A stretch of DNA of 64,000 nucleotides from Rhizobacter sp. SG703 (GTDB taxonomy: Bacteria > Pseudomonadota > Gammaproteobacteria > Burkholderiales > Burkholderiaceae_C), in assembly GCF_012275445.1 (NCBI RefSeq), contig NZ_JAAZQK010000005.1, positions 434,001 to 498,000 on the forward strand, read 5' to 3'. Below, in pieces: positions 1-64,000 of the stretch. Both the position numbers and the translations under genes were made by a program. The stretch's first letter is position 1, and each line of letters opens with the position of its first letter. The notes beneath the pieces are model-generated. The model made no database searches, was not told the origin of the DNA, and saw nothing but the letters and a program-made list of their open reading frames with translations.

Positions 1-1
1 G

Positions 2-193
2 CTGGCGCACCCGGGCGGCATCACCGCGTCGCACATCGTGCGGCGCTCCGCCGACCACGAGGTGAAGCTGCTCGCGAACCTGCTGCCCTTCCTGAAGCCG
101 GGTTCGCTGCTCGACGGCAGCGAGCCGGCGCACAACGTCTTCCGGCTGTACTGGCCGGCGGCGCAGGCCCACAGTTTTGCGATGACCCCTTAG
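2..193 (+). CDS. C-terminal fragment of an unrecognised protein
   Basis: An open frame enters from the left edge and ends at a TAG at 191-193, giving the last 63 residues of a protein that begins outside the window. The visible part includes GGITASHIVRR and LLPFLKPGSLLDG, with coding-like codon use, which is why I take it as real although its start cannot be seen. I do not recognise the family. The region between its stop and the next gene is only about 60 bases. Confidence 0.5.
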   Translation: MAHPGGITASHIVRRSADHEVKLLANLLPFLKPGSLLDGSEPAHNVFRLYWPAAQAHSFAMTP

Positions 194-251
194 TCAGGGG
201 GGGTGGTGCCCCGGGGTCGTGGGGATGCACCGGCGGGTGGCGCGCCGAAGA

Positions 252-932
252 ATGAGCGATCTTCGTGCCCGACCGTTTTCCATGCCGTCCCTCGTCTTAC
301 TGCAGCGCGACCACGAGGCCAGCCCTCGCCTGGCGGCGCTGATCGCTGCCACCCCGGGCTTCCAGGTGGTCGGCACGGTTCACACGGTCGACGAGGCGCG
401 CCCGCTGATCGCGCGCACCGACCCCGACATCCTGGTGACCGACCTGCGGGTGCAGGACGGCCCGGTCGACGGCCTGCTCGGCGACCTGCGCCAGGGCGGC
501 CGCGCGACGCGGCCGCAGGTGCTGGTGACGCTGATGTCGCACGACGACACGGTGCTGCTGCAGGCCTTGCGGGCCGGTGCCGACGGCTACTGGGTGCACG
601 CCAATTCGCACGAAGCGCTGATCAGCGGGCTGCAGGAGGTGGTGCGCGGCGAATCGCCGATGACGCCGACGATCGCCCGCCAGGTGCTGTCGCACTTCGA
701 GGCCCCGCCGCGGACCCTGCTGGCCGACACGATGACCGAGGCGCTGAACCCGCTGGTGCTGACCGGCATGGAGCGGCAGATCCTGCAGTGGCTGGCGCAG
801 GGCTACCTGATCGACGAGATTGCGCAGCAGTGGCATGCCAGCGTGCACACGGTGGCGTGCGGGATCCGGCGGGTTTATCAGAAGCTGCAGTTCGATCTGC
901 GGGCCAATGGGTTGGCGCTGGAATCGGCTTGA
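252..932 (+). CDS. LuxR/NarL-type response regulator
   Basis: The protein has an N-terminal receiver domain, with the likely phospho-acceptor Asp in DPDILVTDL followed by VLVTLMSHDD and ALRAGADGYWV, which correspond to the usual receiver strands. A C-terminal helix-turn-helix follows: LTGMERQILQWLAQGYLIDEIAQ and VHTVACGIRRVYQKL have the spacing of a LuxR-type DNA-binding domain. No cognate kinase lies next to it, so the signal is unknown. The start is uncertain: ATGs occur at 225, 252 and 282 and none has a strong ribosome binding site. The receiver core begins just after 282, so 252 and 282 are the realistic choices. The gene is followed directly by the inverted-repeat element at 947-1390. 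Confidence 0.8.
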   Translation: MSDLRARPFSMPSLVLLQRDHEASPRLAALIAATPGFQVVGTVHTVDEARPLIARTDPDILVTDLRVQDGPVDGLLGDLRQGGRATRPQVLVTLMSHDDTVLLQALRAGADGYWVHANSHEALISGLQEVVRGESPMTPTIARQVLSHFEAPPRTLLADTMTEALNPLVLTGMERQILQWLAQGYLIDEIAQQWHASVHTVACGIRRVYQKLQFDLRANGLALESA

Positions 933-946
933 GGGGGGGCTTCTCG

Positions 947-1390
947 CTGTGTGAGGCTGCTGCCGGGTCTCGCCCCGGCGGGCGAGTCACTTTCATTTGT
1001 CTTGCCAAATGAAAGTAACCAAAGCAAAGGCGCTTGAACCCGAACACCATACGGCTCGTTCTGGCTCGCTGCGGACAACACTGCCACGCCGCTGCACTTC
1101 CGCCTTGGTTGGGATTGTTGCCCTTCCTTTTTCGTCACACGCCCCGCTTCGGGTTGCCGTAGCCCGAATGCCGATCCAGCCTCCAGGCGATGCGCAGCGA
1201 GCTGCTTGGGAAGAACGGACAACAATCCCGACCAAGGTGGGGTTCCGGCGGCGCGGCAGTGTTGTCCGCAGCGAGCCAGAACGAGCCGTATGGTGTGTGT
1301 TGAGGCGCTTTGCTTTGGTTACTTTCATTTGAGCCAGCAAATGAAAGTGACTCGCCCGCCGGGGCGAGACCCGGCAGCAGCCTCACACAG
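947..1390. repeat. Large imperfect inverted-repeat (MITE-like) intergenic element
   Basis: The 470-base space between the response regulator and the GST is almost filled by two arms of about 170 bases (roughly 947-1120 and 1221-1390) that are reverse complements with scattered mismatches. The outer end of each arm reads CTGTGTGAGGCTGCTGCC. Each arm also holds its own short palindrome, ACTTTCATTTG...CAAATGAAAGT. The central part (about 1134-1206) is unpaired. There is no transposase. Open frames across it, with peptides such as QMKVTRPPGRDP, are read from the repeat and I do not call them genes. This type of sequence recurs between genes in many GC-rich proteobacterial genomes, from memory. 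Confidence 0.8.
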
Positions 1391-1402
1391 TGAACCGCCC
1401 CC

Positions 1403-2020
1403 TCACCCCTTCGGCGGCGCCGTATCAATGAAACTCTGCCGAAGCGCGAGCTTCTCGTAGAGCTTCGACAAGTTCGGATAGCTCCCCCGCCAGTCGATGT
1501 GCGCGAAGCGGAAATCGAGGTACCCGAGCGCACAGCCGGTGGCGATGTCGGCCAGCGTGAAGTGGGTGCCCGAGCACCAGGGCTTGTCGCCCAGGCCCTG
1601 GCTCATCGCGGCCAGGCAGGCGTGCACCTTGTCCATCTGCCGGCTGACCCAGGCCGCGCTGCGCTGGCCCTCGCTGCGGCCGGCCCAGGTCTGCTCGAGC
1701 CGGGCCAGGATCGCGGCATCCTGCAGGCCGTCGCCCAGCGCTTCCCAGGTGCGCACCTCGGTGCGCTCGCGGCCGGTCTCGGGGATCAGCTTGCCCACCG
1801 GCGAGCGGGTGTCGATGTACTCGACGATCACGCGCGAGTCGAACACCGCCTCGCCGCCTTCCATCACCAGCACCGGCACCTTGCCGAGCGGGTTCGACTT
1901 CATGATCGCGTCGCGCGTCCACACGTCTTCCAGTTCGAACTGGTAGTCGAGCTTCTTTTCCGCCATCACGATGCGCACCTTGCGCACGTAGGGGCTTGCG
2001 AGCGAGCCGATGAGTTTCAT
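1403..2020 (-). CDS. Glutathione S-transferase family protein
   Basis: This 205-residue protein has the two-domain layout of cytosolic glutathione transferases. The N-terminal thioredoxin-like part starts MKLIGSLASPYVRKVRIVMAEK, with the Ser in SPYVRK at the usual glutathione-activating position, and continues with NPLGKVPVL (cis-Pro loop) and DSRVIVEYID (gamma-glutamyl binding). The helical C-terminal domain contains FTLADIATGCALGYLDFR. I placed the start at the ATG at 2020 because the family motif begins immediately there; the open frame extends upstream without matching the family. The length is normal. It stands alone, convergent with the inverted-repeat element. Substrate cannot be inferred; conjugation or detoxification is the family expectation. 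Confidence 0.88.
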   Translation of the reverse strand: MKLIGSLASPYVRKVRIVMAEKKLDYQFELEDVWTRDAIMKSNPLGKVPVLVMEGGEAVFDSRVIVEYIDTRSPVGKLIPETGRERTEVRTWEALGDGLQDAAILARLEQTWAGRSEGQRSAAWVSRQMDKVHACLAAMSQGLGDKPWCSGTHFTLADIATGCALGYLDFRFAHIDWRGSYPNLSKLYEKLALRQSFIDTAPPKG

Positions 2021-2181
2021 GTGTGGGTGTCCCTGGAGTGAAAACGATTCTAGCGAAGGGTGCGCTCCCCCATGGCCTCGAACAGGGGAGTATGGCGGCG
2101 CCCTCTCGCGGGGAACAACGCGGTGGTACATTTTTCGCAGAGGGAGAACGCCGGCCATTCCAGGGCACGACGCAACACTGC

Positions 2182-3483
2182 ATGACACTGCCGCAAGAGG
2201 GATTCATCGCGTCCGACGGCGACCAGCCGGCGCAGATCGCCAGCATCGACAGCGCCGGCCTGAACGGCGTCGTCTCGACGCTCGACACCACGCTGCCGCC
2301 ATCGGCCACCCCGTCGAGTTTCGACAGCACGCTCACCGAGCGCCTGCCGATCCGCTTCACCGGCTCGGGCAGCGAGTATTTCCGCATCTGGATCGTCAAC
2401 CTGCTGCTGACGCTGGTCACCCTCGGGCTCTACTTCCCGTGGGCCAAGGTCCGGCGGCTGCGCTACTTCCACGGCAACACGCTGGTGGCCGGCCACCCGC
2501 TGGGCTTCCACGGCGACCCGAAAAAAATGCTGCGCGGCTACCTGCTCGTGGCGCTGCTCGGCGTGCTGTACACCGCGGCCGGCAGCTTCTCTCCGGCGGC
2601 CGGGTTGCTGGCCTTCGTGATCGTCGCGCTGCTGTGGCCGGCCTTGTTCAAGTCCTCGCTGCAGTTCCGGATGGCCAACACCAGCTGGCGCGGACTGCGG
2701 TTCCGCTTCAAGGGCAGCACCGGCGGGGCCTACCGCGCGCTGCTGCCGCTGTTCGCGCCGAGCGCGGTGCTGGCCGCCGTGCTCGCCGCGGTGCCCGACC
2801 AAGCCCACCCGCCCGGCTGGTTCGGCGCGGCCTTCGGCGGCGTGATGGGGCTGACGCTGCTGTCGCTGCCGCTGCTGCTGTGGAACCTGAAGAAGTACCA
2901 GCACGACCACTATGCGTTCGCCCAGCTGCAGACCGAGCTGCGTGCCGGCCCCGGGTCGTTCTACGGGCTGTGCCTGAAGGGCCTGGGCGTGTGGCTGCTG
3001 TCCGGCCTCGCCGTCGGCCTGCTGATGGCCGGCGGGTTCGCGCTGCTCGGCGACGGCCTGGGCGACTGGCTGCGCCACAGGGGCGCCGGACCCGGCCGGC
3101 GGGGCGGCATCGCGGCCGTGATCCTCGTCGTCGTGCTGTTCTTCGCGGTGTCGCTGCTGATGCAGGTCTTCGCCCGCCCGTACTTCACATCGCGCTTCCA
3201 GAACCTGCTGTGGTCGCGAACCGGCAACCGGCAGCTGCGCTTCAAGAGCGATCTGCGCTTCTGGCCGCTGCTGCGCACGACGCTGCAGAACTGGCTGCTG
3301 ATGATCGTGACGCTCGGGCTGTACTGGCCGTTCGCGCGCGTCGCGCTGACGCGGCTGCGGCTCGAGTCGGTCGGCATCGTCAGCCGCACCCACCTCGACG
3401 CACTGGTGGCGCAGGCCGGCCTCGAAGGCGATGCCGCCGGCGACGCGGCCGGTGACTTCTTCGGCATCGACGTCGGGCTGTGA
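2182..3483 (+). CDS. YjgN family (DUF898) multi-pass membrane protein
   Basis: The protein (433 residues from the ATG at 2182) has a soluble N-terminal stretch of about 55 residues. Two copies of the YjgN signature follow, a hydrophobic helix ending in TLGLYFPWAKVRRLRYFHGNT and TLGLYWPFARVALTRLRLES, with several other membrane segments between them. This is the DUF898/YjgN family of inner-membrane proteins, whose function is not established. The gene overlaps the downstream M48 peptidase by four bases (GTGA), a pairing also seen elsewhere from memory, so the two products probably work together in the membrane. The start is uncertain because an ATG at 2092 is also in frame and neither has an obvious ribosome binding site. 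Confidence 0.85.
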   Translation: MTLPQEGFIASDGDQPAQIASIDSAGLNGVVSTLDTTLPPSATPSSFDSTLTERLPIRFTGSGSEYFRIWIVNLLLTLVTLGLYFPWAKVRRLRYFHGNTLVAGHPLGFHGDPKKMLRGYLLVALLGVLYTAAGSFSPAAGLLAFVIVALLWPALFKSSLQFRMANTSWRGLRFRFKGSTGGAYRALLPLFAPSAVLAAVLAAVPDQAHPPGWFGAAFGGVMGLTLLSLPLLLWNLKKYQHDHYAFAQLQTELRAGPGSFYGLCLKGLGVWLLSGLAVGLLMAGGFALLGDGLGDWLRHRGAGPGRRGGIAAVILVVVLFFAVSLLMQVFARPYFTSRFQNLLWSRTGNRQLRFKSDLRFWPLLRTTLQNWLLMIVTLGLYWPFARVALTRLRLESVGIVSRTHLDALVAQAGLEGDAAGDAAGDFFGIDVGL

Positions 3484-4535
3484 GCGCACCGGCCGGTCCT
3501 GCCCTCGCGGTCGATTTCTTCGACGGCCGCAGCGCGCGCAGCCACCGCGTGCGCATCCACGTCAGCGGCGAGCGGCTGCTGATCTCCGGCGACGGCATCG
3601 CGCGCAGCGTGCCGCTGGCCGACGTGCAATGGCCGGAGCGCACCCGCCACGGCGCGCGCGTCGCGCACCTGAAGGACGGCGGCGCGCTGCACTGCACCGA
3701 GGCCACGGCGTGGGACGCCTGGGCACGCGACAGCGGCCGCGGCGAGACGCTGGTGGTGCGGGCACAGCAGAGCTGGCGCTGGGTCGGCGGCATCGTCGTC
3801 GCGCTGGTGCTGGTGCTGGCCGCCGGCTACCTGTGGGGGTTGCCGTGGGCGTCGCGTGCCGTCGTCGCGGTGCTGCCGGCCTCGGTCGACCGCGAGATCG
3901 GCAACGCCGCGTTGAAATCGGTCGACGGCGACCTGGTGCAGCCGAGCGCGCTGCCGCCGGCGCAGCAGGCGCAACTGCGCGCCGCGTTCGAGCGCGCGGT
4001 GGCGCAAACCTGGCCGCAAAGCGCGCCGCCGCACGAGCTGCTGTTCCGCCGCGGCAAGGACAAGTCGCTGGGCCCGAACGCGTTCGCGCTGCCCGGCGGC
4101 ACGATGGTGCTGACCGACGAGCTGGTCGCGCTGGTCGACGGCGACGAGTCGGTGATTCTCGGCGTGCTCGGCCATGAGCTCGGCCATGTGCGGCACCGCC
4201 ACGGGCTGCGCATGCTGGTGCAGGCGACTGCGCTGGGGGTCGTGACGAGCGTCGTGCTCGGCGATTTCAGCAACCTGCTGGCCGGCGTGCCGCTGGTGCT
4301 GGGGCAGGCCGGCTATGCGCGCGATGCCGAGCGCGAGGCCGATGCCGACAGCGTGCGGCTGATGAAGGCGGCCGGCATCTCGCCCGACGCGATGGTGCGC
4401 TTCTTCGAGAAGATCGCCGAAGAGCGCCGAAAGCGCTCCGGCGGCGGCGAGCCGGGCTGGCTCGGCATCGCGATCGCGTCGCACCCGGCCGACGACGACC
4501 GGATCCGCTACTTCAAGCAAGCCGCAAGCCAATAG
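3480..4535 (+). CDS. M48 family membrane-anchored zinc metallopeptidase
   Basis: A GTG start at 3480 overlaps the yjgN-like stop. The 351-residue product has a soluble N-terminal part, one membrane helix (WVGGIVVALVLVLAAGYLW), and an M48 peptidase domain. The zinc motif HELGH is at residues 232-236 within VLGHELGHVRHRHG, and the downstream zinc ligand is expected in YARDAEREADADS. GGTMVLTDELVAL just before the motif is also typical of M48. The family degrades or processes membrane and periplasmic proteins (HtpX, BepA and Oma1 are relatives). The domain would sit outside the cytoplasm if the helix is a signal anchor, but the topology is inferred. Translational coupling to the YjgN protein suggests a shared role. 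Confidence 0.9.
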   Translation: MSAPAGPALAVDFFDGRSARSHRVRIHVSGERLLISGDGIARSVPLADVQWPERTRHGARVAHLKDGGALHCTEATAWDAWARDSGRGETLVVRAQQSWRWVGGIVVALVLVLAAGYLWGLPWASRAVVAVLPASVDREIGNAALKSVDGDLVQPSALPPAQQAQLRAAFERAVAQTWPQSAPPHELLFRRGKDKSLGPNAFALPGGTMVLTDELVALVDGDESVILGVLGHELGHVRHRHGLRMLVQATALGVVTSVVLGDFSNLLAGVPLVLGQAGYARDAEREADADSVRLMKAAGISPDAMVRFFEKIAEERRKRSGGGEPGWLGIAIASHPADDDRIRYFKQAASQ

Positions 4536-4611
4536 CTGGCGGGCCGAGCGCCGGGTCGCCCCAGCCGGGGGAGCGGTTGCCGTACCCGGCGGCCGAGGCG
4601 TTGTCATCTCT

Positions 4612-5910
4612 CTAACGCTGCAGCGTCCAGTCGACGCTGTCCGGCCGGCCCGGCAGCGCCAGCCGCGCGGTCGCGGCCGGCGTCTGCGCAACGACCTGCC
4701 CGCCGCGCACCACCGCGAGCCGCGTCGCGCGCAGCCGGATCGCCTCGACCGGGTCGCGCGCCTGCAGCAGCACGAAGTCGGCGCGTGAACCGACCGCCAG
4801 GCCGTAGCCGTCCAGCCCGAGGATCTTCGCGCTGTTGACGGTGACCGCGTCGAAGCAGGCGCGCATCTGCGCTTGCGACGTCATTTGCGCGACGTGCAGG
4901 CCCATCTGCGCGACCTCCAGCATGTCGGCGCTGCCCGACGAATACCACGGGTCCATCACGCAGTCGTGGCCGAAGCCGACGTTGACGCCGGCGGTCATCA
5001 GCTCGGGCACCCGCGTCATGCCGCGGCGCTTCGGGTAGCTGTCGTGTCGGCCCTGCAGCGTGATGTTGATCAGCGGGTTCGCGACCGCATGCACCTGCGC
5101 CTCGGCGATCAGCGGCAGCAGCTTGCTGACGTAGTAGTTGTCCATCGAATGCATCGAGGTCAGGTGCGAGCCGGTGACGCGGCCGTGCAGCCCGAGCCGC
5201 TGCGTGTGGAACGCCAGTGTCTCGATGTGGCGCGACAGCGGGTCGTCGCTTTCGTCGCAGTGCATGTCGACGCGCAGCCCGCGTTCGGCGGCCAGCTCGC
5301 ACAGCAGGCGCACGCTCTCGGCGCCGTCGGCCATCGTGCGCTCGAAGTGCGGGATGCCGCCGACCACGTCGACGCCGCGGTCGAGTGCGCGCTTCAGGTT
5401 GGCCAGCGCGGTCGGCGAGCGCAGCACGCCGTCCTGCGGGAACGCGACCAGCTGCAGGTCGAGCCACGGCTTCACGCGTTGCTTGACGTCCAGCAGCGCA
5501 TCGACCGCCAGCAGCCGGTCGTCGCAGACGTCCACATGCGAGCGCACCGAGAGCAGCCCCTTGGCCACCGCCCAGTCGCAGTACTGCAGCGCGCGCTCGA
5601 CCAGCGCGTCCTGCGTCAGCAGCGGCTTCAGCTCGCCCCACAGCGCGATGCCTTCGAGCAGCGTGCCGCTCTGGTTGACGCGCGGCAGGCCGTGGCTGAG
5701 CGTCGCGTCCATGTGGAAGTGGGCGTCGACGAAGGGCGGCGACAGCAGCCAGCCCTGGCCGTCGACGAGCGTCGCGCCGTCGGGCAGCGGCAGGTTCGGC
5801 GCGATGGCCTCGATGCGGCCGTCGCGCGCGAGCACGTCGTGACCGCGGCGCCCGTCGGGCAGCGTGACGTTGCGGACCAACAGCGGCACCAACAGCGGCG
5901 AGATCGGCAT
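4612..5910 (-). CDS. Amidohydrolase, cytosine deaminase-like
   Basis: The 432-residue protein has the metal-dependent amidohydrolase fold. DAHFHMDATL carries the first two metal-binding His residues, DMHCDESDD carries the next His, and GHDCVMDPW carries the late Asp. NITLQGRHDSYPKRRG and YGLAVGSRADFVLL are typical of the CodA-like cytosine deaminase/N-isopropylammelide hydrolase branch. The start at 5910 is supported by AGGAG seven bases upstream; two earlier in-frame ATGs lack this. The gene runs towards the M48 gene and away from the ATP synthase subunit c. A pyrimidine salvage role would fit the upp gene at 15.9 kb, but the true substrate is not settled by the sequence. Confidence 0.82.
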   Translation of the reverse strand: MPISPLLVPLLVRNVTLPDGRRGHDVLARDGRIEAIAPNLPLPDGATLVDGQGWLLSPPFVDAHFHMDATLSHGLPRVNQSGTLLEGIALWGELKPLLTQDALVERALQYCDWAVAKGLLSVRSHVDVCDDRLLAVDALLDVKQRVKPWLDLQLVAFPQDGVLRSPTALANLKRALDRGVDVVGGIPHFERTMADGAESVRLLCELAAERGLRVDMHCDESDDPLSRHIETLAFHTQRLGLHGRVTGSHLTSMHSMDNYYVSKLLPLIAEAQVHAVANPLINITLQGRHDSYPKRRGMTRVPELMTAGVNVGFGHDCVMDPWYSSGSADMLEVAQMGLHVAQMTSQAQMRACFDAVTVNSAKILGLDGYGLAVGSRADFVLLQARDPVEAIRLRATRLAVVRGGQVVAQTPAATARLALPGRPDSVDWTLQR

Positions 5911-5930
5911 CGGGTTCTCCTGTGACATGA

Positions 5931-6260
<330 letters not shown>

Positions 6261-6267
6261 CGAAGGC

Positions 6268-6732
6268 TCAGCCCGCCGGCGGCTCGTAGCGCGCCGGCAT
6301 CGCGAGGCCGGGGCGTTCGTCATCCCAGGCCATCGCGCTGATGCGCCAGCCGGCCGGGGTCGAGACGAACTGCGTCGAGATCACGCCGCGCGCCGCGAAG
6401 GGCCGGCCGTTCAGCATGCCGGTCTTCGCGTAGGTGCTCATCCGGTGGGCCACCTGGCCGAACACCTCGGTGATCTCGGCCAGCTCGGTCTCGCGGAAGG
6501 CGGTCAGCTCGCCGGCGTCGACAGAGCGCTGGCGCGGCGCGATGAACTGCGCGACGGTGGTGACCTCGGGCGCCGGGCCGAGGTTGCGGATCAGCAGGCC
6601 GCCGTCGATGAACAGCGCATGGAGACGCTCGTAGGGAGGATGGCCACCCGGCTCGAACGACACCGCGTCGAAGAAGGCCTGGGTCAGCGCGGCCAGCGCG
6701 TCGCGCGTGGCGGAGTCGGTGGGTGTCGTCAT
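6268..6732 (-). CDS. NTF2-like / SnoaL-like domain protein
   Basis: The 154-residue protein starts with a long helix (ALAALTQAFFDAVSF) and ends with strands such as GVISTQFVSTPAGWRISAMAWDDE. This matches small NTF2-like (DUF4440/SnoaL) proteins that bind small ligands in a cone-shaped cavity. I see no catalytic residues that single out an enzyme. The start at 6732 is the ATG immediately before the conserved helix. The gene is convergent with the subunit c gene, with seven bases between stops, and its start faces the efflux operon, so 6733-6880 must hold both promoters. Confidence 0.75.
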   Translation of the reverse strand: MTTPTDSATRDALAALTQAFFDAVSFEPGGHPPYERLHALFIDGGLLIRNLGPAPEVTTVAQFIAPRQRSVDAGELTAFRETELAEITEVFGQVAHRMSTYAKTGMLNGRPFAARGVISTQFVSTPAGWRISAMAWDDERPGLAMPARYEPPAG

Positions 6733-6880
6733 GCGGCGGATTGTCCGCGCGCTGTCCGCTGTCCGTCCGACGGGTGTCCGCGGACACGTCGGCGCCAGGG
6801 GCAATCCAGGCCAAGCCCTTGATTCCATGCAGCTTTCGCCGGCAGCGCAGGTGGGCACGGGCGTTGCAATGCATCACGCC

Positions 6881-8185
6881 ATGAACGCTGCGAACGACGC
6901 CCCGACGATCCGCGACACCTCGGCGCAGGACCAGCCGCTGCCGGCGCGCCGCATGCGGTTCGGGCCGTGGCTGGCGATCGGCGCCGCGCTGGCGGCCCTG
7001 GTCGCGGTGGTGCTGTCGACCCCGGCCTTGCGCCACGGCTTCTCGTCCGGTTCGTCGGTCTCGGCCTCGCGGCTGGTGGTCGCGACGGTGCAACGGGGTC
7101 CGTTCGTGCGTGACATTGCGGCCGAAGGCAAGGTCGTCGCGGCGGTCAGCCCGACGCTGTATGCCGCCGGTGGGGGCGCCGCGACGCTGAAGGTGCATGC
7201 CGGCGACCGTGTCGCGCGCGGCCAGGTGCTGGCGCTGATCGACAGCCCCGAGCTGGCCGCGAAGCTGGCGCAGGAGCTGTCGAACGCCGACGCGATGAAG
7301 GCCGACGTGCTGCGTGCCGACGTCGATGCGCGGCAGCAGCGCGGCGCGCTGCAGGCGGCCTTCGACGCGGCCCGCGTCGACCACAGCAGCGCGGAGAACG
7401 ACCTGGCCCGCCAGCAGAAGGCGTTCGACGCCGGCGCGGTGTCGGGCATGCAGGTCGAGCATGCGCGCGACACGCTGCAGAAGGCGCGCATTGCGCTGGA
7501 GCATGCCGAGGCCGGGCTGAAGCTGAAGGACGACAGCCTGAAGTTCGACGTGCAGGCGAAGCAGCTCGCGCATGCGCGCCAGCTGCTGATCGTGAAGGAC
7601 CTGCAGCGCCAGGTCGACAGCCTGGCCGTGCGCTCGCCGGTCGAAGGACAGGTGGGGCAGTTGTTCATCGCCGAGCATGCGAACGTCGCGAAGGATGCGC
7701 AGCTGCTGTCGGTGATCGACCTGTCGGCGCTGGAGGTGCAGATGCAGGTGGCCGAGAGTTTCGCGCGCGACCTCGCGGTCGGCATGCCCGGCGAGATCAG
7801 CGGCAACGGCCACACCTGGCGCGCGGCCGTCAGCGCGGTGTCGCCGGAGGTCGTCAACAACGAGGTCGCGGCCCGCCTGCGCTTCACCGGCGGCGCCGCG
7901 GAGCAGCCGAGCCAGCTGCGCCAGAACCAGCGCCTGGCGGTGCGCGTGCTGCTCGACCGGCGCGACGACGTGCTGGCGGTGCAGCGCGGCAGCTTCATCG
8001 ACGAGGCCGGCGGTGCCCATGCGTATGTGCTGCGCGACGGCGTGGCCGTCAGGACGCCGATCCGTGCCGGCGCGCGCAGCCTCGACAAGGTCGAGATCCT
8101 GGGCGGCCTGAACGTCGGCGACCGCGTGGTGGTGTCCGGCGCCGAGCTGTTCCAGGGTGTCGAGACCGTCGCGATCAGCCAATGA
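6881..8185 (+). CDS. Periplasmic adaptor (HlyD/MacA family) of an ABC efflux pump
   Basis: One N-terminal membrane helix (GPWLAIGAALAALVAVVL) is followed by a split biotinyl-lipoyl domain (AAGGGAATLKVHAGDRVARGQVLA and VRSPVEGQVGQLF). Between these lies a long alpha-helical hairpin of about 130 residues rich in Ala, Gln and Glu. The beta-barrel and membrane-proximal parts follow, with GVAVRTPIRAGARSLDKVEI and GLNVGDRVVVSGAELFQG at the end. This is the order of membrane-fusion proteins that dock an inner-membrane pump to TolC. The next genes are an ABC ATPase, a TolC-type channel and two permeases, so the partner assignment is strong. The start is uncertain: ATGs at 6869 and 6881 are both possible. 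Confidence 0.88.
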   Translation: MNAANDAPTIRDTSAQDQPLPARRMRFGPWLAIGAALAALVAVVLSTPALRHGFSSGSSVSASRLVVATVQRGPFVRDIAAEGKVVAAVSPTLYAAGGGAATLKVHAGDRVARGQVLALIDSPELAAKLAQELSNADAMKADVLRADVDARQQRGALQAAFDAARVDHSSAENDLARQQKAFDAGAVSGMQVEHARDTLQKARIALEHAEAGLKLKDDSLKFDVQAKQLAHARQLLIVKDLQRQVDSLAVRSPVEGQVGQLFIAEHANVAKDAQLLSVIDLSALEVQMQVAESFARDLAVGMPGEISGNGHTWRAAVSAVSPEVVNNEVAARLRFTGGAAEQPSQLRQNQRLAVRVLLDRRDDVLAVQRGSFIDEAGGAHAYVLRDGVAVRTPIRAGARSLDKVEILGGLNVGDRVVVSGAELFQGVETVAISQ

Positions 8186-8222
8186 GCCAGCAACCCTCAT
8201 CGTTTTCATCGAAGGACGTTCC

Positions 8223-8936
<714 letters not shown>

Positions 8937-9060
8937 GATGGGCGCCTTTGCCGACACCGCAGCGCTTGGGGTGGGGGTGGAAAAGATGGAACGGAAGGAC
9001 GAAAGGGTTGCGGCTGCTCGCGTGTTGGTCGGTCTGTTCAGTCTTTTCCCCCAACCCAAG

Positions 9061-9194
9061 GCGATGGTTCTTCGCGGGGGGTGGCGGGATGCGCTGGGGG
9101 CGATTTCTTCGTGCAGTCGGCCCGCCAGGGCCGACCGCCTCGGCATGAGCCCCCAGCGCATCCCGCCACGCCCCGCGACGCTCGGAACCATCGC
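9061..9194. repeat. Nested inverted repeat overlapping the channel gene start
   Basis: A perfect 21-base inverted repeat pairs 9081-9101 with 9149-9169 (arm begins GTGGCGGGATGCGCTGGGGG). Outside it GCGATGGTTC at 9061-9070 pairs with 9185-9194, with a few unpaired bases between. The loop contains a second perfect hairpin, GTCGGCCC/GGGCCGAC. The right arm runs through the ATG at 9145 and the first codons of the TolC-type gene. It looks like an inserted repetitive hairpin element rather than a simple terminator, because there is no T-run and the arms are long. Confidence 0.75.
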
Positions 9195-10491
9195 ACGAAG
9201 CATCGTCATCGCGACAGCGATCACTTCAATCCCGGCCCGGGCCGACGACCTGCTGCAGGTCTACCAGCAGGCCCGCCGCGCCGACCCGGTGCTGTCCGCC
9301 GCCGATGCGCAGCGCGGTATCGCCCGGGAAGGGGTCGTGCAAGCACGCGCCCCGTTGCTGCCGCAGGCCTCGGCCGGCGTGGCCTTCGACCGCACGCAGC
9401 CGGGTGGCGACCCGGGCGAACGCAACAGCAGCCGCTCGGCGTCCGTCACGCTGAACCAGGTGCTGGTCGACGTGGCCCGTTTGTCGCAGCTGCATGTCGC
9501 GCAGTCGCAGGCCGACGCGCAGGACGACCTGGTGCGTGCGGCCGAGCAGGCCTTGTGCGCCCGCGTCGCCCGCGCCTACTTCGACGTGCTCACCGCCGAC
9601 GACGCGGTGCGGCAGGTCGAGGCCAATGAAGATGCCTACCGGCAGCAGGTCGAGCAGTCCGACCAACGCTATCGCAACGGGCTGACGGCACAGGTCGACG
9701 TGGAGCAGGCGCGGGCCTATCACGCCGCGGCGCGCGCGGCCAGCATCGATGCGCGCCAGGCGCGCGACGAGGCGCGCGAGGCGCTGTCCGAGATCACCGG
9801 GCAGCCGGCGCCGGCGCTGAACCGGCTGCAGGACGAGTTGCCGATGGCGCTGCCGGCGCCGGCCGATCCGCAGGCCTGGGTCGACGAGGCGCTGCTGCAC
9901 AACCCGACGCTGTCGGCGCAGCGCCATGTGCTGGAGGCGTCCGACCAGGACATCGCCGCGGCGCGCGCCGCGCACCTGCCGACGCTCGGCGCCAACCTCG
10001 GCCTCGGCCGCGCCGCGGCTTGGCCGACGCCGGCCAGCAACACCGATGGCCGCAACGTCGCGAGCGTCGGCATCGTTCTCAACGTGCCGCTGTTCGCCGG
10101 CGGGGCCACGCAGTCGCGGCTGCGCCAGGCCTTGCACCAGCAGGACGCCGCGCGCGACGACTACGAGCTGCGCCGCCGGCGCGTCGCGCGCGAGACGCTG
10201 GAGCAGTACCGCAGCATCGCGGCCGGCATCGGGCGCATCGGCGCGACGCGCGCGGCGGTCGAATCGGCCGGCCGCGCGCTCGCGTCCACCCGCATCGGGC
10301 AGGAGCTCGGCACGCAGACGATGACCGACCTGCTGCTCGCGATCCAGACCCAGGCCTCCGCGCAGGCCTCGTACTCGCAGGCGCGCCACCAGTTCGTACT
10401 GAGCCGGCTGCTGCTGCTGCAGGCGGCCGGCCGCATCGACGAGGCCGACCTCGCGGCCGTCAACACCTTGCTGAAACAGGAGACCCCGTGA
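9145..10491 (+). CDS. TolC-family outer membrane channel protein
   Basis: The 448-residue product has an N-terminal export signal (SIVIATAITSIPARADD) and the repeated helical hairpins of TolC proteins: DDLLQVYQQARRADPVL, AYFDVLTADDAVRQVEAN, RYRNGLTAQVDVEQARAYH in repeat one, and LLHNPTLSAQRHVLEASDQDI, VASVGIVLNVPLFAGGAT, GTQTMTDLLLAIQTQASAQ in repeat two. It forms the outer-membrane exit duct. The stop overlaps the next permease by one base (TGATG), so the channel is built as part of the pump operon rather than borrowed. The start is set by the signal peptide. That start lies in the right arm of the inverted repeat at 9061-9194, so the repeat has supplied the initiator region. Confidence 0.92.
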   Translation: MSPQRIPPRPATLGTIARSIVIATAITSIPARADDLLQVYQQARRADPVLSAADAQRGIAREGVVQARAPLLPQASAGVAFDRTQPGGDPGERNSSRSASVTLNQVLVDVARLSQLHVAQSQADAQDDLVRAAEQALCARVARAYFDVLTADDAVRQVEANEDAYRQQVEQSDQRYRNGLTAQVDVEQARAYHAAARAASIDARQARDEAREALSEITGQPAPALNRLQDELPMALPAPADPQAWVDEALLHNPTLSAQRHVLEASDQDIAAARAAHLPTLGANLGLGRAAAWPTPASNTDGRNVASVGIVLNVPLFAGGATQSRLRQALHQQDAARDDYELRRRRVARETLEQYRSIAAGIGRIGATRAAVESAGRALASTRIGQELGTQTMTDLLLAIQTQASAQASYSQARHQFVLSRLLLLQAAGRIDEADLAAVNTLLKQETP

Positions 10492-11795
10492 TGCTTGGCT
10501 ACCACCTCGACCTGGCGCTGCGCAGCTTCCGGCGCAGCCCCGCGCTGACCGCGCTGATGGTGCTCGCGATCGCGCTCGGCATCGGCGCCAGCATGACGAC
10601 GCTGACGGTGTTCCACGTGCTGTCGGGCGACCCGATTCCCGGCAAGAGCGACCGGCTGTTCTACGTGCAGCTCGATGCCAACGAACCCGGCGCGGCGCCG
10701 CCGGGCGCCGAACCGCTCGAGCAGCTGACCCGCTTCGATGCCGAGGCGCTGCTGCGCGAGCACCGCGGCGAACGCCAGGTGATGATGACCGGCGGCTCGG
10801 TCGCGGTGCAGCCGGCCCAGGCCGACCGGCCGCCGTTCTTCGCGAGCGCCCGCTACACCACCGCCGACTTCTTCCCGATGTTCGAGACGCCGTGGCGCTA
10901 CGGCCATGGCTGGGAGGCGGCGGACGACGCGGCCGGGGCGCGCATCGCGGTGATCTCGCACGAGCTGAACCAGAAGCTGTTCGACGGGGCCGACAGCACC
11001 GGCCGCCTGCTGCGCGCCGGCGACCGCGACCTGCGCATCGTCGGCGTGCTCGCGCCGTGGCGCCCGGTGCCGCACTACTACGACCTGTTCGCCGGCCGCT
11101 ACGCGAAGACCGAACAGGTCTTCACGCCGCTGTCGACCGCGCTGCAGGCCAGGCTGCCGATCTCCGGCAGCCTGACCTGCTGGGGCAACCGCACCACGGC
11201 CGATCCACGCGCCGTCAACGCGCCCTGCGCCTGGCTGCAGTACTGGGTGCAGATGCCGTCGGCGGCCGATGCGCCGGCGCTGCGGCAGTACCTCACCGCC
11301 TACTCCGAACAGCAGCGCGCGGCCGGCCGCTTCGAGCGGCCGAGCAACGTGCGCCTGCGCAACGTCACCGAGCGCATGGAATTCAAGCACGTCGTGCCCG
11401 GCGACGTGCACCTGCAGCTGTGGCTCGCGTTCGGCTTCCTGCTGGTCTGCCTGACCAACACCGTCGGGCTGCTGCTCGCCAAGTGCATGCGCCGCGCGCC
11501 GGAGATCGCGGTGCGGCGCGCGCTCGGCGCGACGCGGCGCGCCATCTTCGGGCAGTTCCTGGTCGAGGCCGGCAGCATCGGCGTCGTCGGCGGCGTGCTC
11601 GGGCTCGGCCTCGCGTTGCTCGGGCTGTGGGGCGTGCGGCAGAACCCGGCCAGCTACGCGCAGCTCGCGTACCTCGATGCCCCGATGCTCGCCACCACGC
11701 TGGTGCTCGCGCTGGTCGCGAGCCTCGCTGCCGGGCTGCTGCCGGCCTGGCGCGCCTGCCAGGTGGCACCGGCGCTGCAGCTCAAGTCGCAATGA
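10491..11795 (+). CDS. FtsX/MacB-type ABC permease, first copy
   Basis: The 434-residue protein has an N-terminal membrane helix (ALTALMVLAIALGIGASM), a large periplasmic domain (roughly residues 45-310), and three C-terminal helices. These start at LQLWLAFGFLLVCLTNTVGLLLA and include the cytoplasmic loop RRAPEIAVRRALGATRRAIFGQFLVEA that is the FtsX/MacB hallmark and contacts the ATPase. There is no ATPase domain, unlike full-length MacB. It begins on the last base of the channel gene stop, with AGGAG upstream. With its neighbour it could form a heterodimer powered by the ATPase at 8223. The exported substrate is unknown. Confidence 0.9.
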   Translation: MLGYHLDLALRSFRRSPALTALMVLAIALGIGASMTTLTVFHVLSGDPIPGKSDRLFYVQLDANEPGAAPPGAEPLEQLTRFDAEALLREHRGERQVMMTGGSVAVQPAQADRPPFFASARYTTADFFPMFETPWRYGHGWEAADDAAGARIAVISHELNQKLFDGADSTGRLLRAGDRDLRIVGVLAPWRPVPHYYDLFAGRYAKTEQVFTPLSTALQARLPISGSLTCWGNRTTADPRAVNAPCAWLQYWVQMPSAADAPALRQYLTAYSEQQRAAGRFERPSNVRLRNVTERMEFKHVVPGDVHLQLWLAFGFLLVCLTNTVGLLLAKCMRRAPEIAVRRALGATRRAIFGQFLVEAGSIGVVGGVLGLGLALLGLWGVRQNPASYAQLAYLDAPMLATTLVLALVASLAAGLLPAWRACQVAPALQLKSQ

Positions 11796-11826
11796 ACGAA
11801 GCCAAGACGAACCCGAGGAGAACGCG

Positions 11827-13044
11827 ATGATGGACCTCCGACCGATCTTGTCGACGCTGCGCCGCCACAAGACCGCCGCCGCGCTGATCGTGCTCGAGGT
11901 CGCGCTCAGCTGCGCGATCGTCAGCAATGCGCTGTTCCTGATCGGCGAGCGGCTGGAGCGCATGCAGGCGCCCACCGGGCTGGCCGAGGCCGAGCTGCTG
12001 CACATCCGGCTCAACGACATCGCGCGCCGCGACAACGCCGAGGCGCTGACCCGGCGCGACCTGGCCACGCTGCGCGCGCTGCCGGGCGTCCGGTCGGCCA
12101 CCAGCGTCAACCACGTGCCGTTCGGCAACGGCTCGTCCGACAGCGGCGTCAGCCTGTCGTTCGAGCAGCAGACGCCGACCCTCACCGCGGCGCTGTACCT
12201 GGTCGGCGAGAACGCGCTCGCGACGCTCGGCCTGAAGCTGGTCGAGGGCCGCGATTTCCTGCCCGAGGAAGTGCAGCCGGCCTCGGCGCTGGAGGCCGAG
12301 GAGCCGAAGGTGCCGGCGGTGATCGTCGACCGCGGCACCGCGGCGCGCCTGTTCCCCGACGGCAGCGCGGTCGGCCGCTCGCTGTACGTGTTCGGCCCGT
12401 CGCCGATGCGCGTGGTCGGCGTGGTCGAGCACATGGCGATCCCGCAGCCGAACGGTCCGCGCGGCGCCTACCTGACGCTGCTGCCGGTGCAGCCGGTCTA
12501 CAACGACGGCAACTACCTGGTGCGCGTGGCCGACCCGGCCCAGCGCGAGCGGCTGCTGAAGGACGCGGTCGCCGCGCTGCAGGCGGTCGACAGCCAGCGC
12601 ATCGTGATGGAGCGCCAGACCTTCGACGACCTGCGCCACGAGTATTTCCGCCAGGACCGCTGGATGGCGGTGCTGCTGGTCGCGGTGTGCATCGCGCTGC
12701 TGGTGGTCACCGCGTTCGGCATCGTCGGGCTGGCCAGTTTCTGGGTGCAGCAGCGCACCCGCATGATCGGCGTGCGGCGCGCGCTCGGCGCGTCGCGGGT
12801 GCAGATCCTGCGCTACTTCCAGGCCGAGAACTTCCTGCTGACGACGATCGGCATCGTGCTCGGCATGACGGCCGCGTACGGCGTCAATGCGCTGCTGATG
12901 CGCCTGTACGAGCTGCCGCAGCTGCCCTGGGTGTGCCTGCCGATCGGCGCGGTCACGCTGTGGGCGCTCGGGCAGGTCGCGGTGCTCGGCCCGGCGCGGC
13001 GCGCGGCCGCGTTGCCGCCGGTGGTGGTGATGCGGGGGGCGTGA
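11827..13044 (+). CDS. FtsX/MacB-type ABC permease, second copy
   Basis: This is a second permease of 405 residues with the same architecture: N-terminal helix (AAALIVLEVALSCAIVSNALF), periplasmic domain, and C-terminal helices starting WMAVLLVAVCIALLVVTAFGIVG, with the coupling loop QQRTRMIGVRRALGASRVQI. It shares layout but little direct sequence identity with the preceding permease, so a heterodimeric pump is more likely than a recent duplication. AGGAG six bases before the ATG at 11827 supports the start; a second ATG follows at 11830. The gene lies 31 bases after the first permease. Confidence 0.9.
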   Translation: MMDLRPILSTLRRHKTAAALIVLEVALSCAIVSNALFLIGERLERMQAPTGLAEAELLHIRLNDIARRDNAEALTRRDLATLRALPGVRSATSVNHVPFGNGSSDSGVSLSFEQQTPTLTAALYLVGENALATLGLKLVEGRDFLPEEVQPASALEAEEPKVPAVIVDRGTAARLFPDGSAVGRSLYVFGPSPMRVVGVVEHMAIPQPNGPRGAYLTLLPVQPVYNDGNYLVRVADPAQRERLLKDAVAALQAVDSQRIVMERQTFDDLRHEYFRQDRWMAVLLVAVCIALLVVTAFGIVGLASFWVQQRTRMIGVRRALGASRVQILRYFQAENFLLTTIGIVLGMTAAYGVNALLMRLYELPQLPWVCLPIGAVTLWALGQVAVLGPARRAAALPPVVVMRGA

Positions 13045-13060
13045 GGAAAACAGCACACCA

Positions 13061-13099
13061 CCGTTCGCCCTGAGCAGGGACTGAGCCTGTCGAAGGCCC
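13061..13099. repeat. Short dispersed repeat of the TTCGCCCTGAGC/GAGCCTGTCGAA type
   Basis: Between the second permease and the regulator the sequence reads CCGTTCGCCCTGAGC, then a short interruption, then CTGAGCCTGTCGAAGG. This is the commonly dispersed proteobacterial intergenic repeat whose usual form joins CCGTTCGCCCTGAGC directly to CTGTCGAAGG; here about ten bases separate the halves. It has no coding content. A transcript break between the pump genes and the regulator pair is possible but there is no clear terminator. Confidence 0.6.
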
Positions 13100-13136
13100 G
13101 TCCGTCGAAGGGTTGCGTCCGAAGTAAGCTCCTCCC

Positions 13137-14471
<1,335 letters not shown>

Positions 14472-14478
14472 GCCCGGC

Positions 14479-15828
14479 ATGCGCGCATCGAGCCTGCGTG
14501 CGCGGTTGCTGCTGGCGCTCGTCGCCGCGCTCGTCATGGGTGCCGCGCTGCATGCCGCGGTGATGGCCGCGCTGGCCCGATGGGGCGGCCACGCGGCGCT
14601 GCTGGCCGGGGCCGCCGCGGTGCTGGCGGTGGTGCTGGCGGCCTGGGGGTCGGCGCGGCTGGTCGCGCCGCTGAAGCGCCTGCTGCGCTCGCTGGAGAGC
14701 GCGGTGCTGAGCTACCGCGACGGCGACTTCAGCGTGTCGATCAGCGACGACCACGGCGGCGAACTCGGTGCGCTGGTCGGGCACCACAACGCGCTCGGCC
14801 ATGCCTTGCGCGACCAGCGCCAGCACCTGGCGCAGCGCGAGCTGCTGCTCGACACCGTCGTGCAGAACACGCCGGTCGCGCTGGTGCTGACCGACCTGCG
14901 GCAGCGCGTGGCCTATGCCAACATCGCCGCGCGCCAGCTGCTGGGCGAGGGTCGCAGCCTGGAGGGCAGCGATTTCGGCGCGCTGCTCGCGACGCTGCCG
15001 CCGGCGCTCGCGCGGGCGGTGGAGGAGGGCACCGATGCGCTGTTCAGCGTCACGCTCGACGGCAGCGACGAGACCTTCCACCTGTCGCAGCGCCAGTTCC
15101 GGCTGCAGGGCCGGCCGCACCGGCTGCTGCTGTTCCGGCGCATGACGCGCGAGCTGTCGCGGCAGGAGGTGGCGACCTGGAAGCGCGTGATCCGCGTCAT
15201 CAGCCACGAGCTGAACAACTCGCTGGCGCCGATCTCGTCGCTCGCCCACAGCGGCGCCGAGCTGGCGCGGCGCGGCGATGTGCAGCGGCTGCCGGAGGTG
15301 TTCGCGGCGATCGGCGAGCGCGCGCGGCACCTGCACGGCTTCCTCGACGGCTATGCGCGTTTCGCGAAGCTGCCGGCGCCGCGGCCGGGCCGGGTCGAGT
15401 GGGCGCCGTTCCTCGACGCGCTGGCGGCGCAGTACCCGTTCACGCGCGCCGGCGACGTGCCGGCGCGGGCCGGCGTGTTCGATGCGGCGCAGGTCGAGCA
15501 GGCGCTGATCAACCTGCTGAAGAACGCGCACGAATCCGGCGGGCCGGCCGAGGGTGTCACGTTGTGGATCACCGACACCGGCACGGAGATTCGCTTCGAA
15601 GTGGCCGATCGCGGCCCCGGCATGAGCGACACGGTGCTGGCGCAGGCCTTGCTGCCGTTCTATTCGACCAAGCGGGCCGGCACCGGGCTCGGCCTGGCGC
15701 TGGCCCGCGAGATCGCCGAGGCGCACGGCGGCCGCATCGCGCTCGCGAACCGGCCGGACGGCGGGCTGCGCGTGGCGATCACCGTGCCCCGTGGCCCGGA
15801 TGCCAATCCGGGGATTCCGGACCGTTGA
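14479..15828 (+). CDS. NtrY-like membrane sensor histidine kinase
   Basis: The 449-residue kinase has two membrane helices near the N-terminus with a very short loop between them (LLLALVAALVMGAALHAAVM and HAALLAGAAAVLAVVLAAWG). A HAMP-like linker follows, then a PAS domain (LLDTVVQNTPVALVLTDLRQ), and a catalytic core with phospho-acceptor His243 in RVISHELNNSLAP. The ATPase domain has NLLKNAHESGG, VADRGPGM and GTGLGLALAREI. The HELNNSLAP box is characteristic of NtrY-type kinases paired with NtrC-type regulators, matching the gene just upstream. With almost no periplasmic part it probably senses within the membrane, or through the PAS domain. Confidence 0.9.
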   Translation: MRASSLRARLLLALVAALVMGAALHAAVMAALARWGGHAALLAGAAAVLAVVLAAWGSARLVAPLKRLLRSLESAVLSYRDGDFSVSISDDHGGELGALVGHHNALGHALRDQRQHLAQRELLLDTVVQNTPVALVLTDLRQRVAYANIAARQLLGEGRSLEGSDFGALLATLPPALARAVEEGTDALFSVTLDGSDETFHLSQRQFRLQGRPHRLLLFRRMTRELSRQEVATWKRVIRVISHELNNSLAPISSLAHSGAELARRGDVQRLPEVFAAIGERARHLHGFLDGYARFAKLPAPRPGRVEWAPFLDALAAQYPFTRAGDVPARAGVFDAAQVEQALINLLKNAHESGGPAEGVTLWITDTGTEIRFEVADRGPGMSDTVLAQALLPFYSTKRAGTGLGLALAREIAEAHGGRIALANRPDGGLRVAITVPRGPDANPGIPDR

Positions 15829-15831
15829 TCC

Positions 15832-15849
15832 CCCGGGTTGCCACCCGGG
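15832..15849. terminator. Hairpin between convergent kinase and upp genes
   Basis: CCCGGG-TTGCCA-CCCGGG forms a six-base-pair GC stem exactly between the kinase stop and the upp stop. There is no T-run, so it may be a weak bidirectional terminator or a small repeat unit; a similar hairpin lies at 37561-37582 between another convergent pair. Confidence 0.45.
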
Positions 15850-16482
<633 letters not shown>

Positions 16483-16631
16483 GGGCTTTCCTCGGGTGCG
16501 TCGGCTGCGTCAGTTATATCGGCTCCCGCTGCAGCGAACCAGCATTTCGTCACGCCCGCGCCCGGCTGCCCCGCTCAAGTCGCCGGCCGGGCCGGTCGAA
16601 AAACAGGCGTCACTCCGCCCACGAGCCCTGC

Positions 16632-17402
16632 ATGCGTGTCCCTGTCCCGTTGCGCCGTGTCGCCCGCCGCCTGGCCGGGCCGCTGCTGGCGATGCTGCTT
16701 CCGCTGGCGGCGGCACAGCCGCTGCGCATCGTCACCGAGGAACTGCCGCCGTACAACATGACGGTGAACGGCCAGGTCACCGGCCTCGGCACCGAGGTCG
16801 TGCAGGCGGTGCTGAAGGAGGCCGGCCTCGCCGGCACGCCGATCCAGGTGATGCCGTGGGCACGCGCCTACGACATCGCGCTGAACCAGGAGAACGTGCT
16901 GATCTACTCGATCACCCGCACGCCGCAGCGCGAGAAGCGCTTCAAGTGGGTCGGGGTGATCGCGCCGACCCGCTGGTACCTGTTCTCGCTGAGCGGCCGC
17001 GCGCCGCCGGTCAGGACGCTGGACGATGCGCGCCGCTTCCAGACCGCCACCGTCAATGAAGACGCCGGCGAGCAGTACCTGGTCGCCAACGGCTTCCAGA
17101 TCGGCCAGAACCTGCAGTCGAGCAACCGCTACGAGCTGAACTACGAGAAGCTGAAGGGCGGCCGCGTCGACCTGTGGATCGCCAACGAGCTGAACGCCAC
17201 CTGGCTGGTGCGGCAGGCCGGCGACGACCCGGCGCGCATGGTGCAGCGCACGCTCGCGCTGCCCGACCTCGGCAGCGAAGGCGGGCTCGACATGGCCTTC
17301 AGCCTGAAGACGCCGGACGAGGTGGTCGAGCGCTTCCGCAAGGGGCTGGAGACGATCCGCCGCAACGGCACCTATGAGAGCCTCCAGCGCAAGTGGCTCT
17401 GA
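16632..17402 (+). CDS. Periplasmic solute-binding protein (SBP_bac_3-like), first copy
   Basis: The 256-residue product has a signal peptide (RRLAGPLLAMLLPLAAAQP) followed by a family-3 type binding fold: LRIVTEELPPYNMTVNGQVTG, QVMPWARAYDIALNQENVLIYS, then TRTPQREKRFKWVG. There are no transporter permease genes. The gene overlaps the following diguanylate cyclase by 29 bases and the operon ends in a second protein of the same family (18723), so it probably delivers a ligand signal to the cyclase rather than serving uptake. The start at 16632 is fixed by the signal peptide; an upstream in-frame extension has no such feature. Confidence 0.88.
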   Translation: MRVPVPLRRVARRLAGPLLAMLLPLAAAQPLRIVTEELPPYNMTVNGQVTGLGTEVVQAVLKEAGLAGTPIQVMPWARAYDIALNQENVLIYSITRTPQREKRFKWVGVIAPTRWYLFSLSGRAPPVRTLDDARRFQTATVNEDAGEQYLVANGFQIGQNLQSSNRYELNYEKLKGGRVDLWIANELNATWLVRQAGDDPARMVQRTLALPDLGSEGGLDMAFSLKTPDEVVERFRKGLETIRRNGTYESLQRKWL

Positions 17403-18705
17403 CGGCGGGCTGAACGGCTCGCTCGGTCGCCAGCTGGTGCTGGCGACGCTCGCGTTCGGCATCGTCTTCACGCTGGCCGCGGTGGCGCTGCGCACCTGGT
17501 CGGCCTGGCAGGCCAACCTGTCGGCGATGACCGCCGAGCTGACGCTGATCGACCAGGTGTTCCAGCGCACGCTCGCGAAAGCCATCTGGGAGATGGACCG
17601 CGATGCGCTGCAGACCCATGTGAACGGCGTTGCGCAGGTCAGCCCGGTCGGCCGCGTCGAGCTGCGGCTGCTGCAGAACGGCCGCACCACCGAGCAGATG
17701 GCGCAGCAGCGCGACGGCGCGCAGCCGTCGACCCGCGCGCCGGTGCTGCACCGCAGGCTGAGCTACGAACCCTACCCCGGCGCGAGCGAGGTGGTCGGCG
17801 AGCTGACGCTCGAAGGCGACGAGCGCGTGCTGTGGCAGCGGTTGCGCGGCGAGCTGGCCGGCATCGTGCTGACGCAGCTGGTCCAGTCGCTGCTGCTGGC
17901 CGGGCTGGTGATGTGGGTCTTCAACCGCACCGTCACCGTGCACGTGCGGCGCATGGCGCGCCACCTCGACGAGCTGACGCCGCAGACGCTGGACCACCGG
18001 CTGGTGCTCGATCGCGCACCGGGCCGGCGCGACGAGCTGAGCCTGCTGGAGTCGGGCGTCAACCAGCTGCAGGGCAACCTGTCGGACTACCTGGCGCGCC
18101 AGCGCCGCGACGAGCGCGACCTGGCGGCGCACCGCGACCGGCTGGCCGAGCTGGTCGACGAGCAGACCGCCGAGCTGCGCGCCGCCAATGCGCAGCTGGA
18201 AGCGCTGTCGCGCAGCGACCCGCTGACGGGCCTGGCGAACCGGCGCCACTTCGACGAGGTGAAGGACGTCGAGTTCCGCCGCGCGCAGCGCCTGAACCAG
18301 CCGCTGTCGGTGCTGCTGTGCGACGTCGATTTCTTCAAGCGCTACAACGACACCTACGGCCATGCGCTCGGCGACGACTGCCTGCGCCTGATCGCGCAGA
18401 CGCTGCGCGAGACCTTCGGCCGCGCCGGCGAGCTGGCCGCGCGCATCGGCGGCGAGGAGTTCGCGGTGCTGCTGCCGGCGGTCGATGCCGGCCAGGCGCA
18501 TGCCGCGGCCGAGCGGCTGCGCGAGGCGCTGGCCGACCGCGACATCGCGCACGGCGCGTCGCAGGTGGCCTCGCGCGTGACGCTGAGCATCGGCGTCGCG
18601 CAGTTCGACCCGTTGACGATGGACCGCTTCGACGCGCTGCTGCAGCGTGCCGACCAGGCGCTGTACCGCGCGAAGCGACAAGGCCGCGACCGGGTGGCCG
18701 CCTGA
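17374..18705 (+). CDS. Membrane diguanylate cyclase with periplasmic sensor domain
   Basis: The 443-residue protein has an N-terminal membrane helix (LVLATLAFGIVFTLAAVAL), a periplasmic domain of about 130 residues, a second helix (IVLTQLVQSLLLAGLVMWVF), a HAMP-like linker and coiled coil, and a GGDEF domain. The active-site motif is GGEEF at residues 359-363, so it should make cyclic di-GMP. The inhibitory site is RAGE rather than the usual RxxD, so feedback inhibition may be altered. The start codon lies inside the preceding binding-protein gene, implying coupled translation. The periplasmic part is the likely docking surface for one or both flanking binding proteins. Confidence 0.92.
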   Translation: MRASSASGSDGGLNGSLGRQLVLATLAFGIVFTLAAVALRTWSAWQANLSAMTAELTLIDQVFQRTLAKAIWEMDRDALQTHVNGVAQVSPVGRVELRLLQNGRTTEQMAQQRDGAQPSTRAPVLHRRLSYEPYPGASEVVGELTLEGDERVLWQRLRGELAGIVLTQLVQSLLLAGLVMWVFNRTVTVHVRRMARHLDELTPQTLDHRLVLDRAPGRRDELSLLESGVNQLQGNLSDYLARQRRDERDLAAHRDRLAELVDEQTAELRAANAQLEALSRSDPLTGLANRRHFDEVKDVEFRRAQRLNQPLSVLLCDVDFFKRYNDTYGHALGDDCLRLIAQTLRETFGRAGELAARIGGEEFAVLLPAVDAGQAHAAAERLREALADRDIAHGASQVASRVTLSIGVAQFDPLTMDRFDALLQRADQALYRAKRQGRDRVAA

Positions 18706-18722
18706 TCCGAAGGAGGAAGACC

Positions 18723-19457
18723 ATGCGCTTTGCCCGTTGTCTTGCAGGCCTCGTCCTGGCGCTCACGCTGGTGGGCGCCCAGGCCCAGGCGATCCGCGGC
18801 GTCACCGAGGAGTCCGGCTACACCTGGCTGAGCGCCGGCCGGGTGCTCGGCCCGGCCAGCGAGGTGGTGGCCGCGACGATGCAGCGCGCCGGCTTCGCCG
18901 ACTACCGCGTCGGCATCTACCCGTGGGCGCGCGCCTACGACATGGCGCTGCAGGAACCGAACGTGCTGATCTTCATGATCGCCCGCACGCCGCAGCGCGA
19001 GGACAAGTTCAAGTGGGCCGGCGAGTTCATGCGCATCGAGTACCACCTGTACAAGCTGCGCAGCAGCACCGAGGTGGTGGTGCGCACGCTGCAGGACGCC
19101 AGGGCCTACAGCATCGGCGTGGTGCGCGACGACGTGCGCCAGCAGTACCTGCAGTCCCAGGGCTTCACGCGGTTGGTGGTGTCGGCGCAGAACGGCGACA
19201 ACTTCCGCAAGCTGCTGCACCGCCAGGTGCAGCTGGTGCCGATGCCCGAGCGCGACGCGCGCCAGCTGTGCGACGAGTCGCACATCGATTGCGCGATGCT
19301 GGAGAAGGTCTACACGCTGGACACGCTGTCGACCGGGCTGTTCATGGCCTACAGCAAGGCGACGCCCGACGACGTGGTGCTGCGCACGCGCGCGGCGTTC
19401 GAGAAGCTGAAGGCCGACGGCACGCTGGCGCGGCTGATGGCGGCGCCGGGGCGCTGA
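18723..19457 (+). CDS. Periplasmic solute-binding protein (SBP_bac_3-like), second copy
   Basis: The 244-residue product begins with a signal peptide (CLAGLVLALTLVGAQAQA). The binding fold shares with the protein at 16632 the pattern PWARAYD.AL...NVLI and RTPQRE..FKW. Elsewhere the two differ, so they are paralogues with distinct ligands rather than recent copies. It carries two Cys residues (LCDESHIDCAML) that could form a disulfide. GGAGGAAGACC before the ATG at 18723 is a strong ribosome binding site. It lies 17 bases after the diguanylate cyclase and ends the operon. Confidence 0.87.
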   Translation: MRFARCLAGLVLALTLVGAQAQAIRGVTEESGYTWLSAGRVLGPASEVVAATMQRAGFADYRVGIYPWARAYDMALQEPNVLIFMIARTPQREDKFKWAGEFMRIEYHLYKLRSSTEVVVRTLQDARAYSIGVVRDDVRQQYLQSQGFTRLVVSAQNGDNFRKLLHRQVQLVPMPERDARQLCDESHIDCAMLEKVYTLDTLSTGLFMAYSKATPDDVVLRTRAAFEKLKADGTLARLMAAPGR

Positions 19458-19480
19458 GCCCGGCCGCTCGCCGGCGGCTC
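19456..19480. terminator. Hairpin between convergent genes
   Basis: GAGCC...GGCTC encloses an inner GGCCG/CCGGC pairing across the stops of the second binding protein and the hydrolase. It is GC-rich with no T-run; a bidirectional terminator is plausible but weakly supported. Confidence 0.3.
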
Positions 19481-20249
19481 AGGCGCCGGTGCCCGGCAGC
19501 GCGAGCAGTTCGCCGACCGCGTTCAGCACGCGCGGATTCCACACCATGCCGATGTGGCTGCTGTCGACTTCGAGGTCGCGCACCAGGCCTGTCGCGTGCT
19601 CCTGCGCGCCGTGGATGCAGGTCTGCCACGCGACGATGCCGTCGTTGCGGCTGTAGATGGACGCGGTGGGCACCGGCGGCGGCGTGCGCAGCCGGCGGCT
19701 CATCGCGGCGTCGAGCCGGGCCGGCGCGCCGTTCAGCAGGCGGTACAGCCAGCCGACGTGGCTGTGGTCGGCCTCGGCGTTGAACGGCGTGCCGATCGTG
19801 ATCACGCGGCGCACCTGCGGTGCGAGCAGCTTGCCGAGTTCGCGGGCGTACAGGCCGCCGAGGCTCCAGCCGACCAGCGTCGCGCGGCCCTCGTGCCGTT
19901 CCAGCAGGGCCCGCACATGGTCGGCAAGGTCCGCCATCCAGGCGTCGACGTCGCCGCGCGGGCCGACGTTCAGGCCGCGCCCCCAGTCGAACGCGGTATA
20001 GCCGAGCGCCGTGCAGTGCTCGCGCAGCGTCGCCACCGCGCTGCCGTCGGCGGCGAGGCCCGGGAAGATGACGACCGGGTGGCCGTCGCCTTTGCGCTGC
20101 ACGGTCGAAAAGCCGCGGCCCAGCCGGTGCGAGGCCAGTTCGAGCGCCGCGCGCCACGGTTCGCTGACCAGCAGGCCGAGGGCCGGGCGGGAGATCGGCG
20201 CAGGGCCCAGCGCCGCGGACGGCGAGCAGGTGTCGGTGCTGGGACCCAT
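19479..20249 (-). CDS. Alpha/beta hydrolase, lipase-like
   Basis: This 256-residue protein has the alpha/beta hydrolase nucleophile elbow GWSLGG (in ATLVGWSLGGLYAREL) and an oxyanion-loop region VVIFPGLAADGSAV. The C-terminal SIYSRNDGIVAW (candidate Asp) and DSSHIGMVWNPRV (candidate His) complete the usual triad. The form resembles small lipases or esterases that act on acyl chains. No signal peptide is evident, so it is probably cytoplasmic. AGGAG nine bases upstream supports the ATG at 20249. The gene is monocistronic; 20250-20374 upstream holds no gene. Confidence 0.82.
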   Translation of the reverse strand: MGPSTDTCSPSAALGPAPISRPALGLLVSEPWRAALELASHRLGRGFSTVQRKGDGHPVVIFPGLAADGSAVATLREHCTALGYTAFDWGRGLNVGPRGDVDAWMADLADHVRALLERHEGRATLVGWSLGGLYARELGKLLAPQVRRVITIGTPFNAEADHSHVGWLYRLLNGAPARLDAAMSRRLRTPPPVPTASIYSRNDGIVAWQTCIHGAQEHATGLVRDLEVDSSHIGMVWNPRVLNAVGELLALPGTGA

Positions 20250-20374
20250 GGGGAATGCTCCTGAGATTCGATGGTTCGAGGCTAGGGCCGCGGCACGGGC
20301 CTGCCTATCGGGCAAAAGAGGCAATCCGTGTAGGACTCCGAGGCAGTGCCGTGCAGGCGCTTCGGCGACGCGGG

Positions 20375-20761
20375 TCAGCCCAGCCCGTAGTCCGACCACC
20401 AGCCCATCTGCTGGTTCAGCCCGTCGGGCAGCGTGATGCGCAGCTGCTCGTGCCGGCTGCGCTGCGTGACGTACGCGATGCAGTCGTCGATCAGCTCCTT
20501 CGGCAACTGGCGCACCGCGGCGCGCTCGCAGCGCGACAGGTCGAGGTGGCCGCCGAGCCCGTCGATCCAGCGGCGCAGCGTGCGCACGACGCCGTCGGCG
20601 CCGGGCACGTCGCGGGCGTAGTCGTCGAGCAGCCGCTGCTGCAGCCGCTCCTTCGGGGTGCGCGCGGCCGCTGCAGCGGACGGCGAACGCCCGCGCGGGC
20701 CGCCGCCATCCCACAGCGACCGCCACCAGGTGATCCACAGGTAATCGCGCCAGCCGCTCAT
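20375..20761 (-). CDS. Hypothetical protein, unrecognised
   Basis: The 128-residue protein starts MSGWRDYLWITWWRSLWDGG and then has a charged helical region (TPKERLQQRLLDDYARDVPGAD, ELIDDCIAYVTQRSRHEQL). Two Trp-rich segments, at the start and at QQMGWWSDYGLG at the end, are unusual. No transmembrane helix or known motif is apparent. The only ATG that fits is at 20761; the frame is open further upstream but without a start. It is downstream of, and on the same strand as, the hybrid kinase at 20857, with 95 bases between, so co-transcription is possible. Confidence 0.6.
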   Translation of the reverse strand: MSGWRDYLWITWWRSLWDGGGPRGRSPSAAAAARTPKERLQQRLLDDYARDVPGADGVVRTLRRWIDGLGGHLDLSRCERAAVRQLPKELIDDCIAYVTQRSRHEQLRITLPDGLNQQMGWWSDYGLG

Positions 20762-20856
20762 GCGCGCATCAGTAACCGCCGGGCGCCTTCGGTTCCGTGC
20801 CGGGCGGTCCGCGGGCCATCCGTCCCGGCGTGCCGCGTGAGAAGTTGCCGGGCGAC

Positions 20857-23018
20857 TCAGCCCGCCTGCTGCCGCCCGGCGTCGCCGCGCTGCCGCAGCC
20901 AGCCGTCGATGCACTTCTGCAGCGCCACCGGATCGGCCGGCTTCACGAAGTGGTGGTCGAAGCCGGCCGCTTCGGCCCGCTCGCGGTCCTCCTGCTGGCC
21001 GTAGCCGGTCAGCGCCAGCAGCAGCGCGCCGCGCGTGCCGTCCATCGTGCGCAGCCGCGCGGCCACCTCGTAGCCGTCGAGGATCGGCAGCCCGATGTCG
21101 AGCACCACCACCTCGGGGCTGAAGTGCTCGGCGACGCTCAGCGCCTCGCGGCCGTCGGCGGCGGTGCGCACCTCGTGCCCGCCGAGCGCGAGCAGGTCGG
21201 CCACGCTGTGCGCCGCATCGTGGTTGTCGTCGACCACCAGCACGCGCGTCGGGTGCGGCGTGCCCGGCTCGGCCGCCGGTCCCCCGGCCTCGCCGCTGCG
21301 CACCAGCCCGACGCAGGGCAGCCGCAGCGTGAACACCGCGCCGCGACCGATGCCCTCGCTGGACGCCTCCAGGCTGCCGCCGTGCATCTGCGCGAGCCGC
21401 TGCGCAAGCGTCAGCCCGACGCCGAGCCCGCCCTGCGCCCGGTCCAGCGTGCGCGAGCCCTGCGTGAACAGATCGAAGATGCGCGGCAGCAGCTGCGCAT
21501 CGATGCCGATGCCCTGGTCGCTGACCTGGATCACCGCGCCCTGCGGCGTCGCGCTCGCCTCCAGCGCGATCCGCGTGCCCTTCTCGCTGTACTTCGACGC
21601 GTTGTTCAGCAGGTTCGAGACGATCTGCGCCAGCCGCGCGAAATCGCCGTGCAGCCACATCGGCTCGGCCAGCGGCAGCACCTGCAGCCGCTGCTCGCGG
21701 GCGTCGATCAGCGGCTGCGCGGTCTCGACGCTCTGCAGGATCACCGCGTTCAGGTCGACCTTCTCGCGGCTCAGCACGATCTTGCCCTGGCTGATGCGGG
21801 CCACGTCGAGCAGCTCCTCGATCAGCCGCGTCATCTGCTTGAGCTGGCGCACCATGATGTCGGTGGCCCAGCCGATCTTCGGGTCGGGCGGCGCGATGCG
21901 GCGGATCACCTCCAGCGCGGTGCGGATCGGCGCCAGCGGGTTGCGCAGCTCGTGCGACAGCATCGCGAGGAACTCGTCCTTGCGCCGGCCGGCCTCCTGC
22001 AGCTGCATCTCGGCGGCGCGCCGCTCGACGATCTCGCCCTGCAGGCTGCCGTACAGGATCGCGTTCTCGAGGGCCGCCGCGGCGCGTGCGGCCAGGTCGT
22101 CGAGCACCCGCCAGTCGGGCCGCTGCAGCGCATCGTCGGTCGCCACCAGCAGCGCGCCGAGCAGCCGGTCGCCGTTGATCAGCGGCAGCGCCTGCACCGC
22201 CTGCCACGGCAGCGCGCGGGCCCGGCCCGGCCCGAAGGCGTCCGGCGCGAGCGCAGCCAGGTCGGCCGGCGCCAGCGTCACCGTGCGGCGTTCGGCCAGC
22301 GCCTGGCGCAGCGCGGCGGCCAGCGGCGGCGAGACGTCCATCAGCATGCGGCTCGCGGTGTGCCCCGGCGACGCGCACACCAGCTTCTGGCGCGCGCCGG
22401 GTTCGTCGCCCGGCAGCACCAGCGCGGCGGTGGACATCGCCGGCACCAGCAGCTCGGCCAGCGCGCGCACGCAGACCTCGGCCTGCAGCGATCCGCTGAG
22501 CACCCGGCTCGCGTCGGCCAGGAAGGCCGAGCGGCGGTCGTTGTCCTCGGCGACGCGGCGCGCGGCGTCGGCGGCCGCCACCGCCGCATGCGCATCGGCC
22601 TGCTCGCGGATCTGCCGCTGCATCGCGAACAGCCGCACGAACACCCGCACCTTGCTGCGCAGGATGTGCGGCACCACCGGCGACTGGATGTAGTCGACGG
22701 CGCCCAGCGCATAGCCGCGCTCGGTCTGCATCTCGTCGGCGTACGACGTGATGAAGATGATCGGCGTGTCGACCGAGCGCTTGTACTGCCGGATCAGCGC
22801 CGCGGTCTCGAAGCCGTCGATGTCGGGCATGTTGACGTCGAGCAGGATCACCGCGAACTCGCGCTGCAGCACCTCGCGCAGCGCCTCGCGCCCGGAGCGC
22901 ACGAACACCAGGTTCTGGCCGAGTTCCTCGAGCACCGTGCCGAAGACCAGCAGCTTCTCCGGCAGGTCGTCGACGACCAAGATATTGACCCGGCTGTCCG
23001 GATCCCCCGGCGCGGTGC

Positions 23019-23022
<4 letters not shown>
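20857..23022 (-). CDS. Hybrid histidine kinase: REC-GAF-HisKA-HATPase-REC
   Basis: The 721-residue soluble protein starts with a receiver (VNILVVDDLPEK, acceptor Asp62 in ILLDVNMPDIDG). A GAF-like domain of about 150 residues follows, then the kinase core with phospho-acceptor His357 in FLAMLSHELRNPLAP. The ATPase boxes are NLLNNASKYSEKG, VSDQGIGID and GGLGVGLTLAQRL. A C-terminal receiver has acceptor Asp642 in VVLDIGLPILDG. The start is a GTG at 23022 that overlaps the stop of the upstream HAMP-repeat kinase (GTGA), so the two are translationally coupled. The leading receiver is a natural target for phosphate from the upstream kinase, making a phosphorelay likely. Confidence 0.92.
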
Positions 23023-27944
<4,922 letters not shown>

Positions 27945-28237
27945 GGCGGGGCTTTCCAGGCTGATTCATGCCGGCGAGACCAGGACGGCGGGTGCGAGTC
28001 GGGGCTCGCGTCATGTCTTTTTGCATACGGCGCAGGCGCAGGTGCTGCAGACTACCTCTGGTTCGGCGCGTCCTTGTGACAGACGCCGCCGAGAGCGTTT
28101 GTAGGATGGGGACTACAGGCGCTGCGCGTCGACCCGCCAACCCGCGATTTGGCTGGGTTGGCAAGCCCCCACCCATCCGACGCGACGTGCTGGCGGCATG
28201 TCGATGCAGGCGCTGCGACAGCGTAGACTTTTTCACC
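27945..28237. other. Divergent intergenic region between kinase pair and kai operon
   Basis: About 290 bases separate the start of the multi-HAMP kinase (minus) from the start of the kai-operon receiver (plus), so both promoters must lie here. I see an inverted repeat, CCAACCC/GGGTTGG, at 28137-28161. Two direct copies of AGGCGCTGCG lie at 28117-28126 and 28208-28217. These could be regulator sites, but I cannot name a factor. No open frame looks coding. Confidence 0.4.
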
Positions 28238-28636
28238 ATGGCACCCGCTGGAGGATCCGATTTGCAAGACGTGACCGTGCTCTACGTCGAAGACAACGAT
28301 GACCTGCGACTGAGCATCTCGATGCTGATGGAGCAGCCCGGGCGCGCGCTGACGGCTTGCGCCAACGGCGAAGAGGCGCTGGCGCTGTGCGCCGAGAACG
28401 AGTACGACATCGTCATCACCGACGTCAGCCTGCCCGGCATCTCCGGCACCGACCTCGCGAAGCAGCTGCTCGCGAAGCGGCCGGAGCGCTGGGTGGTGCT
28501 GTGCTCGGGCTACGAGTTCGGCGAGTGGGTGCGGCAGTTCGGTCCGAACGTGCGGGCGCTGCGCAAGCCGTTCGAGCCGGAAGAGCTCGAACAATTGATG
28601 GACGAGATCAGCGCCGCGGTCAGGGACCGCGGCTGA
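28238..28636 (+). CDS. Single-domain response regulator of the kai operon
   Basis: The 132-residue protein is a receiver without an output domain: acidic pocket [11 protein letters not shown], acceptor Asp62 in [26 protein letters not shown], and the conserved Lys in [14 protein letters not shown]. It probably shuttles phosphate or acts by protein contact. It heads an operon with a KaiC-like ATPase, two KaiB-like proteins and a hybrid kinase. The ATG at 28238 was chosen because the receiver core starts a few residues later; the ribosome binding site is weak. Its partner could be the kinase at 30772 or one of the divergent hybrid kinases. Confidence 0.87.
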
Positions 28637-28653
28637 CGAGGAGAACGCCCCGC

Positions 28654-30150
28654 ATGAAGAAGCCCGACACCACGGATCGCCTGCTGCCGAAAGCCCCGAC
28701 CGGCATTGCCGGCCTCGACGAAATCACCGAAGGCGGCCTGCCGCGCGGCCGCCCGACGCTGGTGTGCGGCGCCGCGGGTTGCGGCAAGACGCTGCTGGCG
28801 GCCGAATTCCTCGTGAACGGTGCGTTGCAGCACGGCGAGCCGGGCGTGTTCATGAGCTTCGAGGAGAGCAACGACGACCTGGTCGCCAACATGCGCTCGC
28901 TCGGCCACGACCTCGACGTGCTGCAGGCCGAAGGCAAGCTCGCGATCGACCACGTGAAGATCGAGCGCAGCGAGATCGAGGAGACCGGCGAGTACGACCT
29001 CGAAGGCATGTTCATCCGGCTCGACCACGCGATCCGCCGCATCGGCGCGAAGCGCGTCGTGCTCGACACCATCGAGGCGCTGTTCTCCGGGCTGCCCAAC
29101 CAGGCGCTGCTGCGCGCCGAGTTGCGCCGGCTGTTCCACTGGCTGAAGGAGCGCGGCATGACGGCCATCATCACCGGCGAGCGCGGCGAGAACACGCTGA
29201 CGCGCTACGGCCTCGAGGAGTACGTCGCCGACTGCGTGCTGCTGCTCGACCACCGCATCGTCGACGAGGTCTCGACGCGCCGGTTGCGCGTCGTCAAGTA
29301 CCGCGGCTCGGCGCACGGCACCAACGAGTACCCGTTCCTGATCGGCACCAGCGGGCTGTCGGTGCTGCCGATCACCTCGCTGCGGCTGGACCACCAGGCG
29401 CGCGACGAGCGCGTCTCCACCGGCGTGCGCGGGCTCGACGACATGCTCGGCGGGCAGGGCGTGTTCCGCGGCAGCAGCGTGCTGGTTTCGGGCACCGCCG
29501 GCACCGGCAAGAGCAGCGTCAGCGCGAGCTTCGTCGATTCGGCGTGCGCCCGTGGCGAGAAGGCGGTGCTGTTCGCCTACGAAGAATCCGAAAGCCAGCT
29601 GATCCGCAACATGAAGTCGATCGGCATCGACCTCGGCCGCTGGAAGGCGCACGGGCTGCTGCAGATCCATGCGTCGCGGCCGACGCTGTACGGGCTGGAG
29701 CAGCACCTGGTGTCGATGTACGACATCGTCAGCAAGACCCGTCCCGACGTGGTCGTGATCGACCCGATCAGCAACCTCGAGATGAGCGGCGCCGACCACT
29801 CGCTGCAGGCCACGCTGATCCGGCTGATCGATTTCCTGAAGCAGCAGGGCGTGACCTCGGTGTTCACGACGCTGACCCACGCCCCGGCCAACGAGGCCGT
29901 CGACAGCTCGGGGGTCGGCGTCTCGTCGCTGATGGACAGCTGGATCGTGCTGGCGAACCTCGAATTCAACGGCGAGCGCACGCGCACGATGCAGGTGATC
30001 AAGTCGCGCGGCATGCCGCATTCGAACCAGGTGCGCGAATTCCTGATCGGCGACCACGGTGTCGACCTGGTCGACGTGTTCGTCGCCGACCAGCGGGTGC
30101 TGACCGGCTCGACGCGCAAGCTGCGCGAAGCCCAGGAGCGGCGGGCATGA
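28654..30150 (+). CDS. kaiC: KaiC-like two-domain RecA-family ATPase
   Basis: The 498-residue protein has both KaiC domains. CI has Walker A GAAGCGKT (39-46) and the catalytic Glu pair in FEES (70-71). CII has Walker A GTAGTGKS (280-287) and YEES (310-311). In the CII phosphorylation loop [13 protein letters not shown], Ser424-Ser425 align with the Ser431/Thr432 sites of the cyanobacterial clock protein, and Ser419 with Thr426, so autophosphorylation looks possible. [18 protein letters not shown] is also typical of CII. GAGGAG precedes the ATG. The protein lacks the long cyanobacterial C-terminal tail used by KaiA, and no kaiA is present, so an hourglass-type or stress switch is more likely than a self-sustained clock. 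Confidence 0.94.
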
Positions 30151-30458
30151 GCGCGGTGCGCGCGGCGGCCGCCGCGACAAAGCCGGAGTGGCAGCTGAAG
30201 CTGTACGTGGCCGGGCACACGTCCAAGTCGATGGCGGCGCTCGACAACCTGAAGCACATCTGCGAGACCCACCTCGCGGGCCGCTACTCGATCGAGGTGG
30301 TCGACCTGCTGGTCAACCCGCAGCTCGCGGCCGGCGACCAGATCCTCGCGGTGCCGACGCTGGTGCGCAAGGTGCCCGAGCCGATGCGCAAGATCATCGG
30401 CGACCTGTCGAACGAGGAGCGCGTGCTGGTCGGCCTCGACGTGCGGCCCTTGCGATGA
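30147..30458 (+). CDS. kaiB: KaiB-like protein, first copy
   Basis: The 103-residue protein has the KaiB thioredoxin-like fold: [61 protein letters not shown]. The pattern [16 protein letters not shown] is the KaiB signature. The start ATG overlaps the kaiC stop by four bases (ATGA), and its own stop overlaps the next kaiB-like start. It resembles classical KaiB in length and signature. Its expected role is binding the KaiC ring and possibly passing the state on to a kinase, as KaiB does for SasA/CikA-type kinases in cyanobacteria. Confidence 0.93.
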
Positions 30459-30775
30459 CGCAGGACACCCGCGCGCCGGACCTCGTCGACCTGCGCCTCT
30501 ACGTCACCGGCGCGACGCCGGCCTCGGCGCGCGCGGTCGTCAACGCGCGGCGTTTCTGCGAAGCCCACCTGGCCGGCCGCTACCGGCTCGAGGTGCTCGA
30601 CATCGGCGAGCATGTCGAGCAGGCCGCCGAGGACCAGATCGTCGCGGCGCCGACGCTGATCCGGCTGGCGCCGCTGCCGCTGCGGCGCTTCATCGGCGAC
30701 CTGTCCGACGATGAGCGCCTGCGGCGCGCGTTGGACCCGGTGCGGGTGCTGCCGGCGCTCGGGGGGGCCGGATGA
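30455..30775 (+). CDS. KaiB-like protein, second diverged copy
   Basis: The 106-residue protein repeats the fold of its upstream neighbour ([62 protein letters not shown]). It differs at the signature, where lysines are replaced ([16 protein letters not shown] against [16 protein letters not shown]). It is a paralogue that may have a different target, for example the kinase rather than KaiC. The start overlaps the preceding stop (ATGA) and its stop overlaps the kinase start (ATGA), so four genes here are chained by overlaps. Confidence 0.9.
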
Positions 30776-33309
30776 GCGCGGACCCGCACCTGGCGCAGCT
30801 GCTGGCCGAGAACGAGGCGCTTCGGCTGCGCCTGGACGAGGCCGACGACACGCTGCGCGCGATCCGCAGCGGCGACGTCGATGCGATCGTCGTCGGCAGC
30901 GACGTCTACACGCTCGACAGCGCGAATGCCGCCGACAACAAGCTGCGCCGCGCGGTGCTGTCGCAGATGGAAGACGCGGTGCTGGCGTTCGACGACGGCG
31001 GCCACCTGATCTTCATGAACGCCGCCGCCGAGCGGCAGTACGGCCAGAGCGCGTCGGCCCTGCTCGGCCGCAGCGCCGAAGCGCTGTACCGCGAGGTCTG
31101 GCCCGACGAGGGGCTGCGCGACGCCTGCCTGCGCGAGCTGCTCGACACCGGCGCCTACCGCGCGCGGCTGCTGCACGTGAAGCGCAACGACGATGCGATG
31201 CACGTGGAGTGCACCGTGTCGCGACTGCGCGGCGTGCAGGGAGAGCCGATGGGCCGGCTGTGCGTGATCCGCGACGTCAGCGCGCGCGTCGCGGCCGAGC
31301 AGACGCTGATGGCCGCGACGCTCGCGCTGGCGCGCCGCGAACGCGAGTTCGCGACGCTGGTCGAGAACTCGCCCGACATCTTCGCGCGCATCGACCGCGG
31401 GCTGCGCCATGTCTACGTCAGCCCGGTCGTGCAGCGCCACCTCGGCATCGCGCCGTCGGCGATGCTGGGCAAGACCTTCGGCGAGCTCGGGCTGCCGCCG
31501 GCGCTGTGCGCGCAATGGAACGGCGCGCTGAAAGAGGTGTTCGCGACCGGCCGGCTGGTGCGGCTGAACTACACGATGCGCGGCCCGGTGCCGGGCGAGC
31601 GCTTCTTCAATGCGCGGCTGATGCCGGAGTTCGGCGACGACGGCGGCGTCGAATCGGTGCTGGTGATCGCCTCCGACGTGACCGAGCAGGCGCAGATCGA
31701 TGCCGCCTTCCACGAGAGCCAGGCGCGGCTGCAGTTCACGCTCGCGTCGGCGCGCATCGGCGAATGGGAACTCGACCTTGCGAGCGACACCGCACGCACC
31801 TCGCTGCGCCACGACCGCTGCTTCGGCTACGACGAACCGGTCGGCCAATGGGGCAGCCGGGTGATGCTGTCGCATGTGCACCCGGCCGACCGCGAACGGG
31901 TGGCGGCGCTGTTCCGGACCAGCGAGGCGACGCACCAGGACCTGCATTTCGAGGCCCGCGTGCTGTGGCCCGACGGCTCGCTGCACTGGATCGAGGCGCA
32001 TGGCGTGTTCTACGCCGGCGAGGGCGACGCGCACGGCGCTGGCGGCCGGCTGCTCGGCATCATTGCCGACATCACCGACCGCAAGCTGGCCGAAGAGGCG
32101 CTGCACGACAACGACCGCCGCAAGGACCAGTTCCTCGCGACGCTTGCGCACGAGCTGCGCAACCCGCTGGCGCCGATCCGCAATGCGCTGCAGATCATGC
32201 AGCGCAGCCCGGGCGCAGTGGCGCAGGCGCATGCCCGCGACGTGATCGAGCGGCAGATCGGCCAGATGGTGCACTTGGTCGACGACCTGCTCGACGTCAG
32301 CCGCATCAGCCAGGGCAAGCTCGAGCTGCGGCGCACGCGCGCCGACCTGGCCGAGGTGCTGAAGACCGCGGTCGAGACCAGCCGCCCGCTGATCGATGCC
32401 GGGCGGCACGAGCTGCGCGTGCAGCTGCCGCCGGCCGGCGAGCTGTGCGTCGACGGCGACACCACGCGGCTGTGCCAGATCGTCGCGAACCTGCTGAACA
32501 ACGCCGCGAAGTACACGCCGGAGGGCGGCACGATCGAACTGTCGGCGTGGCGAGAGGAAGGGCGCAATGGCAAGCTGGAGCGCGGCGACCCGGAGAACGG
32601 CGAAGCGGTGATCGCGGTGCAGGATTCCGGCGTCGGGCTGGCGCCCGAGATGCTGCCGCGGGTGTTCGACATGTTCGCGCAGGTCGACCGCTCGGTCGCG
32701 CGGGCGCAGGGCGGGCTCGGCATCGGGCTCGCGCTGGTCCGCCAGCTGGTGGAGATGCACGGCGGCAGCGTCGAGGCGCACAGCGACGGCGTCGGCAGCG
32801 GCTGCCGCTTCGTCGTGCGCCTGCCGCTGCTGGCGGCAACCTGGCCGGCGTCCGCGCCAGCCGCGGCGCTGCGTGCGCCGGTCGCCTCGCCGGCGCCGGT
32901 GGCGGTCCACACGCCGGCCGCGGCGGACGACAGGCTGCGGGTGCTGGTCGTCGACGACAACATCGACAGCGCCGAAAGCCTGGCCGAGGTGCTGGAGATG
33001 GGCGGGCACGAGGTGCGGGTCGCGCACGACGGCCCGTCGGCGCTGGCCGCGGCCGGCGAGTTCCGGCCGCACGCCATCGTGCTCGACATCGGCCTGCCGG
33101 GCTTCACCGGCCACGAGGTGGCGCTGCGCATCCGCGCGGAGGACTGGGGCCGCTCGATGCACCTGATCGCGTTGAGCGGATGGGGCCAGGCCGAAGACCG
33201 GCAGCGCTCGCGCGAAGCCGGCTTCGATGCCCACTTCGTGAAGCCGGTCGACCTGGACGAGCTGGAGGCGGTGCTGCAACAGACGCGGCCGGTGGCGGCC
33301 GCGGGCTGA
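30772..33309 (+). CDS. PAS-domain hybrid histidine kinase of the kai operon
   Basis: The 845-residue soluble kinase starts with a coiled coil (LLAENEALRLRLDEADDTLR), then three PAS domains (about 60-180, 190-310 and 315-435; for example GEWELDLASDTARTSLRHDR and DLHFEARVLWPDGSLHWIEA in the third). The core has phospho-acceptor His460 in FLATLAHELRNPLAP, NLLNNAAKYTPEGG, QDSGVGLAP and GGLGIGLALVRQL. The C-terminal receiver has acceptor Asp772 in IVLDIGLPGFTG. It is the last gene of the kai operon and overlaps it by four bases, so it is probably the output or input kinase of the Kai proteins. It is not a KaiB-domain SasA: the N-terminus has no KaiB-like fold. Confidence 0.92.
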   Translation: MSADPHLAQLLAENEALRLRLDEADDTLRAIRSGDVDAIVVGSDVYTLDSANAADNKLRRAVLSQMEDAVLAFDDGGHLIFMNAAAERQYGQSASALLGRSAEALYREVWPDEGLRDACLRELLDTGAYRARLLHVKRNDDAMHVECTVSRLRGVQGEPMGRLCVIRDVSARVAAEQTLMAATLALARREREFATLVENSPDIFARIDRGLRHVYVSPVVQRHLGIAPSAMLGKTFGELGLPPALCAQWNGALKEVFATGRLVRLNYTMRGPVPGERFFNARLMPEFGDDGGVESVLVIASDVTEQAQIDAAFHESQARLQFTLASARIGEWELDLASDTARTSLRHDRCFGYDEPVGQWGSRVMLSHVHPADRERVAALFRTSEATHQDLHFEARVLWPDGSLHWIEAHGVFYAGEGDAHGAGGRLLGIIADITDRKLAEEALHDNDRRKDQFLATLAHELRNPLAPIRNALQIMQRSPGAVAQAHARDVIERQIGQMVHLVDDLLDVSRISQGKLELRRTRADLAEVLKTAVETSRPLIDAGRHELRVQLPPAGELCVDGDTTRLCQIVANLLNNAAKYTPEGGTIELSAWREEGRNGKLERGDPENGEAVIAVQDSGVGLAPEMLPRVFDMFAQVDRSVARAQGGLGIGLALVRQLVEMHGGSVEAHSDGVGSGCRFVVRLPLLAATWPASAPAAALRAPVASPAPVAVHTPAAADDRLRVLVVDDNIDSAESLAEVLEMGGHEVRVAHDGPSALAAAGEFRPHAIVLDIGLPGFTGHEVALRIRAEDWGRSMHLIALSGWGQAEDRQRSREAGFDAHFVKPVDLDELEAVLQQTRPVAAAG

Positions 33310-33312
33310 ACG

Positions 33313-33330
33313 GACGGCGGCTCAGCCGTC
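33313..33330. terminator. Hairpin between convergent kinase and YetF-like genes
   Basis: GACGGC-GGCTCA-GCCGTC is a six-base-pair stem that lies just after the kinase stop and overlaps the stop of the convergent membrane-protein gene. It could end transcription from both sides; there is no T-run. Confidence 0.4.
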
Positions 33331-33843
33331 GGTCGCGGGGCTGTCGGCGCTCGCGCCGCCGCGGGCCTGGCGGCCGTCGCGGGTGATCACCGAGAAGCGG
33401 CCGTCGGATTCCATGAAGGCCGTGCGCACCTCGGCCAGGTTGCTGACGCCGTTCTGCCGCAGCTGCGACTGCAGGTCGTCCAGCGTCAGGAATTCTTGCC
33501 GCAAGTTGCGGTGCAGCACGCGGCCGTGGCGCACCAGCAGCAAAGGCGGCGGCTCGGCGAAGCGGCGCACGCTGTCGAAGCGGTACGAGGCCCAGTCGAG
33601 CGCCCAGTTCCACCCCATCAGCGTGAGTACCAGCACGCAGCCTTCGGCCACCGTCTCGTAGCCGCCGGCCATCGCGTTCTGCGACGCATCGGCGATCAGC
33701 ACGACCAGCAGCACGTCGGCAATCCCGACCGACCCGACATCGCGCCGCAGCACGAAGCGGAACATCAGGAACAGGAACCAGTAGATCAGCGTCCCCCGCA
33801 CGACGAGTTCGAGCGGCGAGACGTGGAAGCTGAACAGGTCCAT
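33322..33843 (-). CDS. YetF-like (DUF421) membrane protein
   Basis: The 173-residue protein has membrane helices at the start (VVRGTLIYWFLFLMFRFVL, VGIADVLLVVLIADASQNAM, CVLVLTLMGWNWALDW) followed by the cytoplasmic DUF421 domain (PPPLLLVRHGRVLHRNLRQE and LDDLQSQLRQNGVSNLAEVRTAFMESDGRFSVI, interrupted only in this description). That order matches the YetF/YcaP family, whose function is still unclear and which in sporulating bacteria affects germination. The length is normal for the proteobacterial form. It lies 21 bases downstream of the hemerythrin gene on the same strand and is probably co-transcribed with it. Confidence 0.85.
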   Translation of the reverse strand: MDLFSFHVSPLELVVRGTLIYWFLFLMFRFVLRRDVGSVGIADVLLVVLIADASQNAMAGGYETVAEGCVLVLTLMGWNWALDWASYRFDSVRRFAEPPPLLLVRHGRVLHRNLRQEFLTLDDLQSQLRQNGVSNLAEVRTAFMESDGRFSVITRDGRQARGGASADSPATDG

Positions 33844-33864
33844 GGCGGCGTGCGCGGCGGCCGG

Positions 33865-34398
33865 TCAGTGCGTGCCGTCGAGGCGCGCCAGCAGTTCGTC
33901 CTTGCGGGCCTGCAGCTGCTCGCCGAGATCCTTGCGGTCGAGCTTCGGCCGCACCTTCGGGAACAGCTCGTTCTGCTCTTCCTTCACATGGTGGTCGATG
34001 TACTCGCCGAGCACCTTCACCTTGGCGTCGTACAGGTCGTCGTCGGGCGAGCTCGACTGCAGCTGGGCGATCAGGTCCTTCGCGCTGGCATGTTCGACGG
34101 TGGCCTCGTCGAGCAGGTCGTCCTTCTCCTGCAGCACGTCGCGGCAGGCCGGGTAGAAGATTTCCTCCTCGATCTGCGCATGCACCGTCAGCTTGTTGCA
34201 GATGTCGAGCGCGAGCGCTTCGCGTTCGTCGGCCGGGGCTTCGGCTTTCGCAAGCTTCTCGTACTCGGCGAACAGCTTCTTCACTTCGGCATGGTCGGCG
34301 CGCAGCAGCTTGATCGCATCCGCCGCGGGCGCCTTGCGGGTGCGCGGTGCGGCGTGCGAGCGGCTCGACGTGTGGGTGGTGGCGTGGTTGGTGGGCAT
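33865..34398 (-). CDS. Hemerythrin HHE-domain protein
   Basis: The 177-residue protein has a disordered, basic N-terminus (about 28 residues) and then a hemerythrin-type four-helix bundle. The iron-ligand pattern is visible: LLRADHAEVKKLF, LTVHAQIEEEIFYPACRD, VEHASAKDLIAQL and EYIDHHVKEEQNELFP. Proteobacterial family members of this sort bind a di-iron centre and are linked to oxygen, nitric oxide or peroxide stress. AAGGAG before the ATG at 34398 decides the start over a GTG nine bases earlier. It is divergent from the small protein, copper-protein and catalase genes, sharing the promoter region that carries the 29-bp motif at 34461-34489. Confidence 0.9.
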   Translation of the reverse strand: MPTNHATTHTSSRSHAAPRTRKAPAADAIKLLRADHAEVKKLFAEYEKLAKAEAPADEREALALDICNKLTVHAQIEEEIFYPACRDVLQEKDDLLDEATVEHASAKDLIAQLQSSSPDDDLYDAKVKVLGEYIDHHVKEEQNELFPKVRPKLDRKDLGEQLQARKDELLARLDGTH

Positions 34399-34460
34399 GA
34401 AAAGCACTCCTTGGCGATGGCTGGGATGAAGGGATGAACGCCCTCAATCTACGCACTTCA

Positions 34461-34489
34461 ATGGCGTGCGCTGTAGGAGAAGGGCGCGA
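34461..34489. promoter_or_regulatory. 29-bp motif shared with 39824-39852, copy 1
   Basis: The motif begins ATGGC and contains GCGCTGTAGGA and AGGGCGCGA. It matches the second copy at 39824-39852 in 25 of 29 positions. Both copies sit in a divergent promoter region of stress-type genes. Read on the minus strand it contains TCCTACAGCG, loosely like a stationary-phase -10 element, upstream of the hemerythrin start. Function is inferred from position only. Confidence 0.5.
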
Positions 34490-34605
34490 GTCGCGGTGCG
34501 ATGTGAGCACCCCCCTTCGGGTACGTCGATTGCCCTGTCACGGCGCAGCGCGATCCTCTGCACCGCACGTCGCGGTGTGCCCGTGCTGCCCTGCAGGAGA
34601 TCGAC

Positions 34606-34827
34606 ATGAGCAAGCCCACGCAGACCCCGGACCCGGCGTCGTCCGGCACGAAGGCGCGCAGCATCCACGATGCCGGCAGCCCCGACAGCAAGAAGGGTCC
34701 GAAGCCCGCCACCAACCCGGACGGCAAGACGCCGGCCGAGCTGCCATCGGCCGAGGCGAGCAAGGCGAGCCTGCACAAGCCGGCGCCGCCCGACCTGCAG
34801 GCCACCAAGCCGCGCCACACACCTTGA
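34606..34827 (+). CDS. Small disordered Lys/Pro-rich protein, unrecognised
   Basis: The 73-residue product is hydrophilic, without Cys, Trp, Tyr or Phe, and rich in Pro, Lys, Ala and Ser (GSPDSKKGPKPATNPDGKTP). It is probably intrinsically disordered. GCAGGAGATCGAC places a good ribosome binding site seven bases before the ATG. It is the first gene of a plus-strand run with a copper-storage-type protein and catalase, so a stress-linked role is plausible. I do not recognise a family. Confidence 0.65.
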   Translation: MSKPTQTPDPASSGTKARSIHDAGSPDSKKGPKPATNPDGKTPAELPSAEASKASLHKPAPPDLQATKPRHTP

Positions 34828-34841
34828 CGGCGGTGACCACC

Positions 34842-35183
34842 ATGAAGGACCAGACCCTCGAAGCCTGCCTGGCCGCGTGCCAGGCCTGCGCCACCGCCTG
34901 CCTGCACTGCGCCGTCGCCTGCCTCGCCGAGCCCGACCCGGCGTCGATGCGGCGCTGCATCGCGCTGGACCTCGACTGCGCCGACGCCTGCCGGCTGACC
35001 GCCGCCTACCTCGCACGCGACAGCAGCCACCTGGGCGACGCCTGCGAGCTGAGCGCGCACTTGTGCCGCGTGTGCGGCGACGAATGCGCCCGGCACCCGA
35101 TGGACCATTGCCAGGCCTGCGCGCAGGCCTGCCGCGCGTGCGCCCAGGCCTGCGAAGCCCTCGCGGGCCGCGGCCACCTCTGA
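34842..35183 (+). CDS. Cys-rich four-helix copper-storage-type protein (Csp)
   Basis: The 113-residue protein has 18 Cys, many spaced as CxxxC or CxxC along helices (ACLAACQACATACLHCAVAC, then QACAQACRACAQACEAL at the end). This is the four-helix-bundle copper-binding (DUF326/Csp) family, in which the Cys face lines the core of the bundle and stores Cu(I). There is no signal peptide, so it would be a cytosolic Csp3-type protein. The ATG at 34842 is 15 bases after the previous stop; a GTG at 34833 is an alternative. Placement ahead of catalase fits protection from copper-driven oxidative damage. Confidence 0.9.
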   Translation: MKDQTLEACLAACQACATACLHCAVACLAEPDPASMRRCIALDLDCADACRLTAAYLARDSSHLGDACELSAHLCRVCGDECARHPMDHCQACAQACRACAQACEALAGRGHL

Positions 35184-35200
35184 CTTTTCTGCGAGCACCC

Positions 35201-37555
35201 ATGCCCAAGACACCCCCGAAGACCTCCGCCGGCAAGCGCCGCCCGATTCCGCCGAGCCCGGCCGGCCAGGAGCGCCAGGCCGTCGAAGTGCAGGCGCTGG
35301 CCGCGGCGATTCCGTTCAATGTCAACAAGCCGAACGAGATCGGCCGCGACAACGCGATCGCGCCGCCGGTCGGGCAGCGCAGCCAGCGGGCGTCGGTGTC
35401 GACCGGCGCCGGCACGCTGAGCGAAATCAACGACACCGGCAAGACCGGCGACGGCGGCGACGACGCGCCGTCGCACGACGGCTTCGGTTCGCTGCAGCGC
35501 GTGCGCGCGGATGCCGGCGGCGAGGTGCTGACGACCAACCAGGGCGTCGCGGTCGGCGACAACCAGAACTCGCTGAAGGCGGGGCTGCGCGGCCCGGCGC
35601 TGCTCGAGGACTTCATCCTGCGCGAGAAGATCACGCACTTCGACCACGAGCGCATCCCGGAGCGCATCGTCCATGCGCGCGGTTCGGCGGCGCACGGCTT
35701 CTTCGAGTGCTACAAGCCGCTGACGAAGCTGACGCGCGCCGCGCCGTTCGCCGAGGCCGGCAAGCGCACGCCGGTGTTCGTGCGCTTCTCGACCGTGGCC
35801 GGCGAACGCGGCTCGATCGACACCGCGCGCGACGTGCGCGGCTTCGCGGTCAAGTTCTACACCGACGAAGGCAACTGGGACCTGGTCGGCAACAACATCC
35901 CGGTGTTCTTCATCCAGGACGCGATGAAGTTTCCCGACCTGGTCCATGCGGTGAAGCCCGAGCCGCACCACGGCATGCCGCAGGCGGCATCGGCGCACGA
36001 CACCTTCTGGGATTTCGTGTCGCTGATGCCGGAGTCGACCCACATGCTGATGTGGGCGATGTCCGACCGTGCGATCCCGCGCAGCTTCCGGATGATGCAG
36101 GGCTTCGGCGTGCACACCTACCGCTTCGTCAATGCGCGCGGCGAGAGCAGCTTCGTCAAGTTCCACTGGAAGCCGCTGCTCGGCACCCATTCGCTGGTGT
36201 GGGACGAGGCGGTGAAGATCGCCGGTGCCGATGCCGACTACCACCGCCGCGACCTGTGGGAAGCGATCGAGTCGGGCGAGTACCCCGAATGGGAGCTCGG
36301 CGTGCAGGTGTTCAGCGAAGCGCAGGCCGAATCCTTCAGCTTCGACGTGCTGGACGCGACCAAGCTCATCCCGGAAGAGCTGGTGCCGTTGCAGCCGGTC
36401 GGGCGCATGGTGCTGAACCGCAACCCGGACAACTTCTTCGCCGAGACCGAGCAGGTCGCGTTCTGCGTCGCGCATGTGGTGCCGGGCATCGACTTCAGCA
36501 ACGACCCGCTGCTGGCCGGGCGCATCCATTCGTACGTCGACACGCAGATCTCGCGGCTGGGCGGGCCGAACTTCCACGAGATCCCGATCAACGCGCCGCT
36601 CGCGCCGGTGCACAACCACCAGCGCGACGGGCTGCACCGGCAGACGGTGAACCGCGGGCGCGTCGCGTACGAGCCGAACTCGCTCGGCGGCGGCTGCCCG
36701 TTCCAGGCCGGTGCCGCCGGCTTCGTGTCGTTCCCGCAGCCGGTCAACGGCGAGAAGCTGCGCGGCAAGCCCGAGAAGTTCGCCGACCACTACACGCAGG
36801 CCACGCTGTTCTACGCCAGCCAGACGCCGGTCGAGCAGGCGCACATCGTCGGCGGCTTCCGCTTCGAGCTGAGCAAGGTGACGGTGCCGGCGGTGCGCGA
36901 GCGCATGGTGGCGTCGCTGCTGAACGTGTCGAAGCCGCTGGCGAAGGCGGTCGCCGACGGTCTTGGCATGCCGCTGCCGCCGCCGTTGCCGCGCGCGCTG
37001 CCGAAGCCGGGGAAGCCGGAGGTCACGGTGTCGCCGCCGCTGTCGCTGAAGGCGCGGCCGGGCGACGGCAGCATCCGCACGCGCCGCATCGCGCTGCTCG
37101 CGGCGCACGGTGTCGCCGGCAAGCCGATCGCGAAGTTGATGGCCGCGCTGCTGAAGGCGGGGGCGGTGGCGACCGTGGTCGCGCCGCGCATCGGCGCGGT
37201 GACCACGTCGGACGGTGAACCGCTGATCGCGACCGGGTCGATCGAGAACTCGCCGCCGGTGCTGTTCGACGCGGTCGTGCTGCCCGACGGCGCGAAGGGC
37301 GTCGAGGTGCTGCTCGGGCTCGGGCAGGCGCTGGAGTACGCGACGCTGACGTGGCGGCACGGCAAGACACTGCTGGCGCTCGGCGCCGGTCGCGCATTGA
37401 TCGAGAAGGCGGACGTGCCGACGTCTCTGGGCGACGGGTCGCCGGACCCGGGCGTGCTGTTCGGCAACGGCGACGACAGGACGGCCCAGGCCTTCATCGC
37501 CGCGGTGGCGAAGCACCGGCATCCGCAGCGCGAAGGGGACCCGCCGCGCGTTTGA
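35201..37555 (+). CDS. katE: Large-subunit monofunctional catalase (HPII/KatE type)
   Basis: The 784-residue enzyme converts hydrogen peroxide to water and oxygen using heme. Catalytic His158 is in [32 protein letters not shown] contains the distal Asn and Phe; and the heme-ligand Tyr445 is in [14 protein letters not shown]. The N-terminus is extended and Pro-rich. The C-terminal glutamine-amidotransferase-like domain (about residues 620-770, [33 protein letters not shown]) marks the large HPII class. It lies 17 bases after the copper-storage gene. The ATG at 35201 has only a weak ribosome binding site, so it may be translated by coupling. Confidence 0.96.
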
Positions 37556-37560
37556 ACCGC

Positions 37561-37582
37561 AGCCCGGATCGGCATCCGGGCT
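37561..37582. terminator. Strong hairpin between convergent katE and flavin reductase
   Basis: AGCCCGGAT-CGGC-ATCCGGGCT forms a perfect nine-base-pair stem between the two convergent stops and is followed by ATTTGGG. It is the best terminator-like hairpin in the window and resembles small dispersed hairpins such as the one at 15832. Confidence 0.6.
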
Positions 37583-38651
37583 ATTTGGGCCGGGGCGGCG
37601 TCAACGCGGCATCGGGCTGGCTCGAGCTGCCGGTGCGCAACTGCGCGACCGCCGCCAGCACCGCCCGCGCGACGTTGCGCGTCTCCTGCTGGAACGCGGT
37701 GTCGGCGTCCAGCGTGTCGTGGCTGTTGTAGTACGGCTCGTAGTAGCCAAGGTAGCGGGCCAGCCGCGCACCGTCGCCGGCATCGACCAAGCCCATCCAG
37801 TCGAGCCAGTCGGCCAGCGCGTGCCGCTGCTGCTCGACGCCGGCCACGTCGCCATGCACCACCAGCCCGTAGACGCGGCCGGCGAGGTGCTTCGGAAAGT
37901 CCCAGCCCTTTTCCTCGATCGCCTTCGCCTCGGCCGCCTTCTTGCCGTGCGTGCTGGTCGGGTCCGGGTTGCCGCCGTCCGCGCAGACCATCCGGTCGAT
38001 CATCAGCTTCAGCGGGCTCGGCGACTGGTACCAGTAGGTCGGCGCGACCAGCACGACGCCGTGCGCGCTGACCCAGCGCTCGTAGATCTCGGCCATCCAG
38101 TCGCTGGCCTGGTCCAGCGCGTGGTTCGGGTAGCAGCTGCACGGCCAATGGCACAGCGGCATCGCGGTGCCGACGCAGCCCTTGCACGGGTGAATGCGGC
38201 GGCCGTACTCCGAGGTCACCAGGCTCAGGTCCAGCAGGTCGGCATCGACGCCGCCGCGTTCGATCTCCTCGCAGACCAGGCGGCTCAGGCGCCAGGTCTT
38301 CGACACCTCGCCGGGGCAGGTGCCGTCGTTGCGCGAACTGCCGCACACCACCAGCACGCGCGAGCGCGTGCCGGGGTTTGCCCAGTTCGCCTGCGCGTCC
38401 TTCAGCCGTTGGTGGGTGTCGAGCCATTCCACCGCGGTGTCGTAAGCGGGGTCTGCGAACCCCGGGCCTGCCGGCCGCGTGACCGGCGACTTGCGGCCTT
38501 CGTCGACCGCGCACCAGGCGATTGCCTCGAGCCGGGCGATCGCGTCGCGCTCGCCGTCGTAGGCCGGATCGACCCAGCGCTGCCGGAAGCGCCGGCCGAA
38601 CTCGTCGCGGGTCAACGGCGTGTCGGCCTGGCCGGTGCGGACCGTCGTCAT
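37581..38651 (-). CDS. Flavodoxin-fold NADPH-dependent FMN reductase-like protein
   Basis: The 356-residue protein has an unusual N-terminal part (about 95 residues, EFGRRFRQRWVDPAYDGERD and FADPAYDTAVEWLDTHQRLK) of unknown role. A flavodoxin-like reductase domain follows: SRVLVVCGSSRNDGTCPGEV (FMN phosphate loop), HPCKGCVGTAMPLCHWPCSCY with a Cys-rich insert, and VVLVAPTYWYQSPSPLKLMI (isoalloxazine loop). The Cys cluster CKGC...CHWPCSC could bind metal or be redox-active. It is convergent with katE across the hairpin and precedes the small membrane peptide gene on the same strand. Confidence 0.82.
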   Translation of the reverse strand: MTTVRTGQADTPLTRDEFGRRFRQRWVDPAYDGERDAIARLEAIAWCAVDEGRKSPVTRPAGPGFADPAYDTAVEWLDTHQRLKDAQANWANPGTRSRVLVVCGSSRNDGTCPGEVSKTWRLSRLVCEEIERGGVDADLLDLSLVTSEYGRRIHPCKGCVGTAMPLCHWPCSCYPNHALDQASDWMAEIYERWVSAHGVVLVAPTYWYQSPSPLKLMIDRMVCADGGNPDPTSTHGKKAAEAKAIEEKGWDFPKHLAGRVYGLVVHGDVAGVEQQRHALADWLDWMGLVDAGDGARLARYLGYYEPYYNSHDTLDADTAFQQETRNVARAVLAAVAQLRTGSSSQPDAALTPPRPK

Positions 38652-38663
38652 CTCGGCGGACGG

Positions 38664-38738
38664 TCAGTGAAAGAACAGCGCGATCAGGATGATGATCGGG
38701 ATCGGCACGCCGAGGAAGAACAGCAGCAGGGATCGCAT
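38664..38738 (-). CDS. 24-residue hydrophobic membrane peptide
   Basis: A tiny open frame encodes a Met-Arg start followed by one continuous membrane helix (LLLFFLGVPIPIIILIALFF), ending in His before TGA. CTGGAGACACCG gives a GGAG seven bases before the ATG at 38738. The length and lone-helix form recall YohP-like stress peptides, and near-identical short proteins are common in Burkholderiales, from memory. It lies between two minus-strand genes (flavin reductase and the Ala-rich membrane protein), so it is likely co-expressed with them. Confidence 0.7.
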   Translation of the reverse strand: MRSLLLFFLGVPIPIIILIALFFH

Positions 38739-38778
38739 CGGTGTCTCCAGTGGTGGATGAAGGGTGGGCGAACGGTGC

Positions 38779-39732
38779 TCACAGGTCGCGCTGGCGGCCG
38801 CCCCAGGTCGCGAAGAAGCTGGCGACGAAGGCGCCGGCCAGCAACGAGATGAACAGCCACAGCGACGCATACGCCGAGGCCTTGCGCGCGCGGTCGGCCG
38901 CGTCGCGCGCCCGGCCCTGGGCGTCGTTCAGCGCGGTCTGCAGCCGGGTGTAGGTGTCGGTGACGCGCTTCTCGGCATCGGCCTGCGACAGGCCGGTGCG
39001 CTGCGCGACCAGCTGGCCCAGGTAGCGGGTGTCGTCGAGCGGCAGCGTCGGCGCGCGGCCGCTGGCGGCGAAGATGCGGCCGACCTCGGCCAGCGGCGGC
39101 GCCTCGGTCGTGGCCGGTGCGGTGGTGGCCGACGGATCGCGGCGGAACAGCGCATCGGCGTGGTAGCCGACCGGGTCCGGCGTTGCGCCGGCCGGCGCCA
39201 TCGCGACCGCCGATGCGGCGCCCATCGCTCCCGCTGCAGCGGCTGCCGCACCGCCGGCCTTCGCGCCGGTGCCGACGATGCCGCCGATCGCGCTGCCGAG
39301 CATCGCCGCGGTCGCCAGCGACGCGACCGCCCACGCGAGGAAGCCGTGCGCGGTGTCGCGGAAGTAGATCTCGTCGCCGGCGGTGTCGGCCCAGCGGGTG
39401 CGCAGGCGGCCCGCCAGGTAGCCGCCCATGCCCGACGCGGCGATCTGCGTCAGCGTGATCCACAGGATGCTGCCGACGCCGAAGGTGCTCGCGCTGACGC
39501 CGTCGCGCGCCCACGGCGAGACCGCCGACAGGCCGAGCCCGACGCCCAGGATCAGCAGGATCAGCGACAGCGCCGCGGCGCCGGCCGCACCGGCGAGCAC
39601 CGCGCCCCACGACACCGCGCTGCGGCTGCCGTCGGCGGCCACCGCGACGGCCGCGGGCGCGAGAGAGGGAATGGCACGCCGGCCGGCGGGGCCGTCTTGA
39701 ATGCCGACGCTGGCGACGTCTTGGTAGGCCAT
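38779..39732 (-). CDS. Ala-rich multi-pass membrane protein, unrecognised
   Basis: The 317-residue protein has membrane helices at about 42-70 (WGAVLAGAAGAAALSLILLI), 87-110 (SILWITLTQIAASGMGGYLA), 128-160 (FLAWAVASLATAAMLGSAIG) and at the C-terminus (SLWLFISLLAGAFVASFFAT). Between them lies a soluble region with GRIFAASGRAPTLPLDDTRY and a helical segment (TDTYTRLQTALNDAQGRARD). The layout resembles predicted inner-membrane proteins often found near stress genes in this order; I do not know a function. CAGGAGACAGAACCC before the ATG is a strong ribosome binding site. The promoter region is shared with the divergent phasin-like gene. Confidence 0.78.
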   Translation of the reverse strand: MAYQDVASVGIQDGPAGRRAIPSLAPAAVAVAADGSRSAVSWGAVLAGAAGAAALSLILLILGVGLGLSAVSPWARDGVSASTFGVGSILWITLTQIAASGMGGYLAGRLRTRWADTAGDEIYFRDTAHGFLAWAVASLATAAMLGSAIGGIVGTGAKAGGAAAAAAGAMGAASAVAMAPAGATPDPVGYHADALFRRDPSATTAPATTEAPPLAEVGRIFAASGRAPTLPLDDTRYLGQLVAQRTGLSQADAEKRVTDTYTRLQTALNDAQGRARDAADRARKASAYASLWLFISLLAGAFVASFFATWGGRQRDL

Positions 39733-39823
39733 GGGTTCTGTCTCCTGGGTGGGCTGGCAGCACTGCTGCGACTGCGATGCCGCGATGGTCGGCGTGCAGC
39801 GAGCCGCAGTGCGTCGGACTGCG

Positions 39824-39852
39824 ATGGCACGCGCTGTAGGAATAGGGCGCGA
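39824..39852. promoter_or_regulatory. 29-bp motif shared with 34461-34489, copy 2
   Basis: The second copy lies in the 175-base divergent region between the Ala-rich membrane protein and the phasin-like gene. It has the same core GCGCTGTAGGA...AGGGCGCGA as copy 1. The two flanking gene pairs are otherwise unrelated, so conservation suggests a shared regulator or sigma factor. Confidence 0.5.
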
Positions 39853-39907
39853 TCCGCTGCTGCACGGCAGCACGGCAATTACAGTGGCTGCAACCCAGGA
39901 GCCCGTC

Positions 39908-40303
39908 ATGTCGAAACGCCAACGCAGCACGCTTGCGCAACGCAGTGCCGAACTCGCCTTTGCGGTGCCGCCGGTGATGGCGCACCGCATCGCCCGCATG
40001 GCGCTGGCCGGCGCGGCCCCGTCCGAACGCGACCGCCGCGAGTTCACCCGCATGGGCGCCGAGAAGACCGCCGCGTTCCAGCAGTCGTGGATCGCGATGG
40101 CGATGCAGGGCTGGCGCGCACAGCAGGCCTTCGCGCTGTTCTGGTGGCGCGCCTGCCTGTCGCCGTGGGGGCCGCCGTCGGCACAGGCGATCGGCACGCA
40201 GCTGCAATCGGCCGCGCTCGGCGTGCTCGGCCATGGCCTCGCGCCGGTGCACCGCACCGCGGTCGCCAACGCGAAACGCCTGTCTCGAACCCGCCTGCGC
40301 TGA
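39908..40303 (+). CDS. Phasin-like granule-associated protein
   Basis: The 131-residue protein is mainly helical with no Cys before the last third. AELAFAVPPVMAHRIARMAL and SERDRREFTRMGAEKTAAFQ match the polyhydroxyalkanoate granule-associated phasin type seen in Burkholderiales. QQSWIAMAMQGWRAQQAFAL is amphipathic with Trp residues that could rest on a granule or membrane. The start at 39908 follows GGAGCCCGTC. It lies three bases upstream of the kinase at 40306, so it may share its transcript. The family call is from recalled patterns and should be treated as probable. Confidence 0.6.
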   Translation: MSKRQRSTLAQRSAELAFAVPPVMAHRIARMALAGAAPSERDRREFTRMGAEKTAAFQQSWIAMAMQGWRAQQAFALFWWRACLSPWGPPSAQAIGTQLQSAALGVLGHGLAPVHRTAVANAKRLSRTRLR

Positions 40304-40305
40304 CG

Positions 40306-42078
40306 ATGGACGCCTTGCCGATCGCGCTGTCGTTGATGCTCGGCGCGCTGCTGCCGGGCGCGGTCTGGCTCGGCTGGTCGCTGCATTGCAGCCGTCGGCT
40401 GCACCGCAACGAACTGGCCGAGCGACGACGCACCGCCCAACTGCTGGCCGATGCCGAGGCGCGGCATGCCGAGCTGCAGGCGCGGCTCGAAGCCCGCGTC
40501 GCCGCGCGCACCGAAGCGCTGCAGGCCAGCGAGGCCCGCATGCGCACCATCTTCTCGACCAGCTTCCAGTACCAGGGCCTGCTGGCGCTCGACGGCACCC
40601 TGCTCGATGCCAACGAGACCTCGCTGCGCGGCATCGGTGCGACGCTCGAGCAGGTGCTCGGCCGGCCGTTCTGGGATTCGCCGTGGTTCGCGCGCACGCC
40701 GGGCATGCCCGAGACGGTGCGGCTGGCGGTGCAGGCCGCGGCCCAGGGCCACAGCCGGCGCCAGGAGATGCGCCTGCTGCTGCCGGCCGGCTGGCGGCAG
40801 TTCGATTTCGCGGTGCGGCCGGTGCACGACCGCGACGGCGCGGTGGTCGCGATCGTGCCGGAGGCGATCGACATCACCGAGCGCCACCAAGCGGAAGAGC
40901 GGCTGCGGCAGGCGCAGAAGATGGAAGCCGTCGGGCAATTGACCGGCGGCGTCGCGCACGACTTCAACAACCTGCTGCAGGTGATCTCGGCCAACCTGCA
41001 CCTGGTGTCGCGGCTGACGCGCGACGACGTGAAGGTGATGCAGCGGCTGGACAGCGCGACCGAGGCGGTGCGCCGCGGGGCCAAGCTGGCGAGCCAGCTG
41101 CTGGCGTTCGGCCGGCGCCAGGCGCTCGCGCCGCGGGTGGTCGACGTGGGCCGCTTCATCACCGGGCTCGAGGACCTGGTGCGCCGCTCGATCGGCGAGG
41201 GCGTCGAGGTCGAGGTGATCGTGTCCGGCGGGCTGTGGCACACCTTCGTCGACCCGACGCAGATCGAGAACGCGCTGCTCAACCTGGCGATCAACGCCCG
41301 CGACGCGATGGACGGCAATGGCCGGCTGACGATCGAGGTCGGCAACGCCTTCCTGGACGACGACTACGTGCGCGGCCAGCCTGACGTGAAGCCGGGCCAG
41401 TACGTGATGCTGGCCGTCACCGACACCGGCTGCGGCATGACGCCGCAGGTGCTGTCGCAGGTGTTCCAGCCGTTCTTCTCGACCAAGCCGGCCGGCAGCG
41501 GCACCGGGCTCGGGCTGTCGATGGTCTACGGCTTCGTGCGGCAGTCGGGCGGCCACGTGAAGATCTACAGCGAGCCGGGGCAGGGCACGACCGTCAAGGT
41601 CTACCTGCCGCGCGCGCACGACGCCGACGCCCTGGCCGACGCGGCGCCCGACCCGGCCGCCGCCGGCGACGCCAGCGGCGGCGCCGAGACGGTGCTGGTG
41701 GTCGAGGACGACGCCGCGGTGCGCCGCGCCACCGTCGAGATGCTGCAGGAGCTCGGCTACCGGGTGCTGAAGGCGAGCGATGCCGACCAGGCGCTGGTCG
41801 TGATCGACGACGCGGTGGCGCACCATGCGGCGATCGACCTGCTGTTCACCGACGTCGTGATGCCCGGCCGCCTGAAGAGCCCGGAACTCGCCGACAAGGC
41901 GCGCGAACGGTTGCCCGGCATCGCGGTGCTGTTCACGTCGGGCTACGCGCAGAACGCGATCGTGCACGGCGGCCGGCTCGACCCCGGCGTCGAGCTGTTG
42001 CCCAAGCCATACAGCGCGCGGGCGCTGGCGAGCAAGGTGCGGGCGGTGCTGGACCACGGCGCGCGCATGGCGCAGTGA
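40306..42078 (+). CDS. Membrane hybrid histidine kinase: TM-PAS-HisKA-HATPase-REC
   Basis: The 590-residue kinase has one N-terminal membrane helix (IALSLMLGALLPGAVWLGWS), a coiled coil (residues 35-80), a PAS domain (about 80-200), and an NtrB/PdtaS-like core with phospho-acceptor His218 in GGVAHDFNNLLQVI. The ATPase boxes are NLAINARDAMDGNG, VTDTGCGMTP and GTGLGLSMV. The receiver has acceptor Asp516 in LLFTDVVMPG. The HDFNNLL form of the H-box is common in hybrid kinases that sense redox or metabolic state through PAS. No partner regulator lies beside it. It is separated from the phasin-like gene by two bases. Confidence 0.92.
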   Translation: MDALPIALSLMLGALLPGAVWLGWSLHCSRRLHRNELAERRRTAQLLADAEARHAELQARLEARVAARTEALQASEARMRTIFSTSFQYQGLLALDGTLLDANETSLRGIGATLEQVLGRPFWDSPWFARTPGMPETVRLAVQAAAQGHSRRQEMRLLLPAGWRQFDFAVRPVHDRDGAVVAIVPEAIDITERHQAEERLRQAQKMEAVGQLTGGVAHDFNNLLQVISANLHLVSRLTRDDVKVMQRLDSATEAVRRGAKLASQLLAFGRRQALAPRVVDVGRFITGLEDLVRRSIGEGVEVEVIVSGGLWHTFVDPTQIENALLNLAINARDAMDGNGRLTIEVGNAFLDDDYVRGQPDVKPGQYVMLAVTDTGCGMTPQVLSQVFQPFFSTKPAGSGTGLGLSMVYGFVRQSGGHVKIYSEPGQGTTVKVYLPRAHDADALADAAPDPAAAGDASGGAETVLVVEDDAAVRRATVEMLQELGYRVLKASDADQALVVIDDAVAHHAAIDLLFTDVVMPGRLKSPELADKARERLPGIAVLFTSGYAQNAIVHGGRLDPGVELLPKPYSARALASKVRAVLDHGARMAQ

Positions 42079-42304
42079 CGATCCGCGGCACCCTGGAACA
42101 AGAAGTGTCCGCTGTCCGACAGGATCGGCACCTGACAGTTTTTGAACGACAGGTGCACGCCGTGTCGATGGCCGGCGCAAACGCAGCGCCGGCGCGGCCC
42201 GGCCGCAAGCGAGGGCTGACAAATCGCGCGCTGCGCCGGCGCGCCGGCATGGACCGCTTCTTGCCATTCCCCGGCATCGCGCCGCGCAGCGGCGCTCCTC
42301 CGGG

Positions 42305-42532
42305 ATGGAAACGATGTCTTCCAGGAAGCCTGGTGCCGAGGATGCGGCACCCTTGTTCCAGCGACTGTGGTCTCGCATCGGCGGTGCGCCGCTGCGAAAC
42401 GATCCGGATGCCGCGGCGCCTTCGACGATGCAGCACTCCGGCTTCACGTCCGCCGGCGCGTGGGCCGACACCGTGATCGACGACGACCGGCGCACCGCGC
42501 CCACCGATGATGCGAACAATGGCCTTTCGTGA
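42305..42532 (+). CDS. Possible small hydrophilic protein, unrecognised
   Basis: The 75-residue frame (METMSSRKPGAEDAAPLFQR onward, ending TDDANNGLS) has coding-like third positions and an acidic, soluble composition. There is no clear ribosome binding site and I recognise no family. Without it the space from 42079 to 42725 would be empty apart from a weak CACCTG/CAGGTG hairpin at 42129-42155. I include it at low confidence. Confidence 0.3.
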   Translation: METMSSRKPGAEDAAPLFQRLWSRIGGAPLRNDPDAAAPSTMQHSGFTSAGAWADTVIDDDRRTAPTDDANNGLS

Positions 42533-42725
42533 TGTCCTCTCCCGTGACGCGCGCCCCCGCGACGATGCCGCTGCTTCGTTCCTCGACGACTTCGGCGATT
42601 TCAATCACAGTGGGCGTGTCGTCGACGACGGCCTGCCCCCCACCGAAGCCGCGCCACTGGCCGCTGCGCCGTGGCAGTTCGAGATGGGCGACACCGCGTC
42701 GCGCCGCATCGACACGCGCGACCCG

Positions 42726-43256
42726 ATGGAGCCTTTGCGCTTCGACGGCATGGTGCTGCGACCCTGGACGCGCGACGACGCCCGGGCGATGGCCGAAGCG
42801 GCCCGCGAATCGACCGGCACGATCGGCCGCTGGATGGATTGGTGCCACCCCGGCTACGGCGTGCGCGACGCGATCGACTGGGTCGATGTCTGCGCCGACA
42901 GCCTGGCCCAGGGGCAGGCCTGCGAATTCGGGCTGTTCGACGAGCGCAGCGGCCGGCTGGTCGGCGGTGCCGGGCTCAACCAGTTCAACACGGTCCACCG
43001 CGTCTGCAACCTCGGCTACTGGGTCCGCCAGTCGGCCCAGGGGCAGGGCATCGCGACCCGCGCCGCGCGTTCGCTGGCCAGCTATGGTTTCAGCGCGCTG
43101 GGTTTCCAGCGCATCGAGATCGTCGTCGCCGAAGGCAACGAAGCCAGCCTTGCGGTCGCCCGCAAGCTCGGCGCGCAGTTCGAATGCCTCGCGCGCAACC
43201 GGCTGGTGATCCGCGGCAACCCGGTGTCGGCCTGGGTGCACTCGCTGGTGCCGTGA
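42726..43256 (+). CDS. GNAT-family N-acetyltransferase (RimJ/RimL type)
   Basis: The 176-residue protein has the GNAT fold: MEPLRFDGMVLRPWTRDDAR at the start, FGLFDERSGRLVGGAGLNQF, NLGYWVRQSAQGQGIATRAA with the acetyl-CoA pyrophosphate loop (QGQGIA), and ALGFQRIEIVVAEGNEASLA. It belongs to the RimJ/RimL branch that acetylates N-terminal amino groups of ribosomal proteins or small molecules. I chose the ATG at 42726 because the family core begins there; the frame is open to 42507 and ATGs at 42519 and 42684 give longer versions. It converges on the map gene. Confidence 0.85.
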   Translation: MEPLRFDGMVLRPWTRDDARAMAEAARESTGTIGRWMDWCHPGYGVRDAIDWVDVCADSLAQGQACEFGLFDERSGRLVGGAGLNQFNTVHRVCNLGYWVRQSAQGQGIATRAARSLASYGFSALGFQRIEIVVAEGNEASLAVARKLGAQFECLARNRLVIRGNPVSAWVHSLVP

Positions 43257-43266
43257 AGGCATGACG

Positions 43267-43297
43267 ACCCCTCGCCCGGCGGGTACGCCGGAGGGGT
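43267..43297. terminator. Bidirectional hairpin between acetyltransferase and map
   Basis: ACCCCT pairs with AGGGGT and an inner CCGGCG with CGCCGG around a GGTA loop, with a three-base bulge on one side. It sits ten bases after the acetyltransferase stop and before the convergent map stop. Confidence 0.55.
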
Positions 43298-43330
43298 GCG
43301 GGCCGGCTTGGCGCGGCCCGGCGCTCGGCC

Positions 43331-44134
43331 CTACGGAACCGCGGCGTAGGCGCCCGTGCCTTCGGGCCACGGCGTCAGCACCTCGGCACCGTCCTCGGTC
43401 ACCGCGACCATGTGCTCCCACTGCGCCGACAGCGAGCGGTCGCGGGTGACCACCGTCCAGCCGTCGGCCAGCGTGCGCGTGCCGGCCTTGCCGGCATTCA
43501 GCATCGGCTCGATCGTGAACACCATGCCCGGGACCAGCCGCAAGCCCTGTCCGCGCTGGCCGTAGTGCGCCACCGTCGGCTCGTCGTGGTAGATGCGGCC
43601 GATGCCGTGGCCGCAGTACTCGCGCACGACGGTGAAGCCCTCGCGCTGGGCCACCGTCTGGATCGCGTGGCCGACGTCGCCGAGCGTCGCGCCCGGCCGC
43701 ACCGCGAGGATGCCGGCGCGCATCGCCTCGTAGGTGGTGTCGACCAGTCGTTGCGCGAGCGGCGAGACCTGGCCGACGACGAAGCTGCGGCTGGTGTCGC
43801 CGTACCAGCCGTCGCGGATCACCGCGACGTCGATGTTGACGATGTCGCCGTCGCGCAGCACCTCGTCGGCCGACGGGATGCCGTGGCACACCACCTCGTT
43901 GACCGAGGCGCAGATCGTCTTCGTGTAGCCGTGGTAGCCGATGTTGGCCGGCACCGCCTTCTGCACCTCGACGATGTGGTCGTGGCACAGCCGGTCGAGC
44001 TCGCCGGTGCTGATGCCGGCCTTCACGTGCGGCGCGATCATCCGCAGCACGTCGGCGGCCAGTGCCCCGGCGGCGCGTGCCATCGCGAGGTCGGCGGCCG
44101 GGTGGATCTTCACGGAGCGGGCGGGGCGGTTCAT
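43331..44134 (-). CDS. map: Type I methionine aminopeptidase
   Basis: The 267-residue enzyme removes the initiator Met from new proteins. The five metal ligands are visible: Asp in VNIDVAVIRDGWYGD (two), His in CGHGIGRIYHDE, Glu in VFTIEPML and Glu in AQWEHMVAV. HGYTKTICASVNEVVCHGIP is the substrate-side His region. The start overlaps the stop of the ParD-like gene (ATGA), so translation is coupled. Essential map copies usually lie beside rpsB/tsf; this copy is elsewhere and so may be an extra one. A ribosomal-gene neighbourhood is not present in the window. Confidence 0.96.
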   Translation of the reverse strand: MNRPARSVKIHPAADLAMARAAGALAADVLRMIAPHVKAGISTGELDRLCHDHIVEVQKAVPANIGYHGYTKTICASVNEVVCHGIPSADEVLRDGDIVNIDVAVIRDGWYGDTSRSFVVGQVSPLAQRLVDTTYEAMRAGILAVRPGATLGDVGHAIQTVAQREGFTVVREYCGHGIGRIYHDEPTVAHYGQRGQGLRLVPGMVFTIEPMLNAGKAGTRTLADGWTVVTRDRSLSAQWEHMVAVTEDGAEVLTPWPEGTGAYAAVP

Positions 44135-44400
44135 CGGGCGGCCCTGCGCGGCGTGCGGGCGGCGACCGGGGCCGCCGGTCTCGCCGGCACCGGCTTCACG
44201 AACGACAGCCCGGGCTCGTTCGACTGCGCGGCGCGCAACATCAACTGGCAGATGTCGCCGTAGCTCAGCGCGGGGTGCAGCTCGGCCAGCATGCCGACGC
44301 GCATCCAGTGCTCGGCCTGCGCATTGATCGAACGGCTCAGCGCGTCGCTCGCGCTGCGCAGGTTGTCGTGCATCTGGTCTGAAATCTTGACGATTCCCAT
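44131..44400 (-). CDS. ParD-like antitoxin-family protein
   Basis: The 89-residue protein starts MGIVKISDQMHDNLRSASDA followed by LSRSINAQAEHWMRVGMLAE. This is the ParD-like (PF11903-type) ribbon-helix-helix plan: a short strand that reads DNA, then two helices. The C-terminus is Pro/Ala/Arg-rich and disordered. No ParE or other known toxin follows. Instead the stop overlaps the methionine aminopeptidase start by four bases. The strand KISDQ and the upstream direct repeats at 44432-44449 suggest that it regulates its own operon. A CCTCC-containing leader with no purine-rich site before the ATG implies weak or unusual initiation. Confidence 0.82.
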   Translation of the reverse strand: MGIVKISDQMHDNLRSASDALSRSINAQAEHWMRVGMLAELHPALSYGDICQLMLRAAQSNEPGLSFVKPVPARPAAPVAARTPRRAAR

Positions 44401-44421
44401 GGTGTGCGATCTGGAGGTGTG

Positions 44422-44450
44422 TTGTATGAAACGTATATGGTTCGTATATT
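44422..44450 (+). promoter_or_regulatory. AT-rich promoter/operator upstream of ParD-like gene
   Basis: TTGTAT and TATATT are separated by 17 bases on the plus strand, a sigma-70-like promoter in an otherwise GC-rich window, pointing towards the lipoprotein gene. Overlapping it are two direct CGTATAT repeats (44432-44438 and 44443-44449), a natural binding site for the ribbon-helix-helix protein encoded on the opposite strand. Confidence 0.5.
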
Positions 44451-44607
44451 AGCAGACGCCGGCGGGCGGTGGATGCGGGGGTGGTCCGAAGTCGCACTTC
44501 GGCCGACTGCGCCGCGATGGCAAGGCGCAGAAGTACATGTCTCCCGTGGGCGGCCCGGCGCCGCACTCGAACAATCGGGCCTTTTGGCACCGGTCGCAGG
44601 GGATCAC

Positions 44608-45390
44608 ATGGGACATCGTTCGAGACGGCTGATGGCGATGGGGATGGCGGCGCTGCTCGGCGCCTGCGGTGGCGGAGGCGGCGGCAGCAGCAGCACGGCG
44701 GCCGACGCGGGCGGTGGCGGCGGCACGACCCCCACGCCGGTCCCGACCGTCGCGGCCGGCTGGTGGACCGGCAGCACCGCCGACCACCGCGCGCTGACCG
44801 GCCTGGTCTTCGCCGACGGCAGCTTCAGCCTCCTCTATTCCGCACAGGACGCGCCCGACTCGGTGGCCGGCCTGGTGCAAGGCAGCGGCGCCGGCGTCGA
44901 CGGCGCGTTCGCGTCGACCGATGCGATCGACTTCCGGCTCGCCGACGGCACGGTCGCCGCCACGCCGTTCAGCGCCACCGCCGTCACGCAGCAGCGCTTC
45001 GACGGCAGCCTGTTCGACGACGGGCTCGGCTTCACGACCACCTTCAACCCCGCTTTTGCACGCACTGCCGCGCTCGAAGACGTGGCCGGCCCCTACGATG
45101 CGCAGGCGGCGCGGCCCGATGACAGCCTGGCGGCCACGCTGTCGATCGACGCGCGAGGCGTGCTCACCGGCAGCGGCACCGGCTGCCGCATCGACGGCTC
45201 GCTGGTGCCGCGCAGCGATGCGAACGCCTACGGCATCGTGCTCGCGCTCAGCGGCGACGACTGCGCCTCCGACGGGCTGGCGTTCAGCGGCATCGCGCTC
45301 TTCGATGCCGACACCCGCACGCTGTACGTGATGGCGCCGAACGCCGACCGCAGCGACGCGCTGGTGGTCCGCGCCGCCCGCTCCGACTGA
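44608..45390 (+). CDS. Putative lipoprotein, unrecognised
   Basis: The 260-residue protein has a lipoprotein signal (RLMAMGMAALLGACGG) with the lipobox LLGAC, then a Gly/Ser/Thr-rich linker and a beta-rich domain with GWWTGSTADHRALTGLVFAD and repeated GS.AGVDGAF-like turns. It is probably anchored to the outer membrane facing the periplasm. A Cys pair further on (GCRIDGS, GDDCASDG) may form a disulfide. CAGGGG before the ATG at 44608 is an acceptable ribosome binding site. The domain resembles beta-barrel-lipid-type lipoproteins in outline only; I do not assign a function. Expected promoter at 44422-44450. Confidence 0.78.
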   Translation: MGHRSRRLMAMGMAALLGACGGGGGGSSSTAADAGGGGGTTPTPVPTVAAGWWTGSTADHRALTGLVFADGSFSLLYSAQDAPDSVAGLVQGSGAGVDGAFASTDAIDFRLADGTVAATPFSATAVTQQRFDGSLFDDGLGFTTTFNPAFARTAALEDVAGPYDAQAARPDDSLAATLSIDARGVLTGSGTGCRIDGSLVPRSDANAYGIVLALSGDDCASDGLAFSGIALFDADTRTLYVMAPNADRSDALVVRAARSD

Positions 45391-45457
45391 CGCCCAGGGG
45401 GCGACACGCCCGCGGCCCGATAGACTCCGCGCGGCCTGTCCGAGTCCGGAGAACCCC

Positions 45458-47845
45458 ATGCCCCCGCGAAACGAAGCCGACGGCTTCCTGCCCCGCATCC
45501 AGATCGTCACCGCCACCCGGCGCTACCGGCTCGGCGGCCCCGGCACGGCGCCGGACCCGGCGCTGCGCGCCCGCACGCTGGCGAACGAGGCAATGCGCTG
45601 GAGCTACGTGCTGCGCAGCCGCGAGCGCTGGCGCGACATGCCCGACGTGGCCGACCGCCACCAGGCCGATGCCACCGCGACGCTGAATGCCTTCGGGCTG
45701 GGCGACGAGGCGCTGCGCGAGATCGCGCAGGCCGGCCGCGCCGTCGTGACGATGCCGTTCGAGACCGAGAGCGTCGGCTGGGAGGGCCGCATCTTCCCGT
45801 GGGAGTTCGTGCTGTCGCGTGCGACGCGTCGCTACCGGCGCGCGGGCGGGGCCGCGGCCTCGGGCGGACACGGCCTGACGGTGATGCGCCACCTCGACCT
45901 CGCCGAGCGTCCGCCGTTGCCGGTGCGCCGCATGGACGGCCGGGTGCTGGTCGTGCAGAGCCTGCCCGGCGCGCTGGCGCAGGCCTATGACGCCACCGAC
46001 GAGACCGAGCGCGTGCGCCGCGCCTTCGGGCTGCACGGCGACGACCCGCGCTGGCGCGTGGCCGTCAACCCGACGCTGGGCGAGCTGACCGCGCTGTGCG
46101 CGGCGTTCCGGCCGGAGGTGGTGCATTTCTGCGGCTTCGACAACCACGAAGGCATCGCGCAGCTGGCCAACAGCGCCGGCACCGATGTCGCGGTGACGCT
46201 GCGCGACGAGCGGCGCAGCGCCGCCGACTGGCAGCGCGACGACAAAGGCGTGGTCGACGGCTGCCTGATGCGGCGCAGCGACGGCCTGCCGGTGATGGTG
46301 GCGCCGCCCGAGCTGGCGCATGCGCTGACCGGCGGCGGTCGCCACCGCCCGTTCTTCGTCGGCCTGAACCTGTGGAACTCGGCAGCCCGCATCGCTCCGC
46401 AGCTGCTGCCGGCCGGCGTGCTGGCCGCGATGGGTTTCCAGGATGCATTCGACGACGCGCTGGCCGGCTACTTCTTCGAGACGCTGTATGCGCAGCTCGC
46501 GGCGCAGGCGTGGAACCTGCCGGTCGCGTTCGAGCAGGCCTGGGCCGCGACGCGCTCGCAGGTCGACCTGGTGCCCGGCACCGGCATCGCGCTGTGGGCG
46601 CGGGCGCCGCTGGTCGCGCAGCGCAGTGCACCGCACCTCGCCCGGCCGGCGGCGGCCGCGGCCGCGCGTGTGCCGTCGGTGTCGCGCGCCTTGTTGCGCG
46701 CCGTCGTCGAACCGCGCACCGAATTCAACTACGCCGAGCTGCACAACCAGGGCGACCCCGCCGAGAAGCGCAGCGCGCTGTTCCACCGCTTCGAGCTGCG
46801 CGGCGCGGTCACGCAACCGCCGACGCGGGCGCAGGTGCTGGTCGAGCTGAACTGCGGCATCGAACGCGCACGCTACGAGGCCGAGATCGAGCTGACGCAG
46901 GAGCGCACCAGCCTCGGCGCGCGCATCAAGATGCCGCTGACCGCGCGGCTGATGCGCTCGGTCTCCGAAGCGGTCGTCAGCAGCCTGTTCGTGCAGGTGG
47001 TGGTCGGCGGCCGGGTGATCCACAAGGACACCTACGCGATGCGGCTGATGCCGGTCGACCAGTGGCTGGACAACAGCACCAGCGGCGTCTGGCTGCCGTC
47101 GTTCGTGCTGCCGCGCGACCCGGCGGTCGAGCGCGCGATCACGCTCGCGCAGCGCTACGTGCGGGTGATCCGCGACGACCCGAGCGCCGGCTTCGAGGGC
47201 TACCAGTCGTCGTCGTCCGCCGACCCGGCCAGCCTCGAGAACGTCGACCTGCAGGTCGAGGCGATCTGGTCGGCGCTGCTGCACGAATGGGACCTCGGCT
47301 ACATCAACCCGCCGCCCACCTACAACCGCGCACTCGATTCGCAGCGCCTGCGCACGCCGAGCGCGGTGCGTGCGGCGCGCATGGGCACCTGCATCGACCT
47401 GACGCTGCTGTTCGCCGCCTGCCTCGAGCTGGTCGACATCCACCCGGTGGTGTTCCTGCTCGACGGCCACGCGCTGCCCGGCTACTGGCGCCACCGCGAC
47501 TACCAGTTCGCGTACCGCGAAGTGATCGAACCGGGCGACGCGATGCCGCCGAGCGACGAGCACCGCAGCGGCTCGCCGGGCGCGCAGACGCGGCCGTGGC
47601 GGGCCGGTCGCGCCAGCTACCGCGAGGTGTGGGGGCTGATCCGCGACGGCAAGCTGGCGCCGCTGGAGAGCGTGCGGCTGACCGAGCACTGCGGCTTCCG
47701 CGAAGCGCGCGAGGCCGGCGTGCAGGCGCTCAGCGAGCCGCGCGATTTCGATTCGATCCTCGACATCGCGATCGCGCGCGAGCACCAGGTCACGCCGCTG
47801 CCGATCGTGGCGCCGGCCGCGCTGGCCCTCGGGGAGCGCGCATGA
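45458..47845 (+). CDS. CHAT-like domain fused to transglutaminase-like protease
   Basis: The 795-residue protein begins like CHAT caspase-family proteins: SYVLRSRERWRD, then WEGRIFPWEFVL (the CHAT PWE motif), then EVVHFCGFDNHEG and FFVGLNLWNSA. In active CHAT proteases the second motif reads HFxGHG and the third LNACxS; here the catalytic positions are Phe227 and Trp306, so the CHAT site looks dead. The C-terminal third has a transglutaminase-like motif, MGTCIDLTLLFAACLEL (Cys645) and LLDGHALPGYWR (His671), as seen in DUF4011-type helicases. A middle beta-rich region separates them. The stop overlaps the next hydrolase gene (ATGA). The two genes look like a self-contained effector or defence module; this is inference. 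Confidence 0.72.
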   Translation: MPPRNEADGFLPRIQIVTATRRYRLGGPGTAPDPALRARTLANEAMRWSYVLRSRERWRDMPDVADRHQADATATLNAFGLGDEALREIAQAGRAVVTMPFETESVGWEGRIFPWEFVLSRATRRYRRAGGAAASGGHGLTVMRHLDLAERPPLPVRRMDGRVLVVQSLPGALAQAYDATDETERVRRAFGLHGDDPRWRVAVNPTLGELTALCAAFRPEVVHFCGFDNHEGIAQLANSAGTDVAVTLRDERRSAADWQRDDKGVVDGCLMRRSDGLPVMVAPPELAHALTGGGRHRPFFVGLNLWNSAARIAPQLLPAGVLAAMGFQDAFDDALAGYFFETLYAQLAAQAWNLPVAFEQAWAATRSQVDLVPGTGIALWARAPLVAQRSAPHLARPAAAAAARVPSVSRALLRAVVEPRTEFNYAELHNQGDPAEKRSALFHRFELRGAVTQPPTRAQVLVELNCGIERARYEAEIELTQERTSLGARIKMPLTARLMRSVSEAVVSSLFVQVVVGGRVIHKDTYAMRLMPVDQWLDNSTSGVWLPSFVLPRDPAVERAITLAQRYVRVIRDDPSAGFEGYQSSSSADPASLENVDLQVEAIWSALLHEWDLGYINPPPTYNRALDSQRLRTPSAVRAARMGTCIDLTLLFAACLELVDIHPVVFLLDGHALPGYWRHRDYQFAYREVIEPGDAMPPSDEHRSGSPGAQTRPWRAGRASYREVWGLIRDGKLAPLESVRLTEHCGFREAREAGVQALSEPRDFDSILDIAIAREHQVTPLPIVAPAALALGERA

Positions 47846-49173
47846 ACGACGCCATCACGACCGGCGATCCGCTGCCGTTCAGCGCCGCACCGTGGGCGGC
47901 GGTCGATGCGCGGCTCGGGCTGAGCGAGCCGGCGCCCGCGCAGGCCGCGGCATTGCCGATCTCGATGCGGCGGCGTCGCGGCTTCACGCCGTCGATGGCC
48001 GATCCGCGCGCCAGCGTCAGCCTGCGCGACGACGACGGCGTGCTGCGCTGGAACTACGAGCCGCCGGCCGCCCAGGTGCTGCGCGGCCGGTCGCGCCGCG
48101 CCGGCGGGTTCGGCTTCGGCGACCTGCTGCAGCGCTTCGAGTACGACGACATCGGGCCGAACCGCGTGGCGCAGTCGCTGGTCGCGCTCGACGCTCGGCT
48201 CACGCCGCACCAGGGGCTGCGCCAGTGGGTCGGCGGCGCGCTGGTGCCGGCGCCCGCGCCGCAGCCCGGCGGCGCGCAGCGCACGCTGCTGCTGCTGCAC
48301 GGCACCTTCAGCAACGGCGACATGTGGTTCGACCAGCTCGGCGCAACGCCGGCCGGCGTTGCGCTGCTCGCGCAGTGGCAGCAGGTCTACGGCGAGCGCA
48401 TCTTCGCGTTCGACCACCCGACGCTGTCGGTCGCACCGTGGCTGAACGCGCTCGACCTGCAGCGCGCGCTGCGCGGCATCGCCGGGCCGGTCGACGTCGT
48501 GTGCCACAGCCGCGGCGGGCTGGTCGCGTCGTGGCTGCTACGGCTCGCGCCGGTGCGGGTGCAGCAGGTGGTGTTCGTCGGCTCGCCGCTCGGCGGCACC
48601 AGCCTCGCGTCGCCGTACCGCCTGCGTGCCGCGCTCGACATGCTGGCCAACATCGCGAACGCGCTGTCGCTGGCCGGGCAGGCGGCGAGCACGGTGTTCC
48701 CGCTGGCCGCCGGCGCGGCCGGGCTCGCCAAGGTGCTGGGCAAGACGCTGCAGCTCGGCGCGGCGCTGCCGCTGGCCGACGCGGCGGTGGCGCTGGTGCC
48801 GGGCCTCGCGAGCCAGCAGCGCGTCAGCGACAACGCCGAGACGCGCGCGCTGTTCGACGACCGCTGGCTGGTGCAGCCGCGCTTCGCGGTGGTGTCGGCC
48901 GATTTCGAGCCGAACCTCGGCGAGCCGGCGTGGAAGTTCTGGACGCGCTTCCGCAACCCCGGCCTGCAACTGGCGAGCCTCGGCGCCGACATCGTGTTCC
49001 CCGGTGCCAACGACCTGGTCGTCGACACCGGGTCGATGAGCTTCCTCGGCCAGCCGGCGCAGGGCAAGCCGGAGCTGCTGTCGCTCGGCAGGACGGCGAC
49101 GACCTTCCACACGAACTATTTTCGCGATCCGGCGGTGGTGGCGTTTCTCGCGCGGAAGGCGCAGGGCGCCTGA
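47842..49173 (+). CDS. Alpha/beta hydrolase partnered with the CHAT-like gene
   Basis: The 443-residue protein has an alpha/beta hydrolase core: TLLLLHGTFSNGDMWFDQL (oxyanion loop HG), VDVVCHSRGGLVASWLL with nucleophile Ser in CHSRGG, GANDLVVDT as the candidate acid, and TATTFHTNYFRD as the candidate His. A hydrophobic insert (ALSLAGQAASTVFPLAAGAA) after the nucleophile may act as a lid or membrane patch. This resembles the lipase-like hydrolases that accompany CHAT proteins in other genomes. The ATG overlaps the CHAT gene stop, so the products are probably made in equal amounts and act together. No signal peptide is seen. Confidence 0.82.
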   Translation: MNDAITTGDPLPFSAAPWAAVDARLGLSEPAPAQAAALPISMRRRRGFTPSMADPRASVSLRDDDGVLRWNYEPPAAQVLRGRSRRAGGFGFGDLLQRFEYDDIGPNRVAQSLVALDARLTPHQGLRQWVGGALVPAPAPQPGGAQRTLLLLHGTFSNGDMWFDQLGATPAGVALLAQWQQVYGERIFAFDHPTLSVAPWLNALDLQRALRGIAGPVDVVCHSRGGLVASWLLRLAPVRVQQVVFVGSPLGGTSLASPYRLRAALDMLANIANALSLAGQAASTVFPLAAGAAGLAKVLGKTLQLGAALPLADAAVALVPGLASQQRVSDNAETRALFDDRWLVQPRFAVVSADFEPNLGEPAWKFWTRFRNPGLQLASLGADIVFPGANDLVVDTGSMSFLGQPAQGKPELLSLGRTATTFHTNYFRDPAVVAFLARKAQGA

Positions 49174-49197
49174 GGCGTCCCGCGCCGACGGACGGAA

Positions 49198-50013
49198 TCA
49201 GGCCCGCGGCTTCTCGATGCCGACGAGCTCCTCCAGCGTCTTCGCATAGTCCACGCACAGCTGCGCCATGGCGGCGAGATCGCCCGCGGCCAGGGCGGCA
49301 ACCGTCTTGCGCTGGAAATCTCCGATGGCGTCGGCGATGGCGGGCCTGAGGGCCTTGCCATTCGCGAGGCTCAGGATCGCCTGCCCGTCGGCGGCGAGGA
49401 ACCTGCACCACGTCTTCATGTGCTCGCTCGAGCATTCCCCCTGCCGGACCAACGCTTCGAGCTGGCCCGCGCGTTCCTTGATCCGGGAGCAATACGCCTT
49501 CTTCGTGCAAAGTGCCTGCGTGGACGCCTCGTCCACGGGATCCTTGCCGGCGGGCCGTTCGATCCCGACGAGGCTGTCCAGGTGCCGGGAATAGAGACGG
49601 CAGGTCTCGGCGACGTGCTGAAGGTCGCCGGCCCGGAAACCGAGGGCGACCACGTTGTCGAACTCGCGCAGCAATGCAGCGATGGCCGCTCGCTGGTGCT
49701 TGCCACCGACGCCGGACAGCACGGCCCGGCCGACATCGGTCAGGCGCGTGCACGCGGCGCCGACCTCCGGCCGCGAACCCCGGTCTGCCGCCTGTTTCGC
49801 CACCGCTGCGCCGACGCGGATGCTCGCGCACAGTTGCTCCTTCGACGGGATGCGGTCGGCCTTGCTGCCTTCCCAGGTGATGCTTGCGTTGCGACGAGGG
49901 CCGGCGAAGCGCTTCGAGACAGCGGGTGCCGCCGCCGGGTCGCCGGCCTGGCCGGGTGGCGGGGGGGCCCCGACGACGTGCTTGGGGGACGGATTGGGTC
50001 GGACGAAGGCCAT
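49198..50013 (-). CDS. Unknown protein with two Cys-containing internal repeats
   Basis: The 271-residue protein has a disordered Pro-rich N-terminus (about 55 residues) and two diverged repeats, about residues 58-155 and 166-269. Each ends with LVGIE and a Lys or Arg then Pro (LVGIERPAG, LVGIEKPRA). Three Cys are conserved at equal positions: Cys62/169, Cys88/203 and Cys138/253. The repeats look all-helical (AAIAALLREFDNVVALGFRA against PAIADAIGDFQRKTVAALAA). No signal peptide or known family is seen. AGGAG nine bases before the ATG at 50013 supports the start. It converges on the CHAT/hydrolase pair, so co-function is unproven. Confidence 0.7.
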   Translation of the reverse strand: MAFVRPNPSPKHVVGAPPPPGQAGDPAAAPAVSKRFAGPRRNASITWEGSKADRIPSKEQLCASIRVGAAVAKQAADRGSRPEVGAACTRLTDVGRAVLSGVGGKHQRAAIAALLREFDNVVALGFRAGDLQHVAETCRLYSRHLDSLVGIERPAGKDPVDEASTQALCTKKAYCSRIKERAGQLEALVRQGECSSEHMKTWCRFLAADGQAILSLANGKALRPAIADAIGDFQRKTVAALAAGDLAAMAQLCVDYAKTLEELVGIEKPRA

Positions 50014-50132
50014 GGCGACTGCTCCTGGGTACTGCACACCGCGAACCGCTCGGGTGATGCAGGCTGAGTCGCGATCGCGACGCGCTGGTTCCGGCCCCAG
50101 GACAAACCGCCCGGCCGCCGCGGCAATTTCTG

Positions 50133-51152
50133 TCATTCCATCGCCAGGGCCCGAGGTGTCGGCTCGGGCAGGCAGCCGATGCCCCGCAGCGTTTCCTCCA
50201 CCGCCGTGTCCAGCGGCGTGTGCGGCTCTCGGCCCAGCACCGCGACCAGCCGGTCGTTGGCCATGCGCACCGGCTGCTGCCACAGGTAGCGCATCTCCAT
50301 CAGCTCGCGCAGCGTCGCGACGAACGGCGATGCGAGGCGCAGCAGCCACCACGGCGTGCGCGTGATGCGCGGCGTCTGCCCGGTGCGGCGCGCGACCACG
50401 CGCTGCACCGCTTCGGCGATCTGCCGGCCGGTCGCATCCCAGTGCCCGCCGAGGTGGAAGCGCTCGAATGCCGCCAGGCTGTCGCGCCGGCCCAGCAACT
50501 CGACCATCGTGCGTGCGACGTCCGGCAGGTAGGCCCATTGGTGGCCCACGCCGGCATCGGCCGGGTTGCTGATGGCCGTCACCGGCTGGCCCGGCTTCAG
50601 CATGCCTTGCGACAACCAGCTGTTGCCGAGCTTCGGTCCGAAGAAGTCGCCGGCCCGCACGATCAGCACGCGCGCGCCCTGGCGGCTCGCGGCCTGCAGC
50701 CGTTCCTCCATCTGCACGCGGATCGCGCCCTTGCGGGTCTGCGGGTGCTGCGGCGAATCCTCGCGCAGCAGCGGGAACGCATCGGGCCCGAAGTTGTAGA
50801 CCGTGCCCGGCAGCACGATGGTGGCCCGCTGCGCCAGCGCGGCGGCGATCGTGTTGTCGACCATCGGCAGCACCAGCTCGGCCCAGCGGCGGTAGCCGGG
50901 CGGGTTGACCGCGTGCACGATCACCGAGCAGCCGTCGGCGGCGCGCATCACGTCGGCACGCTGCATCGCGTCGCCGCGCAGCCAGGTGATGCCGTCGCGC
51001 TGCTGCACCGCGTCGGCGGCGTTGCGCTGCAGTGCGCGCACCGTCCAGCCCGCGTCGCGCAGCTGGCGCGCGACCTCGCCGCCGACGCCGCCGGTCGCGC
51101 CCAGCACCAGGGCCGTCCTGTTGCCGCTGTCGATGTTGCCGTTGCTGCCCAT
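50133..51152 (-). CDS. NAD(P)-dependent epimerase/oxidoreductase-like protein
   Basis: The 339-residue protein has a Rossmann fold with the GxxGxxG nucleotide loop ALVLGATGGVGGEVAR, then GDAMQRADVMRAADGCSVIVH and GTVYNFGPDAFPL, typical of the extended short-chain (NmrA/epimerase) family. ILIVRAGDFFGP-like segments and HQWAYLPDVARTMVELL place it near NAD-dependent epimerases. Catalytic identity and substrate are not clear. GGAG seven bases before the ATG at 51152 is a good ribosome binding site. It is divergently transcribed from a LysR regulator at 51247, the classic arrangement in which the regulator controls its neighbour. Confidence 0.85.
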   Translation of the reverse strand: MGSNGNIDSGNRTALVLGATGGVGGEVARQLRDAGWTVRALQRNAADAVQQRDGITWLRGDAMQRADVMRAADGCSVIVHAVNPPGYRRWAELVLPMVDNTIAAALAQRATIVLPGTVYNFGPDAFPLLREDSPQHPQTRKGAIRVQMEERLQAASRQGARVLIVRAGDFFGPKLGNSWLSQGMLKPGQPVTAISNPADAGVGHQWAYLPDVARTMVELLGRRDSLAAFERFHLGGHWDATGRQIAEAVQRVVARRTGQTPRITRTPWWLLRLASPFVATLRELMEMRYLWQQPVRMANDRLVAVLGREPHTPLDTAVEETLRGIGCLPEPTPRALAME

Positions 51153-51211
51153 GTCGTTCTCCAGAGTGGTGGTACGGGATGGATTCTGCGGAGCTTGGCG
51201 TTCCGATGGAA

Positions 51212-51239
51212 TTGCCGAATATCGACGTGACGCTATACA
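51212..51239 (+). promoter_or_regulatory. Predicted promoter of the LysR gene
   Basis: TTGCCG and TATACA are spaced by 16 bases. The -10 element ends only seven bases before the ATG at 51247, so transcription would begin at or next to the start codon and the mRNA may be leaderless; no ribosome binding site precedes the ATG. TTCC-GAT-GGAA at 51201-51211 is a nearby inverted repeat that the regulator might use. Confidence 0.4.
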
Positions 51240-51246
51240 TTTGTGA

Positions 51247-52194
51247 ATGACCTCGAACATCGGCTGGGAGCTCTACCGCTCATTCCTCGGCGTGCTGGAC
51301 GAAGGCTCGCTGTCGGGCGCGGCGCGTGGGCTGGGCATCACGCAGCCGACCGTCGGCCGCCACGTCGCGGCGCTCGAGCAGGCGCTCGGCGTCGTGCTGT
51401 TCACCCGCTCGCAGACCGGCCTGTTGCCGACCGAGGCGGCCCGTTCGCTGCGGCCCTATGCCGAGGCCATGCAGAGCACCGCGGCGGCGCTGGAGCGCGC
51501 CGCCGGCGGCCAGGGCGCCGACGGCGTCGTCAAGGGCACGGTGCGCATCAGCTGCAGCGACGTGATCGGCGTCGAGGTGCTGCCGCCGGTGCTGGCCGGG
51601 CTGCACGAGGCGCATCCGCAGCTGAAGATCGAACTGGTGCTGACCGACAAGCTGCAGGACCTGCTGCGCCGCGAGGCCGACATCGCCGTGCGCATGGTGC
51701 AGCCGAAGCAGGAGCAGCTGATCGCGCGCCACATCGGCAACATCGAGCTGGGCCTGCATGCGCACCGCGACTACCTCGCGCGCCGCGGCACGCCGCGCCG
51801 GCCCGACGAACTCGCCGGCCACGCGAGCATCGGCTACGACGAGCCGTCGGCCTGGTTGCGCCAGGCCGAGAAAGCCTTGCACGGCCTGCGGCGCGAGGTG
51901 TTCACGATGCGCAGCGACAGCAACCTGGCGCAGCTGGCGCTGATCCGCGCCGGTGCCGGCATCGGCATGTGCCAGGTGCCGCTGGCCCGGCGCGACGCCA
52001 ACCTGGTGCGGCTGCTGCCCAAGCTGTTCGCGTTGCCGCTCGGCACCTGGGTCACGATGCACGAAGACCTGCGCAGCAGCCCGCGCTGCCGGGTCGCGTT
52101 CGACGCGCTGGTGGCCGGCCTGTCGGACTACCTCGGCGCGGCCGGGCGCCGACAGCCCGGCCCTAAGCCGGCCCCAAGCCAAACCGCGCGATGA
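51247..52194 (+). CDS. LysR-family transcriptional regulator
   Basis: The 315-residue protein has the LysR helix-turn-helix at the N-terminus (GSLSGAARGLGITQPTVGRH, then VAALEQALGVVLFTR) and the two-lobed effector domain (KGTVRISCSDVIGVEVLPPV, LRREADIAVRMVQPKQEQLI, RAGAGIGMCQVPLARRDANL). It should bind DNA as a tetramer and respond to a small ligand. It is divergent from the oxidoreductase at 50133, with 94 bases between starts. The length is slightly over the family's norm because of a Pro-rich tail. Start at the ATG at 51247 fits the first helix. Confidence 0.95.
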   Translation: MTSNIGWELYRSFLGVLDEGSLSGAARGLGITQPTVGRHVAALEQALGVVLFTRSQTGLLPTEAARSLRPYAEAMQSTAAALERAAGGQGADGVVKGTVRISCSDVIGVEVLPPVLAGLHEAHPQLKIELVLTDKLQDLLRREADIAVRMVQPKQEQLIARHIGNIELGLHAHRDYLARRGTPRRPDELAGHASIGYDEPSAWLRQAEKALHGLRREVFTMRSDSNLAQLALIRAGAGIGMCQVPLARRDANLVRLLPKLFALPLGTWVTMHEDLRSSPRCRVAFDALVAGLSDYLGAAGRRQPGPKPAPSQTAR

Positions 52195-52237
52195 TGCAGG
52201 CCTGCGCCGCTTGCGACCCGCCACCTTGACCTCGACC

Positions 52238-52891
52238 GTGCTTCCCGCTCCCGCCGCTTCCTGGCCCCGTGCCGCGCTGCGGCGCCTGCTCGTGCTGTGG
52301 CCGACCAAGCTGGTGGGCATCACCGCCGGCATCTCGCTGTTCTTCGTGCTGTATTTCTGGGCCGCGCGCTCGCCGCAGGCCCCGCTGGCCGTGATGCCGG
52401 TGCTCGCGATCGACCGCTGGTTCACGCTGCGCGAGGGGCTGCTGCCGGTGTATGCGTCGCTGTGGGTCTATGTGTCGCTCGCGCCGGCGTTCTCGAAGGA
52501 CGGCGGCGAGTTGCTGCGCTACACGGCGCGGGCCGCGCTGATGAGCGCGATCGGCTTCGCGTTCTACCTGTTCTACCCGAGCGCGGTGCCGGACTTCGGC
52601 GTCGACTGGACGCAGTACGGCAGCCTGCAGTTCCTGCGCGCCGGCGACGCATCGCGCAATGCGTTCCCGTCGCTGCACGTCTCCTTCGCGGTGCTGACCT
52701 GCCACCTGCTGGCGCGGCAGCTGCGCGAGCTCGAGGTGCCCGTCGTGCTGCGGCTGGCCAACCTGGCCTGGTGCGTCGGCATCGCCTATTCGACGATCGC
52801 GATCCGCCAGCATGTCGTGGTCGACGTGATCGGCGGGCTGGTGCTTGGCCTGGTGGTGGCGGCCGTGCCGCTGCGCGAGCCGGCACGCTGA
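52238..52891 (+). CDS. PAP2-superfamily membrane phosphatase
   Basis: The roughly 217-residue protein has about six membrane helices, beginning TKLVGITAGISLFFVLYFW. The PAP2 acid phosphatase motifs are visible: SRNAFPSLHVSFAV with the catalytic His and STIAIRQHVVVDVIGG with the second His and Asp. The helical pattern resembles lipid phosphatases and inositolphosphorylceramide-synthase-like enzymes that act at the membrane outer face. No ATG lies at the start of the frame: TTG at 52226 and GTG at 52238 are the possible initiators, so the exact start is unsure. It follows the LysR gene by 43 bases and precedes an SRPBCC gene. Confidence 0.8.
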   Translation: MLPAPAASWPRAALRRLLVLWPTKLVGITAGISLFFVLYFWAARSPQAPLAVMPVLAIDRWFTLREGLLPVYASLWVYVSLAPAFSKDGGELLRYTARAALMSAIGFAFYLFYPSAVPDFGVDWTQYGSLQFLRAGDASRNAFPSLHVSFAVLTCHLLARQLRELEVPVVLRLANLAWCVGIAYSTIAIRQHVVVDVIGGLVLGLVVAAVPLREPAR

Positions 52892-52929
52892 TTGCCCGGA
52901 CCCGGGTCACCGCAACCCGGGAGCGAGCC

Positions 52930-53337
52930 ATGCTGCAGGATGTCCGCATCGTCACCACGTCGATCGCCGTGCCCTGGCAGGTGGTCTACGAGTTCGCACG
53001 CCAGCCGTCGCTGCTGCCGCAATGGGCCTCGGGCCTGGCGGCCGGTATCGCCGAGGAAGGCGGGCGCTGGTTCGGCCAGTCGCCGATGGGCCGGGTGCAG
53101 ATCGAGATGACGCCCGACAACCCGTACGGCGTGCTGGACCATGACGTCACGCTGCCCGACGGCACGGTGTTCCACAATCCGCTGCGCGCGGTGGCCAACG
53201 GCGACGGCTGCGAATTGACGTTCACGGTGTTCCGTGCCGTCGGGGCCGACAGCGCGAGCTTCGAGAAGGACTGCGCGCATGTCACCGGCGACCTGCAGGC
53301 GCTGAAGCGGCTGCTGGAGAGCGCCGCGCACCGCTGA
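52930..53337 (+). CDS. SRPBCC (polyketide cyclase-like) ligand-binding protein
   Basis: The 135-residue protein shows the START/SRPBCC fold: VRIVTTSIAVPWQVVYEFAR (first strand and helix), PSLLPQWASGLAAGIAEEGG, a core of alternating strands, and SFEKDCAHVTGDLQALKRLL as the C-terminal helix. This family binds hydrophobic ligands in a deep cavity. GGGAGCGAGCC before the ATG is a good ribosome binding site. It lies 38 bases after the PAP2 gene and is probably co-transcribed. A CCCGGGT/ACCCGGG hairpin in the gap may influence expression. Confidence 0.8.
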   Translation: MLQDVRIVTTSIAVPWQVVYEFARQPSLLPQWASGLAAGIAEEGGRWFGQSPMGRVQIEMTPDNPYGVLDHDVTLPDGTVFHNPLRAVANGDGCELTFTVFRAVGADSASFEKDCAHVTGDLQALKRLLESAAHR

Positions 53338-53349
53338 AGCTCGCGGGGC

Positions 53350-53724
53350 TCAGCCGTCGCGGGCGGTGGCCTGCTTCAGCGCGAGCCGCAGCTGCTTGCG
53401 CCCGTCGGCATTGGTCGCCCGCCATGCTTTCAGCGCGAGCTGCAGGAACTGCAGCTCGGCTGGCGTCAGCCCCTGCGGTTCGTGCGCGGTGTCGAGCCAG
53501 CCGGCCGCCTGGGCACGCGCCGCCTCGATCTGCCGCGCCAGCTTGTCGCCGATCGGGCGGCTGCTCTTGATCTGGCTCCACATGCTGGGACTGATCTGCA
53601 GCGCCTGCGCGAACAGCTGCTCCATGCCTTTCGGGGCGACGCCGTCGCGCATCTGCTCCTCGGCGAAGCGCTGGAACAGCGTGAGGACGTTCTGTCGGCG
53701 CAGCAGGGTGATGTTGTCGGACAC
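53350..53724 (-). CDS. Small helix-turn-helix protein
   Basis: The 124-residue protein begins SDNITLLRRQNVLTLFQRFA with a GTG start at 53724. It has a helix-turn-helix-like core in MEQLFAQALQISPSMWSQI and PIGDKLARQIEAARA, resembling XRE-type repressor heads. The second half (LTPAELQFLQLALKAWRATN) is helical and may dimerise. It converges on the SRPBCC gene, 12 bases apart. A DNA-binding role is inferred from the helix pattern only. Its neighbour on the other side is a broken nucleotidyltransferase gene. Confidence 0.65.
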   Translation of the reverse strand: MSDNITLLRRQNVLTLFQRFAEEQMRDGVAPKGMEQLFAQALQISPSMWSQIKSSRPIGDKLARQIEAARAQAAGWLDTAHEPQGLTPAELQFLQLALKAWRATNADGRKQLRLALKQATARDG

Positions 53725-53838
53725 GGCGGGCGAGGAAGGCTGCAGGAAAGGGGGCGGCGGGGCAGGAGCGGGATTGTCGCACCGGGGTGAAGAGTCTTTA
53801 CCGATACGAGGTACGAGAATGCCGACCGAGGAGACCGC

Positions 53839-54480
53839 ATGACCGCCGACACATCACCGCAGGACGCACACCCGATCGCTGCCGACATCCGGGCGGGATC
53901 ATGGCCAGACTCGCCGCCGTCGAGACCCAGGAAGGGGTGCGTATCCTGTTCGCCTGCGAATCCGGCAGCCGGGGCTGGGGATTGGCGTCGCCCGACTCCG
54001 ACTACGACGTTCGCTTCATCTTCGTTCGACCGGCACGCGACTACCTTCGGATCACCGCGGTGCGCGACGTGATCGAAGAGGTGCCCGGACCGGTGTTCGA
54101 CGTCAACGGATGGGACCTTCGCAAGGCGCTGGGGCTGTCGGCCAAAGGCAATGCGACGCTGGTGGAGTGGCTGAGCTCGCCGGTGGTGTACCGCGCCGAC
54201 GAACGCTTCCTGGCGAGGCTTCGCGAGGCCGCCGCCGCCGATGGCGTTCGAGGCGCTCGTCGACGCGATGGTCGACGATCCGGCGGTGCGCCAGGAGATC
54301 GCCGAGTTGCTGGTGTCGAAGCGCCGCAGCGGCGAGCAGGAGTGGCTGCCGGCGCGGCCGGTTCTCAATGCCTTCATCGGCACGCTGGTCGCAGAACTGG
54401 CGCAGGCCCGGCCGCGGGATGAGTCGGTGTCGCTCGAGCGGCTGGACGACGTGCTGTTCGAGACGGTGATGGGCGGGTAG
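53839..54480 (+). pseudogene. RlaP-type nucleotidyltransferase pseudogene, two lesions
   Basis: The frame from the ATG at 53839 (after CGAGGAGACCGC, a strong ribosome binding site) reads into PIAADIRAG and then must shift by one base near 53895 to continue as MARLAAVETQEGVRILFACE. That segment carries the nucleotidyltransferase signature GSRGWGLASPDSDYDVRFIF, as in COG3541/RlaP proteins. It then ends abruptly near 54236 and resumes in another frame as PMAFEALVDAMVDDPAVRQE. About 50 residues normally found between these points (the region around HYLHMAE...LKKYLYVLRPLLA, recalled from the family) are missing. Two independent lesions make an active protein unlikely. The final stop is at 54480. 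Confidence 0.78.
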
Positions 54481-54495
54481 GCGCGACCCGCCCGC

Positions 54496-55116
54496 TCACA
54501 CCAGCGGCAACATCACCACCTTGCGGTACGCCTCGCGCTTGGACAGCGCGTCGAACCAGCGCTGCACCTGCGGCAGGTCGTCGCGCTCGATCGGCAGCGA
54601 CATCCAGCGCCACACCGCGCAGCCGAGCGCGATGTCGCCCATCGTGAAGCGCTCGCCGCCGACGAACGCGCGGCCCTCGAGGTGCGCATCGAGGATGCCC
54701 AGCGCCTCCAGCGTCTCGCGCCGCGCCGCTTCGACCAGGTTGTCGTCGCGCTCGTGCTCCGGCGTGCGCAGGAAGGCGCGGAAGATCGGCACCATCGCCG
54801 GCCACAGCGTCGAGTTCGACCAGTCGATCCAGCGGTCGGCCTCGGCACGCGCCGCCACGTCGTCGGGCCACAGGCTGCCGGCCGCGTGCTTGGCGGCCAG
54901 GTAGCGCAGCACGGTGCCCGACTCCCACACGACGAAGCCGTCGTCCTCGATGGTCGGCACCAGACCGTTCGGGTTCAGGCGCCGGAACTCGGCGGTGTTG
55001 ACGACGCCGTAGTGCCGGCCGGCGTCGATGCGCTCATAGGGCAGCGCGAGTTCCTCGCAGCACCACAGCACCTTCTGCACGTTGATCGAATCGGCATTGC
55101 CCCAGATCTTCAGCAT
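54496..55116 (-). CDS. Glutathione S-transferase family protein
   Basis: The 206-residue protein has the thioredoxin-like N-domain (MLKIWGNADSINVQKVLWCC, NPNGLVPTIEDDGFVVWESG with cis-Pro and Ser glutathione contact) and an all-helical C-domain (RFTMGDIALGCAVWRWMSLP). It is similar in plan to the GST at 1403 but only distantly alike, so the two are not a recent duplication. The ATG at 55116 is the usual start for the strand MLKIWG; a longer version from 55149 is less likely. It follows the nucleotidyltransferase pseudogene in convergent orientation. Confidence 0.9.
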   Translation of the reverse strand: MLKIWGNADSINVQKVLWCCEELALPYERIDAGRHYGVVNTAEFRRLNPNGLVPTIEDDGFVVWESGTVLRYLAAKHAAGSLWPDDVAARAEADRWIDWSNSTLWPAMVPIFRAFLRTPEHERDDNLVEAARRETLEALGILDAHLEGRAFVGGERFTMGDIALGCAVWRWMSLPIERDDLPQVQRWFDALSKREAYRKVVMLPLV

Positions 55117-55195
55117 TCGCGGTCCCGGCAGTCGTTGATGCGGGCCCACTCTATCGAGGAGCCCGCCCGACCGGGAACGTGGGGCTTCTTCGGGC

Positions 55196-58100
55196 TTACC
55201 AGCCCGAGTTGCCGGTCCCGCGGATGAAGAAGCTGCTCGGTGCGGTGTCCTGCTTCAGCCCGCCAAGCGCCGGGTTCGTCACGACCACGCCGTCGAAGTT
55301 CACCGCGCCGCGTCCACCGTTGTCGATGACCTCGATGCCGTATTTGCCGGGGTTGGTGATCTTGATGTTCTTCAGCCTGACGTTGCTGAACCTCGCGTTG
55401 TCGGCGTCGCGCAGCAGGTCCGGATGGAACTTCTCGCCCGGCGGCACGAAGGCCGTGCCGAAGCCGCGGAACTCGATGCCGGAGTAGGTCGGGTCGACGA
55501 TGTCGAGGTTCTCCACCAGGATGTCGTTGACGCTGCCTTCGCGCATGTAGAACTTCAGCGCGCCGTGCTGCCACGGCATGCCGGTGTTCTCCATGAACAT
55601 CGGGCCGCCCGCGCGGATCAGCGAGATGTTGCTGAAGGTCGTCGCCGCCGGGCCGAACGGGTAGGGGCTGAACTCGTTGTCGATCAGGATGCCCGGGTAG
55701 GTCAGCACGTCTTCGCAGACGCTGTCCTTGAACACGTTGTTCGCACCGCCATACGCCGCGAAGCAGTTGGCGCGCCACGGCATCTGCACCGTGTTGTTGC
55801 GGAACACGTTGTTGACGCCCTGGCCCTGGTCGGGCGCGTTCTTGCCTTCCGGGCTGATGAAGTTGTCGCCCAGCTGGTACGTCTTCTCCTTGACCCAGTC
55901 GGTCCACTTGATCGACCACACCACCAGCGCGTCATCGCCGGTGTTGCGCAGGTGGCAGTTCTCGACCACCGAGTTCGACGTGCCGTTGTCGAGGTTGATG
56001 CCGTCTGCGTACGTGTTGCGGATGCGGCAGTTGCGGATCGTCAGGTTCTGCGTCGGCTGCGTCTGGTACGGGGGGTCGTTGCCGACCCAGATCGCACCGA
56101 CCACGTGCTCGATCCAGACGTTCTCGATCAGGCTGTTGGCGCCCATCGGGCCGGCGAAGGCCTTCTGCACGCCTTCCGACTCTTCGGCACGGGCCTTCGA
56201 TTCGCCGAGGATCGAGAAGTCGCCGAACACGCATTTCGCGCTCGCGCCGTAGCAGAAGAACAGCGACTTCGGGCCCTTCAGGTTCGTGTACCACATGCCC
56301 GCGCCGCGCACCTCGATGCCCGGGTTGTCGAGCCCGACGTTGCCGCCGGAGATCTTCTGCAGCAGGTAGTCGCCGGGCGGGAACCACAGCTTGCTGGTCG
56401 AGCGCATCGCGCGCAGCACGTCGTCGGCATGGTCCTTGCCGTCGTTCGGCTGGATGCCGAAGCTCGTCACCGACGTGAAGCCCGCCGGCATCGTCAGCGC
56501 GTCGGGCACGGGCTCGATGTCGACCAGGTCGATCACGTAGAACGCGGCGCTGTCCTGCGCGTCGCGGCGCAGCATCACCGTCGCGCCGGCCGGGATGGTG
56601 TCGACCAGCGTGCGCACCTCGTCGAAGAAGGTGTGCGGCTGGCCGGCCGGCTTGTCGACGATCGGGTCGCCGATCAGCCCGCCCTGGTACGACCAGCTGT
56701 AGCGCGAGGTCAGCGGCAGCGTCTTCACGCGCACGCCGTTCACGTACAGGCCGAGCGTGCTGTCGATGCCGCCGCCGCCCGGGGCGTCGGGGATCGAGTA
56801 GCGCACGACGACGCCGTTGCCGGCCTTCGTGGTCTTGAACGACACGTAGTCGCCGGTCTTGTTCAGGCGCACCGCCTTGCGGCCGATGGCCTCGGCCTCG
56901 ATGTGGTTCGCGTCCCACTTCTGGCGGCTCGGGCCGAGGATCTGCGCGTTGGTGGTGCCGTCTTCGGCCTGGTACTCGACCCAGGGCACGTTCGCGCCAC
57001 GGCCGACCGGCACCGGCGCGGGCGCAGGCGCGGGGGACGGCGCCGGGGCAGGCGCGGGTGCGGGCGCCGGAGCGGGCGCTGGTGCCGGGCTCGGCGCAGG
57101 GGCCGGAGCGGGGGCCGGTGCAGGGGCGGGTGCAGGAGCGGGAGCCGGGGCCGGCGTGGGGGCGGGTGCCGGCGCCGGAGCGGGCGCGGGGGCCGGTGCC
57201 GGTGCGGGCGAAGGCGCCGGCGCGGCCGCGACCAGCGTCCACTTCTCGGTCTCGCCGCCGTTGCAGCTCCACTGGCCGATGTGGCCGCCTTCGGCCTTGC
57301 TGAAGTTGCCGACGTCCAGGCACTTGTTGCTGTGCTTGAAGCGCACGTTCACCAGCCCGCCGCCCAGGTTGTCGAGCGCGAAGCGCTGGTTGTCGCCGCC
57401 GCCGTACTGCCACTGGTGCACGTTGGCACCGTCGGCGGTCGACACGTCCTGCACGTCGATCACCTTGCCGCTGTTCGCGTTCGTCAGGTGGTAGTAGCCC
57501 TCGGTGTCGCGCACCAGGTCGAACAGCCGGCCGAGCGAGCTGTTGCAGGCCATCTGCACGATGTCGGCGCCGCTGATCGTCGAGTCGCCGGCGACCGCCA
57601 GGCACAGGCCGCTGAAGTTCGAGCGCACGCTGTAGCGCGACGACGGCGCAGGGGCCGGCGTCGGGGCCGGTGCGGGCGCCGGCGCCGGGGCGGGCGCGCC
57701 GGCCACCGGCACGAAGCTCCACTTCTCGGTCTCGCCGTCGTTGCACTCCCACTGGCCGATGGCGCCGCCCGGCGCGCGGCTCGCGTTGCCGACGTCCATG
57801 CACTTGTTGCTGTGCTTGAAGCGCACGTAGTACTTGCCGCCGCCCAGGTCCTGCAGCGCGACGCGCTGGTTGTCGCCGTTCAGCCAGGTCCACTGGTGCA
57901 CGTTGGCGCCGTTGGCCGTCGAGATGTCCTGCACGTCGACGACCTTGCCGCTGTTCACGTTCACCAGCCGGTACCAGCCCTGGGCGTCGCGCTGCAGGTC
58001 GAACTGGCGCGCAGCCGAGTTGTCGCAGGTCCATTGCACGACGTTCGCGCCTTCGGCGGTGGATGCGCCGTCGACCGCCAGGCACAGGCCGCTGAACGAC

Positions 58101-58210
58101 GAGCGGACGGTGTAGCGGCCGGCGGCCAGGTCGGCGGCGTGGCCGAGCTGCGTGAAGCCGGCGCCGACGATCAACGCCAGGCAGAGCTTGCTGCTTCGAA
58201 ACGGAAACAT
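55196..58210 (-). CDS. Secreted GH87-type alpha-1,3-glucanase with two ricin-B lectin domains
   Basis: The 1004-residue protein has a signal peptide (SSKLCLALIVGAGFTQLGHA) and two ricin-B beta-trefoils (about 26-165 and 188-320; GKVVDVQDISTANGANVHQW, KHSNKCMDVGN). A Pro/Ala linker (326-404) follows, then a carbohydrate-binding-like module (VEYQAEDGTTNAQILGPSRQ) and a right-handed beta-helix. The sequence IPDAPGGGGIDSTLGLYVNG matches mycodextranase/GH87 enzymes. Three Asp likely form the active site: Asp736 in YADGINLDN and Asp759-Asp760 in NTGDDALVVW. It probably cuts alpha-1,3-glucans such as fungal wall or mutan. A LacI/CRE-like site lies upstream at 58305. Monocistronic. Confidence 0.85.
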   Translation of the reverse strand: MFPFRSSKLCLALIVGAGFTQLGHAADLAAGRYTVRSSFSGLCLAVDGASTAEGANVVQWTCDNSAARQFDLQRDAQGWYRLVNVNSGKVVDVQDISTANGANVHQWTWLNGDNQRVALQDLGGGKYYVRFKHSNKCMDVGNASRAPGGAIGQWECNDGETEKWSFVPVAGAPAPAPAPAPAPTPAPAPSSRYSVRSNFSGLCLAVAGDSTISGADIVQMACNSSLGRLFDLVRDTEGYYHLTNANSGKVIDVQDVSTADGANVHQWQYGGGDNQRFALDNLGGGLVNVRFKHSNKCLDVGNFSKAEGGHIGQWSCNGGETEKWTLVAAAPAPSPAPAPAPAPAPAPAPAPTPAPAPAPAPAPAPAPAPAPAPSPAPAPAPAPAPAPAPAPSPAPAPAPVPVGRGANVPWVEYQAEDGTTNAQILGPSRQKWDANHIEAEAIGRKAVRLNKTGDYVSFKTTKAGNGVVVRYSIPDAPGGGGIDSTLGLYVNGVRVKTLPLTSRYSWSYQGGLIGDPIVDKPAGQPHTFFDEVRTLVDTIPAGATVMLRRDAQDSAAFYVIDLVDIEPVPDALTMPAGFTSVTSFGIQPNDGKDHADDVLRAMRSTSKLWFPPGDYLLQKISGGNVGLDNPGIEVRGAGMWYTNLKGPKSLFFCYGASAKCVFGDFSILGESKARAEESEGVQKAFAGPMGANSLIENVWIEHVVGAIWVGNDPPYQTQPTQNLTIRNCRIRNTYADGINLDNGTSNSVVENCHLRNTGDDALVVWSIKWTDWVKEKTYQLGDNFISPEGKNAPDQGQGVNNVFRNNTVQMPWRANCFAAYGGANNVFKDSVCEDVLTYPGILIDNEFSPYPFGPAATTFSNISLIRAGGPMFMENTGMPWQHGALKFYMREGSVNDILVENLDIVDPTYSGIEFRGFGTAFVPPGEKFHPDLLRDADNARFSNVRLKNIKITNPGKYGIEVIDNGGRGAVNFDGVVVTNPALGGLKQDTAPSSFFIRGTGNSGW
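57001..57235 (-). repeat. Low-complexity Pro-Ala linker coding repeat
   Basis: About 78 codons alternate Pro and Ala (with occasional Ser, Thr or Val) in the GH87 protein, giving a GC-rich near-repetitive DNA tract. It acts as a flexible linker between the lectin and glucanase parts. A shorter tract of the same kind lies near 57650-57710. Confidence 0.9.
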
Positions 58211-58304
58211 GGGTCGTCCTCCTTGTGGGGCTTCGCGGGCTCGGGACTCAGGGGTCGCCGAGGCTGAAGTCCGCCGGATGGTAGGAGGCCGGCCCGGCTC
58301 GAAG

Positions 58305-58318
58305 TGGAAGCGGTTTCA
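58305..58318. promoter_or_regulatory. LacI-family / CRE-like operator
   Basis: TGGAAGCGGTTTCA fits the pattern TGNAANCGNTTNCA used by LacI/GalR-family regulators. It lies 95 bases upstream of the GH87 start, in a 223-base space with no gene. Control by a sugar-responsive repressor is a natural inference; no such regulator is in the window. Confidence 0.55.
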
Positions 58319-58433
58319 CCCGCTTGCAATGCTTGCGAGACGTGGCATGAATTGGTATTGGTGTATCGGATTCAGATATCGATGGACCATGAAATCGCGA
58401 TGGCAGGCCGTCGGATGGCCTGCGGCGGCGCGA

Positions 58434-58892
58434 TCAGGCAGCGGTTTCGACCAGCGGCCGGTCGAGCAGCGACCGAAGCATCGCGCCGAGCGCCCGCGCA
58501 AGGCGTTCGCACTCTTCCCAGTCGACGCCGTCGCCGCGGCCGCAGACCACCACCACCAGCGGCGGCTCGTCGCAGCACGGCAGCACGCCGATCGCCCCGC
58601 CGGCGTGCACGAGCACCGCCGCGCGCAGCGGGCCCCACGGCGCGAAATGCCGTTGCTGCCGGTGGTACAGGCGCCAGTAGTCGGCCGCGGCCTCCCAGGC
58701 GCTGCCATCGCCGCGGTGGCGGCCGCTGACGTACTGCACCGCCCCGGTCGACGCGTCGACCAGCGCACAGCCTTCGACGCCGGGTTGCCGGCAGATGCCG
58801 GCGAGGGCGATCGCGGCCGGATCGCGCGGCGCTGCCACGGCGTCCGGGGCGCAGCTGTGGAACGCGATCTCGGGAAATGCGGCGTGCGGCAT
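58434..58892 (-). CDS. Unknown protein, possibly roadblock/LC7-like
   Basis: The 152-residue protein has a helix (DPAAIALAGICRQPGVEGCA) then a strand (LVDASTGAVQYVSGR). The pairing pGVegcALVDas.G is reminiscent of roadblock/LC7 domains that act as platforms for small GTPases. Later strands (RAAVLVHAGGAIGVLPCCDE, PLVVVVCGRGDGVDW) and a C-terminal helix (CERLARALGAMLRSLLDRPL) fit this fold loosely. GAGGAG six bases before the ATG is strong. It lies ten bases downstream of the 245-residue gene on the same strand, so the two form an operon. Assignment is tentative. Confidence 0.6.
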   Translation of the reverse strand: MPHAAFPEIAFHSCAPDAVAAPRDPAAIALAGICRQPGVEGCALVDASTGAVQYVSGRHRGDGSAWEAAADYWRLYHRQQRHFAPWGPLRAAVLVHAGGAIGVLPCCDEPPLVVVVCGRGDGVDWEECERLARALGAMLRSLLDRPLVETAA

Positions 58893-58902
58893 CGGTGTCT
58901 CC

Positions 58903-59640
58903 TCAGCGGTTCGCGAGGCGCAGCCATCGGCGCATCGCGTTGAACGGGCCGCCCGGGGCCGGGGCGGTCCGGCGCGCCGGTGCCGCGGGGGGCGGCAGCG
59001 CGGGCAGCGCGGCGGGCCCGGCGCCGTTGCCCACCGGTTCGAGGTGCAGCAGGTTGGCCGAGGCCATTCGCGTGATGAAGGCGACGCACTTGTCGGCGGT
59101 GACGTTGCTGAGCCGCATCAGCTTCTCGAGGTCGAGCGAGCGGGTCAGCAGGAAGCTGGCCAGGCGCAGGTTCTCGGCGTCATCCCACAGCAGCCCGGCG
59201 GGCGGCCAGCGGCGCAGCCGGAAGCGGCAGCCGGCCGACAGTTGCGTGAACGTGGCCGGCACCTCGCCGGTGGCGCAGTGCTCGGCGCATTCGAGCGCCT
59301 CGACCAGCGCATCGAACTGCAGCGGGCTGCTCAGCACCGAGCCGGGGGCGCGGCCGGTGCGCCAGGCGAGCGCACGCGAATCCTGCCCGGGCGGCACGAG
59401 GTGCAGCGTCATCAACGGCGGCTCGAGCATGCCGCGCACCGTGTCGACCTCGAGCCCCGCCACCATCACGACGTCGGCATCGCCGTCGTGGACCACCTGC
59501 CAGTCGTGCTTCAACTGGCGGCTGGCACGCGCCAGGAAGCGGCGCACCGCGCTCTCGTCGCGGGCGTCCAGTCCCTGCAGCAGCAGCCGCAGCGGCCAGC
59601 GCATCAACTGGGTTTCCATCTCGTCGTTGCCGCCGCTCAT
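58903..59640 (-). CDS. Unknown protein, partner of the roadblock-like gene
   Basis: The 245-residue protein starts MSGGNDEMETQLMRWPLRLL and has an N-terminal alpha/beta region (WQVVHDGDADVVMVAGLEVD, then PPLMTLHLVPPGQDS). A C-terminal helical region follows (LLTRSLDLEKLMRLSNVTAD, ADKCVAFITRMASANLLHLE), resembling a winged-helix-like tail, then a Pro/Ala-rich linker. I do not recognise the family. It precedes the 152-residue gene with ten bases between them, an arrangement that suggests a two-component platform. No regulatory site was clear in 59641-59798 upstream. Confidence 0.62.
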   Translation of the reverse strand: MSGGNDEMETQLMRWPLRLLLQGLDARDESAVRRFLARASRQLKHDWQVVHDGDADVVMVAGLEVDTVRGMLEPPLMTLHLVPPGQDSRALAWRTGRAPGSVLSSPLQFDALVEALECAEHCATGEVPATFTQLSAGCRFRLRRWPPAGLLWDDAENLRLASFLLTRSLDLEKLMRLSNVTADKCVAFITRMASANLLHLEPVGNGAGPAALPALPPPAAPARRTAPAPGGPFNAMRRWLRLANR

Positions 59641-59798
59641 GCCCGTCCGCCTTCGTGTCCACACCGGAAGCGGACACGCTATCGAACAGTTCTGCAGGAA
59701 GAATGCAGAACGCGCCGCGCTTGCTCAGACAAACGGCACGGACACGTGATGACGCGTGATGACGCGTGCGCCTGTGTCACGCAATGAAGCGCGGTGGG

Positions 59799-60902
59799 CT
59801 ACGCTGGCCGGCGGCGCCACCACAGCCACACGCCGGTCAGCCCGAGGCCGCCGAACGCCAGGCCGCTGAAGAAGGTCAGCACCTGCTGCGGCAGGCCGCC
59901 GAGCTCGCCGATGTGCAGCGGGTAGACCCAGGCCACGGCGCGCGCGCCGGGGTCCAGCTCGCTCCAGCGCTGCACGCCCACCACCTCGCCGGTGCGCGGG
60001 TGCAGCCAGACGTTGGTCAGGCCGTTCGGGTGCGGATCGTCCGGCAGCATCATGCGCACCCGCACCGGGCGGTCGGACGCACCGGGCAGCTGCAGGTAGC
60101 CGATCGGGTCCGACGGGAAGCGCTGCTTGGCCTGCGCGACCATCTCGTCGACCGTCGCCGGCGTGCCGCCCGCGGCGTCCTTCGGCAGCGTCGGCGCACC
60201 GGTGGTCTTCGCGCCGGCCAGCCAGCTGACGGCCTCGCCGAGCGGCCGCCAGGCCATGTAGGCCCCGCTCGCCACCGAGACCGCGATCACCAGCCCCATC
60301 AGCACGCCGCCGGTGCGGTGCAGGTCGAACAACCCGCGCAGCACGCCCTGGCGCAGCTCGATGCGCCACGACGGCGGCCAGCGGCGCGGCCACCACAGCA
60401 CCGCGCCGGTGACCAGCATCGCCAGGTAGACCAGTGCGCCGCAGGCGAGCAGCGCCTTGCCGGTGTCCTGCAGCAGCAGCGAGCTGTGCAGCTTGAACGC
60501 GAAGCCGACGAAGCCCTCGCTGTCGCCGCGCCGGCCCTGCTCGCGGCCGGTGGCCGGGTCGACATAGACCGTACCGCTCCAGCGCTTGGCGCGCACCAGC
60601 ACCCACAGCGTGTCGTCGGCCGCGCGCGGCGGGCGGAAGGTGAAGGTGCTGGTGCTGCCGAACTCGGCCACCAGCCGCTGGCGGATCGGCTCCAGCGCGA
60701 CGGCCTGCGCACCGCGGGCCTCGGCCTTGAACAGGTTCGGGTGCGCCCAGCGGTCGACCGGCTGCGCGACGACCAGCACCGCGCCCAGCAGGCCGACCAG
60801 CGCCAGCACCCAGCCGACGCTGAGCCCGAGCCAGCGGTGCAGCCGCAGCCACACGCGGCGCAGGCCCTGCCGCCGAGAGGTCGGTTGCGCGGCGATGGCC
60901 AT
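59799..60902 (-). CDS. PepSY-domain membrane protein of an iron-uptake system
   Basis: The 367-residue protein has four membrane helices: LSVGWVLALVGLLGAVLVVA, LLACGALVYLAMLVTGAVLW, GGVLMGLVIAVSVASGAYMA, and VLTFFSGLAFGGLGLTGVWL. A large periplasmic PepSY-type region lies between the first two (VAEFGSTSTFTFRPPRAADD, LWVLVRAKRWSGTVYVDPAT). RLHRWLGLSVGW and LFDLHRTGGVLMGL carry the conserved His residues of PepSY_TM proteins that reduce or process siderophore-iron. The start overlaps the TonB receptor stop (TGATG), so the pair form one operon. Confidence 0.9.
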   Translation of the reverse strand: MAIAAQPTSRRQGLRRVWLRLHRWLGLSVGWVLALVGLLGAVLVVAQPVDRWAHPNLFKAEARGAQAVALEPIRQRLVAEFGSTSTFTFRPPRAADDTLWVLVRAKRWSGTVYVDPATGREQGRRGDSEGFVGFAFKLHSSLLLQDTGKALLACGALVYLAMLVTGAVLWWPRRWPPSWRIELRQGVLRGLFDLHRTGGVLMGLVIAVSVASGAYMAWRPLGEAVSWLAGAKTTGAPTLPKDAAGGTPATVDEMVAQAKQRFPSDPIGYLQLPGASDRPVRVRMMLPDDPHPNGLTNVWLHPRTGEVVGVQRWSELDPGARAVAWVYPLHIGELGGLPQQVLTFFSGLAFGGLGLTGVWLWWRRRPA

Positions 60903-63004
60903 CAGAACGCCACGCGCGCCTGCACGTAGGTGGTGCGCGGCGCGCCCACCATGCGGCCGGCGTTGCCGTCGACGTTGCGCGTGTAGTAGCGCTTGTCGGC
61001 CAGGTTGTTGACGCCAAGCTGCAGGTCGATCGCGGTGGCGGTCGGCAGCTTCCAGCCCACTTGCGCATTCCACAACCGGTAGCCGGGGACGAGGCCGTTG
61101 CCGCCGGTGGCCGTTTCGGCCCAGGTGTTCGCGTTGTCCGAGAACTGCGAGCTCTGGTGCGTGGTCGACAGGTTGAAGGCCCACGCGCCCAGCACGTAGC
61201 GTGCGCCGACGGTGTCGGTGTCCTGCGAATAGAACGGCAGCTCCTTGCCGGCCGTGCTGCCCGAATCCTGCAGCGCCCGCGTGTGCGTGTAGTTCGCGAA
61301 GACGTTCAGGCCGGCGAGCGCGCTGTCCTTGTCGAAGCGGTAGTCGATCGCGGTCTCGATGCCATCGTGCCTGGTCTCGCCGACGTTCGCGAACTTTGCA
61401 GGCGTGATGCCCGGAAGCTGCTGGATCTGGTTGTCGAAGCGCAGGCGGAAGGCCGTCAGTTCGGCGCTCAGCGTCGCGCTCTTCCAGCGCGTGCCGAGCT
61501 CGAAGGTCTTCGCCACTTCCGGCTTCAGCGGATTGTCGGCCGATTGCGAGTTCAGCTGGATGTTCTGCACCGGGCCGAACGAGGTGTTGTAGTTGCCGAA
61601 CAGCGTCCACGTGTCGGTCACCAGCCAGGCCACGTTCAACGACGGCAGCGCCTTGTCGTTGTCGACGTCGAAGCTGTCGCCGGCGTCGTTGATGCGCCGG
61701 GAGCCGATGTGCTCGAAGCGCACGCCCGGCGTGATGCGCCAGCTGCCGAGCGCGATGCGGTCGTCGACGTACACCGCGTGGGCGTCGGTCTTGTTCTCGA
61801 ATCTGGAGGCGCCGGTCACTTCGCCGCTGATCCGGCTCTCGGAGAACTGGTTGTCGTTGCCTCGTTCGCGGACGAACCGGTAGCCGACTGTCACGTCGTG
61901 CGCGACCGTGCCGAACGCCAGGCGCTGCGTGTAGCGAGGTTCGAGACCCAGCACGCGGTAGTTGCGCGGCTGGTGCGTCAGCGAAAACCCGCCGATGGGG
62001 ACCAGCACGCTCGTGCGCGAGCTCTCGTTGTAGTAGAGCCGCACCTCGGCCTCTTGGGTCGACGACAGCGGGTTCAGGTAGCCGAGGTCGATGCCCTTGC
62101 GCATGCCGCTCCAGTAGTCGGTCGGCCGGGTGTTCTGGAACGGGTCGGCGTCGTACTGGTCGGGCGTCAGGCCGCCGGGCGTGCGCGACGTGACGTCGTA
62201 GTACGAGACCTTGCCGTGGACCTCCGCCTTGCCTTCGAGCGGCTGGCGGAACTTGATGGCCAGGTCGTTCACCTTCTCGTCGCTGCCGGCGCGCCATTCG
62301 CTGCCGTCCAGGCCCGCGTACAGCAGCGCGAGGCCGAGCCCGTTGTCGAGCTCGCGGCCGAGGAACAGGCTGTACTGCGTGTTGTGCCCGCCGCCCTCGC
62401 TGAAGTCGTTGTAGCGCACCGTTGCATCGCCGCTCAGCGTGTCGGTCGCCGGGATCGGGCGGGTGTTGAAGTTGATGATGCCGCCGACGTTCTGCGGGCC
62501 GTAGCGCACCGCGCCGCCGCCGCGCACGACGTCGACCGATTCGATGTTGTTCAGGCTCACCGGCGCGAACGACAGCTGCGGCTGGCCGTAGGGCGCGACC
62601 GCCAGCGGAATGCCGTCGAGCAGCACGGTGGAGCGCGGCGAGTAGCGGCCGGTCAGCCCGCGCACGCCGATGTTCAGCGAGATCGCGCTGCCGGCGGTGC
62701 CGGAGTTCTCGGTCGCCTGCACGCCGGGGATGCGCCGCAGCGCGTCGCCGATCGACGCCGCGCCGCTCTGCTCGATCTCGCTCTTCTGCACCACGGTGCG
62801 GGCGCCGGCGAAGCTCTTCACGCTGTTCTGCAGGCCGCTGCCCAGCCAGTTGCCGCTGATCTGCACCGGTTCGAGCGTGACCTCGGGGGCGGCTTTTTGT
62901 GTGGCTTCAGGCACATCGGCCTGCTGTGCGTGCAGCGCGGCGGGCCATGACGCGATCGCGAGCGCGACGGCCGTCAGCGGCCGGGAAAGGGAGGGAACTG
63001 CCAT
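60902..63004 (-). CDS. TonB-dependent outer membrane siderophore receptor
   Basis: The 700-residue protein has a signal peptide (RPLTAVALAIASWPAALHAQ) and a plug domain (KSEIEQSGAASIGDALRRIP, RSTVLLDGIPLAVAPYGQPQ, IESVDVVRGGGAVRYGPQNV). A large beta-barrel follows, ending with ADKRYYTRNVDGNAGRMVGA and a C-terminal Phe that targets Bam. It is closest in layout to ferric-siderophore receptors of the FecA type (VPIGGFSLTHQPRNYRVLGL). The inner-membrane partner is the PepSY gene just downstream. GGAG ten bases before the ATG at 63004 supports the start. No sigma/anti-sigma pair is present, so induction is probably by Fur or another regulator. Confidence 0.94.
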   Translation of the reverse strand: MAVPSLSRPLTAVALAIASWPAALHAQQADVPEATQKAAPEVTLEPVQISGNWLGSGLQNSVKSFAGARTVVQKSEIEQSGAASIGDALRRIPGVQATENSGTAGSAISLNIGVRGLTGRYSPRSTVLLDGIPLAVAPYGQPQLSFAPVSLNNIESVDVVRGGGAVRYGPQNVGGIINFNTRPIPATDTLSGDATVRYNDFSEGGGHNTQYSLFLGRELDNGLGLALLYAGLDGSEWRAGSDEKVNDLAIKFRQPLEGKAEVHGKVSYYDVTSRTPGGLTPDQYDADPFQNTRPTDYWSGMRKGIDLGYLNPLSSTQEAEVRLYYNESSRTSVLVPIGGFSLTHQPRNYRVLGLEPRYTQRLAFGTVAHDVTVGYRFVRERGNDNQFSESRISGEVTGASRFENKTDAHAVYVDDRIALGSWRITPGVRFEHIGSRRINDAGDSFDVDNDKALPSLNVAWLVTDTWTLFGNYNTSFGPVQNIQLNSQSADNPLKPEVAKTFELGTRWKSATLSAELTAFRLRFDNQIQQLPGITPAKFANVGETRHDGIETAIDYRFDKDSALAGLNVFANYTHTRALQDSGSTAGKELPFYSQDTDTVGARYVLGAWAFNLSTTHQSSQFSDNANTWAETATGGNGLVPGYRLWNAQVGWKLPTATAIDLQLGVNNLADKRYYTRNVDGNAGRMVGAPRTTYVQARVAF

Positions 63005-63201
63005 GGGAAACAAACTCCGATGCCCTGTTGCGGGCACTTGTGCTGGCTGGCGATGCGCGGCATGGAGGCGCTTCCATGCGCGGCCGCGGTGGCTGGCGAT
63101 TGAGGGGGCGAAGGACGACTGCCGTCCAGCCGCGCATGATAAATCGCGGCGACCCCGCGATGAGAAGGGTTCGCAATTGGCCCTTGGCCAGCTGCGCCAG
63201 A

Positions 63202-63213
63202 ATTATCGATAAT
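63202..63213. promoter_or_regulatory. Palindrome ATTATCGATAAT in divergent receptor/reductase promoter region
   Basis: A perfect 12-base palindrome sits 28 bases before the aldo/keto reductase start and about 200 bases upstream of the TonB receptor start. It stands out in GC-rich DNA and may be a regulator site; it only partly resembles a Fur box. Confidence 0.35.
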
Positions 63214-63241
63214 CGCAATCCCATTCCTGAAGGCAGTCTCC

Positions 63242-64000
63242 ATGCATTACCGCGAACTCGGCCGCACCGGCTGGAAGGTGTCCACGATCAGCTTCGGCGC
63301 CTGGGCCATCGGCGGCACCTGGGGCCAGGTGAACGACGACGAATCGATGGCCGCGCTGCACCGCGCGCTCGACCTCGGCGTCAACTTCTTCGACACCGCC
63401 GATGTCTATGGCGACGGCCACAGCGAGCGGCTGATCGCGCGGCTGCGCAAGGAGCGCAGCGAGCCGTTCTACGTCGCGACCAAGGCCGGGCGGCGGCTGA
63501 GCCCGCACGTGGCCGAGGGCTATACCCGCGAGAACCTGACCGCGTTCGTCGAGCGCAGCCTGCGCAACCTCGACACCGACGCGCTCGACCTGCTGCAGCT
63601 GCACTGCCCGCCGACGCCGGTGTACTACATGCCCGAGGTGTTCGGCGTGCTCGACGACCTGGTGCGCGCCGGCAAGCTGCGCCACTACGGCGTCAGCGTC
63701 GAGAAGGTCGAGGAGGCGCTGAAGGCGATCGACTTCCCCGGCGTGCAGTCGGTGCAGATCGTCTACAACATCTTCCGCCAGCGCCCGGCCGAGCTGCTGT
63801 TCCGCGAGACGCTGGCGCGCCGCGTCGGCATCCTCGCGCGGCTGCCGCTGTCGTCGGGGCTGCTGTCGGGCGGGCTCTCGCGGCAGACGCAGTTCGCCGC
63901 CGACGACCACCGCAGCTTCAACCGCGAGGGGGCCGCGTTCGACAAGGGCGAGACTTTCTCGGGGCTCGACTATGCGAGCGGGCTCGACGCGGTGGAGGCG
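63242..64000 (+). CDS. Aldo/keto reductase, truncated by window end
   Basis: The first 253 residues are visible and the frame runs off the right edge without a stop. The fold is aldo/keto reductase: YRELGRTGWKVSTISFGAWA, the active-site Asp/Tyr in FFDTADVYGDGHSERLI, Lys in YVATKAGRRLSPHVA, and His in LDLLQLHCPPTP. NAD(P)H-binding residues would lie beyond residue 200 and are partly visible (GILARLPLSSGLLSG). It belongs to the YajO/Tas-like group acting on small carbonyls, substrate unknown. GAAGG before the ATG at 63242 is a reasonable ribosome binding site. It is divergent from the TonB receptor. Confidence 0.92.
   Translation, partial: MHYRELGRTGWKVSTISFGAWAIGGTWGQVNDDESMAALHRALDLGVNFFDTADVYGDGHSERLIARLRKERSEPFYVATKAGRRLSPHVAEGYTRENLTAFVERSLRNLDTDALDLLQLHCPPTPVYYMPEVFGVLDDLVRAGKLRHYGVSVEKVEEALKAIDFPGVQSVQIVYNIFRQRPAELLFRETLARRVGILARLPLSSGLLSGGLSRQTQFAADDHRSFNREGAAFDKGETFSGLDYASGLDAVEA

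Follow-up and report, generated by a model that had tools for sequence, protein, structure and literature searches.

Why would a bacterium keep a CHAT domain that has lost its catalytic residues, join it to a second protease module and couple both to the gene of a lipase-like hydrolase? The question is raised by two overlapping genes, ORF1 and ORF2, in the window (the whole 64,000-nucleotide stretch of DNA analysed here), which lies in a genome of 6.5 Mb. The data presented below suggest that the pair may be a switch combining a protease with a lipase, used in defence or death of the cell. Two conflict components so far seen apart, the partnership of CHAT with a hydrolase and the protease module of ProA, meet here in two genes compact enough for expression and testing. 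Its features are the following.

45458..47845, + strand: ORF1, 795 aa, with a helical N-terminal part, a pseudo-CHAT domain, a beta-rich domain and a probable transglutaminase-like cysteine-protease module
45908..46627, + strand: pseudo-CHAT domain, residues ~151-390
46136..46138, + strand: Phe227, where active CHAT domains have the catalytic His
46373..46375, + strand: Trp306, where active CHAT domains have the catalytic Cys
46703..47812, + strand: beta-rich domain and transglutaminase-like module, common to the ProA N-terminus, residues ~416-785
47390..47392, + strand: Cys645, probable nucleophile
47468..47470, + strand: His671, probable catalytic base
47666..47668, + strand: Glu737, probable third catalytic residue, judged from its invariance
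47842..47845, + strand: ATGA overlap of ORF1 and ORF2; the same 4-bp overlap occurs in 16 of 18 loci
47842..49173, + strand: ORF2, 443 aa, DUF7379 alpha/beta hydrolase with a lipase fold
48508..48510, + strand: Ser223, predicted nucleophile (HSRGG)
48613..48858, + strand: helical lid-like insert, residues ~258-339, modelled with modest confidence
49012..49014, + strand: Asp391, probable triad acid
49108..49110, + strand: His423, probable triad base

ORF1: a pseudo-CHAT domain and a protease module

The original prediction placed a CHAT module at the N-terminus of ORF1, with Phe227 and Trp306 in place of the catalytic His and Cys, and a transglutaminase-like site at Cys645 and His671. All four residue calls were correct on re-reading of the sequence, and the predicted structure, submitted to a fold search, returned CHAT for the N-terminal part, so that the outcome named as refuting, a different fold, did not arise. 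The loss of the catalytic His and Cys proved to be family-wide, as both are missing in 23 of 23 loci, and the domain has a low dN/dS (0.10-0.40 in seven close pairs). The Pfam CHAT family PF12770 (gathering score 24 bits) gave no match to the window protein and reached 17.8 bits with L067 and 15.5 bits with P0003, both below gathering. We rejected chance motifs as an explanation on the strength of the fold, the profile and the conservation across 23 loci. ORF1 has the CHAT fold in common with SAVED-CHAT (PDB 8tl0) and TPR-CHAT/Csx29; unlike these, it is without the catalytic residues, and no SAVED or TPR part was recognised in it.

It might be argued that the domain is catalytic through other residues, such as His230, since Asp228 and His230 are both kept throughout a set of 18 loci. 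However, His230 is replaced by Leu in L112 and by Ala in L113, where Asp228 is also replaced by Gly, and no conserved Cys is present around position 306 in the aligned ORF1 family loci. Because His230 is lost in L112 and L113, an active CHAT via this residue was rejected, and we consider catalysis by any such substitute set very improbable.

The C-terminal part of ORF1 is a different matter. The NCBIfam ProA model NF058533, from which the "anti-phage protein" label of ProA is taken, matches residues 456-681 with an E-value of 2.7e-46. ORF1 is not itself a ProA member, as its 157.7 bits fall far below the cut-off of 1500 for a model that includes the helicase region, and its best stretch covers only the N-terminal positions 26-240 of 1903. 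What ORF1 has in common with ProA (~1900-2000 aa, also scoring on Hhe under the cut-off) is the N-terminal beta-rich and transglutaminase-like module with its Cys, His and Glu; unlike ProA, it is without a helicase or nuclease part, is joined to a pseudo-CHAT domain and is coupled to a hydrolase gene. The pair would make the ProA N-terminal module testable apart from a 2000-residue protein. Alignment with ProA-type proteins covers the ORF1 C-terminus and ends just ahead of the helicase part, and across 15 rows, 12 of them ProA-type, Cys645, Asp647, His671 and Glu737 are invariant (15/15). In the ORF1 model, Cys645 begins a helix and His671 begins a strand. The C-terminal part of ORF1 is probably a transglutaminase-like cysteine protease with an apparently intact catalytic site, as had been predicted.

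Structural comparison, which upheld the CHAT fold of the N-terminal part, gave no confirming match for a transglutaminase-like fold in either fold or profile searches. The region matched 3s3j weakly (E 0.038); a profile of the module run against PDB sequences gave one chance-level match; and DUF553 was matched at E<=1 by 8 of 17 family members (best 0.0013), the window protein not among them.

The same module recurs in giant proteins. Among 369 genomes of the class, 6 others match the C-terminal part of ORF1, all in frames of 1778-2042 aa, and among 398 genomes of the phylum 24 others do, in frames mostly of 1700-2400 aa; full-length ORF1 was found in its own genome only, in both sets. (One phylum match lies in a frame of 977 aa, and one is split by a stop.) Two giants with the module exceed the ProA cut-off of 1500, at 2040 and 2311 bits. 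Plasmids gave 58 matching records, none spanning 80% of ORF1 in one place. The 30 listed of these match its C-terminal part only, and are annotated as DUF3320 (26), DUF4011 (1) or DNA helicase (1), with 2 unannotated. In an excerpt of PMC10250203, a defence hotspot of Pseudomonas aeruginosa is described as flanked by a core DUF4011 gene, so this label alone need not signify a mobile defence gene. The domain in DUF3320-bearing giants was assigned as a transglutaminase-like peptidase, and protein cleavage by it was suggested as a further line of defence, in the excerpted account of Anantharaman 2013 (PMC3710099). By that description, MTES_1575-type giants likewise carry such a peptidase in a predicted defence protein overlapping DUF3320, and differ from ORF1 in their SF-I helicase, Vsr-type nuclease and wHTH domains.

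In a search of 150 genomes the module was present in 13: nine times in frames of 1180-2424 aa, three times within the pseudo-CHAT family (G040, G1014, G803) and once, in G1114, in a third setting. There it forms the C-terminus of a 787-aa protein (blastp E 6e-21) whose N-terminus, with motifs judged by eye, is an AAA+ ATPase. A PP2C-like gene and a caspase-like gene, judged by eye only, adjoin that gene.

ORF2 and its CHAT-fused relatives

The second gene had been read as an alpha/beta hydrolase with an intact site, and this reading holds. ORF2 matches Pfam PF24096 (DUF7379) with 109.4 bits, over the gathering score of 33 bits. Its predicted structure, a model of moderate quality (mean pLDDT 65.5), is a lipase fold with a Ser-Asp-His set; the propeptide form of a lipase heads its structural matches, at a Z equal to that of other lipases. 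PDB sequence searches with single proteins gave no match in one case and one esterase (E 0.035) in the other. Ser223, Asp391 and His423 are invariant in 18 of 18 loci, which suggests that ORF2 is catalytic; Asp395 is likewise invariant. The dN/dS of the ORF2 core is 0.25-0.43, above that of the transglutaminase-like part of ORF1 (three Rhizobacter pairs), which counts against the switch proposed below.

The invariant triad also bears on a regulatory or decoy role, in which the lipase fold would bind, with the hydrolase as sensor or brake and the transglutaminase-like protease as effector on host or phage proteins. Such a role would agree with the protein cleavage suggested for ProA-type giants (PMC3710099) and with excerpted descriptions of inactive caspase domains in conflict systems as binding modules or dominant-negative regulators (PMC7159879). 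Invariance of Ser, Asp and His in all 18 loci points instead to catalysis, and we regard this alternative as unlikely.

DUF7379 proteins outside the family indicate what the hydrolase may be partnered with. A survey of 200 genomes gave any match in 72 and a match over the cut-off in 7; besides the window, G568, G166 and G425 were examined, and G468, G553 and G601, at 33-34 bits, were left out. Together with the Ruegeria and Ensifer proteins, these make five, and in all five DUF7379 is fused to a CHAT domain with its His and Cys. The fusions (L068 on a Ruegeria pomeroyi megaplasmid, L120 on an Ensifer adhaerens plasmid, L099, L100 and L101) resemble the pair in joining DUF7379 with CHAT, and differ in keeping the CHAT residues and in being one polypeptide. 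Pfam recognised no transglutaminase-like module in them; some include TPR-S or a further region that resembles a hydrolase. Because all five DUF7379 proteins examined outside the family are fused to CHAT, we read the pseudo-CHAT domain as the hydrolase's retained partner; as CHAT is active in these fused relatives, its role as a dock is an extrapolation. A family search of fusion neighbours, which covered Ruegeria, G166 and Ensifer and left out G568 and G425, found AAA_21/SIR2_2, TIR_2 and nSTAND1 genes, respectively, beside 3 of the 5. A search of open-access literature found none on DUF7379.

The proposed switch and its precedents

We tentatively propose that ORF1 and ORF2 form a two-component proteolytic switch, a reading that we hold to be plausible while somewhat short of probable. 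Computation supports a CHAT fold in ORF1 and a lipase fold in ORF2, the loss of the CHAT catalytic residues, the retention of those in the transglutaminase-like and hydrolase sites, the close pairing of the genes and the relationships of each part; enzyme activity of either protein, a complex, the direction of activation, a lipid substrate, a trigger and any role in defence or death are inferred. The pseudo-CHAT domain would be a non-catalytic dock or sensor, retained for binding the DUF7379 hydrolase in a putative complex, and the ProA-type cysteine protease of ORF1 would be the cutter. Upon a presumed trigger, this protease would cleave ORF2 at its N-terminal extension or lid and so release the hydrolase. 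Freed ORF2 may then attack membrane lipids or other acyl esters, leading to growth arrest or death. The most economical reading, in our view, is a lipase gated by a protease and docked on a pseudo-caspase.

It is also possible, if doubtful, that the pair reflects a conserved swap of proteases in bacterial immunity. The CHAT partner of DUF7379 would have lost its activity and become a pseudo-protease dock, and an unrelated transglutaminase-like cassette, found also in ProA giants and in the AAA+ ATPase protein, would have taken on the cleavage step by which a lipase is set free to attack membranes. Pseudo-caspase scaffolds occur in eukaryotic cell death. If the proposal is true, a bacterial pseudo-caspase that works with another protease and a lipase would show one route by which such scaffolds originate.

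Precedents exist for the logic of such a switch. In excerpts from work on MoxR-vWA systems, an alpha/beta-hydrolase gene always adjoins caspase-bearing VMAPs, in which transglutaminase-like peptidases are rare, and among caspase domains that occupy the effector position in vWA proteins ~70% are inactive (Kaur 2020, PMC7159879). The pair resembles these systems, as described, in its caspase-clan domain and neighbouring alpha/beta-hydrolase gene. Among the selected neighbours scanned, no MoxR ATPase or vWA gene was recognised beside the window pair; in L065, a PrkA AAA gene and a DUF444 gene are located ~5 kb away from it. Partner proteases also unlock pro-nucleases, and a paired protease-effector switch has been demonstrated for nucleases, as excerpted from PMC12799240. 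With the Canu, Hachiman and AVAST pairs described there, ours has in common the proposed logic alone, a partner protease unlocking an effector, which in those pairs is a nuclease and here a predicted hydrolase. Because of these precedents, and because named relatives exist for every part and the theme of a protease with a hydrolase is already described, the pair is not a new category. Neither ORF1 nor ORF2 matched a PADLOC-DB family at E<=1, which counts against the proposed switch. No literature on the gene set was found among the open-access matches listed.

Distribution and gene context

A genome scan with two short patterns found ORF1 and ORF2 adjacent in 17 of 17 loci, and the patterns used make such locus counts lower bounds. 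Of five further loci, four also have them adjacent and one stops at a contig edge (a sixth, L116, is L061 again). The family reaches a Phycisphaerales MAG (L067). The 4-bp overlap, counted by script in 15 loci and read from the sequence in L057, gives way to a 94-bp gap in L053 and, in L058, to a gap of 64 bp to the first in-frame start. The anatomy of dead CHAT, kept transglutaminase-like residues and kept hydrolase residues is constant family-wide. Carriage as phage or plasmid cargo is not favoured, because viral contigs gave no relative (two-pattern scan, 62 pattern matches), phages gave one partial match, to the transglutaminase-like part of ORF1, and the plasmid matches are incomplete.

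The context of the pair is housekeeping or metabolic at most readable loci, and these are not defence islands. An upstream block is common to 11 of 18 loci, comprising in L054 an argC-like semialdehyde dehydrogenase, an RBBP9-like serine hydrolase and ParB; three Rhizobacter loci have a methionine-aminopeptidase-type gene and an SDR gene in common. Ten flank queries against the same-genus genome G006 matched, in the region examined, only a methionine-aminopeptidase relative. The neighbours in L061, L064, L067, L114 and L115 look metabolic or ordinary by eye. The contigs of L053 and L113 are too short to judge context.

Such stable chromosomal sites, and the lack of relatives in the two-pattern scan of viral contigs, would suit a part in lipid or polyester metabolism, with ORF2 an intracellular esterase or depolymerase, ORF1 a chaperone or processing peptidase, and no conflict role for either. 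Against this stand the conflict-type relatives of both enzyme parts and a patchy presence, in 9 of 250 genomes of the family and 3 of 200 of the order (own genome counted), and we think such a housekeeping function possible though rather unlikely. The predicted defence or death module, for its part, draws indirect support from the ProA module and from the DUF7379-CHAT fusions, three of the five with AAA/SIR2, TIR or nSTAND neighbours; its own surroundings speak less for defence. The other outcome named as refuting, homologues confined to housekeeping contexts, applies in part: such contexts prevail at most readable loci, and an AAA_13 gene (7.7e-164) lies ~3.6 kb from the pair in L119.

Chromosomal setting of the pair

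Conserved genes lie at least about 5 kb upstream of the pair in nine loci (L055–L060, L062, L063 and L065), a fixed chromosomal address for the pair. At L065, from Roseateles puraquae, these far-upstream genes are PrkA AAA and DUF444, in addition to the argC/RBBP9/parB block. Because the pair and flanks of L066, labelled as a Methylotenera MAG, are a very close match to those of L065, L066 is probably a mis-binned contig. The only neighbour of the pair recognised as possibly defence-related is an AAA_13 gene at L119, approximately 3.6 kb away:

L119:807-3035, +, AAA_13 protein (7.7e-164)

Related modules outside the pair

The transglutaminase-like cassette has a third setting, an AAA+ ATPase fusion in genome G1114 whose C-terminus is the same beta-rich and transglutaminase-like module as that of ORF1.

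L137:7181-9541 (contig C2), +, AAA+ ATPase plus cassette protein, 787 aa, with GPPGTGKT read by eye

By eye, the genes that follow appear PP2C-like and caspase-like. An IS30-type transposase lies near the fusion gene.

DUF7379 and CHAT are joined in large proteins (about 1800–1900 aa) outside the pair family:

L100:4763-10378, -, DUF7379 + CHAT protein
L101:5154-10823, -, DUF7379 + CHAT protein
L120:5425-10812 (Ensifer adhaerens plasmid), +, DUF7379 + CHAT protein

The L100 and L120 proteins also match LCAT, as though their sequences held a second hydrolase region, and that of L100 matches TPR-S as well. A TIR_2 gene neighbours the L100 gene, and an nSTAND1 gene that of L120.

Other genes of the window

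49198-50001, -, 267-aa protein without Pfam match
53787-54422, +, RlaP-type nucleotidyltransferase (PF10127, 1.1e-44)
55196-58210, -, lectin-glucanase protein, 1004 aa

The 267-aa protein had no match at E<=1e-8 in the corresponding regions of two related Rhizobacter genomes; by eye, it apparently contains two tandem repeats of ~75 aa. The 1004-aa protein combines alpha-1,3-glucanase catalytic domains with lectin repeats of the ricin type and carries a long Pro-Ala linker.
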